NCBI GenBank assembly: GCA_010093705.1
Contig: MU006096.1
Location: forward strand, 925,908-989,907
DNA length: 64,000 nucleotides
Direction of reading: 5' to 3'
DNA from: Patellaria atrata CBS 101060
Lineage: Eukaryota > Ascomycota > Dothideomycetes > Patellariales > Patellariaceae
Every line of letters begins with the position of its first letter. Position 1 is the stretch's first letter. The translations under genes and the position numbers were made by a program. The notes beneath the pieces are model-generated. The model did not search any database and was not told the DNA's origin. It worked only from the letters and a program-made list of their open reading frames with translations. Of this stretch, positions 1 to 64,000 are shown piece after piece.

Positions 1-1711
1 TGCAGAGCCGTGACTGGCCCAGTGTGACCTACGAGACTCCTATGTACTTGGCCACTCCTCAGATCCCACAGCCGGACCATACCATCCGCTGTACCACACG
101 CAAGAGCTGCTTCAAAACACTGCAAAGCGCCGACGAAGTCAGCGGTCGCGTCCGGTAGACGACCAGTTTGCCGCCATTGACCCTCTTGTGATCCTAGAGT
201 AGCAGTGGCCTGAGCAGCAGCCCATAGCACGTCCAAGGTCTGTACGCAGCGACCCTTTTCCAGATCCCACTGCCTCAGCGTTTTATCCGCTGATCCGGAG
301 ACGAGGGTATCTCCCCTAAAATGTAGTGCAGTGATCTCCGCCACGTGAGCTTCTAGAGAGAACATCGGACAGTCTTGCATACTAGTAGGAGGAGGTGGAG
401 GAGGCATATCATTCGGGTTCTCGAAGCTGAGCCCGTCATCTTCCTCCTCGTCCCCATCTTTGTTGATTCTGTTGGAGTCTTGTGGCGCATATTCAGCGCG
501 ACTTAGATCCCATAGGCGAATAGATGCATCCATTCCTCCAGTTGCAACGATATTGTCTTCTACTTGAAGGCATCGGACAGAAGATAGATGGCCTTCTAAC
601 AAGCCCATGCAGCGGCCTGCGTTTAGATCCCATACTCTTACTGTATCGTCTAATGCTGCGGTAACGGCAGTTCCAAAAGGGATATCGAAGTCTAATGCTG
701 TAATCATGTCATTATGTGCCTGTATTTCCTTGATTCTCGATCCCGGTTCTAGGTGCTCATGAAGGATGGGCATTGATATACGCCTGGTCTTCCTCCGCTT
801 GGCTCCAGGGCGTGGTGACGGGAGTTTCTGATATATAGATTCAGACATGAACTCCGGGCTCCCAGGGTCACTATCCGTGTCTGCGGTTGGCGTTTTCCGT
901 GCCAGTGCAGCAGTATCCTCCAATTCTTCCTGCAGATCATCCAGCTTACTATCTACGTCGTGTAATTCATGTTCTAGGTCCACCTCTTCTTGCTCCAGTC
1001 CAGCTAGCCTATCCAATACTATCCTCCGCATTGTGTTCAAATTCGATATCTTGTTATCTATTTCCTTTATTTCTGTTGCACACATGTTCTTACGGACCTC
1101 TAACATCTCCAACCTATGACTTAAGCTATTTTTCTCATTCTTTAAATAAGAGAGTGCAGGTGGAGTATCTGGGTCTTCGCCACCATGCTCCAAGAGTTTC
1201 TGGCCATGAGAACTATGTCTGCCATGCCGCTGCCTCTTTGTTTGTTGATCTTCCGGTAATGTTGCTTGAAATCCTTGGAATAGAGAGTATATATTTCTAT
1301 CTTCAGGTATATTGAACAGTAGCTCGTCGGGTAGGTATGTCAACGCTCTATGTTGGATTTCAGAGACTAATACCTTCGACCTTACAAGCTCTCGAGGTGT
1401 TGTCTGAGTGAAGGAAAATACAGAGCGCTGCATGAGAGGACGACGTAGTTCTCGGTGTAAGTCTCCGAGAGCATTATGATAGTGATGCCCGACCCCCGTA
1501 TCCCCAATGATATGTCCCGCAGTGGCCGATACCTTTCGACCGAAAGCTTCGATCTGCCGGGTCTGGTAGTGGATTAGCCACCACCCACAACCTGCAGAGT
1601 AAACCTTACATTGATACTACTGATTAGGGACTCATTTTGGTCCTCTGGTGGTGTTACCGGTCGAGCTGATCTACCTCTAGTCGAAGAGGACTCATTGTCA
1701 GAGCTTGCCAT
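1..1711 (-). CDS. MDV1: Mitochondrial division protein 1 (WD40), C-terminus cut by window edge
   Basis: Adaptor that links Fis1 to the dynamin Dnm1 on the mitochondrial outer membrane during fission. Exon 1 is 1711-1610 (34 codons, starts [13 protein letters not shown]); a 56-bp intron (1609-1554, donor GTAAGG, branch-like GCTAATCC) leads into an open frame running to base 1. The order fits Mdv1/Caf4: a helical N-terminal part with [16 protein letters not shown] and [15 protein letters not shown], then a long heptad-rich coiled coil (about residues 175-250, e.g. [18 protein letters not shown]), then WD40 repeats beginning near [15 protein letters not shown], with clear blades ending VRVWDL, IRLWDL, LRQWDL and VRLWDL. 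An acidic insert (DGDEEEDDG plus a PPPPPP run) sits between blades, as in other filamentous fungi. The last blades and the stop lie outside the window. The assignment is secure; the start is the first ATG of the spliced frame. Confidence 0.93.
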
Positions 1712-2145
1712 AGGCGAAGCTAATCCGGAAAGCAAGGCTGGTTGCTGTAATCAAGGTTATAGAAAATTAGAAGAAGAAATCTGAATCATTGCTGGACGGA
1801 TAGGATGAAATTTGATATTGATATCCTTTTTTCTTTTCGAAGGGAGTCGCGTGTTGAGCTCTTGTGACGAGTGCTCCTTGGCGGGTGGTTGAGGTGTGGC
1901 TTGAACGTTAGCACATGCGTCAAATCAAGCTCCGCTTACCCTCCTCATCGGCTTTACTTCCAGATTTCCTGTTTCGTACGGGCCGATTTCGGCAACCACG
2001 ACATTATCCGCTCCTGTCCGGCACCGATGCAGTCAGCTCTATCCATGCTCTCCGTAAGGTAGTATATAAACAAACTGGTAATCTGTATAAAAACTCTTTT
2101 CGCTTTCAGGGTTATATAGGACGCTTCAAAATTTTCACCTGAACC
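1712..2145. promoter_or_regulatory. Divergent promoter region, MDV1 / chorismate mutase
   Basis: The 434 bp between two divergently read start codons contain no supported gene. A TATATAAA-like stretch lies near 2061-2068, about 80 bp before the chorismate mutase ATG. T-rich tracts at 1827-1840 lie on the MDV1 side. No binding site could be named with confidence. Confidence 0.5.
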
Positions 2146-3053
2146 ATGGATTCTGCAATTGACCTCTCTGATGAGTCAAAGGCTCTGGATTTGGACAACA
2201 TCCGCTTCCAGCTCATGTATGCCCTCATTCATATCTTATAAGCCATGCTATGCTCATTGCTTACTTACAGGTAGACGACAGGAGGACACAATTACCTTTC
2301 ATCTCATTGAGCGAGTTCAGTTCCCTCTCAATGCCACTATTTACCGTCCAGGGGTTCTTCAAGTCCCTAACAGCGATCTGAGTCTCTTCGATTGGATGCT
2401 CCGGGAGCAGGAACGTATGCACTCTTTGGTCCGTCGATATCAATCACCAGACGAGTATCCGTTCTTTCCAGATGCTCTGCAAAAGCCGATTCTACAACCC
2501 CTGAACTACCCAAAGATCCTCCATCCAAACGACGTCAATGTGAACGCTAAATTGAAAGACTCCTATATCAATCACATCCTACCCGCAGCTTGTGCAAAGT
2601 TTGGCCGTGAAGAAAGAGGTGAAGCACAAGAGAACTATGGCTCCTCCGCCACTTGCGATATTCCTTGCATTCAAGCTTTGTCACGGAGAATCCATTTCGG
2701 AAAGTACGTGGCCGAGTCGAAGTTTCGTAAAGAGACGGAGCGGTTCGTAGAGATGATCAAAGCAGAAGATAGGGAAGGAATAGATGCTGCCATTACGAAT
2801 GCAACCATCGAGAAGAAAGTTTTGGAGAGGTTGAGATTGAAGGCTAAAACGTACGGAACCGATCCCGACATGGCATCGCAAGATCCCGGGAAAATTGATA
2901 TAGATGCTGTTGTGGCAATGTACAAAGTATGGAGTCCTTCTCTCCGGTAGTTGTATTTTCGCTGATATGTTGTAGGATTATGTTATACCACTAACCAAAG
3001 AGGTCGAAGTAGAGTACCTCATGCAGCGTTTGAAAGGCACTCAGTGGGAATAA
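2146..3053 (+). CDS. ARO7: Chorismate mutase
   Basis: Converts chorismate to prephenate, the branch point to Phe and Tyr. Three exons: 2146-2216, 2275-2926, 2976-3053, giving 266 residues against 256 for yeast Aro7. The first intron must end at TAG 2272-2274; the ACAG four bases upstream would put a stop in frame. All-helical AroQ type: [19 protein letters not shown] carries the N-terminal catalytic Arg, [15 protein letters not shown] holds the residues matching yeast Arg157 and Lys168, and [12 protein letters not shown] holds those matching Thr242 and Glu246, so the active site looks complete. By my alignment, the position of yeast Thr226, the switch for Trp activation and Tyr inhibition, is Asp (GKIDIDAVV). 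That suggests a different allosteric response, although filamentous fungi commonly differ here. Confidence 0.95.
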
Positions 3054-3543
3054 AGCTCCTGGACATAGAGCTTCTTGTATTCCTTGGAAGTAATTCCGAT
3101 GGGGAGCATTACTGTACGTAGCATTTTTGATTTCGATCATGCGCTTTTGTCCTACCTTTCTAATAGTCATTTCTCTCTTCCCTCCAATCTTAGTCTTGCT
3201 GCTAACATTGGCGCAGTCATCATTGTAGAACATCCTTATATTTTCTCAACGTAACAGCCCGAGGTGACATCGGCTGGCAACTGAATCTCTTGTCTAGCAT
3301 GATCATATGTATAGATAATCGAAGGCTTAATACGAATTGCGACAATATCGTACAACAACGTTCATTAATCACACTTAGGTACTCATTTGTCTCTGCGGTC
3401 AAAAACCTGGTGCTTAAAGATACATGTTCTTTTTGCTCATAAGGAAATTAAGTATTTATTTTTGTTCTGGACTACTCGCATCTGTAGAGAATATTTCCAT
3501 ATGCTTTGCTCTGGCCCCGCGGAACCATTGCTTATTGAAAGGG
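3054..3543. other. Intergenic, convergent 3' ends
   Basis: The 490 bp between the stop codons of chorismate mutase and the fructosamine-kinase-like gene hold both 3' untranslated regions. I see no coding frame, repeat or RNA gene. Confidence 0.5.
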
Positions 3544-4578
3544 TCAAGTTTTTCTATTAGCATAAGGGGCGTATTTGTCGATCAATCTGTTTAAATTCTC
3601 GTAGCATCTTTCTTCGTCAGTCGGTAAACCATCCATGCAATAGCAAAAGATAACTTACTCTTCTCGAAAATCGGCGCCATAATGACAGGCGGATTCATGT
3701 AGGGTCATATATATGCTGTACAGGATGCTACGCTCCTCGAACTGCTCAGCAGGCTCACTTTTACCCGTCCTCTTCAGGTAAGAGCCCAAGTAAACCTGAC
3801 CAGAGACCACTTTGTTGAATCTGGCACGCCACATGGCAATCTCCATCTCATTATGCGCATAATACGCATTTGCATCAAAGATATAGATGTCGCCAGTCTC
3901 GGCACTTGTGCCGATATTTCCATCCCATAAATCGCCGTGTGTTAAAGTCGGTTTGACGGTGCGACCATCGGACTCCAGCGGTCCGAGAAGCTGAGGGACG
4001 ACATGAGTAATAAGACGATCAACCAGTTGCTCGAGGTTCTTCCAATTACCATTTCGCTCTCTATACATTTTCAAGGCTCCTTTCACTAACTGTATGTAGA
4101 AGCCTTGCCATGTGTCGTTCCACTGACATCCTGGGGAAGGTTTCCCTGGCAGGTATTGATGTGAAACCCGAACTTCCCCGTCGCTAGATTGATGGAGCTC
4201 GACGAGTGTCGACGTCGGTTGAATGGGGTCGGGGCCCTCATTCGTCATTTGAATGAAATCGCATAGAAAGAAGTATCGTTCGGGCGTATGTTCGGGTAAT
4301 TTTCCGGAGCAATATGGTTTTTGTACAAACGATGGCATCGTTTTGTACAGTTCTGTCATCGAGTGGAATTCACCATCCAACATCATTTTGCCCTGTTCTC
4401 CATCCGCACACTGTTTTGTGTAGTCTGGTTCAAACTCAACGAGTGTGTTGCGCACCTTGAGGAAGTAGAGCTTAGGTGTTACATCGGATAGGGTGGTCGT
4501 GATCTTAGAGGTCACTGTCCATTTGGAAAATCCATACCTTTCGCAAGCGTGAACTGTGGTATTCGGAGGTAGCTCTAG
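3544..4578 (-). CDS. Fructosamine/ketosamine-3-kinase family protein, first exon unresolved
   Basis: Members phosphorylate sugars attached to protein lysines so that the adduct falls off. The main exon covers 4578-3659 and the last exon 3607-3544, joined by an intron with donor GTAAGT (3658) and an AAAG acceptor; the last exon reads CYENLNRLIDKYAPYANRKT and stops. Family marks: YGFSKWTVTSKI and PKLYFLKV near the N-terminus, GEFHSMTELYKTMPSFVQK, the kinase HGDLWDGN loop, and IFDANAYYAHNEMEIAMWR, which corresponds to the metal-binding and substrate region. The open frame begins just after an in-frame TAG at 4581-4579 (also a plausible acceptor) with LELPPNTTVHACERYG, so a short upstream exon carrying the start is missing from my model. 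A donor-like CCGTATAT lies about 50 bp further upstream. No broken catalytic residue is visible. Confidence 0.85.
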
Positions 4579-6314
4579 CTAATTGCGAGGTACTTCTTTT
4601 ATGAATTCAGTGCAATAAATATACGGTTTCTGATCTCATCGTCTAGGGAACTACTACCAGCAACTAGTTTAGTGTGCTTTTGGCTGTCATCCTCCAAAAG
4701 GAGACCGCTGCCATTTGCCTGGATGGTTTTTAATTTCTACTATGGAGGTATTTATGTTTCGAGAGAGTCGGCCGGTCGCTTTTATACCAACTATTGAGAA
4801 TAGACAGAAAGAGGGGGGCCAGGTTACTTGCTGTAGTCTTTTGATATCTTCTATCTTCGGTTTCTTCAGTAAGTTTTTTTTTGATTCAGTGATACTCTTG
4901 AGGAGATGCCTTGAAAATTGAACTTGCAATCAATATGGCGGAGCGCTACTGGAAAACAAAGAACTGCAGTACTGGCCCACAATGGTTATTGCATGACTGC
5001 AAGTTCAGTATTTCGGTGTCTAGTCATGACTTTGTTTAATCAGTTTATGGTCAGTAACTGCAACCTTTCTAGCAAGCAGAATTACACATAATTATACAAT
5101 CGCTTCTTTGACCGCATATCATTCTGAATATCTGATCGTATACGTGGGGTCTCTTCTTTTCTGAGTCAACGGTGAACCCTTCATCAATAGAAACTAAGGT
5201 GCTTCTACTAAGCGTAATTTCAGTACTTTATAGCCCTTATGAGCAATATATCCGACTATAAACGAAACTCATCAGAGTTCTCGAAAGATTAAGGAAAGTA
5301 GGTAGTTACCTAGGCGACGTTTCACCGTCTAAACCTGCCTTCTGATGCCTTTCCCAGCTCGAAGCATCTGCAGCCTCACTAAAAGGGCAATAAACTTTAC
5401 CTCAACAAGCACATTGCAGCATATCGTCGAACGTCTTGTCATTTCGCCCTTTTTTGCGACTGGTATATTTGTGACATGGGGGCTTACACCTGACCTTGCT
5501 CTCACCTATCAATCGTCGGACTACGATAGTAGGGCTACGCCATCATCTGAGACATGACAGAGTGATTTTTTTTCTATCCCGCTAGAAAATTTTATTGGTA
5601 CCACACAGTACAGTATGGAATATATAGGATAAAAACTCTGAAAAACATCGTTTAGCAGAACACTTCTACTGTGTTGAATGATATCCTGTCTTGTCATCCA
5701 TCACGAATGTACTGTACGGTTCATCATTAAGCTGTCTCTGACCTTACTGGAGGAAAGGAGCAAAATGTAGTCAACTCTGAATCGTATAACGACCTGCCAA
5801 TATTGATTTAAGTGCTGCACGCTTGCTCCTAACTGTCACCCAGGGTATCTCAGACTCCGCTGTACAGAAGAATAGAAAACGAACAGACGGCGCCCAACCG
5901 TAAAAAGGCCTTAGACTGTACCAAATGAAACTCTTCGAAACTCGGGTTCAACAGCCAGTAATGGTTCTATGAACTGTATAGATGGGAGGATACGAGAACC
6001 GTTGAAACTGGAGAGGCGTAGAATCAACCATGAGTACGTGCTCAGTCAATGACTTATTGCTCATGGCGACTATCCAACCGCAGCTTCCACATCACCACTC
6101 CACCGGTGAATAACAGAAACTTACTGTTACTCGAATGACGGTTTCCTTATATCACAGCGCCAAATGGCACCATTCAGAATACCCTTCCCAATACGCCGCC
6201 AACGCACCATATCAACTTGCCCAACCCTTCATTCAATACACGCCTATTTAAGTCGAACCCATGACTCCCGTTCAGAGCATATATCATACCCACCACTCCC
6301 CGAAAACCCCCAAC
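4579..6314. other. Gene-free stretch
   Basis: About 1.7 kb with only short, dispersed frames. It should include the unresolved first exon and promoter of the fructosamine-kinase-like gene near 4580-4750, and promoter sequence for the broken gene that follows (CA-rich, CT-rich text near 6170-6310). The rest, 4.9-6.1 kb, shows nothing I can name. Confidence 0.4.
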
Positions 6315-6774
6315 ATGTCCGAATGCTCGACACCTGTCGACTTCACCATGCCCCTATACGTGCAATGGGGTATGATTCACAACCTTCTCGACACCATACA
6401 CCTGGACTGCAAAGTCCCCCGCACTGTCCTCATAGACTTCAAGCACTTCTAAAAGGAGGTCTTCGCCCTCGCCATCATGTACGTGAGCGTCCAGCTCTCC
6501 AAATGCGGGTTCCTGAAGGTGCTGCGGGAACCATGGGCGCGCACCCGAGAATTCGGAAGGAGTGCGGAGTTTAGAACATGCGTTGGCTCTGGTGGAGGTG
6601 AGGCTGGAGGACATGCGGTGCAGGTCACAGAACGAGGACGTGGCGGACATTTTGGGTGCGCATTTGCAGGATAGGAATTTGTTGTTTATCGCTTTGGAGG
6701 ATAAGATGGTGCGGTGGGGTGAGGAGTTGAAGTTGTTGAGACTTATAAGGGTTGTAGGGACAGCCGTGTGGTGA
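6315..6774 (+). pseudogene. Broken, dispersed member (copy E) of the 34-37 kb small-gene family
   Basis: From ATG 6315 (context CCCCAACATG) the frame reads MSECSTPVDFTMPLYVQWG and reaches an in-frame TAA at 6450-6452. The same frame then continues with KEVFALAIMYVSVQLSK as far as about 6555. After a frameshift, a second frame continues with SLEHALALVEVRLEDMR and NEDVADILGAHLQDRN and ends in TGA 6772-6774. Both parts match the tandem family at 33.9-37.3 kb: the DF-x-x-F followed by V-x-A-L-A-I matches copy D (VLALAIKW) and intact copy A (VLAVAVRL). EDVADILG matches copy D EDIAEILG, and the closing MVRWGEE matches the family's conserved RW. The GC-rich codons stand out from the flanking AT-richer DNA. 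Function is unknown. An unannotated intron could hide one break, but no convincing donor/acceptor pair was seen. Confidence 0.55.
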
Positions 6775-7457
6775 CTAGTTATCGGATCCGGTTGTAATAT
6801 GGGAGACACCTGGCAGGCGCGATGGTTGAAGGAGTGTCATAGCAGAAGATGATAACTTTGCGTAGCGCGAATTGTGACCGTATCGTTTGGGATGGAAAAT
6901 TTCTTCGATCGGCCAGACACTCTGACAAGGTTAAATAACGAGCAGACAAAGAAGCGTGAGTGTTTTTAATGGACATCGGTACAACTAAGAAGCTGGTCAG
7001 TCTGGTTCGTGTTGGTGAAGGTAGTTGATCACAGTTACTGACAATGTTTGTTGCAGCGAAACGAGATAAAAACTCTTTCCTTAAATTCCCGCGCACGGCG
7101 AGAAGATTTAATGAAAAAGATGAAGGTTTGACAGCAAAAATTGCCCCGGTAGAGCCCCCGAAGGAGATCTATAGCGGTCCAGCCACCTCGCTGTGCAATG
7201 AAGGGCAGACTGCTAGGTGTCCGTATTCTTGATCACAGACGACCCCAAGAAGGTAAGTATGAAGAGAAAAGAAAAAGAAGAGTTGGAGGAGGAGGAGCGA
7301 AGGGTTTATATACCCGACGAAGCGCGCTAGCTGGCCGGGCCGACGATTCATGCGATTTCAGGCTGGCTTATCGATAACGATTGACTACCGTGAACCTCGA
7401 AACGCGTCTTCCGAGTCGCGTTTTCCTCAAGAAGTTGTTGAAGCATAGAATCTCACC
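6775..7457. other. Gene-free stretch upstream of RNase H2 subunit C
   Basis: Nearly 700 bp without a supported gene. A purine-rich run (GAAGAGAAAAGAAAAAGAAG, 7260-7280) is followed by GGTTTATATACCC at 7303-7315, which may be promoter sequence. Nothing else stands out. Confidence 0.35.
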
Positions 7458-8093
7458 ATGTTGACGATACAACAATCGAAAACGCATGCGGGAAAATGTA
7501 CTCCTAATGTACTACCATGTCGGATAAATCATAATGGCCCGGTTAATGCGTCAGAGCGCTACTGGAAAGTAGAAACTCAGCAAGGTACGTAGACTCCTTG
7601 CTCGATAGTCTGGTCTCCGTCTAACGTAAATCAGATGGGAAGCAGATAACCTACTTCCGCGGTCGCAAGTTGGAAGGGCATACGGTGAGGGTGCCTGAAG
7701 GTTATCAAGGTGAGGCCCATACCATTATCTCCCTATCTCAGCACTAAGGAACATGCAGGTGCCGTGATCCAACCCACGAACAAAATATATAGCGATCCCT
7801 CGAGAAATATCTCCGCACTTTATGGAGACATGGAGGATGGTGAGAATGATGATATTCTGAGGATAGAAGTCAAGGTTGCAGAGCAAGTCGCGAGTTTTGA
7901 TGAAATAATGGTATGGGGGCATGAAGCATTTCCAGACACAACTGAGGATGCATATGTGAAGGGAGTTGATGAGTGGGTATCTTTTGCAAGTGCTGTAAGC
8001 AAAAGTCATTCTGTTAAATTTTTACTTTCTAATATCGTATAGCTACACTCCACTTCGGATGAAAGTGAGTCAAAAGAGAAGAATTCGTCATGA
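7458..8093 (+). CDS. RNH203: Ribonuclease H2 subunit C (non-catalytic)
   Basis: Structural subunit of the nuclear RNase H2 heterotrimer that removes ribonucleotides and RNA:DNA hybrids from DNA. Four exons (7458-7584, 7635-7709, 7759-7994, 8043-8093) encode 162 residues; all phases agree. The family signature is present in order: ITYFRGRKLEGHTVRVPEGY, GAVIQPTNK, then after an acidic linker FDEIMVWGHEAFPD and DAYVKGVDEWVSFASA. It ends in a short charged tail (ESKEKNSS). The first exon is poorly conserved, as is usual for this fast-evolving subunit. The gene converges on the DUF4385 gene, with 141 bp between the stops. Confidence 0.87.
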
Positions 8094-8234
8094 TTGGGAG
8101 GCTTCGGATATCATATGATTCACAATTGGCGTATCAGCATTGGGTGGTGATTTTTTGATGGAACTGGATCACCCGTTAGCAAAGGCACGTATTTCCCAGA
8201 GGATGATTATCTGGAGTAATGACATATACGTATA

Positions 8235-8834
8235 TCATCGACTATCATGCTCTTTGTTCAGCAGTTTCTGTTCTCTGTCCCACTCTTTCTGCTCGGTTTG
8301 AAACTCCCCCTTAAGCCTCTTATATACCGGATCTTCTTGACATCTGGTCCATACCGCTTTGAACAGCTCGCTAGCTTCTAACTTCTCCTTCGCATCTCTA
8401 TGTTCATAACTCTTCTTTAGCTCCTGCCCGCTCGTTTTATCATACTTTCTCCCGCCTTTGTGGTTAGCATATCTTTTCGCTCTTGTCATACCCTAACACG
8501 GAGTCAGCATGACATATGTCAGGTATCAAAGATACTTTCGAGTAAGCAATCTTCATTCATGATACTAGCTATGCTGAAATTGGTGTAAAAAGTATGCTCC
8601 TACCATTTGAATGAACTTTCTACACATATCCATTCCCACAAAATCACCTTCCTTACCATATGCCTCGAACCGATCCCACAAATCCTTTGAGCTCCGACGA
8701 GCAATGTCTAGAGTTCTGAATCTCCATAGAGGTAGTAATGCAGATTTATAAGGTTCGAAAGTCAGTACACCTTGCTCCCCCCGGCCAATGCGGTAGCTCA
8801 TACGAAGGTGTTGGGATTGGATGGCAGATCCCAT
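8235..8834 (-). CDS. DUF4385 domain protein
   Basis: Two exons (8834-8604 and 8492-8235) separated by an intron with donor GTAGGA and acceptor GTTAG. The spliced frame reads YRIGRGEQGVLTFEPYKSA, then WRFRT, then GDFVGMDMCRKFIQMGMTRA spanning the junction, then KRYANHKGGRKYD. This is the core of DUF4385, a domain of about 150 residues known mainly from bacteria and scattered eukaryotes; its function is unknown. The tail is a charged helix (EFQTEQKEWDREQKL). The start is uncertain: ATG 8834 or the internal ATG just before SYRIGRG. Family members usually have about 20 more residues before YRIGRGEQG, so a small upstream exon may be missing. Family call fairly sure, role unknown. Confidence 0.72.
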
Positions 8835-11212
8835 TGGGAGTTTTTTTTAAAAAAAAGATAGAACTTGGTTATGCACTTTGCTATCAAGTAAAATGGATGA
8901 TAGACGTAGGAGACTATGAACGAATTTAATCGGTCTCAGGGTATTAGATAGATTAATGAGCTTAACAGCGAAGAGATGGGATAGTACAACTGAGATGGAA
9001 GTTCCATGAGGTGACGACGGGTCAAAGGGTCCAAAGCTTTGGCCACTTCGAAGTTAGACAACCTCACTGCACGCTTCCGTTTGTTACTGTTAGACCAGCC
9101 ATAAGATTTCATGGTTGTTCAAAATACTTTGAGGATGCCGCAGCAGGACTATCACAGAGCATATGTGATGCTTCCAGGTACTTTAGAAGATCAGGCACCA
9201 CAGTCATACTCCCAAACTCGATACGAAGGGAAGAAACGAGAATCGACCAGCCTACTCTTCTGACTTTATATTGTTTAGCTGCTCACCCTATACTAGTGGA
9301 GGGGAGGTCGCTTTCTTTCAAGAGAATGATACTAATCCACCAGTTTTTGCGAAGAAGACTGGAAAACCCTCAAGACGGGCCAGCAACGGCTCCGATCACA
9401 GTCTTTACAGAATTGACGGCATACGAATGTGAACATTCCCTGTTCAGAAAAAGGATCACCAGAGGACGGGAAGAACTAGAATTCCTGATGGATTGTTGCT
9501 GGGACAAAAGGATAACTTATCTGATAATGGGACTGGAGTCGACTGAGCTGCTAACAGATCTAGACTATCGATATCCCTAACCCTATCCAAGGAGTGAAGC
9601 CGGGACCACGGATACTCGTTAATCATAAGCTTTCGAAAGAAAAGCTTACACTTCGATTATTACTTCTGGATGAATCCTTTTCTTAAAAACACTCCTATTA
9701 TTGTCTTGAAGGGCTCATTGTTAGAAGTGATATCCGTCATGGAAGGTTTCAGGGCTACGAAATTGGAATAGAAGAGCGCGTTTCGAAGGAACAGGAACCA
9801 AAGGACAACTCGGACATTATGGTTTCCAACTGAATCTAGATGCTGCACTTCGTCCTAAGGTAGGTCTCCCGTGCCTTTCTCACCGGGTATCTCTGTAGAT
9901 ACGGGCCTATAGCTGCACCCCGCATGAGGAGAGCTCGTATTGACTCGGTATGAAAGGATCTCGTCCTGAGTATCTTGAAATCTCCTATCATATCCTTATC
10001 CCATTCTCTTTTCCGGAAGATCGCCAGGGTTGGAACTTGCAGCTTGTGGAGCCTCTCTTAGCTTGCCTTATTTCCATCTCCAGGTCTACGGACGTATGGA
10101 CATGAATAATAACGCGGGGTTGGTAACCGGGCAACTCCACTACATACCAACTTCGTCGTTGTGCTTGGTAACAGAGGAGATTCCTCGAATGTTGACAGAA
10201 AGGAGAGCGTCGGATGGTCCGGGATACCAACAGCTGATATTAAGGATTACAAGTTATTGTCGTCCAAAGCACAACTCCAGAGCTCAAGGGGGGTCATCCA
10301 TCCAGAACTTCTAGGCAGCTCGGCGATTGATGAATTTGCATGAGTGGTGGGGCAACCAGAGCCAACAAAGATATGATCGATAAGGTCAACCCGCTTTATC
10401 TGTTTCCTCCTAGAGAACTACCATCCAATATGCCCGACCTTACTTGGGTAGAGTACTGGTATTTATACTTCTCCGTTATATAATAATGAAGTTTAATGAG
10501 AAGCGTGTATTAGCAATTACAATACCGTTGTAGTCTTGTGTAATTATAAGGTATGATACCTAACTTATACGTAGACAAAACGCCTTGATGTATGATTGCC
10601 TTATGCTTACTCAAGAAGTATTCGGTCTCCCGCCTTATACCCGAGCCTGTTCCTTACTGCTGGAAGAAATAGTTTTGCATTAGTCACATTGATAATGGCG
10701 AATCAATGGCATTTTGAGGTATGAGCACGTTTCTAGAATGCAAACGTTACCATTACTAAACATAATATCAGGAGAGATATCCGGGTTAGGTTGATATTCC
10801 CAGGTCCCGGCCGATCGCATATTCGCATGGTCAGACCATCATCCGATATTTCAGTCTCAGCAACGGTCAACTCCTCCACACTAAATCCATAGCGGTCGTT
10901 ACCTACAAATTGTACCCTGCTAAAAACATATCTAAAACTTATTTTTTGTAGAAATTTCTGCTTGGGATAACGCAAGACCAATCAGGAGCATTAAGGACTC
11001 CTCCGATCTCACAACAGCTTGGAATTGTTTCCGTCTAACCGTAACTTTCCGCTAACATCAAACGAACGTGAACATGGATTCGAGTTGTATCTTTGCGTTT
11101 ACTCTTTCCCCCAATCTAGACAACGTCAGGACCCTGAGAAAGATGTCACCACAGATGCGGCCTCGGAACCAAGCGAGCCATGTTTCCTTCTGTAGACTTC
11201 CACCATAGAGAA
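8835..11212. other. Gene-poor stretch with an unexplained 205-codon open frame
   Basis: No recognised gene in 2.4 kb. The plus frame between a stop at 8963-8965 and TAA 9578-9580 is open for about 205 codons but lacks an early ATG (the first possible start is GTG 9011) and matches nothing I know. On the minus strand, 10950-10750 has a coding-looking piece (RYGFSVEELTVAETEISDDG). These may be decayed genes or repeats; chance is also possible for the longer one. No terminal repeats or transposase/polymerase motifs were recognised. Confidence 0.3.
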
Positions 11213-11220
11213 TATATAAA
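11213..11220 (+). promoter_or_regulatory. TATA box of the alcohol dehydrogenase gene
   Basis: TATATAAA lies 135 bp before the ATG at 11355. It is followed by pyrimidine-rich text (CTTCTCCTTCCTC) that fits a fungal transcription start region. Confidence 0.55.
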
Positions 11221-11354
11221 GCATCCGGTAGGTCGCTGCCAATTGACACTTCTCCTTCCTCATCAAATCAGTACTTCAAGATACTTAGCGTATATACACA
11301 ATCCTCTTTCGAACAACTTCACACATCTCGAATCAGACAAACATACATTTCACA

Positions 11355-12464
11355 ATGACTACGGAAATCCCAAAGAAGCAGATGGCTCAGGTCATCGAGA
11401 AGACCGGAGGCCCGCTTCAATATAAAGAAATAGACGTTCAGCAACCTGGCCCAGACGAGATTCTGGTCAATGTCAAGTTTTCCGGCGTCTGCCACACAGA
11501 TCTTCACGCTCTGAAAGGCGACTGGCCGCTTCCTACAAAGCTTCCCCTTGTGGGAGGCCACGAGGGAGCCGGTGTTGTCGTCGCTAGGGGCGAGCTTATC
11601 AAAGATTTAGAATTAGGCGACCACGTTGGCATTAAGGTGAAGAGACTCTTTTGTGTTTTCACTCGAAGTATACTGACCATGATGTAGTGGATAAACGGAT
11701 CATGCTTGGCCTGTGATTTCTGTCAACAATCCGACGAGCCACTTTGCGCTAAAGCTCTTCTCTCTGGCTACACAGTTGACGGTAGCTTCCAGCAATACGC
11801 CATTGCAAAAGCTGCACATGTTGCTCGTATCCCCAAAGATATCGATCTAGCAGGCGTAGCGCCAGTTCTGTGCGCCGGTATCACTGTCTACAAGGGCTTA
11901 AAGGAGTCTGGTGCCAAGCCTGGACAAACTGTAGCCATTGTGGGTGCAGGTGGCGGGCTTGGTGCTCTTGCTCAGCAATACGCAAAAGCTATGGGTCTTC
12001 GTACTATCGCCATTGATACTGGCTATGATAAGAGGAAGGTCTGTGCCGAATTAGGCTCGTCAGCTTTCATCGACTTCGCAACGAGCAAGAACGTCGTCCA
12101 GGAGGTCAAAGAGGCTACAGAAGATGGTCTAGGGCCTCATGCAGTCCTTCTTCTTGCCGTCAGCGAAAGGCCCTTCCAGCAAGCAGCAGAATATGTTCGG
12201 GCACGCGGTTCAGTAGTCTGTATTGGCCTTCCAGCAGGTGCATACCTGAAAGCACCTGTCTTCGACACCGTCATCAAAATGATCACAATCAAAGGGTCCT
12301 ATGTTGGCAATAGGAAAGACTCATCGGAAGCTCTAGACTTCTACCGCCGTGGTCTGATCAAGTTCCCATACAAGGTCGTCGGTCTATCAGAGTTGCAAAG
12401 CGTATACGAACTAATGGAGAAGGGTGCTATTGCGGGTCGTTACGTTGTTGATACCAGCAAATAG
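11355..12464 (+). CDS. Zinc-dependent alcohol dehydrogenase (Adh1 type)
   Basis: NAD-dependent medium-chain dehydrogenase interconverting ethanol and acetaldehyde, probably cytosolic. Exons 11355-11636 and 11688-12464 give 352 residues, the normal length. Catalytic zinc ligands are in CHTDLHA, GGHEGAG and LCAGITVYK. The structural zinc loop is [16 protein letters not shown] with all four Cys. The Rossmann glycine motif is GAGGGLG, followed by AIDTG whose Asp selects NAD over NADP. The C-terminus GRYVVDTSK is the Adh1 ending. No mitochondrial presequence is visible. A good TATA box upstream suggests strong, regulated expression. Confidence 0.93.
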
Positions 12465-13611
12465 AGAAGGCGGGAAAAAAATTATTCAGAAACGGGTTAC
12501 GGCAGGGGGGATTGATTGCATTTGGGTGTAAATACTTACCTACTAGAATTTTGTTCCATGGAACGAGCTTGTAATCAGAAATTTTCAACCTCAGCTCATG
12601 CAGTCTTTGCTTTCACCACCGTACGGAGTACATTGGTTTGCGTCCCAAACGAACATGTTTTCTATGATAAAATATTTCCGCCAGGAATGGAATGGACGTT
12701 TTGCTTTATGTCTTTGATTGAAGCAGACCTTTGAAAACCCGAAAGACAAAAGCTGTGTGACCGAGACGGCTGATACTGTAAGTCTTAAGACACTAGTTAA
12801 GTTTTACGGTTTCGCTCTTATCTTACGTTTATTCGAACGGACTATGATCCGTAAGCTGAAATGTACACCTCAGTACTAATGGTAAGATCCCTCGGTCACG
12901 TTCTCAAAGACTGTCCTTTGACTTGAGATCCTTCAAAAAGTATTTCGCATGTACAAAGTGATCTGTACTCGACGTCTGTCCAGGACTCCAGGCGGTCTTC
13001 TGTTGGTCGGTCGCTCCGTTAGTCGTTATGCAGAAGATAGAAATCCTACGGTGAGCAGTTGGCCGGGAATCTGTTGAATCATAGACTGCAGATCTTTTGT
13101 CAGATGAACAGCATCAACTTTGTCTGAGAGGCGCCTGCACCGGGGTTCAGCCACTTGACTATTATCGGCCTTAAACACGCCTGAAAGGGTTTTCGGGCTG
13201 GGATCTTGCCAGATGAGCTGAGCACCTTGTACTGCGGTGCTGTAGTTCTAAAAGTTTCGCAGCCATGACATCTCAGCTTGCCTTCATAGACGAACAGACC
13301 GCTAAATATCATCAATCCTCTCTTACGATGTATATCGGCTACAATACACCTCCTCTTAATAGACAATATCATAATATACTTACAATTGGACCCCCTCGAA
13401 CCGCTACAGACCGTTGCAATCGTGAAACACAACACACTGATTCTATCTGCTTGTGCTAGAATCGGGATCACCAGAAAGCACCACATCTTGAGGCGTCCAG
13501 TGCTAACAACGTATATTTCGTCAGATGCTGATGCTATGAATGTCCTCCCGCGAACTGCTACTCTAATCCCATAACAACCTTTCTCAGCGACTTGTCGACT
13601 ACTTGGAAAGC
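12465..13611. other. Gene-free stretch
   Basis: About 1.15 kb between two plus-strand genes. A 174-codon frame on the opposite strand (13624-13100) overlaps the start of the next gene and has no coding character. A 9-bp inverted pair (GTGACCGAG at 12757, its complement at 12891) has no target duplication. Nothing else was seen. Confidence 0.4.
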
Positions 13612-15978
13612 ATGCCATCCCCACAAGCCTCCCCAGAGAGATCGTCAGCGCCTTATGACCGTTATGACCGTCCTTACGATCCAGTAGAGATGCAAAACTA
13701 TCCTAGATCCCCATATCGCTCCCATCATGCGTCCCGAGAAGTTTCCCCAAGCTTCCAAGTGTCCCCGCCGCTTGAAATCGAGACAGCATATCGACCAGAA
13801 TACACGGCTGTGCCCACAAATTCTAGGGGTATCAAGTTTCCAAGAAAGTCCACGGGCTCAGCCTCCTCAAATACACTCCCTGCAGAAACGGGCCGGTTTA
13901 GATCAGATCCAGATACACAGAGGCTTATGGATAGAAGAGCGGGAGAAATAGCGATATGGAAAGTACATTGGTTGACTCCCTTCATGATGGCAAGCCTGTT
14001 CATCTTGGGTATACTCGGCGCCTTGTCACATCATTTCTTTTACAGGTCGCTCGATGGAAAGCTTGCAAAAAACCAAATCACTCTTGGTCGGATTGGCACA
14101 GCTCTAGCTTTCTTTACTAAATCAACACTTATCGGAAGCGTTCTTTTAAGTTATAGACAGAGAATATGGCATACTGTTAGAACGAGGTCTATGACAATTG
14201 GTGGAATTGATGCACTTTTCGCAGTCGCTGAAGACCCGGGGAATTTCTTTAACGGTGAAATGCTGAGGAATGCGAAGCTAGCAGCCTTCATGGCTCTTGC
14301 TACATGGTTCATACCTCTCGCCGCCGTTTTAGCCCCGGCCTCTTTGACGTCTGGCGTCGTGCTATCGGAGCAAAACACCACATGCCCTAATGTACCTACG
14401 TTGAATTTCACCCAGGAGGCGAAATACAATTTCCGAAATCCAACCAGCTTCCCTGGAAACTCAATGACTTTTTACAATACAACGGATCGAGATGGTGAAG
14501 ACCCAGGATGGTTCGACTATTTCGATCAACCCAGTAAAAATGCACGCCGGCTCACCCTCACATCGATCTACATGAAAAGGGCTGTAGTGGGACCGGATGC
14601 CGGACAACGTTCATGCGATGGAGGATGGAATTGTACGTATACCTTAAACTTCGTTGGACCAGGGTATAGTTGTGAGGAGGTTGCCCACGGAGTTGGAGGG
14701 AACACAAGTGAATTGGCAATTATGGGTGCGCCTTTCAACACGAGCAAATTGGCCCCTGAAGGTATAATGATTTACCTAGCTGATGTCGATGCTGGAGAGT
14801 ATCAGAACCCACAACTTCCCACAGACAATCATGGCGAGCCCATACAGAAACATGGGCCTTGGCCGGATGACCTCGGTGTGTTCAAGGGGGAACCTGTCCT
14901 TTGGATCGGGTATTCTATCGATACTGGAAGAGATTGGCCGGAGGACACACCATCCAGCTGGAAGGAGATGTGGGACACTGAACGGGTTCCTTCAATATTG
15001 AAATGCATACATTATGTAACCAACTACACGGTTCATATGAACTTCACTGAAGGGCAACATAACGCAACGGTCCTAAATCGAGATTACCTCCGGCCGATAA
15101 TCAACACCACGGTCAACCCTGGAATTCGGTGGGGGGAGAATCTCACATTCATGCCCGAATCCGAATTTGTACGTCCCACAACGGACGTAGGTCGCTACAA
15201 GATAACAGCTGCGTATCATGCATTGGGCCAACTGCTCCGCGGCTTTCTCAGAGGTTCCATAGCTTATGATTCCAATTACCCCTTGACCCGTTCAGATATC
15301 TCGGAAACCAGACTCGTCGACCAACGGACTTCATACCCGGTCGCAAACCTTATAGACATGCTTCAAGCCGTGTATGAGGACATGATCCTCACTCTGTTAT
15401 CTGATCCTCATCTTCAAATCAGTTCAACTACGAGCGTACCATGTACCAAAAACAAAGCGCAAAACGTATTCCATTACTACGCTTCGGGTCTTTGGATCGG
15501 CTATGCTATTGTCGTCGCCTTTACTCTGATTTTTCTCGTCGTTGGTTCCGTATCTATATGGCAGAACGGTGTAACATCCGACACAAGCTTCTCCCGCATC
15601 ATGGTTACCACACGGAACCCCACCCTCGATCGAATCTCTGTAGGCGCTTGCCTGGGTGGTGACCCCTTCCCAGCTGAACTGAAGAAGACCCGTTTGAGAT
15701 TCGGCATCCTTGAAGAGGACGATGATAATAACAGCGATAATGGAGAGCCTAGGCCAAGCTTGAGCAGGTATGGTGGTGGACGCGGGTTATTTGGAAGGGT
15801 CGAGCACGTGGCCTTTGGAACAGAAGGAGAAACGAGACCAATCGTGAAGTATGGTACTTATGCTGGGTTGAAGAAGTGGAGAAAAATAGTTGAAGATGAG
15901 GAGACAGAGGGTTTGTTATCCCCACTGTACGAATTTCAGAGGGAAGAGGAGGAAAAGCAGAGGGACCACGACTTATGA
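13612..15978 (+). CDS. Large fungal membrane protein with long N-glycosylated loop, function unknown
   Basis: An intronless frame of 788 residues starting at ATG 13612. A disordered Pro/Ser-rich N-terminal tail of about 110 residues is followed by membrane segments at WLTPFMMASLFILGILGAL, by a more weakly hydrophobic stretch around ALAFFTKSTLIGSVLLSY, and by LAAFMALATWFIPLAAVLA. A 320-residue extracellular region follows with many N-x-S/T sites (NTTCPN, NFTQEA, NCTYT, NTSEL, NYTVH, NFTEG, NATVL, NTTVN) and scattered Cys. A final segment, YAIVVAFTLIFLVVGSVSIW, leads into a cytosolic tail ending in acidic and Glu/Lys-rich text. This layout and the closing motif TRNPTLDRISVGACLGGD recur in a Pezizomycotina-specific family, some members of which carry the unfounded label 'formylmethionine deformylase-like'. 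I give no function; surface or plasma-membrane location is inferred. Confidence 0.8.
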   Translation: MPSPQASPERSSAPYDRYDRPYDPVEMQNYPRSPYRSHHASREVSPSFQVSPPLEIETAYRPEYTAVPTNSRGIKFPRKSTGSASSNTLPAETGRFRSDPDTQRLMDRRAGEIAIWKVHWLTPFMMASLFILGILGALSHHFFYRSLDGKLAKNQITLGRIGTALAFFTKSTLIGSVLLSYRQRIWHTVRTRSMTIGGIDALFAVAEDPGNFFNGEMLRNAKLAAFMALATWFIPLAAVLAPASLTSGVVLSEQNTTCPNVPTLNFTQEAKYNFRNPTSFPGNSMTFYNTTDRDGEDPGWFDYFDQPSKNARRLTLTSIYMKRAVVGPDAGQRSCDGGWNCTYTLNFVGPGYSCEEVAHGVGGNTSELAIMGAPFNTSKLAPEGIMIYLADVDAGEYQNPQLPTDNHGEPIQKHGPWPDDLGVFKGEPVLWIGYSIDTGRDWPEDTPSSWKEMWDTERVPSILKCIHYVTNYTVHMNFTEGQHNATVLNRDYLRPIINTTVNPGIRWGENLTFMPESEFVRPTTDVGRYKITAAYHALGQLLRGFLRGSIAYDSNYPLTRSDISETRLVDQRTSYPVANLIDMLQAVYEDMILTLLSDPHLQISSTTSVPCTKNKAQNVFHYYASGLWIGYAIVVAFTLIFLVVGSVSIWQNGVTSDTSFSRIMVTTRNPTLDRISVGACLGGDPFPAELKKTRLRFGILEEDDDNNSDNGEPRPSLSRYGGGRGLFGRVEHVAFGTEGETRPIVKYGTYAGLKKWRKIVEDEETEGLLSPLYEFQREEEEKQRDHDL

Positions 15979-16627
15979 TTTATTATGTGAATGATTTACG
16001 ACAAGCATTTTGGCGCCTTTACGGGGCAATATTTAGGGGGTTTGGGTGTCTCGCTTGAGAGTTCGCGTTGATATCAATTGACATATGGTTACAGAATCTG
16101 TAGCTTCATATAGGGTTTTGTTATGTAAGATTAGGGATACCCAAGGAGAAAGCCCAATGCTTTGAACAATCTAGAAAATGCATTCTTATCATTGATACTT
16201 CTACACACATTTTGGTATGTTTTCATCTGGTTACTACTTATTTAGGCTTAGCTCGGTCCCCTGGAAAGGTTGCAGATGTATGTCTATAGGATACCTTTGT
16301 CAGTCGAAATGGTTCCTGAAACTCTAAACAAACGAGGGAAAATCTTCCAGCAGATACAGGAATGGTATTATCGTACCGGATATTCTGGATATAGGTACTG
16401 TGGGGGAACCTTTCAAGTTGGGTGGATGTGGCTGAATAAGTTGTGGCGGGGCAATAGAAGGATGCTGGTAGGGTAGAACTATGAGATCAGAGGTTGGGAG
16501 TTGTCGTAAGTCGACTCTGAAACTCAAGGTACCCACAGGCTCCCTTTACTCTCGCTTTGACATATTTCCTAAACATCTTATCTATTTCCATCGTGTCAAC
16601 GACTCCGTTCGATTTATTTCGGTCCAA
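15979..16627. other. Intergenic
   Basis: About 650 bp holding the 3' end of the membrane protein gene and the promoter of the CUE gene. Pyrimidine-rich text near 16540-16600 precedes the CUE start. No repeat or RNA gene was seen. Confidence 0.4.
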
Positions 16628-18140
16628 ATGTCTGAAAAGCAAACAGAGAAACCGGTATGCGAGATTCCCACCCCACTACATTCTTGCGAAACATGCTAAG
16701 CTATTCTAGATATCGAAGCAAAATTCCACCAGTGGTGCCGAATCTCCAACGACAGCAAGACCACTCGATTTTGACGACGAACCGCAAGAATCTGGGACCG
16801 TAGCATCACCAGAGCCTTTAATCTCGCCGAATTCGAAACCGAGAGTTAGCTTTCAGGACGAAGCTCCACCACAGAAACCACCACGACCCATGAATCCACA
16901 AGCACAAGCAGAGGGAACGCTGATCGAAGCATTCCCAGACATCGATGCGAAGATTGTCAAAGCAGTCCTACTTGCCAGTGGTGGCCAAGTTGAACCGGCT
17001 TTCAATGCCCTTCTGAGTATGTTTCGTAATACCATGGTGTAGAGAGAAACTTTAAGCTTTATACTAACGGTTCGAAGGCATGTCTGATCCATCGTTCCAA
17101 GCCGAAGATCAAGCTCCTCCTCCACAACCGCCTAGGCCAAATCAGTCACGGTCACAGCTCGAGTCTGATGAGCTTTACGCTCGTCAACTAGCACAGCATT
17201 ATCAGACCAGCTCACATGGGTATGGAGGTCGTGAAAGAGGAGAACCTCCCCTTCCCAGGCCAAAGAAACAGACTGGATTAAAGCCGAATGAGCTCTATGA
17301 TGATAAAGAGCATAGCTTTTTCGACGGTATGACCAAATTATATAATTGTTGAAAGCCTGGGTCTAATTCCGCGGCTACAGATGATTTGCCAGTGATCCAG
17401 GAAAATATCAAGAAGGGGTTCCTTGAGACACAGTCAAAAGTGAACCGTTGGATCTCAGATTTCAAGAAGAAAATCGATGGCGAAGACAGTGATGAAGCTA
17501 TGAGCCCACCCAGTTCTTCGACACAGCGTCAAAACTTCGGACCATCACAATCTGAACAACTCTATGGGATCAGGAAGAGCACTGAAATGGGTCGACGAAG
17601 CGGGGACCACGCACGCTATGATGCTGATCCGCGCGTACTCTCGGACGACTTCACAACACTTGAACTGAGGGATGATGAGGGTAAGTAGAGAGAATGTGTA
17701 TACACTATATTACCTTCTAATTCAATTTAGCACCTCCACCAAAACCAAATCGACCACTTGCAAATCCGGACCTATTCAAACCTACGCCAGCTGTCCCGCT
17801 ATCTGGTCCTGTCGACGAAGTAGATGCGCTTTATCGTCAACCGACACCAACTGGACGTCAAAAGTCCCCAGATTCCGGTAAAGCTAAAAAGTGGCAACCC
17901 CTTACATCAATCGCTCCAAATCCTGAGGCTGAAGACCATGACCCTTTCAGCCTTGGGGATAGTGATGACGAGGAATCTAAAACTAAGGACATCAGGTCTG
18001 AAGATACGGAGAGGCTCAAGCGAGCCGCTTCCCAGTCCGCGAGTGATGCTCCAGCTCCAGCTCTTAAGCCTGCAGAGAGGTCAGGGAGCTTGGGAACGAA
18101 GGATAAGGAGGCAGAAGATTTGTTAGCGGGGAAGTCATAG
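16628..18140 (+). CDS. CUE5: CUE-domain ubiquitin-binding protein (Cue5-like aggrephagy receptor)
   Basis: Five exons (16628-16654, 16710-17016, 17078-17326, 17381-17680, 17731-18140) with consistent phases encode 430 residues. The CUE domain is near residues 75-115: GTLIEAFPDIDAKIVKAVLL then GGQVEPAFNALL; it binds ubiquitin. The rest is Pro-, Ser- and acid-rich. Two DELYARQL/NELYDD-type segments follow the CUE domain. Near residue 345 lies KKWQPLTSI; WQPL fits the W-x-x-L Atg8-interacting motif, and yeast Cue5 uses such a motif to bring ubiquitinated aggregates to autophagosomes. The role is therefore inferred from having both ends of the adaptor: ubiquitin reader and Atg8 hook. Introns show clear branch points (ATACTAACGG before exon 3). 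Confidence 0.85.
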
Positions 18141-18476
18141 GTCGGGGTTGGGGTAATTTATAACAGTATTTACGATGTCAACCGGTCGTTAGTCTTACGC
18201 TAGACATTCATAAGACCCATTGCCATGTATGGATTTGCAATTCAGTCACTTGGGTCGTTCTTTAATGCTTCGTGCGTTTGCTATTCTATTTAAGCCACCT
18301 CATTCATCTGCCTTTGTCAGCTTACTTACCTAACCTGGCATTGATACAGCGGGAATCCTTGCCTCATTCGGATTGGCTCCTCACTTTCGGACTTTACTTT
18401 CCATCTATTCCGTCTTCAACGTCAACGTTGACATTCTTTCATCAATTCTTCTTCATCCATATTAATTTTAAGAAGA
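18141..18476. other. Intergenic, agmatinase promoter
   Basis: The 336 bp hold the 3' end of the CUE gene and the promoter of agmatinase. CT-rich text (CCATCTATTCCG, TTTCATC, TTCTTCATCC) precedes the agmatinase ATG, as is common in fungal 5' leaders. Confidence 0.4.
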
Positions 18477-20988
18477 ATGGCCCTCAATTTGCTTGTTCTT
18501 TTCCAATTCATCTCCATTACAATTGCTCGAGATATTGTCTTTCCACCAGCCCAGCGTAACTATGGACCCCAGCAGCAACATCCAATTATCGGATTCGGCG
18601 AAATCGATGTGTCTGTTGCTAATTTCGCAGGTTTGACTACATTTGCAAATGTACCGTATGTGCATTGTTTGGAGAAACTGGAGGAAGGGAAGAGGGTGGA
18701 TGGAACGGAGGCGGAGAAGTTTGATATTGCTTTTTTGGGTGCTCCTTTTGATACGGTTCGTACTTTTATTCCTCTTCGGTTTATAGCTATTAGTAGCTAG
18801 ATATGTAGAGAGTTCCACCTTGGAGACTTAGGTTGTTGTGGTAGTTTGTTGAACAACTTCAATCCTTCATGTTCACATGTCCCCTGTGTCAGGGTACTAT
18901 TCGCAAAAGACTCTCAACTATCATTAATCTTGCACGTGAATCAATCATGCTTCCTTTCCCGCACTTTCCTAAACATTCATTCTTGCCTGCACTTATCAAT
19001 GATAAATTGTTTGAACACTTTCGATTTCATGGCGCGATGGCCTAGTGGTGCACCAGTAGCTCACTTATCTGCTGATAACCTCCTGCTTCTGAGGGCGTGG
19101 GTTCAACCCCCTTCATGACCGCTTAAGGATTGCATTTAAGTTCGAAGTGAAGCCTACTATAAATCAAACCACGATTCAGGACAGTAAAATCAGTTCGCCT
19201 GGTTTTCTGGGACCACCGGGGTTTTCTTTTTGCCTTTTTTTCTCTTTTTTAGCTGCAATTAATCCTTTCTTTTCCTTTTCCATCGCGATACATGATGGAA
19301 CTCCCTCTATAGCTGGTATTCATCATACTCATCGCTAATACTTTTGATAGGCAGTGACTGGTAGGCCTGGTGCGCGATACGGACCAGGTGGAATAAGGTC
19401 AGGATCTCGAAGGATAGAACCTGATGCTGCATGGAGCATTTACACTGGTATGTAGATAGCTCTTCGTAATTTTTGTGGACTTTATTTCATCAAACTGTGT
19501 CCTCTTGTGGTCAATATCTATCTATTGTGAGACCGCACTCGCAGAACCATGCGCGGACAGTCCATGTTCCCATATTGGACTGTGTCTTTCCCTCGATTTC
19601 TGTCAACCTTTTCGTTGCACGATGCTAATTATTTTGCAACTCAGGTGAAAACTCTTATAAAAGCTGGGCTAAGATAGTGGATTGCGGTGATGCACCACTC
19701 ACTATCCTTGTGATTAACCTATCCCAGTTTCTTTGAATACACTGACATGAACAGGATAATACTGTTGCTTTAGAGCAATTAGATAAAGCGCACACAGTAA
19801 GTTCACAAAGATTTGTCAGGTGTATGAGAGGAAGCGATTCTTTTTAAGCGGAACAGCAATGGGACTGGACTAATTCTTCAGTAGATAATTGCTGATCGAG
19901 CTACTAACTCAAGCGAATACCCTATTCCAAGAATCATTGTTCTTGGGGGTGACCATACAACAACTCTTTCTGCTTTACGATCAACATACAATAAATGGGG
20001 GCAAGTGAGTGTCATACATTTTGATAGTCATATTGGTAAGGGTTTAACCCCAATCTTCTCGAGCTACCGTATTCTAATGAATTGAAAGATACTTGGGATC
20101 CTAAAGTACTTGGTATGTCAATTTAACGCCTTCCGATGCAACTGTAGAACACTAACACACCCTTAGGGGGTGGCATCTCTCACTATGCGTAAGTTTATAC
20201 AGCAGCACTATACTCCGACTTTAACTCTTTCGGTTCCACAGCCGATGTCGCTGATATAAAATAACGCAGTGGCGTTAACCATGGAACCTTTCTACATATT
20301 GCTCATGAAGAAGGTCTAATACGTAATACGTCGATCCACGCGGGAATAAGAGCACCGGTTGCACGCTCGAAAGGGGATGTAAGAAACGATATTCGATGCG
20401 GATTTGAAATTGTTACCGCCAGAGATTTGGATCTGTTCGGTACCACTGGTATTATTCAAAAACTTAAGGATAGGGTCGGCAAGTCCAAAGTCTATATCAG
20501 TGTGGATATTGATGTTCTAGATCCTGCGTTTGCACCTGGTGAGTCAAGTTCTACTACTATCCCAACCTCTAGACCTAAGTAGAGCTCGAAGGAACTAGAT
20601 GGTGAATCATAGTTACTTGTGCGTGTAACCGAATATACTAATCGACAATACGCAGCAACTGGGACTTCGGAAGTTGGAGGTTGGACAACAAGGGAGCTAC
20701 TTACTATCATCGATGGACTTACAGGTTTGGAGGTGGTAGGAGCGGATGTAGGTAAGTAAAGTGCTCTCTGTCAGTTTCCTCTTATCAGATGTCAAATTTT
20801 GCTGACGTTGATCACTGCACGTTTAGTGGAGGTAGCACCGGTATGTCTTTCATCGAGTACGATTGGTCCCTATTGGCTAACTATAATAGATATATGACAC
20901 CGCCGGTGAGACAACGGTTCTAGCAGCTGCTGAGGTCGCCAATTCATTGTTGACTCTGATGGTGCAACAACCTGTCAAGCCAGCATGA
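18477..20988 (+). CDS. Agmatinase with N-terminal signal sequence, 11 exons
   Basis: Ureohydrolase cleaving agmatine to putrescine and urea with two Mn ions. Exons: 18477-18755, 19351-19447, 19645-19709, 19755-19796, 19885-20035, 20089-20112, 20167-20188, 20270-20538, 20656-20751, 20827-20840, 20890-20988; phases close to a 385-residue protein. Metal-binding motifs are intact: GGDHTTTLSAL, VIHFDSHIDTWD across exons 5-6, and SVDIDVLDPAFAPATGTSE across exons 8-9. The start MALNLLVLFQFISITIARD looks like a cleavable signal peptide, as in other filamentous-fungal agmatinases, so a secreted or vacuolar enzyme is likely. Exons of 24, 22 and 14 nt are unusually small. Intron 1 is 595 bp against 45-200 bp for the others and carries a tRNA-Ser-like sequence. 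Confidence 0.9.
19031..19120 (+). pseudogene. tRNA-Ser-like sequence (decayed tRNA or SINE head) inside agmatinase intron 1
   Basis: Ninety bases have the parts of a type II tRNA. GGCGCGA occupies the place of the acceptor strand, then TGGCCTAGTGG as box A/D-arm, then an anticodon-like arm TTATCTGCTGATAA with GCT in the loop. A variable-arm hairpin CCTC-CTGCTTCT-GAGG follows, then GTGGGTTCAACCCC as T-arm/box B. The 3' acceptor side (CATGACC) no longer pairs with the 5' side and the anticodon loop is one base off, so it is not a working tRNA. The long variable arm and GCT point to tRNA-Ser(GCU). About 105 bp downstream, T-runs (19226-19248) could end Pol III transcription, which would suit a SINE, but no target duplication was found. 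Confidence 0.45.
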
Positions 20989-21557
20989 GCAACATCCACT
21001 AACTAGTTCTGTAATTTATGTATGTGGACGGTTGGGTGATACAGTTAGTAGGTAACAGTAGTACTAGCTACTGGTTATATTTCTGCTAGGTTGACTCGAG
21101 TTCTTTGTGAAAATCGGCTATTTCCTTAATTTCCAAACTAGACAAGGACAGTGTCATACATCAGTATAACATTGTACTGTGGACACTACGTGAATATACA
21201 GATAGTCAAGGGGCTAGATTCCACGTAGAAGTACACTTAATATACCCCACAACGATGCATTATTTGAATATAAAAGTCGAAAATGGTAAGGTATAGATCC
21301 AAACTACGACTATTGAGCACCTGCATTGGTACTACATGTTGCTCGAGCTCAGATCACAGCTTAAGGTAAGGTTACTTAGGTTGTACTTCTCTTAAAACTA
21401 CCCCACACTCATGGAGTGGTGAAGTCGTCATTGGATTGGGCCCCGACAAGTCCCAACTTTTTTTTCTTCTATCTTCATACTCCGGCCATCTCAATCAGCC
21501 TGCATAAAGCAAACATCTCTAGACACATACGCCCAGCAAAAGCAGACATTGACCAAT
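20989..21557. other. Intergenic
   Basis: About 570 bp between two plus-strand genes. A T-run and CT-rich leader (21457-21490) lie just before the next start. No other structure was seen. Confidence 0.4.
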
Positions 21558-22148
21558 ATGACGGACCAAATTGAAGAGCCAAAGAAATTTGAGCCAAAGA
21601 AACCTGTTGCCCTCGCGGCTCCAAAGGATGATCCGATCAGTGCAGATTACCTCGCGAAGTGCGATGGTAAGTGCATACATCTGTCTAAAATTATCACATT
21701 GCCGACTCGCCACAGGGACTAATGAGGGTTATCCGACATATGTCGCTATTAAGGTATGAGAACGCGCATCGTACTGTACAATCAGCACCTTCCAAGCTAC
21801 TATACTACTGGCTCTGCCCTAGCTCATTACTGACTACGATATAGGGCAAAGTTTTCGATGTGAGTGGTAACTCGGCGTACGGACCGAAAGGCCAATATCA
21901 TGGTACGCGATGAAATGCCGTGAAGTCAGAACTGTCATAAAGCAGGGACTGATTACGCTGTCTCAGTCTTTACCGGCAAAGACTCCTCTCGAGCCCTTGC
22001 ACAGTCATCTTTGAAACTAGAGGACTGCAGAGCGGAGTGGGAAGACCTCGACGACAACCAGAAAAAAGTCTTAAATGATTGGTTCACGTTCTTCAGTAAA
22101 CGCTACCCTATTGTTGGGGTTGTGAGCACTGAATCAGCGAGCTTATGA
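21558..22148 (+). CDS. DAP1: Cytochrome b5-like haem-binding protein of the MAPR/Dap1 family
   Basis: Four exons (21558-21666, 21716-21753, 21845-21902, 21946-22148) encode 135 residues. The domain marks are YVAIKGKVFDVSGNSAYGPK and, after QYHG, a region with FTGKDSSRALAQSSLK. These identify the membrane-associated progesterone-receptor (MAPR) branch of the cytochrome b5 fold, which binds haem through Tyr residues and supports cytochrome P450 enzymes such as Erg11; yeast Dap1 is the model. YGPKGQYH supplies the tyrosines. There is no obvious N-terminal membrane anchor; the first 35 residues are Lys/Pro-rich (EEPKKFEPKKPVAL). The final part (DNQKKVLNDWFTFFSKRYPIVG) is the usual MAPR C-terminal helix. 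Confidence 0.88.
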
Positions 22149-22979
22149 ATAAGAGCATCCGACGTCAGCGAGGAGCACGAACGTTCGAGCCAATAGCACA
22201 TATCACTTTTGTACCAAAGACAGAGTACAGAGAAGTTTTGGCATCCAATGGTCCTCCGTGTCGACTCTCCTCTCTACCAGCCGTCCCTCAGCTCGGAGCG
22301 TGGTGTTACCTAAGTTCAATCCTCACATAGGTGTAGAGAATTATCCAGGTTTCTAGTCAGTATCGGAATCCCTGCAATCTGCGTAATTGGTTGTTATATC
22401 AATTTGAAATCTTCACGGAGTTTCTACTTGACTTGGAAATCTGTTCAACGACTCGTGCCCTTCTGCTCAGACCTCGCAGAACTATGAGATAGCTTTCACG
22501 GCTTCTTGCTTTAACGTAGACCTTGCCTTCTACCCCTGTATTACCACACAGACTAGGAAATAAAATATTCATATGCTAAATTCAACCACATTACTGACAT
22601 GAATCAGATAGATTGACACGCAAAGGTTGAGAACCCTCTAATGCAACTACCGCCTCTCAGAACTCTGCCCGCCATTATTCGACTAGCCCATAGTAACTAT
22701 GTGTAAGAACGCTAACTAACGTACAGAAACAAATGATATTGAATCCTGACCATACCAATATTCAGACATCCTCTCACCATTTGTTGTCGCTTATCATCCG
22801 TATCCCTTGGCCATTTTGATGAATGCGATTTACAACCGATCCCATATCTTTCCCCGATTGCAATGCGGTACCAATAATCGAGATCATACATTAAGGGCTG
22901 CCAGACATATCTGTATCATGACCGTTCTCAGCAGCTCCATAGTTCATTGACCTCAGACGCTCAGGGACGCCTCTGGTAG
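22149..22979. other. Gene-free stretch
   Basis: The 830 bp downstream of the MAPR gene carry only short frames. Minus-strand frames near 22890-23140 overlap the end of the unrecognised gene that follows and are alternative readings of it. Confidence 0.35.
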
Positions 22980-23695
22980 TCACGCACGTTTGACAGTTCT
23001 CAATGGGTTGTGCCCACACACGTCTAATGATCCAACGTCCGGGACATCCATGGTTGTTATCGTTTCGCGCACGGTGACAGTGTCGAATCCTCCGCCTGTG
23101 CACGCATCTACAGGCAAATAAAATTGCCTCGTAATGGCACATAACTGGCCGTCTCTGCTAGACTCCATTAGCAGGTACCTTTACGGGACGAATTCTGCTG
23201 ATGTACCCTTTGACCAGGAATCTGGTTCGATTGGAGGTCAGATCGGAGATAGGAGAATTGAATCCCGGTTGCTGGGAGACACCTCTCGTGATAAGTGCTT
23301 TAACGAAGTATCTCAACCAGGCCCGGGAAATACTTGAGCTGACGGGTTGATCAGATGAGGGTCCAGCGGCGTCTGGAGTCTCGTTCAGATTGGCTTTTTT
23401 TTTTCTCGATGATAGACAATATACTTTTGGGTTCTTTTTCTTGACGTTGGATATGTGTAGACTCAGCCACTTTGGAGGGAGTTCGATGACAGAGCAGTCC
23501 ACAGACCCGCTTTTATAACTTCCACTGGTAGGAGCTTCATATGTCGTTATCTGCTGTGGCCACGATTGATGAGGACTTTTGAACGCACCGAAAAATGAAG
23601 TCCTGATCGCGCGTCCTGCATCAAAGACGTGATCCCAGAATCTCGAAGGAGCATCGGCGTGCTCCGCATATCCAACATCGTCCAGACAGGGGAAT
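22980..23695 (-). CDS. Unrecognised spliced gene, 5' end unresolved, possibly broken
   Basis: Two exons join in one frame. 23695-23207 is open and ends in AAAGG. A 49-bp intron (23206-23158) has donor GTACAT, branch TGCTAAT and acceptor TCTAG. Exon 23157-22980 continues GRDGQLCAITRQF and ends TGA. The open frame extends upstream to 23742, but 23742-23696 also looks like an intron (GTAACC, pyrimidine tract, CACAG). The product has CLDDVGYAEHADAPSRFWDH, SPHQSWPQQITTYEAP, VIELPPKWLSLHI, then a Lys-rich stretch and the tail TGGGFDTVTVRETITTMDVP. I recognise no family. Phase agreement across the intron supports a real coding past. Every way of adding the sequence upstream of 23742 meets a stop, so either an exon is missing or the gene is dead. 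Confidence 0.45.
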
Positions 23696-23788
23696 CTGTG
23701 TTCGCAAAAGGAAGGGAGTGAGGAAGAAAAATGACTGGTTACCTATGGCTCAACCCATAAGTATAGCGTCATTTTCCCCCATCTTAAA

Positions 23789-23935
23789 TTAGAGAATAGC
23801 ACAGTCATGTCCAGAGGTGACGAAGAACGGTACGGGATCGACTCCGCGGGAAATGAACCCAGCCATCATTATCAGATCTGTCACAAAAGAAAAAACAGAG
23901 AGGATTAGCCCACATGAACCAGGTTCCAAATCCAT
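23789..23935 (-). other. Hydrophobic open fragment upstream of the unrecognised gene
   Basis: A 48-codon frame, MDLEPGSCGLILSVFSFVTD then LIMMAGFISRGVDPVPFFVT and SGHDCAIL, ends in TAA. It looks coding-like (a membrane or signal segment, then a conserved-looking stretch) and has the same strand and spacing as a first exon of the gene at 22980-23695. I could not find a splice that joins them without a stop. It may be its broken 5' part or unrelated. Confidence 0.3.
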
Positions 23936-24534
23936 ACATTTACCACGAGAGCTCACTCTAGCAGCGACCCATTATTTCCGCAACAGGTCAACTTTTCAGC
24001 AATTTCAGTAGCACTGTGCCCCCTTACCAAGCCCCTTCTCGAACAATTCGTTTTGAAAAGGTTTTAGAGAAAAGGAAAATATGACACGGAGGAATTTTGT
24101 GGGGAAAAGATTGGGTCCGGTGCTGTGAGCCCACAGCAGACTAAATATTCCTACAGGTCACATTTTTCTTTCTTGCTCCGTACTGGCCCTTTTGGCGCTT
24201 TTCACTCGTGGATGCCCAACCCCTGGTGGTACCGAGTGCACTGGGAGGGATCTCCCCGGCTCTGATGCTCTCGGGGAATTTGGGAGATCGGGGGGCATGC
24301 GTGAAGCCGTGTGGATACAGCCTCAAATGTCTGGGATGTGACCTGCGGCGTCCGGCTGCACATGGCTGCTGTGCTAGAGAGGAAGAATAATGGACGTGGG
24401 GTGTTCGTACGCAGGCATATGTACCGGTCTTTTTCTTGCAAGACAAATGATATTAGGGTGGATATTGGTATCTAAGTAGATTCTTTGCAAATCGATGGTG
24501 GGAGATGCTGATAGGGGGGTTATTGCGCCGTCAT
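23936..24534. other. Intergenic
   Basis: About 600 bp between the unrecognised gene and the stop of NOP4. A GC-richer patch at 24200-24400 has short frames on both strands but no supported gene. Confidence 0.35.
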
Positions 24535-26793
24535 TTACGCCTTCTCGCCCTTTCTTCTCGCCCTTCTCGCCATCCTCTTCCTCGCAATGATCTTCGTCCT
24601 TTTGGCTAGCTTGTCTTCCTCTTTCCCTCCCTTCACATCCTCTCCTTTGGGCTTCGGTGCGCCCTTGAACCGTTCCCCAGGGCCGTCAGCTTCTGATCCT
24701 CTCTTCCGCTTCCGTGCCCCGTTCTGTGCACCGTTCCTCTTCCCCTGTACGTTCCCTTCCCCGTCGGCAGCGCGCTCCTCGTCCCCCTTCCCACGGTTCC
24801 CGAGCTTCTGTTCCCTCTCCTTCCGCCTTGCAACCACCTGCGCATTCTCAATCGCAAACTCGACGATGAGTCTCTTCTTCCTATCCTGGATATCCTCCTT
24901 CGAACCCTTTTTTCCCTTCTGCTGCTGGGCAGCTGTATAGCCCACCGCATAGCCGTTGAGCCACCGCAGCCCCATCAGCGCAGAGCGGTGCGTGTAGTAT
25001 TCGATGAAGCCGTATCCTCTGCTCCGACCGGCGCCAGTGTCTTCTTTGACTTTGGTCCCTTCGCGCCCTTCGAAGATGACGGTGGCTTGTCTGACCACCC
25101 CTCTACCCTTGGCCTTTCGTTCGGCTTCTGCTTCGTCCATTTCCTCCCTGTGGCGCGATTTCTCCTCGAGCGAGAGAGGTTGCCGCGTGTCAGCCTTCAC
25201 ATCTTTAGCAAAACCGACGACTGCTTCACGGGCCAGCGCTTTCAGGTCCTTAGATGTGATACTGCGCGGAATGTTCCTTACGGAAAGACGGGTCAGACTT
25301 AGGTGCAGAGAGGGATTGCTCTCGATGAGCGCTTTCCGCTGTTTGGCACTGGCTTCGCGCATTGCGATTTCTGATGGCGCCAGAGTTTTATATAATGGCG
25401 AATTGGAAGGTATGGTGCCTTCAGAGAGAAGGTACAGACGGCGTTTGTCCTTGTCCCGCGAGCCGCGGCGCGAGACACCTTCTGCGGTCAGGCGGGCGGC
25501 TTCGGAGCGGTCAACGGCACGGGAGATCTGGAGAACGCGGCCGTCGAAGGTGTAGTGGCCGGTTGGGTCGTCATCAACGTTTTGAAGGACGGAGTGATGG
25601 ATGGAATGGGTGTTTTTGTCTTTGGAATTCGCGGTCTGGGGTTTGAGTGAGCCTTTTAGACACGCGTCCGCGTCTTCCTTTTTGTAGAAGCATACGAAGG
25701 CCGTACCTCGCGGTCGTTCGGTTCCGGGCTCATAGACTACACGCGCGTATCTTACAGGGCCAAATGAGGTGAAATGCTCGTGTAGTGAATCATCTGTAGC
25801 AGACCAGGGGATGTTGCGGATGAACAAGGTCCGATCTGAGGTATCAGGTTTATGTTGTATAGCGGATGTATCTCCCTCATCTGCGTCATCCTGGTCTTCA
25901 TCCCCGTCCTCGAGCTCATCATCAATATCACCTTCAGAGTTTGACTCCTCTTCTGACTTGTTTTCGTCGTCTTCATCTGGAGCAAGGTGTTCGTCCTCGT
26001 CATTCTGCTCATTCCCAGCCTCGTCGCCAGACTCTGCGTCAAGTTTGACGCCTCCATCTATCTCATGCTGTTGTTTCTGCCAGGTATTTTGGTCAACCGC
26101 CCAATCGACTGCCAGTGTTCTCCCATCAACCTCCTTCCCATTCACCGCCTCAATGGCCTTTTCCGCGTTCTTTCTTCCTCGAAGTACTACGAAGCCAAAG
26201 CCCGAAAGAGCGCCTGATTTCTGCTTAGGAAGTACTGCATGCTTCACTTTGCCATAACTCCTAAACAGCAAAGCCAATTCATCCGGCTCCTTAATACTCC
26301 ACGGCAAATTCCTAATAATTAACCTCGGCGGTTGTCGAGCCTCGACCCTCTCTTTCTCCCTATTGGCCTTTAGCTCAATCGCTTTACTTGCCTTGTCACC
26401 AGATTCCTCGTTTCTATGACGCGGTTCCGCAATCTCCACTCTGATCTTCTTATCCTGGAATTTGGACCCATTGAACTCCTCTTTTGCCCTTTCTGCGTCT
26501 TCAGCGTCTACGAAGGTCACGAAGCCGTACCCTTTGCACTGTTTAGTAGTTGAGTCGGTGACGACGGTTGCGTGCTTTAAGGGGTAAGATTGGGAGAAGT
26601 GTTCGACGAGAGAGTCGTTTGTGGTTGAGGTGGGGAGATTGCGGACGAAGAGAGTACGGCGTTGTTCTGGTTTGGAGTCGCTGAGTTTGGGTTCATCGGG
26701 GTTTTTTGCAGAGGATTTTGGACTTGCAGTAAGGACCACACCTCCCTCATCTCCATCCTCGGAAAGCCTTTGCTTTTTGCGTCGGGGAGCCAT
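24535..26793 (-). CDS. NOP4: Nucleolar RNA-binding protein with four RRMs (Nop4/RBM28)
   Basis: Needed for maturation of 60S ribosomal subunits in the nucleolus. A single exon of 752 residues. The start is ATG 26793 (MAPRRKKQRLSEDGDEGG); an in-frame TTG further upstream is not a likely start. RRM1 runs about 47-125 (RTLFVRNLPTSTTND, KGYGFVTF), RRM2 about 155-230 (PRLIIRNLPWSIKEPDE, SGFGFVVL). An acidic linker follows, then RRM3 (RTLFIRNIPWSATDDSL, GTAFVCFY) and a divergent RRM4 (LSVRNIPRSITSKDL, SRGYGFIEY). The tail after VEFAIENAQVV is very basic (KKGSKE, RKRKRGS, KRTKIIARKRMARRARRKG), as expected for a nucleolar protein. It shares a 272-bp divergent promoter with the DHX35-type helicase gene. 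Confidence 0.93.
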   Translation of the reverse strand: MAPRRKKQRLSEDGDEGGVVLTASPKSSAKNPDEPKLSDSKPEQRRTLFVRNLPTSTTNDSLVEHFSQSYPLKHATVVTDSTTKQCKGYGFVTFVDAEDAERAKEEFNGSKFQDKKIRVEIAEPRHRNEESGDKASKAIELKANREKERVEARQPPRLIIRNLPWSIKEPDELALLFRSYGKVKHAVLPKQKSGALSGFGFVVLRGRKNAEKAIEAVNGKEVDGRTLAVDWAVDQNTWQKQQHEIDGGVKLDAESGDEAGNEQNDEDEHLAPDEDDENKSEEESNSEGDIDDELEDGDEDQDDADEGDTSAIQHKPDTSDRTLFIRNIPWSATDDSLHEHFTSFGPVRYARVVYEPGTERPRGTAFVCFYKKEDADACLKGSLKPQTANSKDKNTHSIHHSVLQNVDDDPTGHYTFDGRVLQISRAVDRSEAARLTAEGVSRRGSRDKDKRRLYLLSEGTIPSNSPLYKTLAPSEIAMREASAKQRKALIESNPSLHLSLTRLSVRNIPRSITSKDLKALAREAVVGFAKDVKADTRQPLSLEEKSRHREEMDEAEAERKAKGRGVVRQATVIFEGREGTKVKEDTGAGRSRGYGFIEYYTHRSALMGLRWLNGYAVGYTAAQQQKGKKGSKEDIQDRKKRLIVEFAIENAQVVARRKEREQKLGNRGKGDEERAADGEGNVQGKRNGAQNGARKRKRGSEADGPGERFKGAPKPKGEDVKGGKEEDKLAKRTKIIARKRMARRARRKGEKA

Positions 26794-27065
26794 AATTATA
26801 GCTTTTTCTACTGCTAAAGCCAATTGTAGCAAAAGTTCATGCTACTATAAAATTTCAGAGCCGAATATTTCCCGGTTTGATCCTAGTCCCTAGAAGCTCT
26901 AGCTCGAACTTCCTGTGAGTAACTGTCATGTCAATTAGACGTTAAAAAGAACATAGGAGAGAGAAATTCCGCCTAAAAAGATCAAACACGAAGTGTATGC
27001 TTTGGTTCTAAAGCGCTTCCGCCATTGATTCTATGCATCGAGAAATTTGGTGAAAAAGGGGTACA

Positions 27066-29234
27066 ATGACAGAAGCAGAGCTTGCAGCGACATTCATTCC
27101 ATCACTATATAAACCCCCTTCTCTGCTTCCAATTGCTCGTCATAAAGATGCTCTTCTTTACCTCATTGAAACGTTTCCAGTCGTCATAGTAGTTGGTCAA
27201 ACAGGTAGTGGTAAGACCACACAGATTCCTCAGTACTTAGAACAAGCTGGATGGTGTTCAGAGGGAAAGACTATCGCAGTCACTCAGGTATGGATGGGTA
27301 CCATTATTCAAATTAATCTTGATACTGATATCTTATTAGCCGCGGCGCGTTGCTGCAACCACTGTGGCTGCTAGAGTGGCGGAAGAAATGAGATGCAAAC
27401 TAGGACAAGAGGTATAGACGAAATGGATTAAGTTCCATATTTCCTAGTCTAATACCGCGTAGGTTGGCTACTCTATTAGATTTGAGGATGTTACTTCCTC
27501 AGTAACCCGTATCAAGTTCCTCACTGACGGGCTTCTTCTAAGAGAAGCTTTGGTTGACCCTCTACTCTCTCGTTATTCTATTGTCATGGTGGATGAAGCT
27601 CATGAGCGCTCTTTAAGCTCCGATATCCTCCTAGGATTGTTGAAGAAGATACGAAAGAAGAGATCTGATCTGAGGATCATTGTCAGTAGTGCTACGTTAC
27701 AAGCCGAAGATTTTCTCCGGTTCTTCGCTGGTGATGAAACGGTAAGCAGAGACGGATCCTTGGAGCTCGGTGGGAGTATCGGTAGGATCATTAGTCTTCA
27801 GGGACGAATGTACCCGGTGGACATCCACTACCTTGAGAATCCGGCTGAGAATTATATCGAATGCACTGTTAAAACGGTCTTTGACATCCACCTGAAAGAG
27901 CCCGAGGGTGATATCTTGATATTCCTCCCCGGTCGAGACGATATCAAAAAAACCATCGAAATGATTTCTGATAGGGCTAATGACCTTAATCCTGCTGGAC
28001 CAAGATTACAACCACTGCCCCTATATGCTGGTCTTACTACCGATCAGCAAATGTACGTATTTGAACCAGCAGCAGAAAACACGCGGAAATGTATTGTATC
28101 CACAAATATTGCGGAAGCTTCCGTAACAATCGATGGTATTATATATGTTTTGGATTGTGGATTTGTCAAGCTGCGAGCATTCAATCCCACTACCGGTATT
28201 GAGACTCTCACAGCAACGCCTGTGTCAAAAGCATCAGCCACACAACGTGCTGGTCGAGCAGGGCGTACAAAGCCCGGTAAATGTTACAGACTATATACGG
28301 AGCAAGACTATGATTCCCTCCCGGAAACATCGGTTCCTGAAATACAGAGATCGGACCTCGCTCCTATGGTTCTGCAGCTAAAAGCACTTGGTATCGACAA
28401 CATTGCTCGCTTCGATTATCTGACTCCACCACCTGCTGAGTTAGTAATCCGTGCTTTAGAGCTTCTCTACTCTTTAGGGGCCCTCGACGACTATGCTAAA
28501 CTCACAAAGCCGCTCGGATCACGAATGGCCGAATTATCCGTGGAACCGATGATGGCCAAAGTCTTACTGTCGGCCCCTACTTTTGACTGCTTGAGTGAAA
28601 TTCTCACAATTGCAGCTATGACGAGCTTGCAAGAGACCGTGTGGATATCCCACGAGGGAGAAAAGAAAGCAACAGAGACCGCACGTCGAAGATTTGCAGT
28701 AGAAGAAGGCGATCATCTCACTCTACTCAACGTTTATCAAGCATTTGTCACTAAAGGCAAGAAAGATACTCAATGGTGTCGAACACATTATCTTAACTTC
28801 AAGTCGATGATTCGAGCGGTGAGCATAAGGAATCAGCTGAAGAGATATCTAGAACGCTTTGGAGTCAACGTAGACGAGAGTCTCAGTGTACAAAAATTGA
28901 CTGCTGAAGGGCCTGATATAGGTGAAAAGATTAGGCGGTGTTTAACTACCGGGTACTTCGCACATGCAGCAAGAATGCAACCAGATGGAAGTTTTATTAC
29001 GGTCAATGGAGGAACGGTATTGCACCCTCATCCTACATCCCTAATGTTTGTAAGTTATGATTCAATCAGCTTTGTTGCTCACTCCTAACTTGTCTATAGA
29101 ATCGTAAGGCTGATTGGGTGATATTTCACGAAATCATGGAAACTGGTTCCAAAACCTTTATTCGTGACGTTACTAAGATTGAGAAAGGGTGGCTCGCGGA
29201 GTATGCGCCTCAATTCTACCAAATCTCAAGATAA
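27066..29234 (+). CDS. DEAH-box RNA helicase (DHX35-like)
   Basis: Four exons (27066-27287, 27340-27411, 27463-29049, 29100-29234) encode 671 residues. Helicase motifs are all present: GQTGSGKTTQIPQ (I), TQPRRVAATT spanning the first junction (Ia), TDGLLLRE (Ib), DEAHER (II), SSAT (III), STNIAEASVTIDG (V), QRAGRAGRTKPGKCYRLY (VI). The winged-helix/ratchet and OB-fold regions follow, including PHPTSLMF joined to NRKADWVIFHEI. Length and the lack of any long N-terminal extension fit DHX35, a spliceosome-associated helicase present in filamentous fungi but absent from budding yeast, rather than Prp2, Prp16, Prp22 or Prp43. Family certain, orthologue likely. Confidence 0.9.
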
Positions 29235-29326
29235 CGGAAGTAGTGCAGGAATGATGGTCAATTCAAGATTCCAAGATCCCTAATCTAACCCCTTGCGCCC
29301 GAAAGTAATCCCACGTCATTATCCCA

Positions 29327-30161
29327 TTATTTCAGCGTGGCAACAAATATTTCTCGCATGTCCTTCAAGAACATTCCTATATCTCTCGTTTGGTTGACTT
29401 TCTCGAGAGCCCTGTCCACTTCGTCCCTATCAAGCTTAGGGCGATATGCTAACACCTCGTACTCCCGTTTCGAGATGTCGAGGTCAAACCATGCTTCCCT
29501 CTCCCAATCTCGCTCATCAACATGAGTGTACACAAACTTGAGCTTGTCCACTGCGCCAGCACCCTCGATTCGTAAGCAAAGATAGTCCTGCCAAAATTCC
29601 AGCTCCGGGACATTAAATCTTGCCTGGCTGTCTAGATATCTTGCATGTTTATGTTGCGCTTCGCGGCGAGCTGCGATTTGTTTCTGTACATCTACGATTT
29701 GCGACTTAAGAGCGTCGCGGTTTGCGGCACGGGCGTCTCGTTGTTCCTTTAGTGAGGCTATCGCGGCGTGCATCTCGGCAGTTTCCTGCGCTTCTTTCGC
29801 GATTGTCTGGCTGTGAGTTTCGGACTTTAGAGTGAGAATTTCGATGTCGCGCTTCTTCAAGCGCTGGTCCTCTATACAACGGAACATGTTAGACTCTACC
29901 CCTCGTGTGTGTGATAATAATGCGCCTACCTTGTAGCTCTGTGATATTAAGTCGAAATTGATTTCGCTCTTCTAAGACTTGTTTTCGTCCCTTTTCTATG
30001 AATTCGTCGAATCTTTGGGTGAATCGCATCATGCGCTCGCGGAGGTCGTCGAAGCCAAAATTTACACTAGGTAGCGAATCTGCCATGGAGGGCGCATCGG
30101 TCGAGTGCCCGGAGCGCATCATACTTGTAGAGAGGGAAGGTTCGAAAGTTGCGGTCGCCAT
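29327..30161 (-). CDS. SPC25: Kinetochore protein Spc25
   Basis: Subunit of the Ndc80 complex that joins kinetochores to microtubules. Exons 30161-29930 and 29871-29327 encode 258 residues; the intron has donor GTAGGC and acceptor TATAG. The N-terminal half is a long coiled coil (LKKRDIEILTLKSETHSQ, MHAAIASLKEQRDARA). The C-terminal globular RWD domain begins near RFNVPELEFWQDYLCLRIEG and continues DKLKFVYTHVDERDWEREAW and YEVLAYRPKLDRDEVD. It faces RRN6 across a 357-bp divergent promoter and converges on the helicase gene, with 92 bp between the stops. Confidence 0.92.
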
Positions 30162-30518
30162 TTTGAAGATCCGGTAGTTATATGCGCTCGGTTATTCAAT
30201 GTTGTCTCTGCGTAGCGTGGTTGTGAAGAGGAAATATTATTGTTGACTATCTGATGAGGTTTGGATTGAAGACAATGTTTACTTTCTACCCTGAAAAGGA
30301 AAAGCGGCGATCATCCTTGGTACGGATGCACGTGCGCCAAGAAACCTTATTGGGCCGCATTGAACCTCAAGAAATTTTTGGAATATGTCACAAATTTCAT
30401 AAATTATATTTCACTTCTTGTATACATGCACAGTCTTCCGGTTTATTCTCTGCTCTAGTTTTACTCGATATGAAACGCGTCTTCTACCTCGGTGGCTCTC
30501 ATTTTGCTCTGAAACCGA
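30162..30518. promoter_or_regulatory. Divergent promoter region, SPC25 / RRN6
   Basis: The 357 bp between two divergent start codons contain only short frames. No TATA box or named site could be supported. Confidence 0.4.
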
Positions 30519-33500
30519 ATGACTAACCCATCCATTCATGACCTCAAATATGGTCATGTAGGACCCGCTGTATACGATACTGATACTAAAGAATGGCTTT
30601 TTGGTCGAGAGATTAGTCGATGCAACGTATTGAAAGTCGTTGGTGAACCTGAGAAACTCTTAGAATCTTCCGTCCGGAATTCAGTGGAACAGGACGAGAA
30701 TAACTCGAATAAGCATTTTTCGCAGAGAATACGTAATGCATTAGAGGGACTCCCAGAACTTCTACCGGCAAGGCATATTATCGAGGAGTATGCTAAGGTT
30801 TCGTCCGCTATGTGCTCCGCAGCAAGATTCTACGACCCTGCAAACGGCAAACTGATTGGATTTGGAAAAGCAGCTGATCTTGACCGGAGATCCCAAGCTC
30901 TAGTACGAGTGATTGCAAAACCCTCTGGGGAAAGCGGAGAGATCCTTCACTTAGCCCAAGTTTTTGAGGAACGACGCGGCTGGGGTACGGAAAAGGCCCC
31001 GGCACTTCGAGACTTCAACATCGACACTAAAGGGCCTACCTACTGGCCTGGTGATGGTTCCCCGATAAAACACATATGCTTCTCGCGACCAGAAGGTAAT
31101 CAGAGCGCTTTTATCGCTGTTAGAACCGCGGTTTCCACATCAATACTTCGACCATTACTTCACCGGTCTGCTATTCCAAATCGTGGAGGCTCTCTTGGCC
31201 AGCATGTGTATAGTATTTCTAGATTGGATGCAAATCCTATTCTCAAAGTACCTATAACGAGTACGGGGGGGGACTTTCATGCCGATGTAGCCTTTAATCC
31301 GTGGTACCAGCGGCAGTTTGCCCTGGTAGATTACCGTGGTCATTGGAGTATCTGGAATGTGGAGGGTGGGCAGACCCGTGGCGGAAGAACTAACAAGTAT
31401 GATGTCAAGAAAATGAAGATTGGGATTCTTGAATCTCTTGTGAAAGAGCAGAGTAACATCCATGAGCGTCCTGACGACGGTTGGCGACGGATATTCTGGG
31501 CTGGGAATATCAATACCATAATTGTTTGTGACCGAAAGGCACTTGCTGTATTTGATATCCGGGAGAGGCCTCTCCGATTGCAAGGGCCAAATCTACATCT
31601 GGACACTTCTCCCGATTGGATACTTGATGCCCGAGTTGATCCTATGCAAGATGATCGTTTCTTTGTTCTAACTTCTTCACGAATCTTTTGGATACAAATA
31701 GATTATCTAGGAGGAGCGGAAGCTAATAGTGGAATTGCGCGTATCCTACTCTCATGGGCGCATTTTCGACACCCGGGAGACATATCCCTTAGCATACACC
31801 CCTTCAAATGTGGTAATGGTAAGACTAGTTCTTATGATTTGCCTCTCACTCATAACTAATACAATGCAGAGATATTCGTGCTATTAAACTCACGAGTCGA
31901 TTTCCCTATTCAGGTCTTTCGGTTCACTCACGAAGATAGCGGACTATCTATTCCACGTTCATTATCTGACCCGTTCGTTTTGAACCTAGAATCCCATTCA
32001 GACGGTCATATTCGGCAGAAAATCCTCGATCTTGACGTTGAAGGGTTATCATTCCACTTCGAAAATCGTTTCGTCAACAAAGATGGTGTGGGGGGCCGAT
32101 ACGCAAATGAAGGCTTACAGTTCTTTAGCCTCGTTTCTATTAATGACGATTTTAGTATTTCTCGACTACTGTTATATAGAGAAACTCGCGTTTGCAAATT
32201 TGAAGAGAAGGAGACTAGGCCAAAGAGCGTAGAATTTCCGACGTGGTCGACGAATATCGAATTGAGACGCTATCTGTCCAGTACTTTTGTTGAAGATTCC
32301 AGCGATAGCGAGCCTGATTTTATTGTACCTGATGGTATTGCTGATTTGGAATTGATCCCGCAACATGTCCCCATCACCAACCCACTTCAGGATCATGTAA
32401 CTTCACAAATCAAATCTGCCGGTTTAAAGAGCAAAATGCAGCTTCTAAATAGGGATTACATAAAGAACCTTCGCGACCCATCCACTGTCGAATTGAGTTC
32501 CGATATTATGGATGTGATCGCAGATATTAGAAACGAAATGGATTCAAAAGCTACATTAGAGGAAGATAAATATTATGGTACTTTGTAAGTCTATTTGCTA
32601 TCCTAATTGTCGAATAAATCACTAATTTTTGCTTTAGGTTAGAATTTGCAACGTCTGCACTCAAAGTGGAGGATGTGGATACAGCATCATCGAGCTTAGA
32701 AGATATGATTATCAGTTCGGGCCCTCGGGATTTAGAATCTCGCGTGCTCTATATTTTTCGGCGATACGCTGGGATTTTACTCGATCAACCTTTCAGGGTT
32801 GAAGGGAATCAGTCGCTACTGGATATCTATATTCATTTCTTGCACCTCTGGCTTTCTTTTCTCCCCCTTAATACTCCGAACAGCCTTCGTACCGCTAAAG
32901 AGAGCCTATGTCGTAGGTTTGCAGCTGAATGCGTTCTTTCACAACTGGAACTGAAAATCTCGGAACCAGTTAATAAGCCGGAACCGGTCGAATCTGCTAC
33001 GGATATTGAAACTCAGACGAACATCTCTCAACCTAGTAGCTTTTCATTGCCTCTTCGAACCTCAGGAAGAGATAACGTTCGTGGCTACGATGAATTAAGC
33101 TCCCAGTCAATTTCTACATTCAACGACATGCATTCAAGCCAAGGAGAAGGCCTTCTACCGACGCCAGAGCTCACCCCATCAGTATTTTCAGGATCGTCAT
33201 TTTCATCTTCTATGTCAGGGTTGAATGATACAACATTTACTCGTATGAAAAGACGCACGACACTAGAGGATACGGCACCGTTCCTTCCAACACAAGCATC
33301 TCGCGTACTGATGCATTGGAATGTCGACAGCAATCCTGATGATTATGACTGGGAAGCTACCAAGGACGCTATCGACGATGCAAGTGATACGGAAGTCGAT
33401 GGACTCTCAGCAGCACGAAGAGATAAGTTAAAACGACGTGCTGAAAAACATCTCAAACGCCAACGCCGAGAAACAGCTTCTGCTTCGGCTAGTATACAAC

Positions 33501-33664
33501 CTACGTTCAGAAGTTCTCCTGGCCCAACTTTAGATTATGGCGGTAGTAGTCAGATGGCTACTTCACAGCCCTTCGTTGCATCACAGGCAGAGAGAGGTTT
33601 ATTCGGAACGAGACGGCCGCCAAAGAAGAAGGCAAAGGTGAAGAGACAAGCTGGTTTCAGATGA
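30519..33664 (+). CDS. RRN6: RNA polymerase I core-factor subunit Rrn6-like
   Basis: Part of the core factor that recruits RNA polymerase I to the rDNA promoter. Three exons (30519-31818, 31870-32584, 32638-33664) encode 1013 residues. The N-terminal two thirds resemble a beta-propeller region (MTNPSIHDLKYGHVGPAVYD, FHADVAFNPWYQRQFALVDY, GHWSIWNVEGG, LDTSPDWILDARVDPMQ). The C-terminal part is helical, then Ser-rich and basic, ending QAERGLFGTRRPPKKKAKVK RQAGFR, the typical Rrn6 tail in Pezizomycotina. The family evolves fast; the overall length, the order and the ending support the call more than any catalytic motif could. Confidence 0.85.
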
Positions 33665-33860
33665 TGTACAAGGTCACTACCACCTACAGTAAGGTTAAAT
33701 TGCTCATTTGTAGTACTTTACGCTACCCTTACGACCATATACAGGGAGAATGGACGAACAAACTAAGGACAAGGTGATTCAACCGAGCAGATATCCAATT
33801 GACCGTGCGTTAGACCATAGTTAGGAAGTTAAAGGAATCCATTTCTACCATAAAGCTGGC

Positions 33861-34174
33861 TCAACCGCCAATCCACCCCGGCTTAATCTTCAAGATCCTG
33901 CACTGGATTAACCTATCCATCAAGACCCCTAATATTAAGTACCGGTGCGCCCCAAACTCGCCCAGGATCTCTGCGATATCTTCTTCCAAGGGGTTACGAA
34001 CGAGATTCCTTATACGCGGCATAACCTCCTTAGGATCGCTGCCGGAGAGTTCAATATTCGTCCATTTTATAGCAAGAGCGAGCACACGAGGCGGCAAAGC
34101 ATCGAAGCCAGGCCGTGTGATCTCCCGGTTGCGTACATAGAGATCTCATCATAAGTGGGATCATTTCTCTTCAT
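33861..34174 (-). pseudogene. Copy D of the small-gene tandem family, frameshifted
   Basis: ATG 34174 opens MKRNDPTYDEIS, matching the family start (acidic-aromatic-D-x-I). One frameshift near 34135 moves the reading to VRNREITRPGFDALPPRVLA then LAIKWTNIELSG. This continues to VRNPLEEDIAEILGEFGA and ends DRLIQCRILKIKPGWIGG, TGA at 33863-33861. NP-x-EE-D-I-x-E-x-L matches intact copy A (GNPEEFDIYETL), and VLALAI matches VLAVAV. The conserved RW near the end is QC here. One break is clear; whether the shortened end is also a break is uncertain. Same strand as copies A-C. Confidence 0.6.
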
Positions 34175-34636
34175 CCTTGGCGGAACTGGTGATTGTATGC
34201 CGACATAGTAATGATGTAGTTATTGTATGTTTATTGGAGGATTTTAGAGCGTCTCAGATTGTATTTTGGGGTTTTGGATGAGAGACGCATTTACAGAAGA
34301 AGTGAACGACTTATATTCAGGTCAAGGGCGAGGAGTTGGATGAGTGGAGGGTCCGACTGTATTTTTACAATATTTTTGAGTGGTAAAGGGGATGTTTGTC
34401 AATATAAGGTGCCTAGTTCATATGAGTAAGTCCTTCACTCGCCTATTGATTCACGACTTCTGTTATTGTTCATTTTGACACGGACAGCTGCCTAATAAAA
34501 TGTTAGGGTTAAAGAAAGAATAAATTTACATGACTGAGGAGAGAATAACTAAGCATGTTTCAGTTCCTGTCTACATTTCCCATAATGCCGTCGAAGGCCA
34601 CGTCGAGTCATCAAGTACACCTCCCATATGCCAGAG
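34175..34636. other. Spacer between copies D and C
   Basis: About 460 bp without a supported frame; upstream sequence of copy D and downstream sequence of copy C. Confidence 0.4.
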
Positions 34637-34975
34637 CTATGATCTATATATCCGCCGGCCCTCCAGCGCTGCCTAGTGCTCCCAGTACAACATCAAGTGG
34701 TAGGAAAGCCCTTCGTGGGTATGGCCGAATTCATCGAATATATTGTAAGGATAATAGTCTTTCAAAACGTGCTTTTCAAACCAGCCCTTATCGACCTGCA
34801 CAATTTGTTTCGACTCCAAGGCGTCAATCATGTGAATCGCAAATGTGAGAGCCAGTGCGAGAGCGTAAGTGCTGAATGCTGGAAAAAACGAGTACATATT
34901 CATCGGATCAACGAAAACGTCGACGCAGACCTGTTCAAGGTCGTCTCATTCGCTGCGGATGGTATCAGTGCCCAT
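34637..34975 (-). pseudogene. Copy C of the small-gene tandem family, two nonsense codons
   Basis: From ATG 34975 one frame reads MGTDTIRSE, stop, DDLEQVCVDVFVDPMNMYSF, FPAFSTYALALALTFAIHMI, and on to GLSYHLMLYWEH, stop (34675-34673), AALEG, ending at 34637. Aligned with intact copy A, the first stop (TGA) falls at the Trp of EEWDQIEEL and the second (TAG) at the Trp of SRWAQLTG. Both are TGG codons changed by one G-to-A transition, the direction expected of repeat-induced point mutation. No length change is needed elsewhere, so the reading frame is otherwise preserved over 112 codons. Confidence 0.62.
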
Positions 34976-35857
34976 TTTTGTGGAGTTTGGGTCGAGGATT
35001 CGGTATATATATGGGTGTTTTGTGGACATGTTATATAAGTTGATATTGTGGTGGAGAGCACTCGGGATCTGACGGGTTTGAGATAGGAGTATATAGTGTG
35101 AATGTGAGATATTTGTGGATCTCAGAGAATAGAAATAGAGAAGCAGGATATATATAGGGGAAGGGTGGTCCTAAGAGAAGGGGTGTAAGTTAAGTATGTT
35201 TGTCATAACTTACATGTATCCCCTTAGTTTTGATATACGTATGCCCCTTATCAAAATAATCAGGTGATACCTGAACTGGAATCGCGGATCTCAATTGCAT
35301 CAAAGTACATGTTATCACATCCCGTCGAGTCACGGCTTTCAGCACGTTGAATTAGGAATATCTTAGAATATGCTAGATAGCGCGCGGTAAACCAAGCTGT
35401 AGAATAGCGTATAAAGTAATTTATAAACCAGCATATGAGTAATAGACAGTAGAATGTGGATCACACCGCCGACGTACTATATGGACAGCTACCGTATAAG
35501 CTAGCATTCTTATTTTACTTTATAGAATAGTGTATGAAGTGAACTCCAAAGGCTATGGTGCACTATTAAAGTCCCTTAGTCGGAGTTTGTGGTGAGACCC
35601 AACAGAGTATAGACATAAAATAAGAGATCCCAGCTTACATAGGATCTTCCTAAAGGCGCGGGTGTATATGTATTAAATCACAGGAATCGCTGGCCTAATG
35701 CAAGCTGCAAGGTGAGTGAGACAGTTTGATTTCACACGATCGAAAAGCTTTCACGAAATACATTCTCTTCCCTATATTACATCCTATTAGGGGATGAAGG
35801 GGCCACATCCAGATATCAAGCCAACCTCCCCCTTACAACTAATCAAAACATATTCAA
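34976..35857. other. Spacer between copies C and B
   Basis: About 880 bp, AT-rich. A 20-bp motif TAGAATAGCGTATAAAGTAA near 35402 recurs about 120 bp on (near 35524) with three transitions, suggesting a small decayed duplication. The region nearest copy C has TATA-rich promoter-like text (34990-35040). Confidence 0.4.
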
Positions 35858-36179
35858 TCAACGGCAACCCGCACTCATCGCCCAGCGCACTATCGCCTCA
35901 GCCGTGTCTTCCTTGAGCGTAGCGCGGTCGTTATTATATACACGACGTGTATCAGAAACTTCCTCGAGCTCCGGATAGTCCTCAAGGCGCTTCAGCGGCG
36001 GTCACATCGGTTCTTTGATTCCCCGATAGACAATGGAGTCTCGTGCTAGGTTGCTCATCTGTGCGCGATGAGGAGCATGTCGTCGGAGAAGCGCTCGAGG
36101 TCCGGGTATGAGTTTGGGTTCAGAAAAGGGCTTCTTTGAGCTCGAGGATCTGCGTCCATTCATCCTTGAATGTCGACAT
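35858..36179 (-). pseudogene. Copy B of the small-gene tandem family, multiply broken
   Basis: ATG 36179 opens MSTFKDEWTQILELKEALF, very close to copy A's start, then a frameshift leads to NPNSYPDLERFSDDMLLIAH, parallel to copy A DPNLTLDFGRFSFHVLAVAV. A second frameshift leads to NLARDSIVYRGIKEPM, stop, PPLKRLEDYPELEEVSDT and TAEAIVRWAMSAGC, ending TGA 35860-35858; RWA-x-x-x-G matches copy A RWAQLTG. Two frameshifts and at least one stop. The first frame is also open for 176 codons upstream of this ATG, but that stretch is promoter-like and matches nothing. Confidence 0.62.
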
Positions 36180-36954
36180 ATTTTGGAGATGTGGAGTATA
36201 AAGGTTTGGGGTGTTAGAGGAAATATAACCGTTGAGGAAAAGTTCAGTATGTGGAACAGTATATAGTTGTCGAGAGGGTTTCGGTGCGGGAGAGCGTATG
36301 TTTTGTTTCGAGCCTTGTACAGTTATTGATATAGGGGTTGGGGTGTGGGAAAGAGGGTATACAGGATTGGCAGAATAAAGGTAGAGAGTCAAAGAAGGAG
36401 AAGATATGTAGAGGGGAGCGGGCGTCCTTCTAAGGTGGAAGTTAGTAGTGGCAGTTCTGGGGAAGGTATATGTTGGCCATATTCGCCGTTGTGCGTTGTC
36501 ACCTAGTGCGTTTGTTGTGCTATTGATGTGGTTGTTGTAATTTGAAGAGTAGTACTGAAGGTCATTTCGGGATTTGGAGGAAAGAGATTTGTGATTTATA
36601 AGTAGAACATTGGATAATATACTTAAGGGTAAGCGACGCATTGAATGAGCGAAAGTTGTTAGTTTGAATCTTCTTATTGTTGGGTTATAAGAAATGGGAA
36701 CGTTCATAAATGTACTTGGTGCCGTCGTAGTAGTTTATTATTCTGATAAAATGTATGAGTCCTCTCATGACTTATCATAATACTGATAGCCGTTCAAGAA
36801 ACACGTAGATACGAAGAGAAAATTCAGTTCGATATAAGTAAGGGAATCTTTATCATGTATAATTGATATCCAACCTAAACATTATAATTCCTTCTAGGGT
36901 ACTATTGGGAAACATCAAGACCCCTTGTCGACCTCCCCCATAGCCCATATAACA
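36180..36954. other. Spacer between copies B and A
   Basis: About 775 bp. The part next to copy B is open by chance on the minus strand; the part next to copy A holds its 3' end. TTTATA-like text near 36200 could serve copy B as a promoter. Confidence 0.4.
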
Positions 36955-37299
36955 CTAATTAGGTGAATCGTCCGAGACCAGCTCCGGTTCGGGGTGAAAG
37001 CCGGTCAGTTGCGCCCAGCGGCTCCACTCTTGGATTAATGCTCTCGAGAGTCCTGGCTTATCCCAATGCCACTGTAATGTTTCGTAGATATCGAATTCCT
37101 CAGGATTACCCCTGAGCTGCGCCAGCTCGTCCAGACGATCGTCCATCCAAGAGCTGATGACTACAAGCTCTGCAAGTCTGACCGCGACGGCGAGTACGTG
37201 AAATGAGAATCTCCCGAAGTCGAGGGTTAAGTTGGGGTCCCTGAAGTATGCTAGCCTGAGTTCTTCGATTTGGTCCCATTCTTCCTGGAAAGTAGGCAT
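36955..37299 (-). CDS. Intact copy A of an undescribed small-protein family (114 residues)
   Basis: Start chosen at ATG 37299 (context ATCAACATGCC, preceded by two TATATA stretches at about 37303-37327); an ATG 66 bp further upstream lies in that promoter-like text. The product is acidic, predicted mostly helical, and has no signal peptide, Cys motif or membrane segment. Conserved points across the five copies are EEWDQIEEL near the start, DP-x-x-x-x-DF-x-RF followed by VLAVAVRLAEL, GNPEEFDIYETL, GLSRALIQ and RWAQLTG near the end. It is the only copy with an unbroken frame. It lies at the upstream end of a same-strand array A-B-C-D between RRN6 and REX4. I recognise no known family; function unknown. 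Confidence 0.65.
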   Translation of the reverse strand: MPTFQEEWDQIEELRLAYFRDPNLTLDFGRFSFHVLAVAVRLAELVVISSWMDDRLDELAQLRGNPEEFDIYETLQWHWDKPGLSRALIQEWSRWAQLTGFHPEPELVSDDSPN

Positions 37300-37686
37300 G
37301 TTGATATATAGATCCGAGTATATATGTTCAAGTTGAGGTTTGAAATGTGCGAGGAGTATATTCATTGGTTTTGATGTCGAGATAGGAGCTTAGAGTATAT
37401 GTAAGGATGTATTGCGAATCTGGAAGGATGGAGCTAAGAGGGTGGTGGAAGAAAGGTATATATAGGCGAACGTGTAGTGTTTTAGGAAGGGCGCAGGTTG
37501 TTGTGCGTTGGCAAATGATACGTTCAGTGTATTACTAGTAGACATCACAGTAGCAGATCGGTGGGTTGCTGTAACGATGATCACGATTTTCCTATATTCA
37601 TGAGAGGTAAGGTGAACGTTGCTGCTGGACATATGCTGGCGGATGCGGCACAGAGAAAGCTTCCATAGTTTCCTATCAGGAACTGT
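37300..37686. other. Upstream region of copy A / downstream of REX4
   Basis: The 387 bp contain the promoter of copy A (TATATA runs near 37303-37327) and, beyond 37630, the 3' flank of REX4. No further gene was seen. Confidence 0.4.
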
Positions 37687-38820
37687 TTACTTGTTCCCCT
37701 TCTTCCTCTTTTTCCGTTTCATATTTCTCTTCGCATTTTTCCCCCTCACGGCTGCTGATTGCTCTCCCTTCTCCTCGCCTTCTTCCTCGTCCTCATCACC
37801 CTCGTCATCCTCCCCATCGACGCTATCAACGGCCCGCCCAACAACAGGTCTCGGTCCCGCCCGCCCGTACCTCTTAGACACCTCCCTCTCAAAACCATCT
37901 TTCTCCCGCCTGAAGAGTAACATCGTCGCTCTCGCATCCTCAAGACTACTATGCTCGCCCCCCTGAATCTCAACACCGAGCAGCTCTTTTGCGAGCCGCT
38001 TCAACGCCGGCGTCCGCCCTCGACTTAACTTGCGGAACTCTGCGTACCGTGAAGTGTCTCTAATATCCCTCGGGGGGTGCTTCAGCTGCAAGGCCTCAAG
38101 ATCGTTCTTTATGGCATGACCAACCAGGATACGGTTCTCTAGCAATGCTTCCACGTCGCGCCGAACAGACTTAAAGGGCCGTGCTGCTTTAAGGAGCTCC
38201 TCTGTGATTCCCGAGACGTGCGTACGGTAGTCAGTAACCCGTATTGTGGGCGCAACATACGAGTCGTAGATTTGCACGCCGTGGTAGTTGACCAAGGAGA
38301 CACGCGCGAGTTGGGAGTCGGTGCTTGGGGGCGGCCCGGTGCCCACCATTTCGCAGTCCAGCGCAACGTATTTGCCTATCTGGACGGTGGTGTTAAGACC
38401 GCTATTGGGGACTTCAGGAGGTGCGGTGGAGGTAGGGATAGAGATGCTGGTTGGAGGGATAGAATACGCCGCTGCGACATCTGCAGGATTGAGGTCGTGA
38501 TCTTCAGCGAAGAGGGCAAGGGTTGCGGAGGGGGGTTGCTGGGAGGTAGTGATAGAGGCTGAGGGAGTTCTCAAGGGTTTAGAGCTAAGGATGCCCATTT
38601 TGCGGGGTTTAGAAGTGGGTATCGAGGGCTTAGGTGTGAGTCTGGGTCTTTTTAAACCATTATGTGTCGTCTTAGGGGGTAATTGCCCGTTTGATTGTTT
38701 ACGTTTGAGAGGAATCGAGGTGCCGTGGGTGATGGGCTTGGAGGAGGTTTCGAGGGTTTTGGAGGACTTGAGGGACTTTTGGAGCCTTTTCCAGTTGCTG
38801 GAGAGGTTTTGAAGATCCAT
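37687..38820 (-). CDS. REX4: RNA exonuclease 4 (DEDDh 3'-5' exonuclease)
   Basis: Trims rRNA precursors in the nucleolus. A single exon of 377 residues. A basic, Ser/Pro/Lys-rich N-terminal third is followed by the exonuclease domain: VALDCEMVGTG (ExoI, Asp and Glu), a central part with VTDYRTHVSGITEELLK, LVGHAIKNDLEAL (ExoII Asp), and GEHSSLEDARATMLLF (ExoIII His and Asp), so all four DEDDh residues are present. The C-terminus is acidic (DGEDDEGDEDEEEGEE) and then strongly basic, a common nucleolar pattern. It is divergent from ESA1, with 288 bp between the starts. Confidence 0.92.
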   Translation of the reverse strand: MDLQNLSSNWKRLQKSLKSSKTLETSSKPITHGTSIPLKRKQSNGQLPPKTTHNGLKRPRLTPKPSIPTSKPRKMGILSSKPLRTPSASITTSQQPPSATLALFAEDHDLNPADVAAAYSIPPTSISIPTSTAPPEVPNSGLNTTVQIGKYVALDCEMVGTGPPPSTDSQLARVSLVNYHGVQIYDSYVAPTIRVTDYRTHVSGITEELLKAARPFKSVRRDVEALLENRILVGHAIKNDLEALQLKHPPRDIRDTSRYAEFRKLSRGRTPALKRLAKELLGVEIQGGEHSSLEDARATMLLFRREKDGFEREVSKRYGRAGPRPVVGRAVDSVDGEDDEGDEDEEEGEEKGEQSAAVRGKNAKRNMKRKKRKKGNK

Positions 38821-39108
38821 TGGGCACTGTTATCGCATTTTTAGGTCTAAGAATGAGCGTGGGTGTATCTAACCCCGAAGTTTATGAATATATTCAACAT
38901 TGTTAAGGTGGTGCAGAAAAAGTTCAAGACAATGAACAGTATCTAGAGGCCCGTGCACACCCGCCTAACAGCGGCATGTGTCAAGCGCTCCCAGCCGGAT
39001 TTCATTTACACGGTCGCAAAGGCATCAAAGCTACAGAAGTCAAAGCGATACAATAATTCAAAACCATCTCTTTTCATCTCATAACTCTGACAGTAGGTAG
39101 CGCTCGTC

Positions 39109-40962
39109 ATGGCGCCTCGAGACTCTTCACATGAGCCGAATGGCACCCCGGATCCAGTCGAAAAGGGCTTTGCCACTTTGAATACTTTGAGGTAGAGTAT
39201 ACCACTTCCAAGGTAGACAGAAATGCGTAGATAGCTAATAATGTCATAGAGTGGGAGTAAAAGCGTTCGTTGAGAAAGTAAGTTATCTCGTCTATCTTCC
39301 TTTGGAGGACCATTCCGCATATAGCACCCCTATATATGCACTTTTACACTATGTGTGAATATGATGCTCTCTATAATCACCAAATTCTCTCTATCATACT
39401 ATGCACTTGTCTAATACTTTGGCCCCTGTTCTAACATTTCTGGAGGACGGAGAAAAGCGTAAAGCAGAAATCTTGTCTATACAGACTCGGAAGGGAGACC
39501 TTACATTTTAGTAAGATACCGTGCTACTATTTATATAGGAGGAATCTGACAATATTAGTGTGCACTACGAAGAGTTCAACAAGCGTCTCGATGGTAGGTC
39601 GAAGTCCGTTTTCTGTTCTCCTAAACTAAAGAAAGACTAGAATGGATCAACGCCGATAGAATCGATCTGTCTCAGGAGGTGGAATGGCCAGCTCCTGAGA
39701 AACCAGAAAAGAAGAAAGCCAGCGCGCCCCAGACTAAGGCTGCTCAAGTGTCGAAAGCTGAGCAAGCATACAAGAAGAATCCTAAGAGACAGCGCTCGAA
39801 ACTGGACCGTGAGCTTTCTATGACCCCTGATGTCCTCTCCGGCACCAATGCCCAAGGCAAAGCTTCGCGTCCAACCCGAGCCGGCGGGAAAGAGAACCGT
39901 GACCAAGTCAGTGTGATGGCCCCTGAGATCGTAGACGGCACACCCAAAGCAGAAGACGACGAAATGGACCTAGTGGACCTGCAGGACGCAGCAGCGGCTG
40001 CTAAAGCTGTACCGCCTGAGGTCTACTCTCGGGAAGAGGAGATTGAGAAACTCCGCACTCAAGGGTCGATGACCCAGAACCAAACCGAGATCTCGCGCGT
40101 GCGAAATCTCAACCGGATTCAAATGGGCGAGCACGAGATCGAGCCGTGGTATTTCTCCCCTTACCCCATCGAGTTCGCGCAGGATAGCGACATGGTCTAT
40201 ATCTGCGAGTTCTGCCTCAGCTACTTCGGCGAGCTGAAGCAGTTCGAGCGGCACAGGACTAAGTGCACGCTGATGCACCCGCCCGGCAACGAGATCTACC
40301 GCGACGACTATGTTAGTTTCTTCGAGATCGATGGACGTAGGCAGAGGACGTGGTGTCGTAATCTCTGTCTCCTTTCGAAATTGTTCTTGGATCACAAGAC
40401 CCTGTTCTATGATGTCGACCCCTTTCTTTTCTACTGCATGACCACCCGCGACGAACACGGTTGCCACCTCGTCGGCTACTTCTCCAAAGAGAAAGAGTCC
40501 GCGGAGGGGTATAACGTCGCGTGTATCCTGACGCTGCCGCAGTATCAGCGGAAGGGCTTCGGTCGCCTCCTCATCGCGTTCTCGTACGAGCTTTCAAAGC
40601 GCGAAGGCAAGTTAGGCAGTCCTGAGAAGCCCCTTAGTGATCTGGGGTTGCTGGGTTATCGCGCGTACTGGCAAGAGACACTGGTGGAGCTTCTCATGGA
40701 TGGTAGGGCGGAGGCGAATATCGAAGAGCTTGGCTCACTGAGCGCCATGACGACGAATGATGTGCTGCATACGTTGCAGAATTTGAATATGTTGAGGTAT
40801 TCGAAGAACAATCATGTTATCGTGCTGACGGACGAGGTTGTGGCGGCGAGAGAGAAACAGTTGGCAAAGGAGAAGGTGAAGGGGAAGAGGACGATTGATC
40901 CGGCAAGGTTGCAGTGGAAACCGCCTGTTTTTACTGCATCATCTAGGACGTGGAATTGGTGA
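39109..40962 (+). CDS. ESA1: MYST-family histone acetyltransferase Esa1
   Basis: Catalytic subunit of NuA4, acetylating histones H4 and H2A; essential in yeast. Five exons (39109-39191, 39250-39277, 39446-39510, 39559-39593, 39641-40962) encode 510 residues with all phases consistent. The N-terminal chromo-barrel is split over the small exons: [28 protein letters not shown], then FYVHYEDFNKRLDEW rebuilt over the junctions. A basic linker follows. The MYST core has a C2HC zinc finger ([19 protein letters not shown]) and the acetyl-CoA loop [12 protein letters not shown]. The catalytic region [15 protein letters not shown] and the Glu/Ser step [17 protein letters not shown] are intact. The 28-nt exon 2 and the GAG acceptor of exon 3 are easy for gene finders to miss. 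Confidence 0.93.
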
Positions 40963-41172
40963 TTTTCTGGGAGGTTTTCCCGAGAGACTGGCGTTTGGGG
41001 AGCTATGGGAAGAGCGGATCTCTGATTAAATATAAGATACCCTTGGTAGGATGATTTACGAATATTTATGCTTGATTTGGATTGAATAAGTACTTCATCA
41101 GTGAAGAAGCTTATAGCGCACCGCCATGTCGCAACTTTAAGCAGAGATATCTCTCCTAATCGTTCTGATACT

Positions 41173-42204
41173 TCAGAAGATTTTACTCAACACCCTCTTC
41201 ACATCATCCGGATGATCTCCATTCGCAGTATCCCTCGGTGTCTTCCGCATAACAGCATTCTGTCTAAAATGCATGAACTCTGTCTTCCCCCCGTCCTCCT
41301 CCACCAACTCCACCCCACCACCCTCCTTCTCCCTCCTCGCCCTCTTCTTCCTCTCTTTCGTCTCCACAACCTTCCCCCTCTCCACATTCCGGACAAACTC
41401 CCTATCCTCCCTCCTCGCCCTCGATACCTCCGCCCTCATCCTCGCGGCCCTCTCCGCGTTCTCATTCGCAATCTGCTCCGTCAAATGCCGCCACTTGAAG
41501 CCCTTCAGGTACTTCATATTCCACACATCGTCATAGTAGTACCCGCCCTTCTTGCCGCCGATGGGCTGGGCGTTGAGCGTCGCGGCGCAGGCTTTGGCGT
41601 CGCGTTTGCTGACGAATTCGACCCAGCCGTCGAGGTAAAGAGTCTTTTTGTTGCCGCCGCGCGAGGTGCGCTGGCGGTGCGATATGGCGGGTTCCGGGGT
41701 CAGGAAGATGCGGTTTAGGGCGCCGTGGGGGGTGAGGAGGGTCCGGAGGGTGGTTGGTTTCATGAAGGGCGGGATGCGTGAGAGGTAGATTACCCCGGAG
41801 CGGTGTTTGGATTTCTTGGTGGCGGATTGTTTCTTTGATGTGGAGAGAGCATCGTCGGCGCCGTTGTCGTCGTGTTCGGGGGCTTCTGGTTCTGGGGAGA
41901 GCGATTCGGGGGGGAAATGTGCGAAGCGGAGATCGCTGGTTTGAGGTTTCTTCGTCGTGCGTTGGGATTTCGATTTCGACTTTGCTTTGGTCCCAGGCTT
42001 GATTATATCGTCTTGACCGTCAACTTGCTCTCCTGAGTCGGATAACGCGTCAGAGTCGTCCCCGCTTTCGGTTTTTTGTCTCTTGGGTGCTCGTCCTGCT
42101 AGAGCTGTACCTCTGCTCTCTTCGGCGGCTTCTGAGTCGTAGCCTTGATCCTCATCCTCACTAGACTCGGCCTCGAGAAACTCATTTCTCTTCCTGGTCA
42201 CCAT
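41173..42204 (-). CDS. ESF2: Pre-rRNA processing protein Esf2 (ABT1 family)
   Basis: SSU-processome factor needed for early 18S rRNA cleavage; it also stimulates the helicase Dbp8. A single exon of 343 residues. The N-terminal part is acidic and Lys/Ser-rich (ESSEDEDQGYDSEAAEES). The RRM-like core starts GVIYLSRIPPFMKPTTLRTL and passes DGWVEFVSKRDAKACAATLN, then DDVWNMKYLKGFKWRHLTEQ, the hallmark of Esf2/ABT1. The C-terminal arm is a long basic/acidic helix (ARREDREFVRNVERGKVVET). It converges on ESA1 with about 210 bp between the stops. Confidence 0.92.
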   Translation of the reverse strand: MVTRKRNEFLEAESSEDEDQGYDSEAAEESRGTALAGRAPKRQKTESGDDSDALSDSGEQVDGQDDIIKPGTKAKSKSKSQRTTKKPQTSDLRFAHFPPESLSPEPEAPEHDDNGADDALSTSKKQSATKKSKHRSGVIYLSRIPPFMKPTTLRTLLTPHGALNRIFLTPEPAISHRQRTSRGGNKKTLYLDGWVEFVSKRDAKACAATLNAQPIGGKKGGYYYDDVWNMKYLKGFKWRHLTEQIANENAERAARMRAEVSRARREDREFVRNVERGKVVETKERKKRARREKEGGGVELVEEDGGKTEFMHFRQNAVMRKTPRDTANGDHPDDVKRVLSKIF

Positions 42205-42902
42205 ATCGAATTGTTGTTAGAGACGTTATGTGCAACTGCGCGGTAGAAGAAAATAATGCGGGAGTGCCAAGATATTCATAAGTTGTGACAAGTGCTGGTG
42301 GTACGTGCAGCGTGTCTTCGGTTCCGTCCGTGCTTTTCACTTGTGTCACTGCAGAAAAACTGAACTTCAGCTACCTTATCCACATTTTTATATCGCACAC
42401 GAATCGACGAGATTTTTCCAGGAGAATTTCAATAACTGTAAGAACTTATTCTATTCATAAACGTTAAGCAAATGACCAAAAAAATTTTCGAGCTTTTTAA
42501 GAGAACCCCAGAACAACTTTCATGCCAAGACCTCGGACATGTGCTCAGCCCTACAAAGCAACAGTAACATCGTGCATCGACTAATCGTACATACAGTCAC
42601 CGATAATTTTTCCTCTGGCAACTTTACTGGATCACAACATGTTTATGGCTTTCCAAGATAGACAAAATGATAAAGCGACCGCTATGTTTTGACTCTGTCG
42701 AATTAGTTGCTTCTGCCGAGCTTCAGCTGAAGTTTTGTGATACGAGTTGTCGGAATGAGTATTCCTATATAACTTCCCGCTGTCCCATTTCGACTCCCCA
42801 TCTCAATTACCTAGACAGATCCTCACATAGATCAATCTTCTGTCATCCCCTATTCGCTTTCATCTGGTCTATATATCTTTTCCAATCATACAAAATCTCA
42901 AA
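42205..42902. promoter_or_regulatory. Divergent upstream region, ESF2 / alpha/beta hydrolase
   Basis: About 700 bp between two divergent starts. A CCTATATAAC TATA-like element at 42765-42773 and a long CT-rich tract (42780-42895) precede the hydrolase ATG. No other element could be named. Confidence 0.45.
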
Positions 42903-44007
42903 ATGTCATATCTCCGCTTTACAAAACCTGACCGCACATCTACTCCACTTCCATCTCATATCACTCGTATTTTCGTTCCTAGTCCAGATGGCCCTCTTGA
43001 GCTTCTTTCAGCACAATCGCCATCCTCCTATAACGGCCCTGCAAAGGCACCATTCTTCTTCGCCCATGGCGGCACAGGACATGCTTCGGTGTGGTTGGAA
43101 TGGATGACATTCTTCTCGCAAAGACATAACATTCCCTGTTATGCCCTATCAATCCGTGGTCATGGCTTTAGCTGGTACCCAAGCTACATTCGGATGGTGT
43201 ATTTCACATCGAAGAGAGCATTAGCCGATGATCTAGTGACGGGAATTAAGTATGCGCAACAGAAAGAGCAGAAGAAGACTGGAAAGCCGACGGATATCGT
43301 TCTAGTCGGCCATTCTAGCGGCGGTGGTTTGTCGCAAATAGTCCTCAGCTCAAAGGACGTGCAAGCTAAGGGATTGGCGCTTGTCGCCAGCATCCCTTGT
43401 TATGGATCGTAGGTGAATATGGCCAGTATCGATTTAGTATGTTACTGAATTTTTCCCCAGCTTTGGTGTCTATTGGAGATGGTGGACGATGGATCCTTGG
43501 TTTGTAATGCGACAATGGATTCACTTCATGCATCCAAACTCACCACTATCCTCGCGACGATTAGTGAAACAAGCATTCTTCTGTGACGCATATCCAGATG
43601 AGCGAGTTGATGAGTTCGCAAAGGAAATGTCCTACTACGAGAGCTACCTCTGGCCTATCGGGATGATGTTCGGCAGTTTCGTGAATGTCAAGAACATCCT
43701 ACAACAAATTGTTGGATGGGGCATTGGGGAACGCGTTCTAATCCTTGCCGCAGAGAATGATAGATTGATGAGTGTCGAACAGATGCAGAGAGCGGCCGAT
43801 ACATATCGAACGGGAGTGACCGACCTTGTGGGGACGAAGAAACTTGAGACGAAAAGTGACGGGGTCTACGTTGATGAGAAAACTCTGGGGAGTGAAGGAC
43901 AAGGGGTTCGGTTTGGACTCGTAAGAGGAGCTGGACATCATCTCCAGAATGACTTGCAGTGGGAAGATGGCGCGGAGAAGTTGTTGGAATTTTATAAGCA
44001 GTTGTAG
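42903..44007 (+). CDS. Alpha/beta hydrolase
   Basis: Exons 42903-43408 and 43461-44007 encode 350 residues. The fold is clear: an oxyanion-type loop FFAHGGTGHASVWLEW, the nucleophile elbow VLVGHSSGGGLSQ (Ser), the acid in VLILAAENDRLMSVEQM (Asp), and the catalytic His in LVRGAGHHLQND. A cap region carries FMHPNSPLSSRRLVKQAFF. There is no signal peptide. The natural substrate cannot be told from sequence; esterase, lactonase or epoxide-hydrolase-like activities all occur in this superfamily. PEX12 follows on the same strand 265 bp downstream. Confidence 0.85.
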
Positions 44008-44272
44008 CAAGCGGGGATAAAACAAACATTGAACATATGTATCAGTATTGTAACTAGCTTTCAAAATGATACACTCTGGGCTCTTTGATATCAAGTAGTT
44101 CTATTATTCACCATGCTCTTCAAACCGGACTTCCCAAATGTGGATGGCGGCAGAGGGTTGGTCGACCTCGGCCCGTGAGTCGTCACAATTCGAACTTCAT
44201 CATCAGCAGCAAAAGTTGCGATAACAATGCTTCAGCCTCGATTGCATCCTCATAGAACTCCAGAAAACCATA

Positions 44273-45740
44273 ATGGAGTTCATGACCAACCTGCAAAATG
44301 GTTACGATGAGCTGAAGCCATCGCTCTTCGGTACAGCCACCCAAACTGCCATCCCATTACTGATCCTATACTCAACATAAGATTAAAGAACGTATTTGAG
44401 GATCCTTCTAATAGTTTATAGAACTCCTCTCCGAGCAGCAGCTCTCGTCTCTCCTACCTCCATCGCTCCGCTATCTACTAGCGGTCGCCACTCACCGTCG
44501 TCCTCGATATCTCCTCCCTATCCTCAATTCCTTCGACGAACTATACGCGCTCGTCTTCCTTCTACTCGAGCGCCACTACCTCAAAACCACTGGCGGCAGT
44601 TTTACAGAGAACTTCTATGGCCTTAAGCGCGAACGCGTCCTTCGCGTTAAAGGAGGTGAGGTTCCACGAGCCCAGCTCGGCGCGTCCAAGGAGGTCAGAG
44701 AAACCCTACAGGTGGGGAGGGGAGACATATGGCGGAACCTAGCCATCATGGTCGGGTTCCCATACCTAAAACGAAAGCTAGATGAAGGATGGGAAGTCCA
44801 CGCACAACACGTAGGTGTGCTCGGTGGACGTCGAGAAGAAAGATTACCAGACAGACCATCTGTAAAACAACGGCTGCTCTTCTGGTATAAGTGGTTCCTG
44901 CGGAAAGTCTACCCCAGCATCAATGCTGCGTACTACTTCTCACTCCTCACTTTTAATCTCGCATATCTCTTCGATAACTCAAAATACCACCACCCCCTTC
45001 TCTGGCTCGTCGGAACCCGGATGCGCCGTCTCGGCGCCGCGGACCACAAAGCCATCGAAGCGGCATTGACGGCGCCTGTAATAACATCCAAAGGCGCAAA
45101 ACCAGGCCAGGGAAACTCGATATTCAACCCCCGGACCGTCTATCACACCCTATACCCCCGCATGCTCTCCTCCCTGCGTCTCCTCCTCCCAACCTCCATC
45201 TTCGCCCTCAAGTTTCTAGAATGGTGGTACGCGTCCGACTTCGCGCGCCAGCTCTCTCGAAAAGCAACAGAAGGTCTCGCACTCCCCCCACCTGTCATAT
45301 CCGGGCTCTCGGGCGCGCCCGCCAGGCGTACTTCTACTAAACTTGCGTCTTCCTCTCAGTCAAAACAAATGTCATTCGAATCTAAGCATACCCACCAACA
45401 AGCCCGTAACCCACCTATTTCCTCGACCTCTCTCCTCCCCATCCTTACGGTTCCTGCACCTACAAATGCTACGTCTGCCCTCTGCCCCATCTGCGTCTCG
45501 CCTGTAGTGAATGCGACGGCTGCGCCTACGGGGTATGTGTACTGCTACGCGTGCATCCACAAGTGGGTTGAAGGCACGCATGAGCGGCAGACGGCGTTTA
45601 TGGAAGGCGGGGGAGGGGAGGAAGGGTGGGACGAGGAAGGAAGTAGGGAGGGAAGGTGGGAGAGTGGGAAGGGGAGGTGTGCGGTTAGTGGGAGGAGGGT
45701 GCTTGGGGGGACGGAGGGGTTGAGGAGGGTGTTGGTTTAG
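44273..45740 (+). CDS. PEX12: Peroxin-12, RING ubiquitin ligase of the peroxisomal import complex
   Basis: Exons 44273-44330 and 44422-45740 encode 458 residues. With Pex2 and Pex10, Pex12 forms the membrane ligase that monoubiquitinates the receptor Pex5 for recycling. The start MEFMTNLQNGYDELKPSLFE joined to LLSEQQLSSLLPPSLRYLLA is diagnostic, as is FYGLKRERVLRVKGGE. Hydrophobic segments include AAYYFSLLTFNLAYLF and LRLLLPTSIFALKFLEWWY. The C-terminal zinc domain has CPICVSPVVNATAAPTGYVY then CYACIHKWVEG and a late Cys in GRCAVSGRRV, the reduced zinc-ligand set typical of Pex12. A Glu/Gly-rich insert (EGGGGEEGWDEEGSREGRW) lengthens the RING. It converges on LON. Confidence 0.92.
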
Positions 45741-46355
45741 GGGTGGGTTGGATGTTTTTGGATGGTGGAATCGGTAGGTGTGGGTACGGCGTGTGGAGTA
45801 GTGTGGGGTAATATGTCTCCTTGGAAGAGGATATCCGGGAATGCTCTTCAGCTATCTGTGGTATCTGTGGTATTTTGGATTATTTGTACCGTTGCCTGGA
45901 CACGTTTCTTGCTTGACTGTACGGTATTCCCTCATGGAATAGTAAAATGTGACTGGACTACTCGCTCTGACTGGACTGTACAAAATCATCGGTATACCCG
46001 ACGGTTATAACCTAAATCAACACCACGACAGCGCTATACAGAATAACGCGATGAGTTATACATCATAACATACGCATATACCCCATGATGTTTCATGCTT
46101 ATACAGATTACTCACACTGTACTGTCTCATGCGGAAGGAAAATGACTGAAAGCTATGCTCTCCCAGCAGATAATTGCCTTGAAATAAGGAATTCATAATA
46201 TAGCAGTCATAACTAAAACACCACAATCGAAGACAATACAGACAAATATAACACTCCTACAACCCCCTCCCCTCCTCAAACTAAATCACCAAAATATATA
46301 TATAAGCAAATCAAATTGAACCATCCCCTTACTACCTTACTCTACCCTTATCCCA
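45741..46355. other. Intergenic, convergent 3' ends of PEX12 and LON
   Basis: About 615 bp with no supported gene. It contains short direct repeats such as ATCTGTGGTATCTGTGGTAT (about 45855) and AT-rich 3' flanks, including a TATATATATA run near 46292. Confidence 0.45.
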
Positions 46356-49111
46356 CTACAAGCGACTCTCAACCTCCCACCCCCTCTCACCAGGCCAATC
46401 AGCATCCGGCCAAACCTTCCCCAACCCCTCCCAGATACTTCCCACATGAACAATCTCAAGACCATCTCTAACCTCCTGCGGCACCTCTCTCACCTCCTTC
46501 CTGTTCCCGGCTGGGAGCAGCACAGTCTTAACGCCCGCCCTCAACGCGCCGATCAATTTCTCCTTGATGCCACCCACGGGGGTAACCTTCCCGCGCAGCG
46601 ACACTTCCCCCGTCATCGCGATGTGCGGCGGGACAGCCTTGCCCGCGAAGAGACTGACGAGGGCAACAGTGTGCGCGAGACCGGCGGAGGGTCCGTCCTT
46701 GGGGATCGCGCCGGAGGGACAGTGCACGTGGACGTCGCGCCGCTTCATGATGTCCTCGCTCGGGTCAGCCGTGAGGCCGAGGTCGAAGGCATGAGCTTTG
46801 ACCCACGTGAGAGCCACCTCGACGGACTCCTTGAGGACGTCGCCGAGTTTGCCGGTCAGCTGGACGCGGCCGCCGCCCGGGACGTCGGCGACCTCGATGA
46901 AGAGGATGCTGCCGGTGCCGCCGGTGGAGTAGGCGACTAGGCCTGTGACGACGCCGGGACGGGCGACTTGCTCGGCGATTTCGTCGTCGAAGCGCTCGAT
47001 GCCGAGAATGGTGTCAAGGTCTGCGACGCTGACGGAAGGGTTGTAGGACTTGAGGCTTTCGGAGTCTTTGGCGTCGGCGTATTCGACCGCTTTGGAGCGG
47101 CAGACGGCGCCGAGTTCACGTTCTAGGTTGCGGACGCCGGATTCGCGGGTGTAGCTCCCTATTATTTTATCTAGGACATCTTCTGGGAGGACGATATGTT
47201 CTTGTTTAAGCCCATTGGAGGTTATCTGCTTGGGTAGAAGGTGGTGGGTAGCAATGTGTCGTTTCTCAAGGGTTGTGTAGCCGGAGAGCTGAATTGTCTC
47301 CATTCTATCAAGCAGGGCTGGTGGGATGGTGTCGAGGCTATTAGCAGTGGCGATGAAAAGCACTTTACTGAGGTCGATTGGGATATTAACATAGTGATCC
47401 GTAAATGTGTGATTTTGCTCCGGGTCGAGCACCTCCAACATTGCTGCGGACGGATCACCGTGGAAGTTTGAGCCGCCGACTTTGTCTATTTCGTCGAGAA
47501 GGAAGACGGGATTGCAGACGCCGACTTTCTTAAGACCTTGAACGATGAGGCCGGGCATGGCGGCAACGTAGGTGCGGCGGTGACCCCTGATTTCTGCTTC
47601 GTCCCGGACACCTCCCAGGGAGATGCGGTGAAATTTGCGTCCCAGTGCCGTTGCGACGGATTTGGCGAGAGAGGTCTTGCCGGTTCCTGGTGGGCCAACT
47701 AGGAGGAGGATTGGTGACTTATCGATCATACGTTTCGTTCGGGTTGCTTGTAGTTGAGATTTGTCGTCAGTGCTGTGCTTGATTTGAGACTCCAAGTCGG
47801 CGTTAACAGCTTGTTTCAGCTTGAGGACCGCCAGATACTCAAGAAGTCGCTTCTTAATTTTCTCTAAGCCATAATGATCATCATCTAGTTGTTGTCTCGC
47901 TCGTTTCAGGGTATCCGCGCCCAAGTGATCGTTCGTAGTCTGCGTCCACGGTATCTCTGCCAGGTTTTCTAGATATGTGCGGCACACTTGGTATTCAGCT
48001 TGCGCTGGGTTCATCTTGTGTAGTCGAGCCAGTTCCCGTTGTGCAACCTTTTGAGCATCTGGACTCAATCCAGCATCGTCTAGCCTCTTCTTGAGCTCGT
48101 CCAGCTCATTGCCTTCTTCTTCGCCACCTTGCGATCCTCCACCGGGGAAACCTCCTCCAAACCCTGGCGGAAGTACTCCTCCTCTTCGAGCTGCTTGATC
48201 TGCGCGCAATTTCAATAGCCTTTCTATGTCAAATCCGCTCGACGCGGGTGTTGTCGTTGTGGTAACGGTTAATATTCGTCCATTCTTCTGCAGAGCCCTT
48301 ATTTCTCGTTGTAGCATCTCTGTTAGGCGCTCCATACGATCTTGTACAGATAACGCTGAAAGTATACGCAGCTTCTCCTCTGGGCTTGCATCTATTATAT
48401 GTGCAAGGAAGTCTGTTAAGCTCCCGGCGTCTTCGATATTCTTTTGGGCAATATATACTTCTAATCTTCTCGCAGTGATAGGAGATATGGCTGGTGTGGA
48501 TGCTCGAGGTAATAGTGATGATAATCGTACGAGGGCTAGTAGCTCTCGCGATAGTTGTTTTAAGTCCGCGAATAGTTGTACGATCTCCGTGTTGGTGATA
48601 TCCACGTCTATTGGGTGTTAAATCATATTTCGTAAAATAGAGGTGAAATGAACGTACCAGCATCCTCATGGTGTACTACCTCGGCTTCGAAATATGGTCG
48701 TTCCTGGATAACCTTATCGACTTGAAACCTACTGATGCCCTCGACTACTAACGACATCTCTCCTGGTCTTCTTCCCTGAACGCCAGACACTTTGGCAACT
48801 GTACCATACTGGAAGAGATCCTTGGCCGTAGCGGACATAGGATCAGTTTCATACTTAGCTGCTTTCGAGCCCTTTGTTCCGTCTAGCAGCAGTTTACCAT
48901 CAGGACTTAGGTATGAGGAGTTTAGAGGGACGCATCCTATGGTGATGGGCGCGTCTGGTTTCGGTTTTACAGCATGGCTGTAGATATTCGCAAGTATCGC
49001 CGCGACATCACTGCGGTTGAGTATGGAAATGCGGAGAGTGGTGCCCGGGAGGAGTACGGCGCCTTGAGAGAGGGGGATAATGGGTAATACTCTTGACTTT
49101 ACTTTGACCAT
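46356..49111 (-). CDS. Peroxisomal Lon protease
   Basis: ATP-dependent protease that clears damaged matrix proteins. Exons 49111-48658 and 48607-46356 encode 901 residues. The N-terminal LON domain starts [20 protein letters not shown] with no mitochondrial presequence. The AAA+ module has Walker [14 protein letters not shown], Walker [11 protein letters not shown] and the sensor region [18 protein letters not shown]. The protease domain has the catalytic Ser in [18 protein letters not shown] and the Lys near [16 protein letters not shown]. The protein ends EVESRL; SRL is a good PTS1 signal, so this is the peroxisomal, not the mitochondrial (Pim1), paralogue. [17 protein letters not shown] insert lies in the N-terminal half. 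The gene sits tail-to-tail with PEX12. Confidence 0.92.
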
Positions 49112-52100
49112 TTTGTCCGTATAGAATAAGTCTTGGAGGGGGAAAACGAGGGAAGAAAGTTGTTCAGATTCAATTAAAAGATAAAGGACGGTAAGGGAAT
49201 AGGAAATAAATACAAAAGAATCACGAGCTTTTAGATGTACGGTAGTGTAATAGTAGATCTGGGTTGGGTTGTATGCACTGGAGGTTGGAGGTTTCCGTGC
49301 AGCTGCAGCATTCACTTGCGACTTGGACGATCCATCCGAGGTTGATCACCTTGTCAGTGGGTATTTTTATCATCACGTGATCTAGTGGCGTCTATAAATG
49401 CCATCTATTCCAATTTGTTCCATCTGATCCCTCGCATTTCTACCTACTTTAGCTCCCAACTGGCTCTCAACTGGCTCCGTAAGCTTCACTTCGCATTCAC
49501 AAGCTTGTCCCCTTCTCCCCGTCCTCCGCAGCTTGGGATTAGAACGGATGCAGGGCTTTCCTATCTATTGCAAGGATATGATTCAGCTCCCCAATTGTAT
49601 GTCTGACATTCCTGCAGCATAATCCAAAGGGGGTAAAGGAGGGGAAAGCTTCTGTGAATCCCTAGATTGAAGGAATTAGATCAAATGCAGGGTCTAATTG
49701 TTTGTTCAGGGTGAACCGCCCATCCCGCCCGGAGTAATCCTCCAAATGCTTATGCTATATAGTTCTCCCTTACCGTACACTTGGAGGGCCTATCATCTTT
49801 CAACAGGGTCTGCAGGGAGGGGCCGGAGGGCATGGCTGTACTGTACGGTATGAGTGGATGCAGAATTGTATGACTGTAAAGGTGGGTATAGAGGGCTGTG
49901 ATTCGGCTAGATTATAATTATCTCATCAATCACATCCTCCTCTTTCGACGTCCCTTTTCCGATAAAATAGGACCTATAGGTCCTCCAGATTGCGGTACTG
50001 AGTCGCCTATAGCGCTCAAGATCGTGTATATGCTTATTTCATACAGCATCCCATACAAACATCCCGTATAGTAATATTGAAGGACTTTGCCTTCGAGAAT
50101 ATTTGATGGGAGGGTTGTGTTGTCTGTACTATACGTGTGAGCAGCCGTAAAGGTACAGAGACTTGCGTATCTAATCTATATATTCCCTGTACGGGGAAGA
50201 CGAATACTGACCGGACGGAAGTAAGCATATTCTCTAGTTACTTGTGCTTGTCCATCCTCTCTAACGTACTAAAGTACGTTTCATGGTTCTTGTTCTCGTT
50301 GTATCAAAATTTTGACGAATATGGCCTTCTTAGGGGTCAAAATTGTTTCATTCTATCCACCAGGGCCTAATGAGGACAAATTATGCTGACTGCTATCTGA
50401 TCCAGGAGAAAAATTACCTGGTACGGGGAGCATCTAGCTGTTCCAGCCTTTATGGCTCCAGTTCCATTGAGTCTGCTCCTTATATGACTTCTACGTTCTC
50501 ATATCGCAATATCTTATTATACAGCAAGCGTAGCTTGCCAACTCCCCTCTTAGCCCGCTTCACGGTTTTGGAGAGACTTAGGTGGGTTGTACCTTCGTGT
50601 TCAGTCATCGTAGAGATTCGTATTGTAAAGAACGCTCGAGGCGTCGATTCTGGTAACTCAGGCTGTGGCTGCTCCTTGTATGTGGTACCTTCTAGTTTCT
50701 TAGATGGAATAACTGTACTTGATAGAAGAAGAACTACGGTATGATATTATGCGTAGTGGGTATAATCTTTCCCAGCTTCTTCCGTACAGGGGCGTTCTTG
50801 GCGTATTTCCTAAATACCTCTTGCCGTACAGGACAGTAAGAACCCTTCCATGACCCCTGTAGCTTGGTTCCCATAAGGATCCATCTATAAAATATCTCTG
50901 TATTGTAATTTCCGTTTTTGCAGTACCTGAAGAAAATTTCTCCATTCTGAAAGGGTTATTTTTGTAGGGGGCTCAGGGGGTTTGCCTAGTGTTATCTTTC
51001 TATGCCACCACCTAGGTTTCTTGTAGCAAACTTCCCGGTAACAATTATGTCGACAAGCCCTTTCTTAATGTTCAGACACTGTAATCTATGAGTACTATGC
51101 CGGAGTTGATTTGTTGCATGCACTTCTTTCTATGAGAGACCTCTGATTTAACCCATCCTCTCCCTTGAAGGCGAGCTTTGTGAATACACCATCAACTCCG
51201 CTGGGGACAGAGCTTTCTAAGATTCCGCGAGTGATCCCAATGATCTCTCACTGGCAATAAGTTGCTTCACCTGGTGAGTGCTATCTCAAGAAACGAGGTT
51301 CTCCTCGTCCTAGAGTGCCGTCCTCGCGTTATGGCAAGCAAGAAACCTCCGCGGCACAGCAGCCTCAACACACGCAACCGCGAAAAGCAGAAAGCAAAAG
51401 CTAAGTCCTACAATCCGAGGAGAACCTCGGAGAAACCGATTCCACATCTGATCACGGCTACTGAAATAGAGATCCTCGACCGTAGGAGATTCGCTAAACG
51501 GAACGCCGATAACAGATAAGCCTGCAACCGTCTCAGCACAATAAGCCTTCAGCTTGCCGAAGAAAGAGAAAATCCAGTATAGTTAAGCACAAGATCCTCT
51601 AGGGAGAGATTAGATCACTGACATCGGGTTCAATCTTGCTTCATATAGGGTTGGACGGCAAGAAAGTGACTCCCGCCAGGTTTACACCTCATCGAAGAGC
51701 GACGTCCGCGTCTTTTTAAGCATGGGAAAGGACATACCAGAGACACACAATCAGAATTTGGTATTCATTGATCGAGTTGCTCTATCAATACAAGTAGCAT
51801 CCAGAGGATCGGGAAAAGTTTGGGAAACGTCCTAGATCCCTCACCATGCGGATTCGCTCTTCCCCTTTCAGCGTCCGAACAGGACGGTTGCACATGAACA
51901 GGGAACTTTAAGGCAACATAAGCTTATAGGTAAACGGCTAAACTGGTCGGCAAGCTTTTGACACTGTCGTTAGGTCCTCCTGGTTTCCGTTTTGACCCCT
52001 CCTTCGAACGCCGAGAGTACCAAACAATCGTTCCGCGCTCTTTCCCCGTGCCATGAATCAGATAGAGAGACAACAAGGAGCCTAGTAGAGGTAGCGGAAA

Positions 52101-53932
52101 CCCTCTTCCATGGTCAGTATTGGAGCTTCCGGAGTTTCTATACGGTTGAGATAGATATCCTAGAACACGACCAGCTCCACCGAAGCGTGAGACCTCCAGA
52201 AGTGGTACACTAGATTGGAACGCCTTCTTGGTATATAAGCATACAATTAGTCAGGAGTGTCAAGAGAAGATGAAGAAATAGACATACTGTGAACATGACC
52301 GGAACGGAACGGACACTACCGTCAGCGAAAGGTATCTCCATCCCATAATGACGACCTTCTTGTTGCTACACACAGTCCCTGAGACACTGCTACATGTTTG
52401 ATCACTATTTGGTGGACGTCTCACTAACACGAATATAAACCGTATAAGGAAAAAAAAGTGATAGGCCTACTATCATCCCAAGACTGGAGCGGATCCTGCT
52501 GCAAGAGGGGAGTATCTTTAACCCCTATAACGGTTGCTACTCATCGGTTGTTACACATTGGATAATCCTACTCTTGGCCATTATCACTTTCCTTTTGGCT
52601 TTAGGATCTCCAGGATATGGACCGCCCTGACTAATCACCTTTTGACATCAACCTGTTACAAATCAGCAGTGTTACCATTGGGGATGAGACGGATAGAATA
52701 TGCGTCTACGTGGAAAAAATATAGCTTGAACGATAACTGGAGATTCATAGGGTCTCACTCGACATAAACCACACATTGATAAGATGCCCATAATCACTAG
52801 TATTTTTTGAACAGTAAGAGAAAAGGGAACGGCACTTTCACAACCATTTTAGAACTAGGGGGACGTATCTTCCCAAAATCATAATTTAATCATCTTTATA
52901 TAGGTCTATCACTTGATTTAAGCAAGTACAGATCTTTACTAGATGAGGATCACGCTAACTAGTGGTATTATAACTACACATCCGAAGACATGGGTACTGA
53001 TTCTCTTCTGAATTGAATGGCGTTTGCTTACCTCAATCGGTCCATATGAGGACTTCTCTAGTGGAAGATTGCTCACTCATGAACTCAGGAAAGACGTCAT
53101 CCTTCGTGAGGTTTAGCGCTCCGTAAGTGTTATGCAATTGGTGTATGCATAGAGGCCAAATACCTATCTGAATTCTAAGCAGATATGCGCCTTTATGCAC
53201 TTCAAGGCGTTCTTACGGTTGGGCCTCCTCTCGTACCGTCTGATCAATCCGTTTAGTGAAGTGGAAGAGTTCCTGCGCATCACTATACAATTAGTTAGGA
53301 ACGCTATGATGGGGAAAGGAATACCTCTGATTATCTTTTGGTAGAGCGTGAAGATTTTTGCGAAAGAGCTAGGGATGCGTTGTATAATCGCTTGGAAGAT
53401 CCAGCTTTCCCATGGATCGGATCGATTTTGTTCTCGAGAAGAGTTACCGTGTCGTAGGACACCATACCTATTATCCATGGAATCCAGCGAATAGGCGCTA
53501 AGAGCTGAGGACTCCAGTTAGTAGGATTCGCAGCGAAGGTTCCCTTGGATATGCTCAATGTCCGTATTCAACAAAATCGGACGATAGGTATTCCTCGATA
53601 GTGATTCCGGATACGGCGTACAGTCTGTACGCAAACGAGCCTCAGTAGGGCTCTTTTTTGTTCACTACATACATTCATTATTCTTCAGTCTATTCTCCTC
53701 GTCGCGAAATCATCATCTCCAGCTCTTTCAATATGTTGTAAAGCAGACGATAACTGTGGCCGTCTGATCTCCTACAGTACTACGTCATTAGCAATCTGAA
53801 GCTCTATGGTTCTTCTAGATACGTACACTCTCAATGCCCTCTAACAGGGCCAACCCCTCATTGGAGGTTGAATTCATCGGTTATCTCGTACCAAAGACTC
53901 GGCACATCGGTATCCAACCCGTTCTTCCGCAC
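49112..53932. other. Gene-poor block
   Basis: About 4.8 kb without a gene I can support. The first few hundred bases are the LON promoter. Only frames under 135 codons occur, none with a known domain. A basic frame at 51330-51518 (KKPPRHSSLNTRNREKQK) and minus-strand frames near 53160-53560 are the most coding-like but unrecognised. No tRNA, terminal repeat or polymerase/transposase motif was seen. Decayed repeats are likely but unproven. Confidence 0.35.
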
Positions 53933-54283
53933 CTAGTGTGCGTACAGGTTGCGCCAGGGCCGGACGAACATCTGCTCTGGCCCTTCGCCAGTGCTACCGG
54001 TCGAGGGGTTCAGATAGGCCTGCGGGAGGAAACGGATGCTCCAAGCCGCCTGCTCTCCTGGCGGCAAGAATATCCCGTCCGCTATTTCCTGCGCTGCGGG
54101 TACCGAATTCTCGGCTTCTGGTTGCGGTGCAGGCGCTAGTACCGCCGCAGACTCACTCTCCTCTTAGGGTCTGAGCCCCAACACCCTCTCCATGTCTTCG
54201 ATGAGCTCGAGATCTGGCTCAAACTCACGACGGCGACGGAAACACCGCCGGAATACGCGACCAAAAAGGCCACCAAAATACAT
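53933..54283 (-). pseudogene. Small gene with one in-frame stop, family unknown
   Basis: ATG 54283 (context CCAGCATGT) opens MYFGGLFGRVFRRCFRRRRE then FEPDLELIEDMERVLGLRP and a TAA at 54166-54164. The same frame continues for 77 more codons with strong coding character: EESESAAVLAPAPQPEAENS, EIADGIFLPPGEQAAWSIRF, and the end PEQMFVRPWRNLYAH with TAG at 53935-53933. The stop would be CAA (Gln) before a single C-to-T change, fitting repeat-induced point mutation or a recent null allele. The GC-rich island stands out in a gene-poor block. The N-terminus is Arg-rich, the middle Ala/Pro/Glu-rich. Readthrough cannot be excluded. I know no homologous family. Confidence 0.5.
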
Positions 54284-55302
54284 GCTGGATGGTTTAGAAT
54301 GTTTTGATGTGGTGTGATTGAAGAGCTTTTTTAGAAGTTGTGATGTTGAGGGGAATAGTGTGGAGAGAAGAAAGTGTTGTGTGGAAACCCAACAGCAAGA
54401 AGCTCTATCGTGAACCACCGCGGAATGTACCCACACGAAACGTGAATTTAAGGGCGGTTTTCTACAGCAGTACTCCAATTTCACTTAAAAGCTATGTAAA
54501 TGGCTAGGACACCGCTTATGGGCTCCTGAAAAATGCCTTATGGCTTCTAGTACAGGACTGGACGGAATCTCCATTTAGTCCAATCTCCTCCTGACAGCAT
54601 GGTAGCCTCTCTGTCAATTACCCCAATTGTGGAACTACATAGGACTCGTATCCTTTTACTGCACCATATCTCCCAATATATACAATCGTCGGAATCCCTC
54701 ACAACCAAATCCATTCCAATCCCTTTGTAGCAGACTTAGAACCTGACTCCAATTCCAGAGGACACGGGTCAACCCTCCAGTTTCTGTAGAAATCAAAATT
54801 TGAGAACATTGCGTTTGAATCAGCCAGCTCTGAACGAGGTGCTATTTTAAACTGGTTTAGCTCCGTCTCCTGGATGGGATAGGAATGAAACTTGCTTCGA
54901 GATTTTCAGGATTGTGCAGTATTTAGAAGACTGAGGAACGGTCTATCCTACTGCTTACGAGTTGACAGCAGCACACTTCAGTGCTGTCATCGCGATGGCG
55001 ATATAATATATATCTGTTATATATCCCATGTCATCCCGGAGCGACAAATCCACCACACGTAAAGTATTTGCATGGCTGGCCTTCTATTCGCTGTGTTGAA
55101 CGGATCAAGCGTGGCGTCGAGGTCGATGAGCGGACTCATCGCGTCAAAATCTGGATTCGAATGGTCAACAGAGGTAGTAATTAAGACGTGGAGGAGATAG
55201 AGCTGATAGTGGACAGGTCACCGAGCATGCGTCTGGATTAGCCGACAGAGAACAGATATTTTCTCTGGAGGAGGTTTGCTACTGAGATTTCAATTGACCC
55301 CG

Positions 55303-55709
55303 ATAGCTCGAAGGTAGTCTGGCCATGGTTCGTACATCGCGTCGCTGTCTCTGCGAGGTCTTGTTTGTCAACCTCACACCCCGGATGGTGGCTGAATCAA
55401 AAATATCCATCCCCGGCCATAAAATTCCTTCAAAATTTGCGCTCGCACAATAATAGATACGTTCCAGGTTAGGTCAGTTCGTTTACTTCGAGCTCCAGCT
55501 ACTGGGATGCCGATTGTGCCCGACGGCTTGAGGCCAGTCTTACCACGGTCCGTAGATCGAGTCGCTGGCTCTGCGAGGTCTTGTTTGTCGGCCTCACTGA
55601 TAGCTGAATCAAAAACATCCATCCTCGGCTATGAAATTCCTTCAGCATGTGCATTTGTTCAATGCTGGATGTCTTCTAGGGAAAGTCAGTTCGATCACTT
55701 CGGGCTCCA
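55303..55709. repeat. Tandem duplication of a ~200 bp segment, diverged mostly by transitions
   Basis: Unit 1 is about 55303-55499 and unit 2 about 55523-55709. Both contain CTCTGCGAGGTCTTGTTTGT, then GCTGAATCAAAAA-ATCCATCC and a closing TCAGTTCG-x-x-x-ACTTCG-x-GCTCCAG. Many differences are C/T or G/A. Read on the minus strand, both units encode MD[VI]FDSA, so they may come from a duplicated coding piece. Confidence 0.6.
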
Positions 55710-55837
55710 GAGATCTCCGTTCCTCACACAACACCCCTCTAGCCCTTGTGCATTCGGAGAGAATTTCCTTTCGGGATAGGGAAAAGAAAGCGATCTGGGA
55801 CTTCGATATGAGTAAGTATCTGGTATACGTGAGTATT

Positions 55838-55882
55838 GTTGGTAATCAATGTTGGTAATCAATGTTGGTGATCAATGTTGGT
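55838..55882. repeat. 13-bp minisatellite, 3.4 copies
   Basis: GTTGGTAATCAAT is repeated at 55838, 55851 and 55864 (the third copy has one A-to-G change), followed by a partial fourth copy. Confidence 0.85.
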
Positions 55883-57146
55883 GCTTGAAGCTCCGAAAGT
55901 GCAACGAGATCTTATACACTTGTAGTCTTGGCAACTAAGCGTTCCATTTTCACTCTCTCAATACAGGCGTTATTTACATTAAGCAGTCCCGTCCCGGCCC
56001 GGGGGATCTCGAATATCTTATGAAATTACACTACTTTCGAGCAGCGGAAGGCAAGTATATTCCGCTATTATTACATATTCATGGTCTAGGTCTACTGATC
56101 TTACTATTACAGCTATTTGAATCTTTTTTGAACCAGCTGCACCGAAACGGTATTTGTAGCCTCCTATTTGAAGAAAGTTGTCCGCTACGACATTCATAAT
56201 ACGTAACAGCGGAGCCCCATCGAAGAGCAAGGCTGCTGTGCACTCCCGATTACTACCTTCGCTTTCCGGTACGGTTTAAAGAACCTTGAGATGGTAAACA
56301 AGCATAGGTTATCCGAACAGTACCGTCAAACTGAACATAGCAACTGAGCTCTCTGTTAAAAGGGAATCTGGGAGTAGGTCCAAGGAGACCAGGAGGCCAG
56401 AGAGACGTGCTGGTTGAGGCTACATCTTAAGTAACGGCGAGAACGAAGTGTACGCAACTATAACCGGCCAAATGAAGGGACTAGATATAGATCAGAACAA
56501 TGTGAACATGCGGATGTCTGTATAGTCAATGGTGAGAGTAGTAGGGTGTGGTGACTGGTGTTGGAGGAGAGTCGGCTGATTCAGCGACCAGGATGCCGAG
56601 AGAAATATTCGGCTCCACTCTGTGCTTATCCAGACGTCTATCGAGTCCTACTAGACAATTTCATCAATTAAACAACCTTTTAATGTTTAATTCTTTACAT
56701 ACTATGATCTGATACTTAGTTCCACGCATAGGGAGGAGGTTGCAACCGAGTAATAGTCCATACCATCACAGCCATCCCTTCGTCAAGCCTAACGATTTGC
56801 AAACAGCCTGGGGCTAATTGAGCACAATATCCTCTATTTAATCAGACGGATATGCATCCGTAACTAGGGACTACTGTGGTCGAAGAATTCTCTAGTAGAT
56901 TGGGTCGATATAAGGATTGATCACCATATTCAGATCCCTTTGCTATATACGGACCATAGGCTTCACGTAAGATACAGTGCAATGAAGGGCATAGCGGAGC
57001 AGTTGCGAATCACGACACCACCACAAGGGAATCTCAAATCCTCTGTATATCGACATCATACACTCATATCGTACAGTTTCAAGGTTCTTTTAGTCAATCT
57101 GTCTAAGTTTCCAACATGGGCTGTAATAACCCCTTCCTGATGTTCT

Positions 57147-58208
57147 CTATTCAGATACATCATCGCTCTCCGTTCCTTCTTCGTTCTCACCAAGGACCTC
57201 CTCACCCATACTGTATTTCTCCTCCATAGCCGCATCTTGTCCACCAGGACCACCTGCTTCTACCTCCGCCTCCCCAGACTTCATCAGTTGCGCGAAAACT
57301 GCACGGTTTATGAACCGGCAGAGACCTTCAGCCCGACGGCGAACTTCCGCTTGTTCGCTGCGGACGGACTCAAGGTCCCCCTCCATCAGCTCTTTCAGCT
57401 GGGTGGTGAGCGTACTCATCGTCTTTGTTAGGGGCGCTTTCTTGGTGCCTATGGGGATTTTCAGCTCCCCACAGATCCTTTGGATCTGGTCGGTATAGTC
57501 CGGCGCCTCTCTTTTCGGCGTACATTTCTTGAAGACGTGGTCGCTTCCGACGATCCGTGCAACCTGGGGGACCAAGGCGAGGAGTTCATTCCAATCTACG
57601 ATATCCATGATGTCTGGTTTGCCGTGGAGAAGGGTCCCAAGCTTCTCCACATCCGCGGCTGGGAGAGCGACGGCATTGTTCTTTGCTTTGGAAAGCGCCT
57701 TCTGGTCTTTCCGTTCTCTTTTGGAGAGCTTTTTCCCCTCTTCGTTTTCGGATACTGGTTTTACCCAGCCCCCTTTCTTCCTTGGTTTGGATGGGATTTC
57801 CTCCACATCCTCACTCTCCTTTTCCAAGTCTCTGATCTCTTTTATGACTTTTACCATCTCTTGATGGCGCCCTATGTCTCTTTCTAGCGAGTTGATACAG
57901 CTATTTCACGTTAGTCATTTGTTTAGTGTTGTACGGGCGGGGAAAGTTTGCTACTTACGCCTTGCAATCATGAGTTCGACCTTTCCTAAAAAATATGGGA
58001 TGAAATTCCTTGCAAACTTCCATATGTGTGCCGAGGCACGTACGCAGAGTCGTGGGATTCGACATCGGCTTCTCGCAAACTCCACAATGATGTGCTATCA
58101 AGCTGTTAGCTACACGTATACTCCTGCGTTTGTTGTGGTTGAAGGGTGGTATAAATACTTACAGAGCGCAGTGGTCTTTGTCCAGTCGAAAATTCCTTGT
58201 GTCGACAT
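57147..58208 (-). CDS. Zinc-finger/coiled-coil protein of unknown function
   Basis: Three exons (58208-58163, 58094-57959, 57900-57147) encode 311 residues; phases agree. Exon 2 carries a possible zinc-binding unit: HHCGVCEKPMSNPTTLRTCL, then GTHMEVCKEFHPIFF and THDCKACI, giving two CxxC pairs plus His. A coiled coil follows (INSLERDIGRHQEMVKVIKE, IRDLEKESEDVEE). Then come a Lys-rich linker (GKKLSKRERKDQKALSKAK), a helical C-terminal half (LTTQLKELMEGDLESVRSEQ) and an acidic tail (GENEEGTESDDVSE). I recognise no family; a nuclear role is a guess from the charged linkers and the zinc finger. The gene sits alone in the gene-poor 49-60 kb block with ordinary fungal introns and coding-like codons, so it is probably real and lineage-restricted. 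Confidence 0.7.
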
Positions 58209-60328
58209 TTCTACGGTTTCTTTTCTGCTTGAAAATTTTTTCTGTGGTTTATATTTATAAGCTACTGAAAGTTTACTTGCGGTCTTCGAATACGAACAAT
58301 GTAGGCTTACCGGGAAATGTGAGAGCGTGGATGCAAGACAATGTCTTGATGTTGCGGAGTTGAGGGCTTTCCACCGAACGACCAAGGCGAGAGAGCGCGA
58401 GGGCGGTAATATCAGCTGAAGTTGATCTGGAGAGGTATTAGAGATGGCTATCCACAGGCGAGAGAAGTCTAATTATTGCGGTAAGTTGACGTTATAATGT
58501 GTGATAATTAGGTCTGCTAGGTGGATGTTGCTAGAGAAGAAAGAGTTGTTTTGGCACTATGCATGTGTTGATAGTGAGTAATTTCCGACTAACATGTTTT
58601 GTCACCACTTTCGGCTAGGCTACTTCCGAGGACAATCGAAAGCTTGCTCTGGATTTTCGAGATATTTCAAGCCCCTGGAGATCTATGAGTGCTTCTAAAG
58701 AGCTCCTTTAGATGAACCGGCGCGTCAAGGTAGCCTTCCATTGATACAGGGCCCTTTGAGCGGATCCATACCAGGAGCATATCAGAGCATGTTGAGAAAA
58801 GACAGGAGACTCTACTATTGTCCGTACAAGCGGACATCGCCGGTTAGAATATACTAACTGCCAGTCCATCTCCGTATAAGAAGAAGCTTACGGAACAATT
58901 CTGTGGGTAAGTCGTTGCAGGATTAATTAGAGCAATTGAGCAAGGACAACGTCGACTTAGAACAGACATTGGACTCAAGTATGAATTCTCCATTCTGGTT
59001 AAGCTACTGAACTATACACAAAACACCAAGGCTATGCCATACAGCCAGATGAACTTGTGTCTTCTCCAATACCTCCACCAAGAGTCTAATAGCTATTAAA
59101 TTACCCATGATCATGAGGAATTCAGTTGAGATACTTACTCTAGTTTCCATACCTAGCCCACAAATGTCCAGCGGAGTTTCTTAACAGTGTATATCGTACC
59201 GTCGACGAGTTGGTAAGACGGAGAAGGTAATCAGCGATTAGGATCAGGATACTCTATCACACAACGTTAGAACTTTCGAAGCCATCAAATCTCGAACAAG
59301 TTGTGAGTCATTATTTACCTGATTGCAGGGACAGTGGACTGCTCAAATTGCAAGTCTTCTTCAAAGCGTTAACGTCAGCTCCAAAGAGACGATATCAGCG
59401 TACAATGAAGACTCTATAATCCACAGCACACCAGATCAATCGTATCCTACCGCAGAGTAACGCGCGAGCAGTACTCACTGCTTATGAAGATAGAGCGGTA
59501 GACGGTATTCTTCGAAGCAGTCGTTATCAGGAACGCTGCGTAAGACCTGGATACAAGCTGCGGATAGGAGTTGCAGAGAACTCGATATACTGAAGTATAA
59601 GTGATGAATTTGCCCGAAAGAGTTATCGAAAGGCGGGATTTGTAGATACGGACTGAGATACAACTGCAAAGAAGAAGGCAGAAGCAAGTACGAGAGTTTA
59701 AAGTATTTGTACTAAGCCGCGGCAAATCGTACGGGCGCGTTTTGCTTATGTGCGTGAAAGGAATAATTAAAGACGTTAACTTGGATAACCAATAGACGCC
59801 ACCAAATCCCTCATGATCAAGGGGATATTGGAATTGCGTCAGTTATAACATCCGGCACGCACCTTTAATGGAGGTGGTCTTATGTTTCACGTTCTGAATA
59901 AAGAACTATCAAAGATGTCACAGCGGAATGATATCAAGCGAACTATGGATCTAATAAAGTCCTACGAGACGATCACTCTAGGGAAATGGCCTGGAAAAGT
60001 AAATATCCTGCAACGACAAGGGCGTTCTGAATGAATATAGGTCCACCGTTCCATCTCTACAACAGTTTCCTCTATGACACATATTACTCACAGAAATGTT
60101 GAACGGTTTCCATCGAATCGACCTACTACTTTCACACTTTATACTCCAATTCAAGGAACCAAGTCATAATAAAACTCTTAAGGATAAACTAGCTATACGC
60201 CTATCGATTGTATACTGTTTTCCCACGAAACGAGCAAAAAAGCTAAACGAAGGAAACACAGCACCGAACATAAACGAGCGAGAAGTCCTAGTCAATCCTA
60301 AAAGTCAATCACTCAAGTTCCTCATCTC
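58209..60328. other. Gene-poor block
   Basis: About 2.1 kb. Only short frames occur (none above 92 codons) with no known domain. The first 200 bp are the promoter of the zinc-finger gene. No repeats or RNA genes were recognised. Confidence 0.35.
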
Positions 60329-61082
60329 CTAACTGGTAAAAGGAACTGCAGTCCTATTCCCCTCGGTACCTTCCATGGCGGCGATATACTCCGCCAAAGT
60401 GAGAAGCGGCGGAGCATCAACCTCACCTCGAGCGTTGGCAACTCTAGCATTGCTGTTGAGCTGCGGGGCCGTGAAACGCGTGAGGCAGCGGAACTTGCGG
60501 CGGCCTTCAATGCGGAAGACTTGCCCAGCGACGGGGCAGTTATAGTCGCCGTTGGGGAAAACGATGCAGTTCCCGTAGGCGTTACCGTCCACTGATTTGA
60601 GTTAGTGAGTTGGAAAATTTGGAAATTAGAAAATTAGGAAAGAGTAGAGCATAGGGAGAAAGTAGACTGACATCCAATCATGGAACGGCCGCGGTTTTTA
60701 TAAAGAGCTGTACGATCATCATCAGCACGTGGAAAAAAAAGGCGGTTTAGCTTTTAATAGGGGAAAACTCACTCCAATGATACAACGGATTGTTGCTCGT
60801 GTGAATCTCCAGCTCGTCGATGTTATCAGGAGGAGGTTGAGCACCGCATCCGCTTCCCTTACAGCGCACGCCCAGCTTCGACCCGCTGACGTCTCCGTGG
60901 TCCTCCCAGATCGGCGTATTGACCACCTGGTCGCAGTTACTCGGCTCAGCTTCGAAGAATTGCCAGACGATGGCGGGCCGGTTGATGTAGATCCATTCGG
61001 TCCTGTAGACGTCGAAGTTGGCTTGAACCTGGGGGAGGATGGTCGCTGCCATAAAGGCAAGGGTTGGGAGGGTGAAATGCAT
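60329..61082 (-). CDS. Small secreted protein, candidate effector or wall protein
   Basis: Three exons (61082-60773, 60707-60672, 60591-60329) encode 202 residues. MHFTLPTLAFMAATILPQVQ A is a clear signal peptide, followed by NFDVYRTEWIYINRPAIVWQ. The mature part has seven or so Cys (SNCDQV, VRCKGSGCGAQP, YGNCIVF, YNCPVAG, KFRCLTRF), so two or three disulfides are likely. The 36-nt exon 2 (TLYKNRGRSMIG) uses donor GTCAGT and acceptor TACAG. There are no membrane segments, GPI signal or known domain. An upstream in-frame ATG lies in the 5' leader; I chose the ATG that starts the signal peptide. A TATA box sits 124 bp upstream. Size and secretion fit effector-like proteins, but the role is unknown. 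Confidence 0.75.
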
Positions 61083-61205
61083 AGTCACGGGAGCTGGATA
61101 GCTGCTACTGTCGTAGATGAAAGGATGGGGTTTGGAATGTGTAGATGTGATTGTGGTACTCGATGTGAGTGTCGTTTCGATACTGATGGAAGAGATCTCG
61201 CTCCC

Positions 61206-61212
61206 TTTTATA
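61206..61212 (-). promoter_or_regulatory. TATA box of the secreted-protein gene
   Basis: TATAAAA on the minus strand, 124 bp before the ATG at 61082, with a CA-rich leader between. It suggests an inducible or highly expressed gene. Confidence 0.55.
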
Positions 61213-62170
61213 TTCGAAAATATACTCACTTGTAGCTAGAGCTGTGATACTAAAGTCTATGATTAGAAGCATCTCCTCTCCCGTAAGGCGCCCTACTTGG
61301 TCACAGTTGGAGATTTTCGTCCAACTTTTTCAGTTAGGCCCTCATATGGCGTTCTCAATGAATTCAACCGTGTCGCTGAACCAATTCCTAATCCAACGAA
61401 AACCATGTTGGAGGTCAACTTCTCGCTTTCATTATGTTAGATCAATCTATATGTGACTAACCAGGCCTAAACTAAGACGGTCCAGAGCAAGTATTGCTTG
61501 AAAATGGAAGGTAATTAGCTAAGATGAAGTTGCGGTGTTATTATATCGTCGGTATCGTATACAAAGAATAAGGCTGAGCGAACTTTGTATACGATTTCGC
61601 CAATCGAACTACCACCGCGCCGCGGAACTGGCACGCATCACCTACACGCCAAGGATATGGCTGAGCGGAGTTCCACGACATGAACACGCCGACAGTCGGT
61701 TCTCCACAGCTTATGGTACAAAAGTACGTCAGCTCAACTGCCGGCGATCCCGTCCTACCACATCGGTCCAAGGGGTCCAAAACGCTAATAATAACGTGCT
61801 GTGGAGAAACTGGGAGATTGGATGGGAGAGGATGGTACCTGGTAGGGCTGACGAGGTCGAGATAAAGCACTCAGGTACCTTATACGGAAGGATTGTCGCC
61901 CGAAAATATTGCGTCAGCTAACCGAGGGGGGTAACGGTCCACCAGTACCTAAGTCATCCTAGCACTCCACTATCTTCTAAGCTAGACCGACTACGAATAA
62001 GCTAGCACCCCCTTAGGTTAGCACCCGCTACGCCCTCGGGTTCGACGGGACGCCCTCGCAACAACACCCCCTTGACCCATCAAAGGCATCTATCCAACAT
62101 CCTCACCTCAACCCAATAATTAATCTCCCCGAATAACTCACAACCCCAACTCCAACGCTCCCCACCAAAA
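61213..62170. other. Gene-free stretch
   Basis: About 960 bp between divergent genes. Overlapping frames of 109 and 128 codons on opposite strands at 61535-61921 lack known domains and support each other only as shadows. The CA/CT-rich part after 62040 is the leader of the thioredoxin-like gene. Confidence 0.35.
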
Positions 62171-62692
62171 ATGCGAATCACACCCGCACGGCCCTCCCTT
62201 CAGCACCTCCTAAGTCCCATCCTGCGACCCCTGCCCCGCCGCCTCATCTCCCTCTCCTCCTCATCACAATCCCAAAACCGCATCTACGACTCAATCCGGT
62301 ACCCCAACGACCTCCACACCCTCCTCGCCCTGCACGCCTCCTTCCGGCGCTCCCTCCTAACCCTCTGGCTGCACACCCACGACACATCCTCTCTCCGCGC
62401 ATCCTCTCTCCTGCGCTCCCTCCTCACTGACGGCGTGGGGGAAACACATGGTGGGGTTGGGTATGTGGAGGTGCAGCTGGATGCGCCCACGATAGAGGAT
62501 CTAGGAGTGGTGTTTAGGATTAACGAGATCCCGACGCTGATGGCGTTTTCGAGGGGGGAGGCGCAATTTGGGTCGAGGGTTGAGACGTCTGGCAAGGGTG
62601 GGTTGGGGGATCGGGCGTTTTTGAGTGGATGGGTGGAGAGGGAGGCGGCGAGGAGGGGGGAGGGAGGTGGGGAGAAGGGGTGGTTAGGGTAG
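62171..62692 (+). CDS. Thioredoxin-like mitochondrial protein without CxxC
   Basis: A single exon of 173 residues. The N-terminus is Arg/Ser-rich and free of acids (MRITPARPSLQHLLSPIL, then RPLPRRLISLSSSSQSQ), a typical mitochondrial presequence. A thioredoxin-fold core follows: HTLLALHASFRRSLLTLWLH, GYVEVQLDAPTIEDLGVVF, then INEIPTLMAFSRGEAQF with the cis-Pro loop (IPT). No CxxC active site is present, so disulfide exchange is unlikely. The end GWVEREAARRGEGGG resembles a small fungal family with a Gly-rich tail that I know only as hypothetical thioredoxin-like proteins. Base composition shifts sharply from C-rich to G-rich near codon 90, an odd but probably neutral feature. Confidence 0.7.
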   Translation: MRITPARPSLQHLLSPILRPLPRRLISLSSSSQSQNRIYDSIRYPNDLHTLLALHASFRRSLLTLWLHTHDTSSLRASSLLRSLLTDGVGETHGGVGYVEVQLDAPTIEDLGVVFRINEIPTLMAFSRGEAQFGSRVETSGKGGLGDRAFLSGWVEREAARRGEGGGEKGWLG

Positions 62693-63043
62693 GGAGGTGT
62701 AAGGGGATGGACTATGGACGGACATGGCCCGCGCTTTGGTTATCCTGATTATGAGGTTCTGAGGTGAGTTGAGCGGCTTTCCGGGGCTATGTATTGGCCA
62801 GTGGATATCATGAAGGTAAATTATTTGAATCTTGTCTGCGAGATGCGCGACTGAGCAGCTCAATTCAGGAAATGGCAGCACTGACGAGCACGACCATATC
62901 GCTACGCCTTCGAAAGATATGGATGTATAATGTTCATTCTGAATAATCAACAGCTTGAGACCGCTGCCCTCAACCACTCTTACCCACCGAGATAGAACAC
63001 CCCCTGAAAGCTTTTGGAACTCCGCAACATCTCGCCTAAAACT
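62693..63043. other. Intergenic, convergent 3' ends
   Basis: The 351 bp between two convergent stop codons; nothing else was seen. Confidence 0.4.
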
Positions 63044-64000
63044 TTAATAACTTCTTCCAAACATGACCCATCTCTTCGCCAACTCCTTGCATTCGGGATT
63101 TGTGCACTTGGTCTTACCCTCCACGATTCCCTCTGGCTGTTCAAACGGAATACACAAGCTCTTCGCACCCATACTCGGAGCTCTGGCATCCTCAGCGAGC
63201 GAGTCACCCTCGTCCTTTCTCGCACTCATTTCCTTAATCTGATCTTCGCATGGTCCGCCTTCGCAATGGGGGATCAGACATACGTTCTTGGCGTTGAGAG
63301 CTGGCACGAAGTCTTTCCAATCTGTAATGAGCTTGCGGTGCTCGCGGAACTCCTTGTCTGCTTTGTTGAAGAGATCGGATTGAATCGTGTCAAGGAGGGC
63401 CTTGGTTTGCGCTGCAAGATCTGAGATGGGGATAGTGCTCTTACCTTCTTGGTCGCGGCGAGAGGTAGTAACGACGTGGTTTGCAGAGTCCTTGGGACCG
63501 AACTCTAGGCGAAGTGGGACACCCTTGAGTTCCCAGTCATTGAACTTCCAACCGGGGGAGTAGCCTTCGCGGAAGTCCACCTTGACGCGGATTCCAGCTT
63601 CCTTTAGAACCTCGCCTAAGGCTGTCGCTTCCTTGTATAGTTTATCCCTGTCTTCGTCGCCTGTCTTTGCAGTGATGCCAACTGGAACAATAGCAACTTG
63701 GATTTTAGCAACACGTGGTGGAAGGACGAGACCTTTGTTATCACTGTGGGTTAGCACCATGACTCCAATTGAGCGAGTAGTGAAGCCCCAGGAATTTTGC
63801 CAGACATTTACAGGGGGTTTTTTGACACCTTCCTTGGAAGAGGGATCTTCGACAGTGATGTCGAACATTTTGCTGAAATGCTGGCCGAGACAGTGCGAGG
63901 TCCCACCCTGAATACCTCTCCCAGTAGCGGGAATAAAACCTTCAACTGTAGTGGTATAGTGCGCGCCTGGAAATTGTTCGTTCTTGGTTTTCATACCCTT
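63044..64000 (-). CDS. Cytosolic prolyl-tRNA synthetase, C-terminal part (cut by window edge)
   Basis: The frame is open to the right edge (KGMKTKNEQFPGAHYTTTVE is continuous) and ends TAA 63046-63044. The class II core is seen in FIPATGRGIQGGTSHCLGQH and NVWQNSWGFTTRSIGVMVLT (motif 3 region). Next is the anticodon-binding domain (LVLPPRVAKIQVAIVPVG) and the eukaryote/archaea-type C-terminal zinc domain (LIPHCEGGPCEDQIKEMSAR, KTKCTNPECKELAKRWVMFG RSY). The start, motifs 1 and 2 and any N-terminal editing domain lie outside. The zinc domain Cys residues are intact. Confidence 0.93.
   Translation of the reverse strand, partial: KGMKTKNEQFPGAHYTTTVEGFIPATGRGIQGGTSHCLGQHFSKMFDITVEDPSSKEGVKKPPVNVWQNSWGFTTRSIGVMVLTHSDNKGLVLPPRVAKIQVAIVPVGITAKTGDEDRDKLYKEATALGEVLKEAGIRVKVDFREGYSPGWKFNDWELKGVPLRLEFGPKDSANHVVTTSRRDQEGKSTIPISDLAAQTKALLDTIQSDLFNKADKEFREHRKLITDWKDFVPALNAKNVCLIPHCEGGPCEDQIKEMSARKDEGDSLAEDARAPSMGAKSLCIPFEQPEGIVEGKTKCTNPECKELAKRWVMFGRSY

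Follow-up and report, generated by a model that had tools for sequence, protein, structure and literature searches.

The DNA between RRN6 and REX4 of Patellaria atrata CBS 101060 raises the question of whether four short stretches on one strand are copies of a single gene, and whether any of them is still intact. The region lies in the window analyzed here, the whole 64,000 nucleotide stretch from 925,908 to 989,907, on a contig 1.46 Mb long; the genome comprises 28.3 Mb in 46 contigs. The reading that best accounts for the observations, and that is considered quite probable, is a single-locus family duplicated in tandem, in which copy A has an open, codon-biased frame and the others have decayed, and whose fast-diverging product may be a small, acidic, helical binding protein.

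The locus and its neighbors

Pfam matches to Rrn6 and RNase_T bear out the placement of the array between RRN6 (30519-33664, plus strand) and REX4 (37687-38820, minus strand), several named relatives of the latter being called RNA exonuclease 4. The two housekeeping genes are convergent, and the array occupies the minus strand of the 4.0 kb gap between them, at about 0.96 Mb on the 1.46 Mb contig. The coordinates and strand that the initial annotation had given for the array are correct. The RRN6 frame has two breaks, which fit introns at approximately 31819-31869 and 32585-32637 (GTAAG...AG); by a count from the sequence, the frame is preserved once both putative introns are removed. The frame of REX4 and that at 39679-40962 are open. 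Plus-strand GC skew is elevated at 34-40 kb (0.09 to 0.13), partly over the pyrimidine-rich 5' flanks of the minus-strand copies.

Organization of the four copies

Copy A (36955-37299, minus strand) is an intact frame of 114 codons and a stop. The predicted protein of 13.5 kDa is acidic (pI 4.36) and free of cysteine, and a hydrophobic signal was not evident at its N-terminus when the sequence was read by eye. The 5' flank (37300-37600, minus strand) contains a TATATATA box and a pyrimidine-rich stretch and shares homology with the corresponding regions upstream of B and C. A 3' block (36907-36939, minus strand) directly follows the stop of A and begins GGGGGAGGT.

Copy B is broken into three minus-strand pieces, each in a different frame. 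The first (36123-36179) begins with ATG and is open for 19 codons, the second is at 36058-36126, and both were located by tblastn (58% over 19 residues and 43% over 23 residues, respectively) and by codon bias. The third (35861-36004), identified by protein-to-DNA alignment and codon bias, has RWA and a nearby G as in A. Copy C (34637-34975, minus strand) is a single frame with two in-frame stops ahead of the last stop, one near either end. It holds a 76-codon ATG frame, and 74 amino acids from an internal ATG are present in the protein database (P0121). The 3' blocks of B (35801-35830) and C (34596-34625), both on the minus strand, were recognized by a pattern and by the flank shuffle test described below. 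Copy D (33861-34145, minus strand) is a probable relic, open over 33864-34145 without an early ATG. The view that A is the sole intact member was confirmed: frameshifts disrupt B, stops interrupt the frame of C, and D is without an early start. The array is a mixture of intact (A) and broken (B, C, D) copies, as in a birth-and-death family.

Two other elements were seen in the array. A short block bearing GGGAGGT is common to A, B and C just past their ends (31 of 114 columns invariant) and is possibly a 3' processing signal. A 195-codon frame at 36120-36707 (minus strand), overlapping the 5' flank and first piece of B, has a negative coding score and was taken as chance; an annotation pipeline might misread this 195-residue frame as a gene.

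The possibility was considered that the broken frames are assembly errors. This is hardly credible because the neighboring frames are either open (REX4 and 39679-40962) or, in RRN6, have breaks that fit introns. Moreover, the differences that separate B and C from A extend over their whole length and are not confined to single indels.

Duplication of the flanking DNA

The flanks were compared using 1,000 dinucleotide shuffles per pair, with upstream flanks of 301 b. The 5' flanks scored 232 for A-C (no shuffle as high), 195 for A-B (5/1,000) and 160 for B-C (24/1,000). Against the A, B and C flanks, nine further upstream regions from the window scored 49-116, and against the A flank alone they scored 60 to 110. 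The 3' flanks scored 120 for A-B and 108 for B-C, neither equaled by any of the 1,000 shuffles, and 82 for A-C (29/1,000). Pairs involving D were not significant, with 213 (A-D), 68 (B-D) and 406 (C-D) of 1,000 shuffles as high upstream and 576, 159 and 99 of 1,000 downstream. The flanking DNA was duplicated along with the gene in A, B and C; D fails this comparison. Another flank comparison was kinder to D than the shuffle test (upstream values of 8-28/900), but its background was drawn from chunks that included the array and its 1/900 values may be self matches.

At the level of the unit of approximately 1.1 kb, DNA scores were 791 for A-C, 688 for A-B and 592 for B-C, compared with a maximum of 556 and a mean of 392 for 137 random segments scored with the A unit (150 were drawn, and those starting at 32.5-38 kb dropped). 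The A-D (460) and B-D (394) scores, obtained with a shorter D segment, fell within the controls, and the C-D comparison was void because the two segments overlapped. When the coding parts were compared as DNA, A-B was significant (0/500) and the other five pairs were not (56 to 321 of 500). The array compared with itself by blastn gave no repeat below E 0.62, and a tandem-repeat finder did not see the 1 kb unit, the longest period being 500. The 3' pattern did not match the A block within 3 mismatches. Because the pattern was drawn from B and C, its expectation of no chance matches is in part circular, and the shuffle test is fairer.

Together with the protein-to-DNA alignment and codon bias described below, these comparisons of flanks and units establish tandem duplication of the unit for A, B and C. 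Membership of D in the array is probable, judging from weak protein similarity, place and strand. The proposal that copies arose in tandem between RRN6 and REX4 and then decayed stands in the same way, firmly for A, B and C and as probable for D.

Relatedness of the encoded proteins

Relatedness was assessed by a frameshift-tolerant protein-to-DNA alignment (BLOSUM62, own script) over 1,734 windows of 400 b, taken from the 64-kb window and 20 10-kb stretches of the same genome; removal of 13 array windows left a background of 1,721. With A as the query, B scored 83, C 52 and D 45, scores equaled by 0, 2 and 5 background windows, respectively. With C as the query, A scored 56 (0/1,721), and neither B (23; 1,478/1,721 as high) nor D (31; 247/1,721) was retrieved. 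With D as the query, A scored 45 (4/1,721), and B (33; 127/1,721) and C (31; 233/1,721) scored poorly. In these alignments A occupies the central position: both C and D are similar to it, and neither to one another nor to B. Chance would not predict three partners of A on the same strand and no more than 3.5 kb away.

The copies share coding sequence beyond chance for A-B and A-C (0-2/1,721) and more weakly for A-D (4-5/1,721). Mutual retrieval above random, which the initial annotation had implied for the whole family, is therefore seen between A and both B and C and less strongly between A and D, and is not seen for C against B and D or for D against B and C. A tblastn search with A in the window gave the same partners, with B first (E 0.006), C at E 0.029 and D at E 0.33; when 200 kb was added, B had E 0.023 and D 1.3, and C was not among the best 15. 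Chance resemblance is ruled out for A, B and C by the protein-to-DNA alignment, the unit scores and the flanks, and D may be a chance resemblance.

The ordered motif set said to be common to all copies was overstated, as no listed motif is present in all four. RWA and DP/NPx4D[FL]xRF occur in A and B, and an NPxEExDI-like motif in A and D. The columns common to A, C and D are, in the numbering of A, F28, L36, A37, A39, I71, G83 and L88. The initial annotation also spoke of five copies. No fifth copy was found by the protein-to-DNA alignment; the next-best place in the window, 52501-52900, scores 47, inside the background.

Codon bias and the fate of the copies

Codon bias was scored with a table that does not depend on the window, being built from 34 long open stretches (at least 300 codons, stop to stop) in the 20 control loci. 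The null consisted of overlapping intergenic stretches (step 7 b) from the parts of the window outside hand-listed gene ranges. The log-odds of copy A was 0.129 per codon; of the 7,800 null stretches, which overlap one another, 0.05% were as high. The three pieces of B scored 0.227, 0.161 and 0.157 per codon (0.6%, 1.4% and 0.5% of the null as high), C scored 0.054 (1.7%) and D 0.045 (3.7% of 8,118 overlapping stretches). In each of the six pieces (A, B1-B3, C and D) the proposed frame outscored both remaining forward frames. Among the reference genes, REX4 scored 0.094, the 39679-40962 frame 0.092 and RRN6 exon 1 -0.010 per codon; given this last value, a low codon score does not rule out a gene. 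The 22 codons upstream of A, as far as the ATG at 37365, scored 0.024 per codon (16.8% of 8,716 as high), and this lower score makes 37299 the likelier start of A.

It is conceivable that A is also a relic that has not yet acquired a stop, considering that three of the four copies are broken. However, the bias of A is well above that of C and D and exceeds that of REX4, and this explanation is judged unlikely.

In the alignment of A and C, 98 codons were paired, and identity at positions 1, 2 and 3 was 45, 54 and 33. Different codons are used for 19 of the 30 identical residues. This pattern suggests constraint at the protein level, in an alignment that was guided by the protein and so favors positions 1 and 2. 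Since residues were kept despite the change of codons, there was probably selection for some time after the duplication.

Copy C could also survive as a truncated functional protein of 74-76 amino acids. The 76-codon ATG frame, with 74 of its residues in the database for this genome, covers most of the predicted helical part of A from residue 33 or 34. However, the similarity to A extends across both inner stops and the codon bias of C is lower, so that survival of C in this form is rather unlikely.

Repeat-induced point mutation (RIP) was also considered as the cause of inactivation of the extra copies, the host being a filamentous ascomycete and the duplicates measuring about 1 kb. The breaks in C are point-like, and the array leans slightly toward RIP in its indices (TA/AT 0.88, compared with a mean of 0.78, and (CA+TG)/(AC+GT) 1.09, compared with 1.14); an old signal could have been erased by later decay. 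However, neither index leaves the 5-95% interval observed among 760 control windows, and the clearly raised TA/AT and lowered (CA+TG)/(AC+GT) of a RIP-inactivated repeat were not found. Furthermore, RIP is not known to generate frameshifts, the kind of lesion seen in B. Inactivation by RIP is very unlikely.

Searches for relatives

Pfam gave no match at E <= 10 for A or D. The one match to C, PF17648 (E 0.11 and 0.13), was below its cut-off and was set aside. The statement that the family has no known domain consequently holds for A and D, with this single sub-cut-off match for C. A sequence search against solved structures gave nothing at E <= 10, and a search with copy A against a 5.8 billion-protein database gave 52 candidates, none at E <= 1. 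The profile search proposed in the initial annotation was run with A, C and D; among 448 candidates from the protein database the sole match was the C piece from this same genome, P0121. For this genome the protein database contained that piece and a shortened REX4 (P0001), and returned no protein for A, which makes the gene models here look unreliable.

In the genome itself, searches for dispersed relatives with the A, C and D protein stretches and the A and B DNA units returned only this locus, as did the 3' pattern from B and C. The known sisters were missed as well in these searches, except by the pattern derived from B and C, which found both. Neither the 65 pattern stretches from viral contigs nor the 48 from prokaryote contigs were confirmed as relatives, and a viral or prokaryote origin was set aside on that ground. 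Rfam gave no match over the window at the gathering threshold. A structured 3' RNA is not claimed: the three sequences form a weak hairpin (9 pairs, -4.55 kcal/mol), with two-sided changes in 2 of the 9 pairs and 4 pairs broken in one row.

The description of the family as undescribed holds within the proteins, solved structures and viral and prokaryote contigs searched. The nulls are weak, though, because a genome search with A misses B, C and D, and relatives that are equally diverged would escape. Lineage-specific function, which the initial annotation had proposed, was not borne out, as the null searches also miss A's own paralogues.

There is nearly an even chance that A is simply an older gene of ordinary kind, with relatives in other fungi that have diverged past detection, an explanation that challenges lineage specificity and not the array. 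REX4 gives a measure of the distance to other fungi. Its relatives in the protein database are at most 60% identical (best 120 of 4,573; 7,992 candidates scored), the first named among the matches listed being Aplosporella prunicola (57%), Coniosporium apollinis (58%), Macrophomina phaseolina (60%) and Cryomyces minteri (59%), followed by lichen fungi such as Xylographa. The host was accordingly taken to be a filamentous ascomycete close to Dothideomycetes or Lecanoromycetes. With the best listed REX4 relative at 60% and with paralogues that barely recognize each other, failure of homology detection is expected. As a general point, Weisman et al. 2020 (PMC7660931) state that fungal and insect homologues can escape detection. 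On the other side, the profile found the C piece of this genome alone, although it was a profile of only three sequences.

Predicted structure and proposed history

The structure prediction suggested for A was run with AlphaFold2. The model of A alone is all-helical with four helices, at low confidence (mean pLDDT 63.5), and that made with the C and D stretches is all-helical with five helices, also at low confidence (mean pLDDT 54.7). Foldseek with the single-sequence model gave 27 PDB matches at E <= 10 and none at E <= 0.001. A known fold was not assigned, there being no significant structural relative of this low-confidence model. Tentatively, and with somewhat less than an even chance, the pI of 4.36 and the lack of an evident signal sequence point to a soluble binding protein of a general kind, its partner unspecified.

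In the preferred reading of the locus, tandem duplication followed by decay, a unit of approximately 1.1 kb consisting of a 5' flank, a short frame and a 3' block was tandemly duplicated repeatedly between RRN6 and REX4, giving A, B, C and probably D. Copy A is still an open, codon-biased frame, and B, C and D have decayed, whether by frameshifting, by stops within the frame or by losing the start. Some residues of the protein were retained, although the codons matching them mostly changed. The product of A may be soluble, small and acidic, with a largely helical structure, and may act by binding a partner, and sequence turnover may have been fast enough that relatives are hard to recognize.

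A bolder version, speculative and very unlikely, is that the locus is a seat of continual turnover, at which a small binding protein engaged in an arms race, its opponent being for example some genetic parasite or incompatible partner, is repeatedly copied along with its promoter and then discarded. The 5' flank would then stay more recognizable than the coding DNA. The upstream flanks of A and C gave 0/1,000 shuffles as good, compared with 149/500 for their coding DNA, with different gap costs and lengths in the two tests.

If A is expressed, the locus is a compact record of an orphan gene multiplying and dying. The remnants found lie within 4 kb, and each of the units A, B and C retains its own flanks, so that a comparison of strains could reveal the sequence in which copies were lost. 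Furthermore, the paralogues of one genome have drifted beneath ordinary detection, a caution against equating the lack of a homologue with a new gene.

Comparison with known systems

Birth-and-death multigene families are characterized by tandem copies, divergence and a mixture of intact and broken members. The array resembles them in its tandem, diverged copies, one intact and the others broken, but differs in having only three or four copies, in one place, and in being seen in one genome.

In a general literature search that was not aimed at this locus, the nearest published pattern found is that of the orphan-gene clusters of Neurospora crassa, as summarized in a review (PMC12684174). These clusters are driven by duplication, relocation and rearrangement, and 78% of them are near telomeres (PMC12684174). 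As they are described there, the clusters and the array are alike in the lack of detectable homologues, in clustering, in duplicates and in much non-coding DNA. However, the Neurospora clusters are mostly near telomeres, whereas the array sits between two housekeeping genes roughly 0.96 Mb into a contig of 1.46 Mb, a position on the contig and not on a chromosome.

The section Other Fungi of the same review mentions secreted effector-like orphan genes in plant-associated fungi (PMC12684174). Copy A is similar in being small, apparently fast-evolving and without a known domain, and is unlike secreted effectors in its acidic, cysteine-free protein with no N-terminal hydrophobic signal by eye. 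Taken as a whole, the family fits the known pattern of gene-family turnover and is not a new kind of system.
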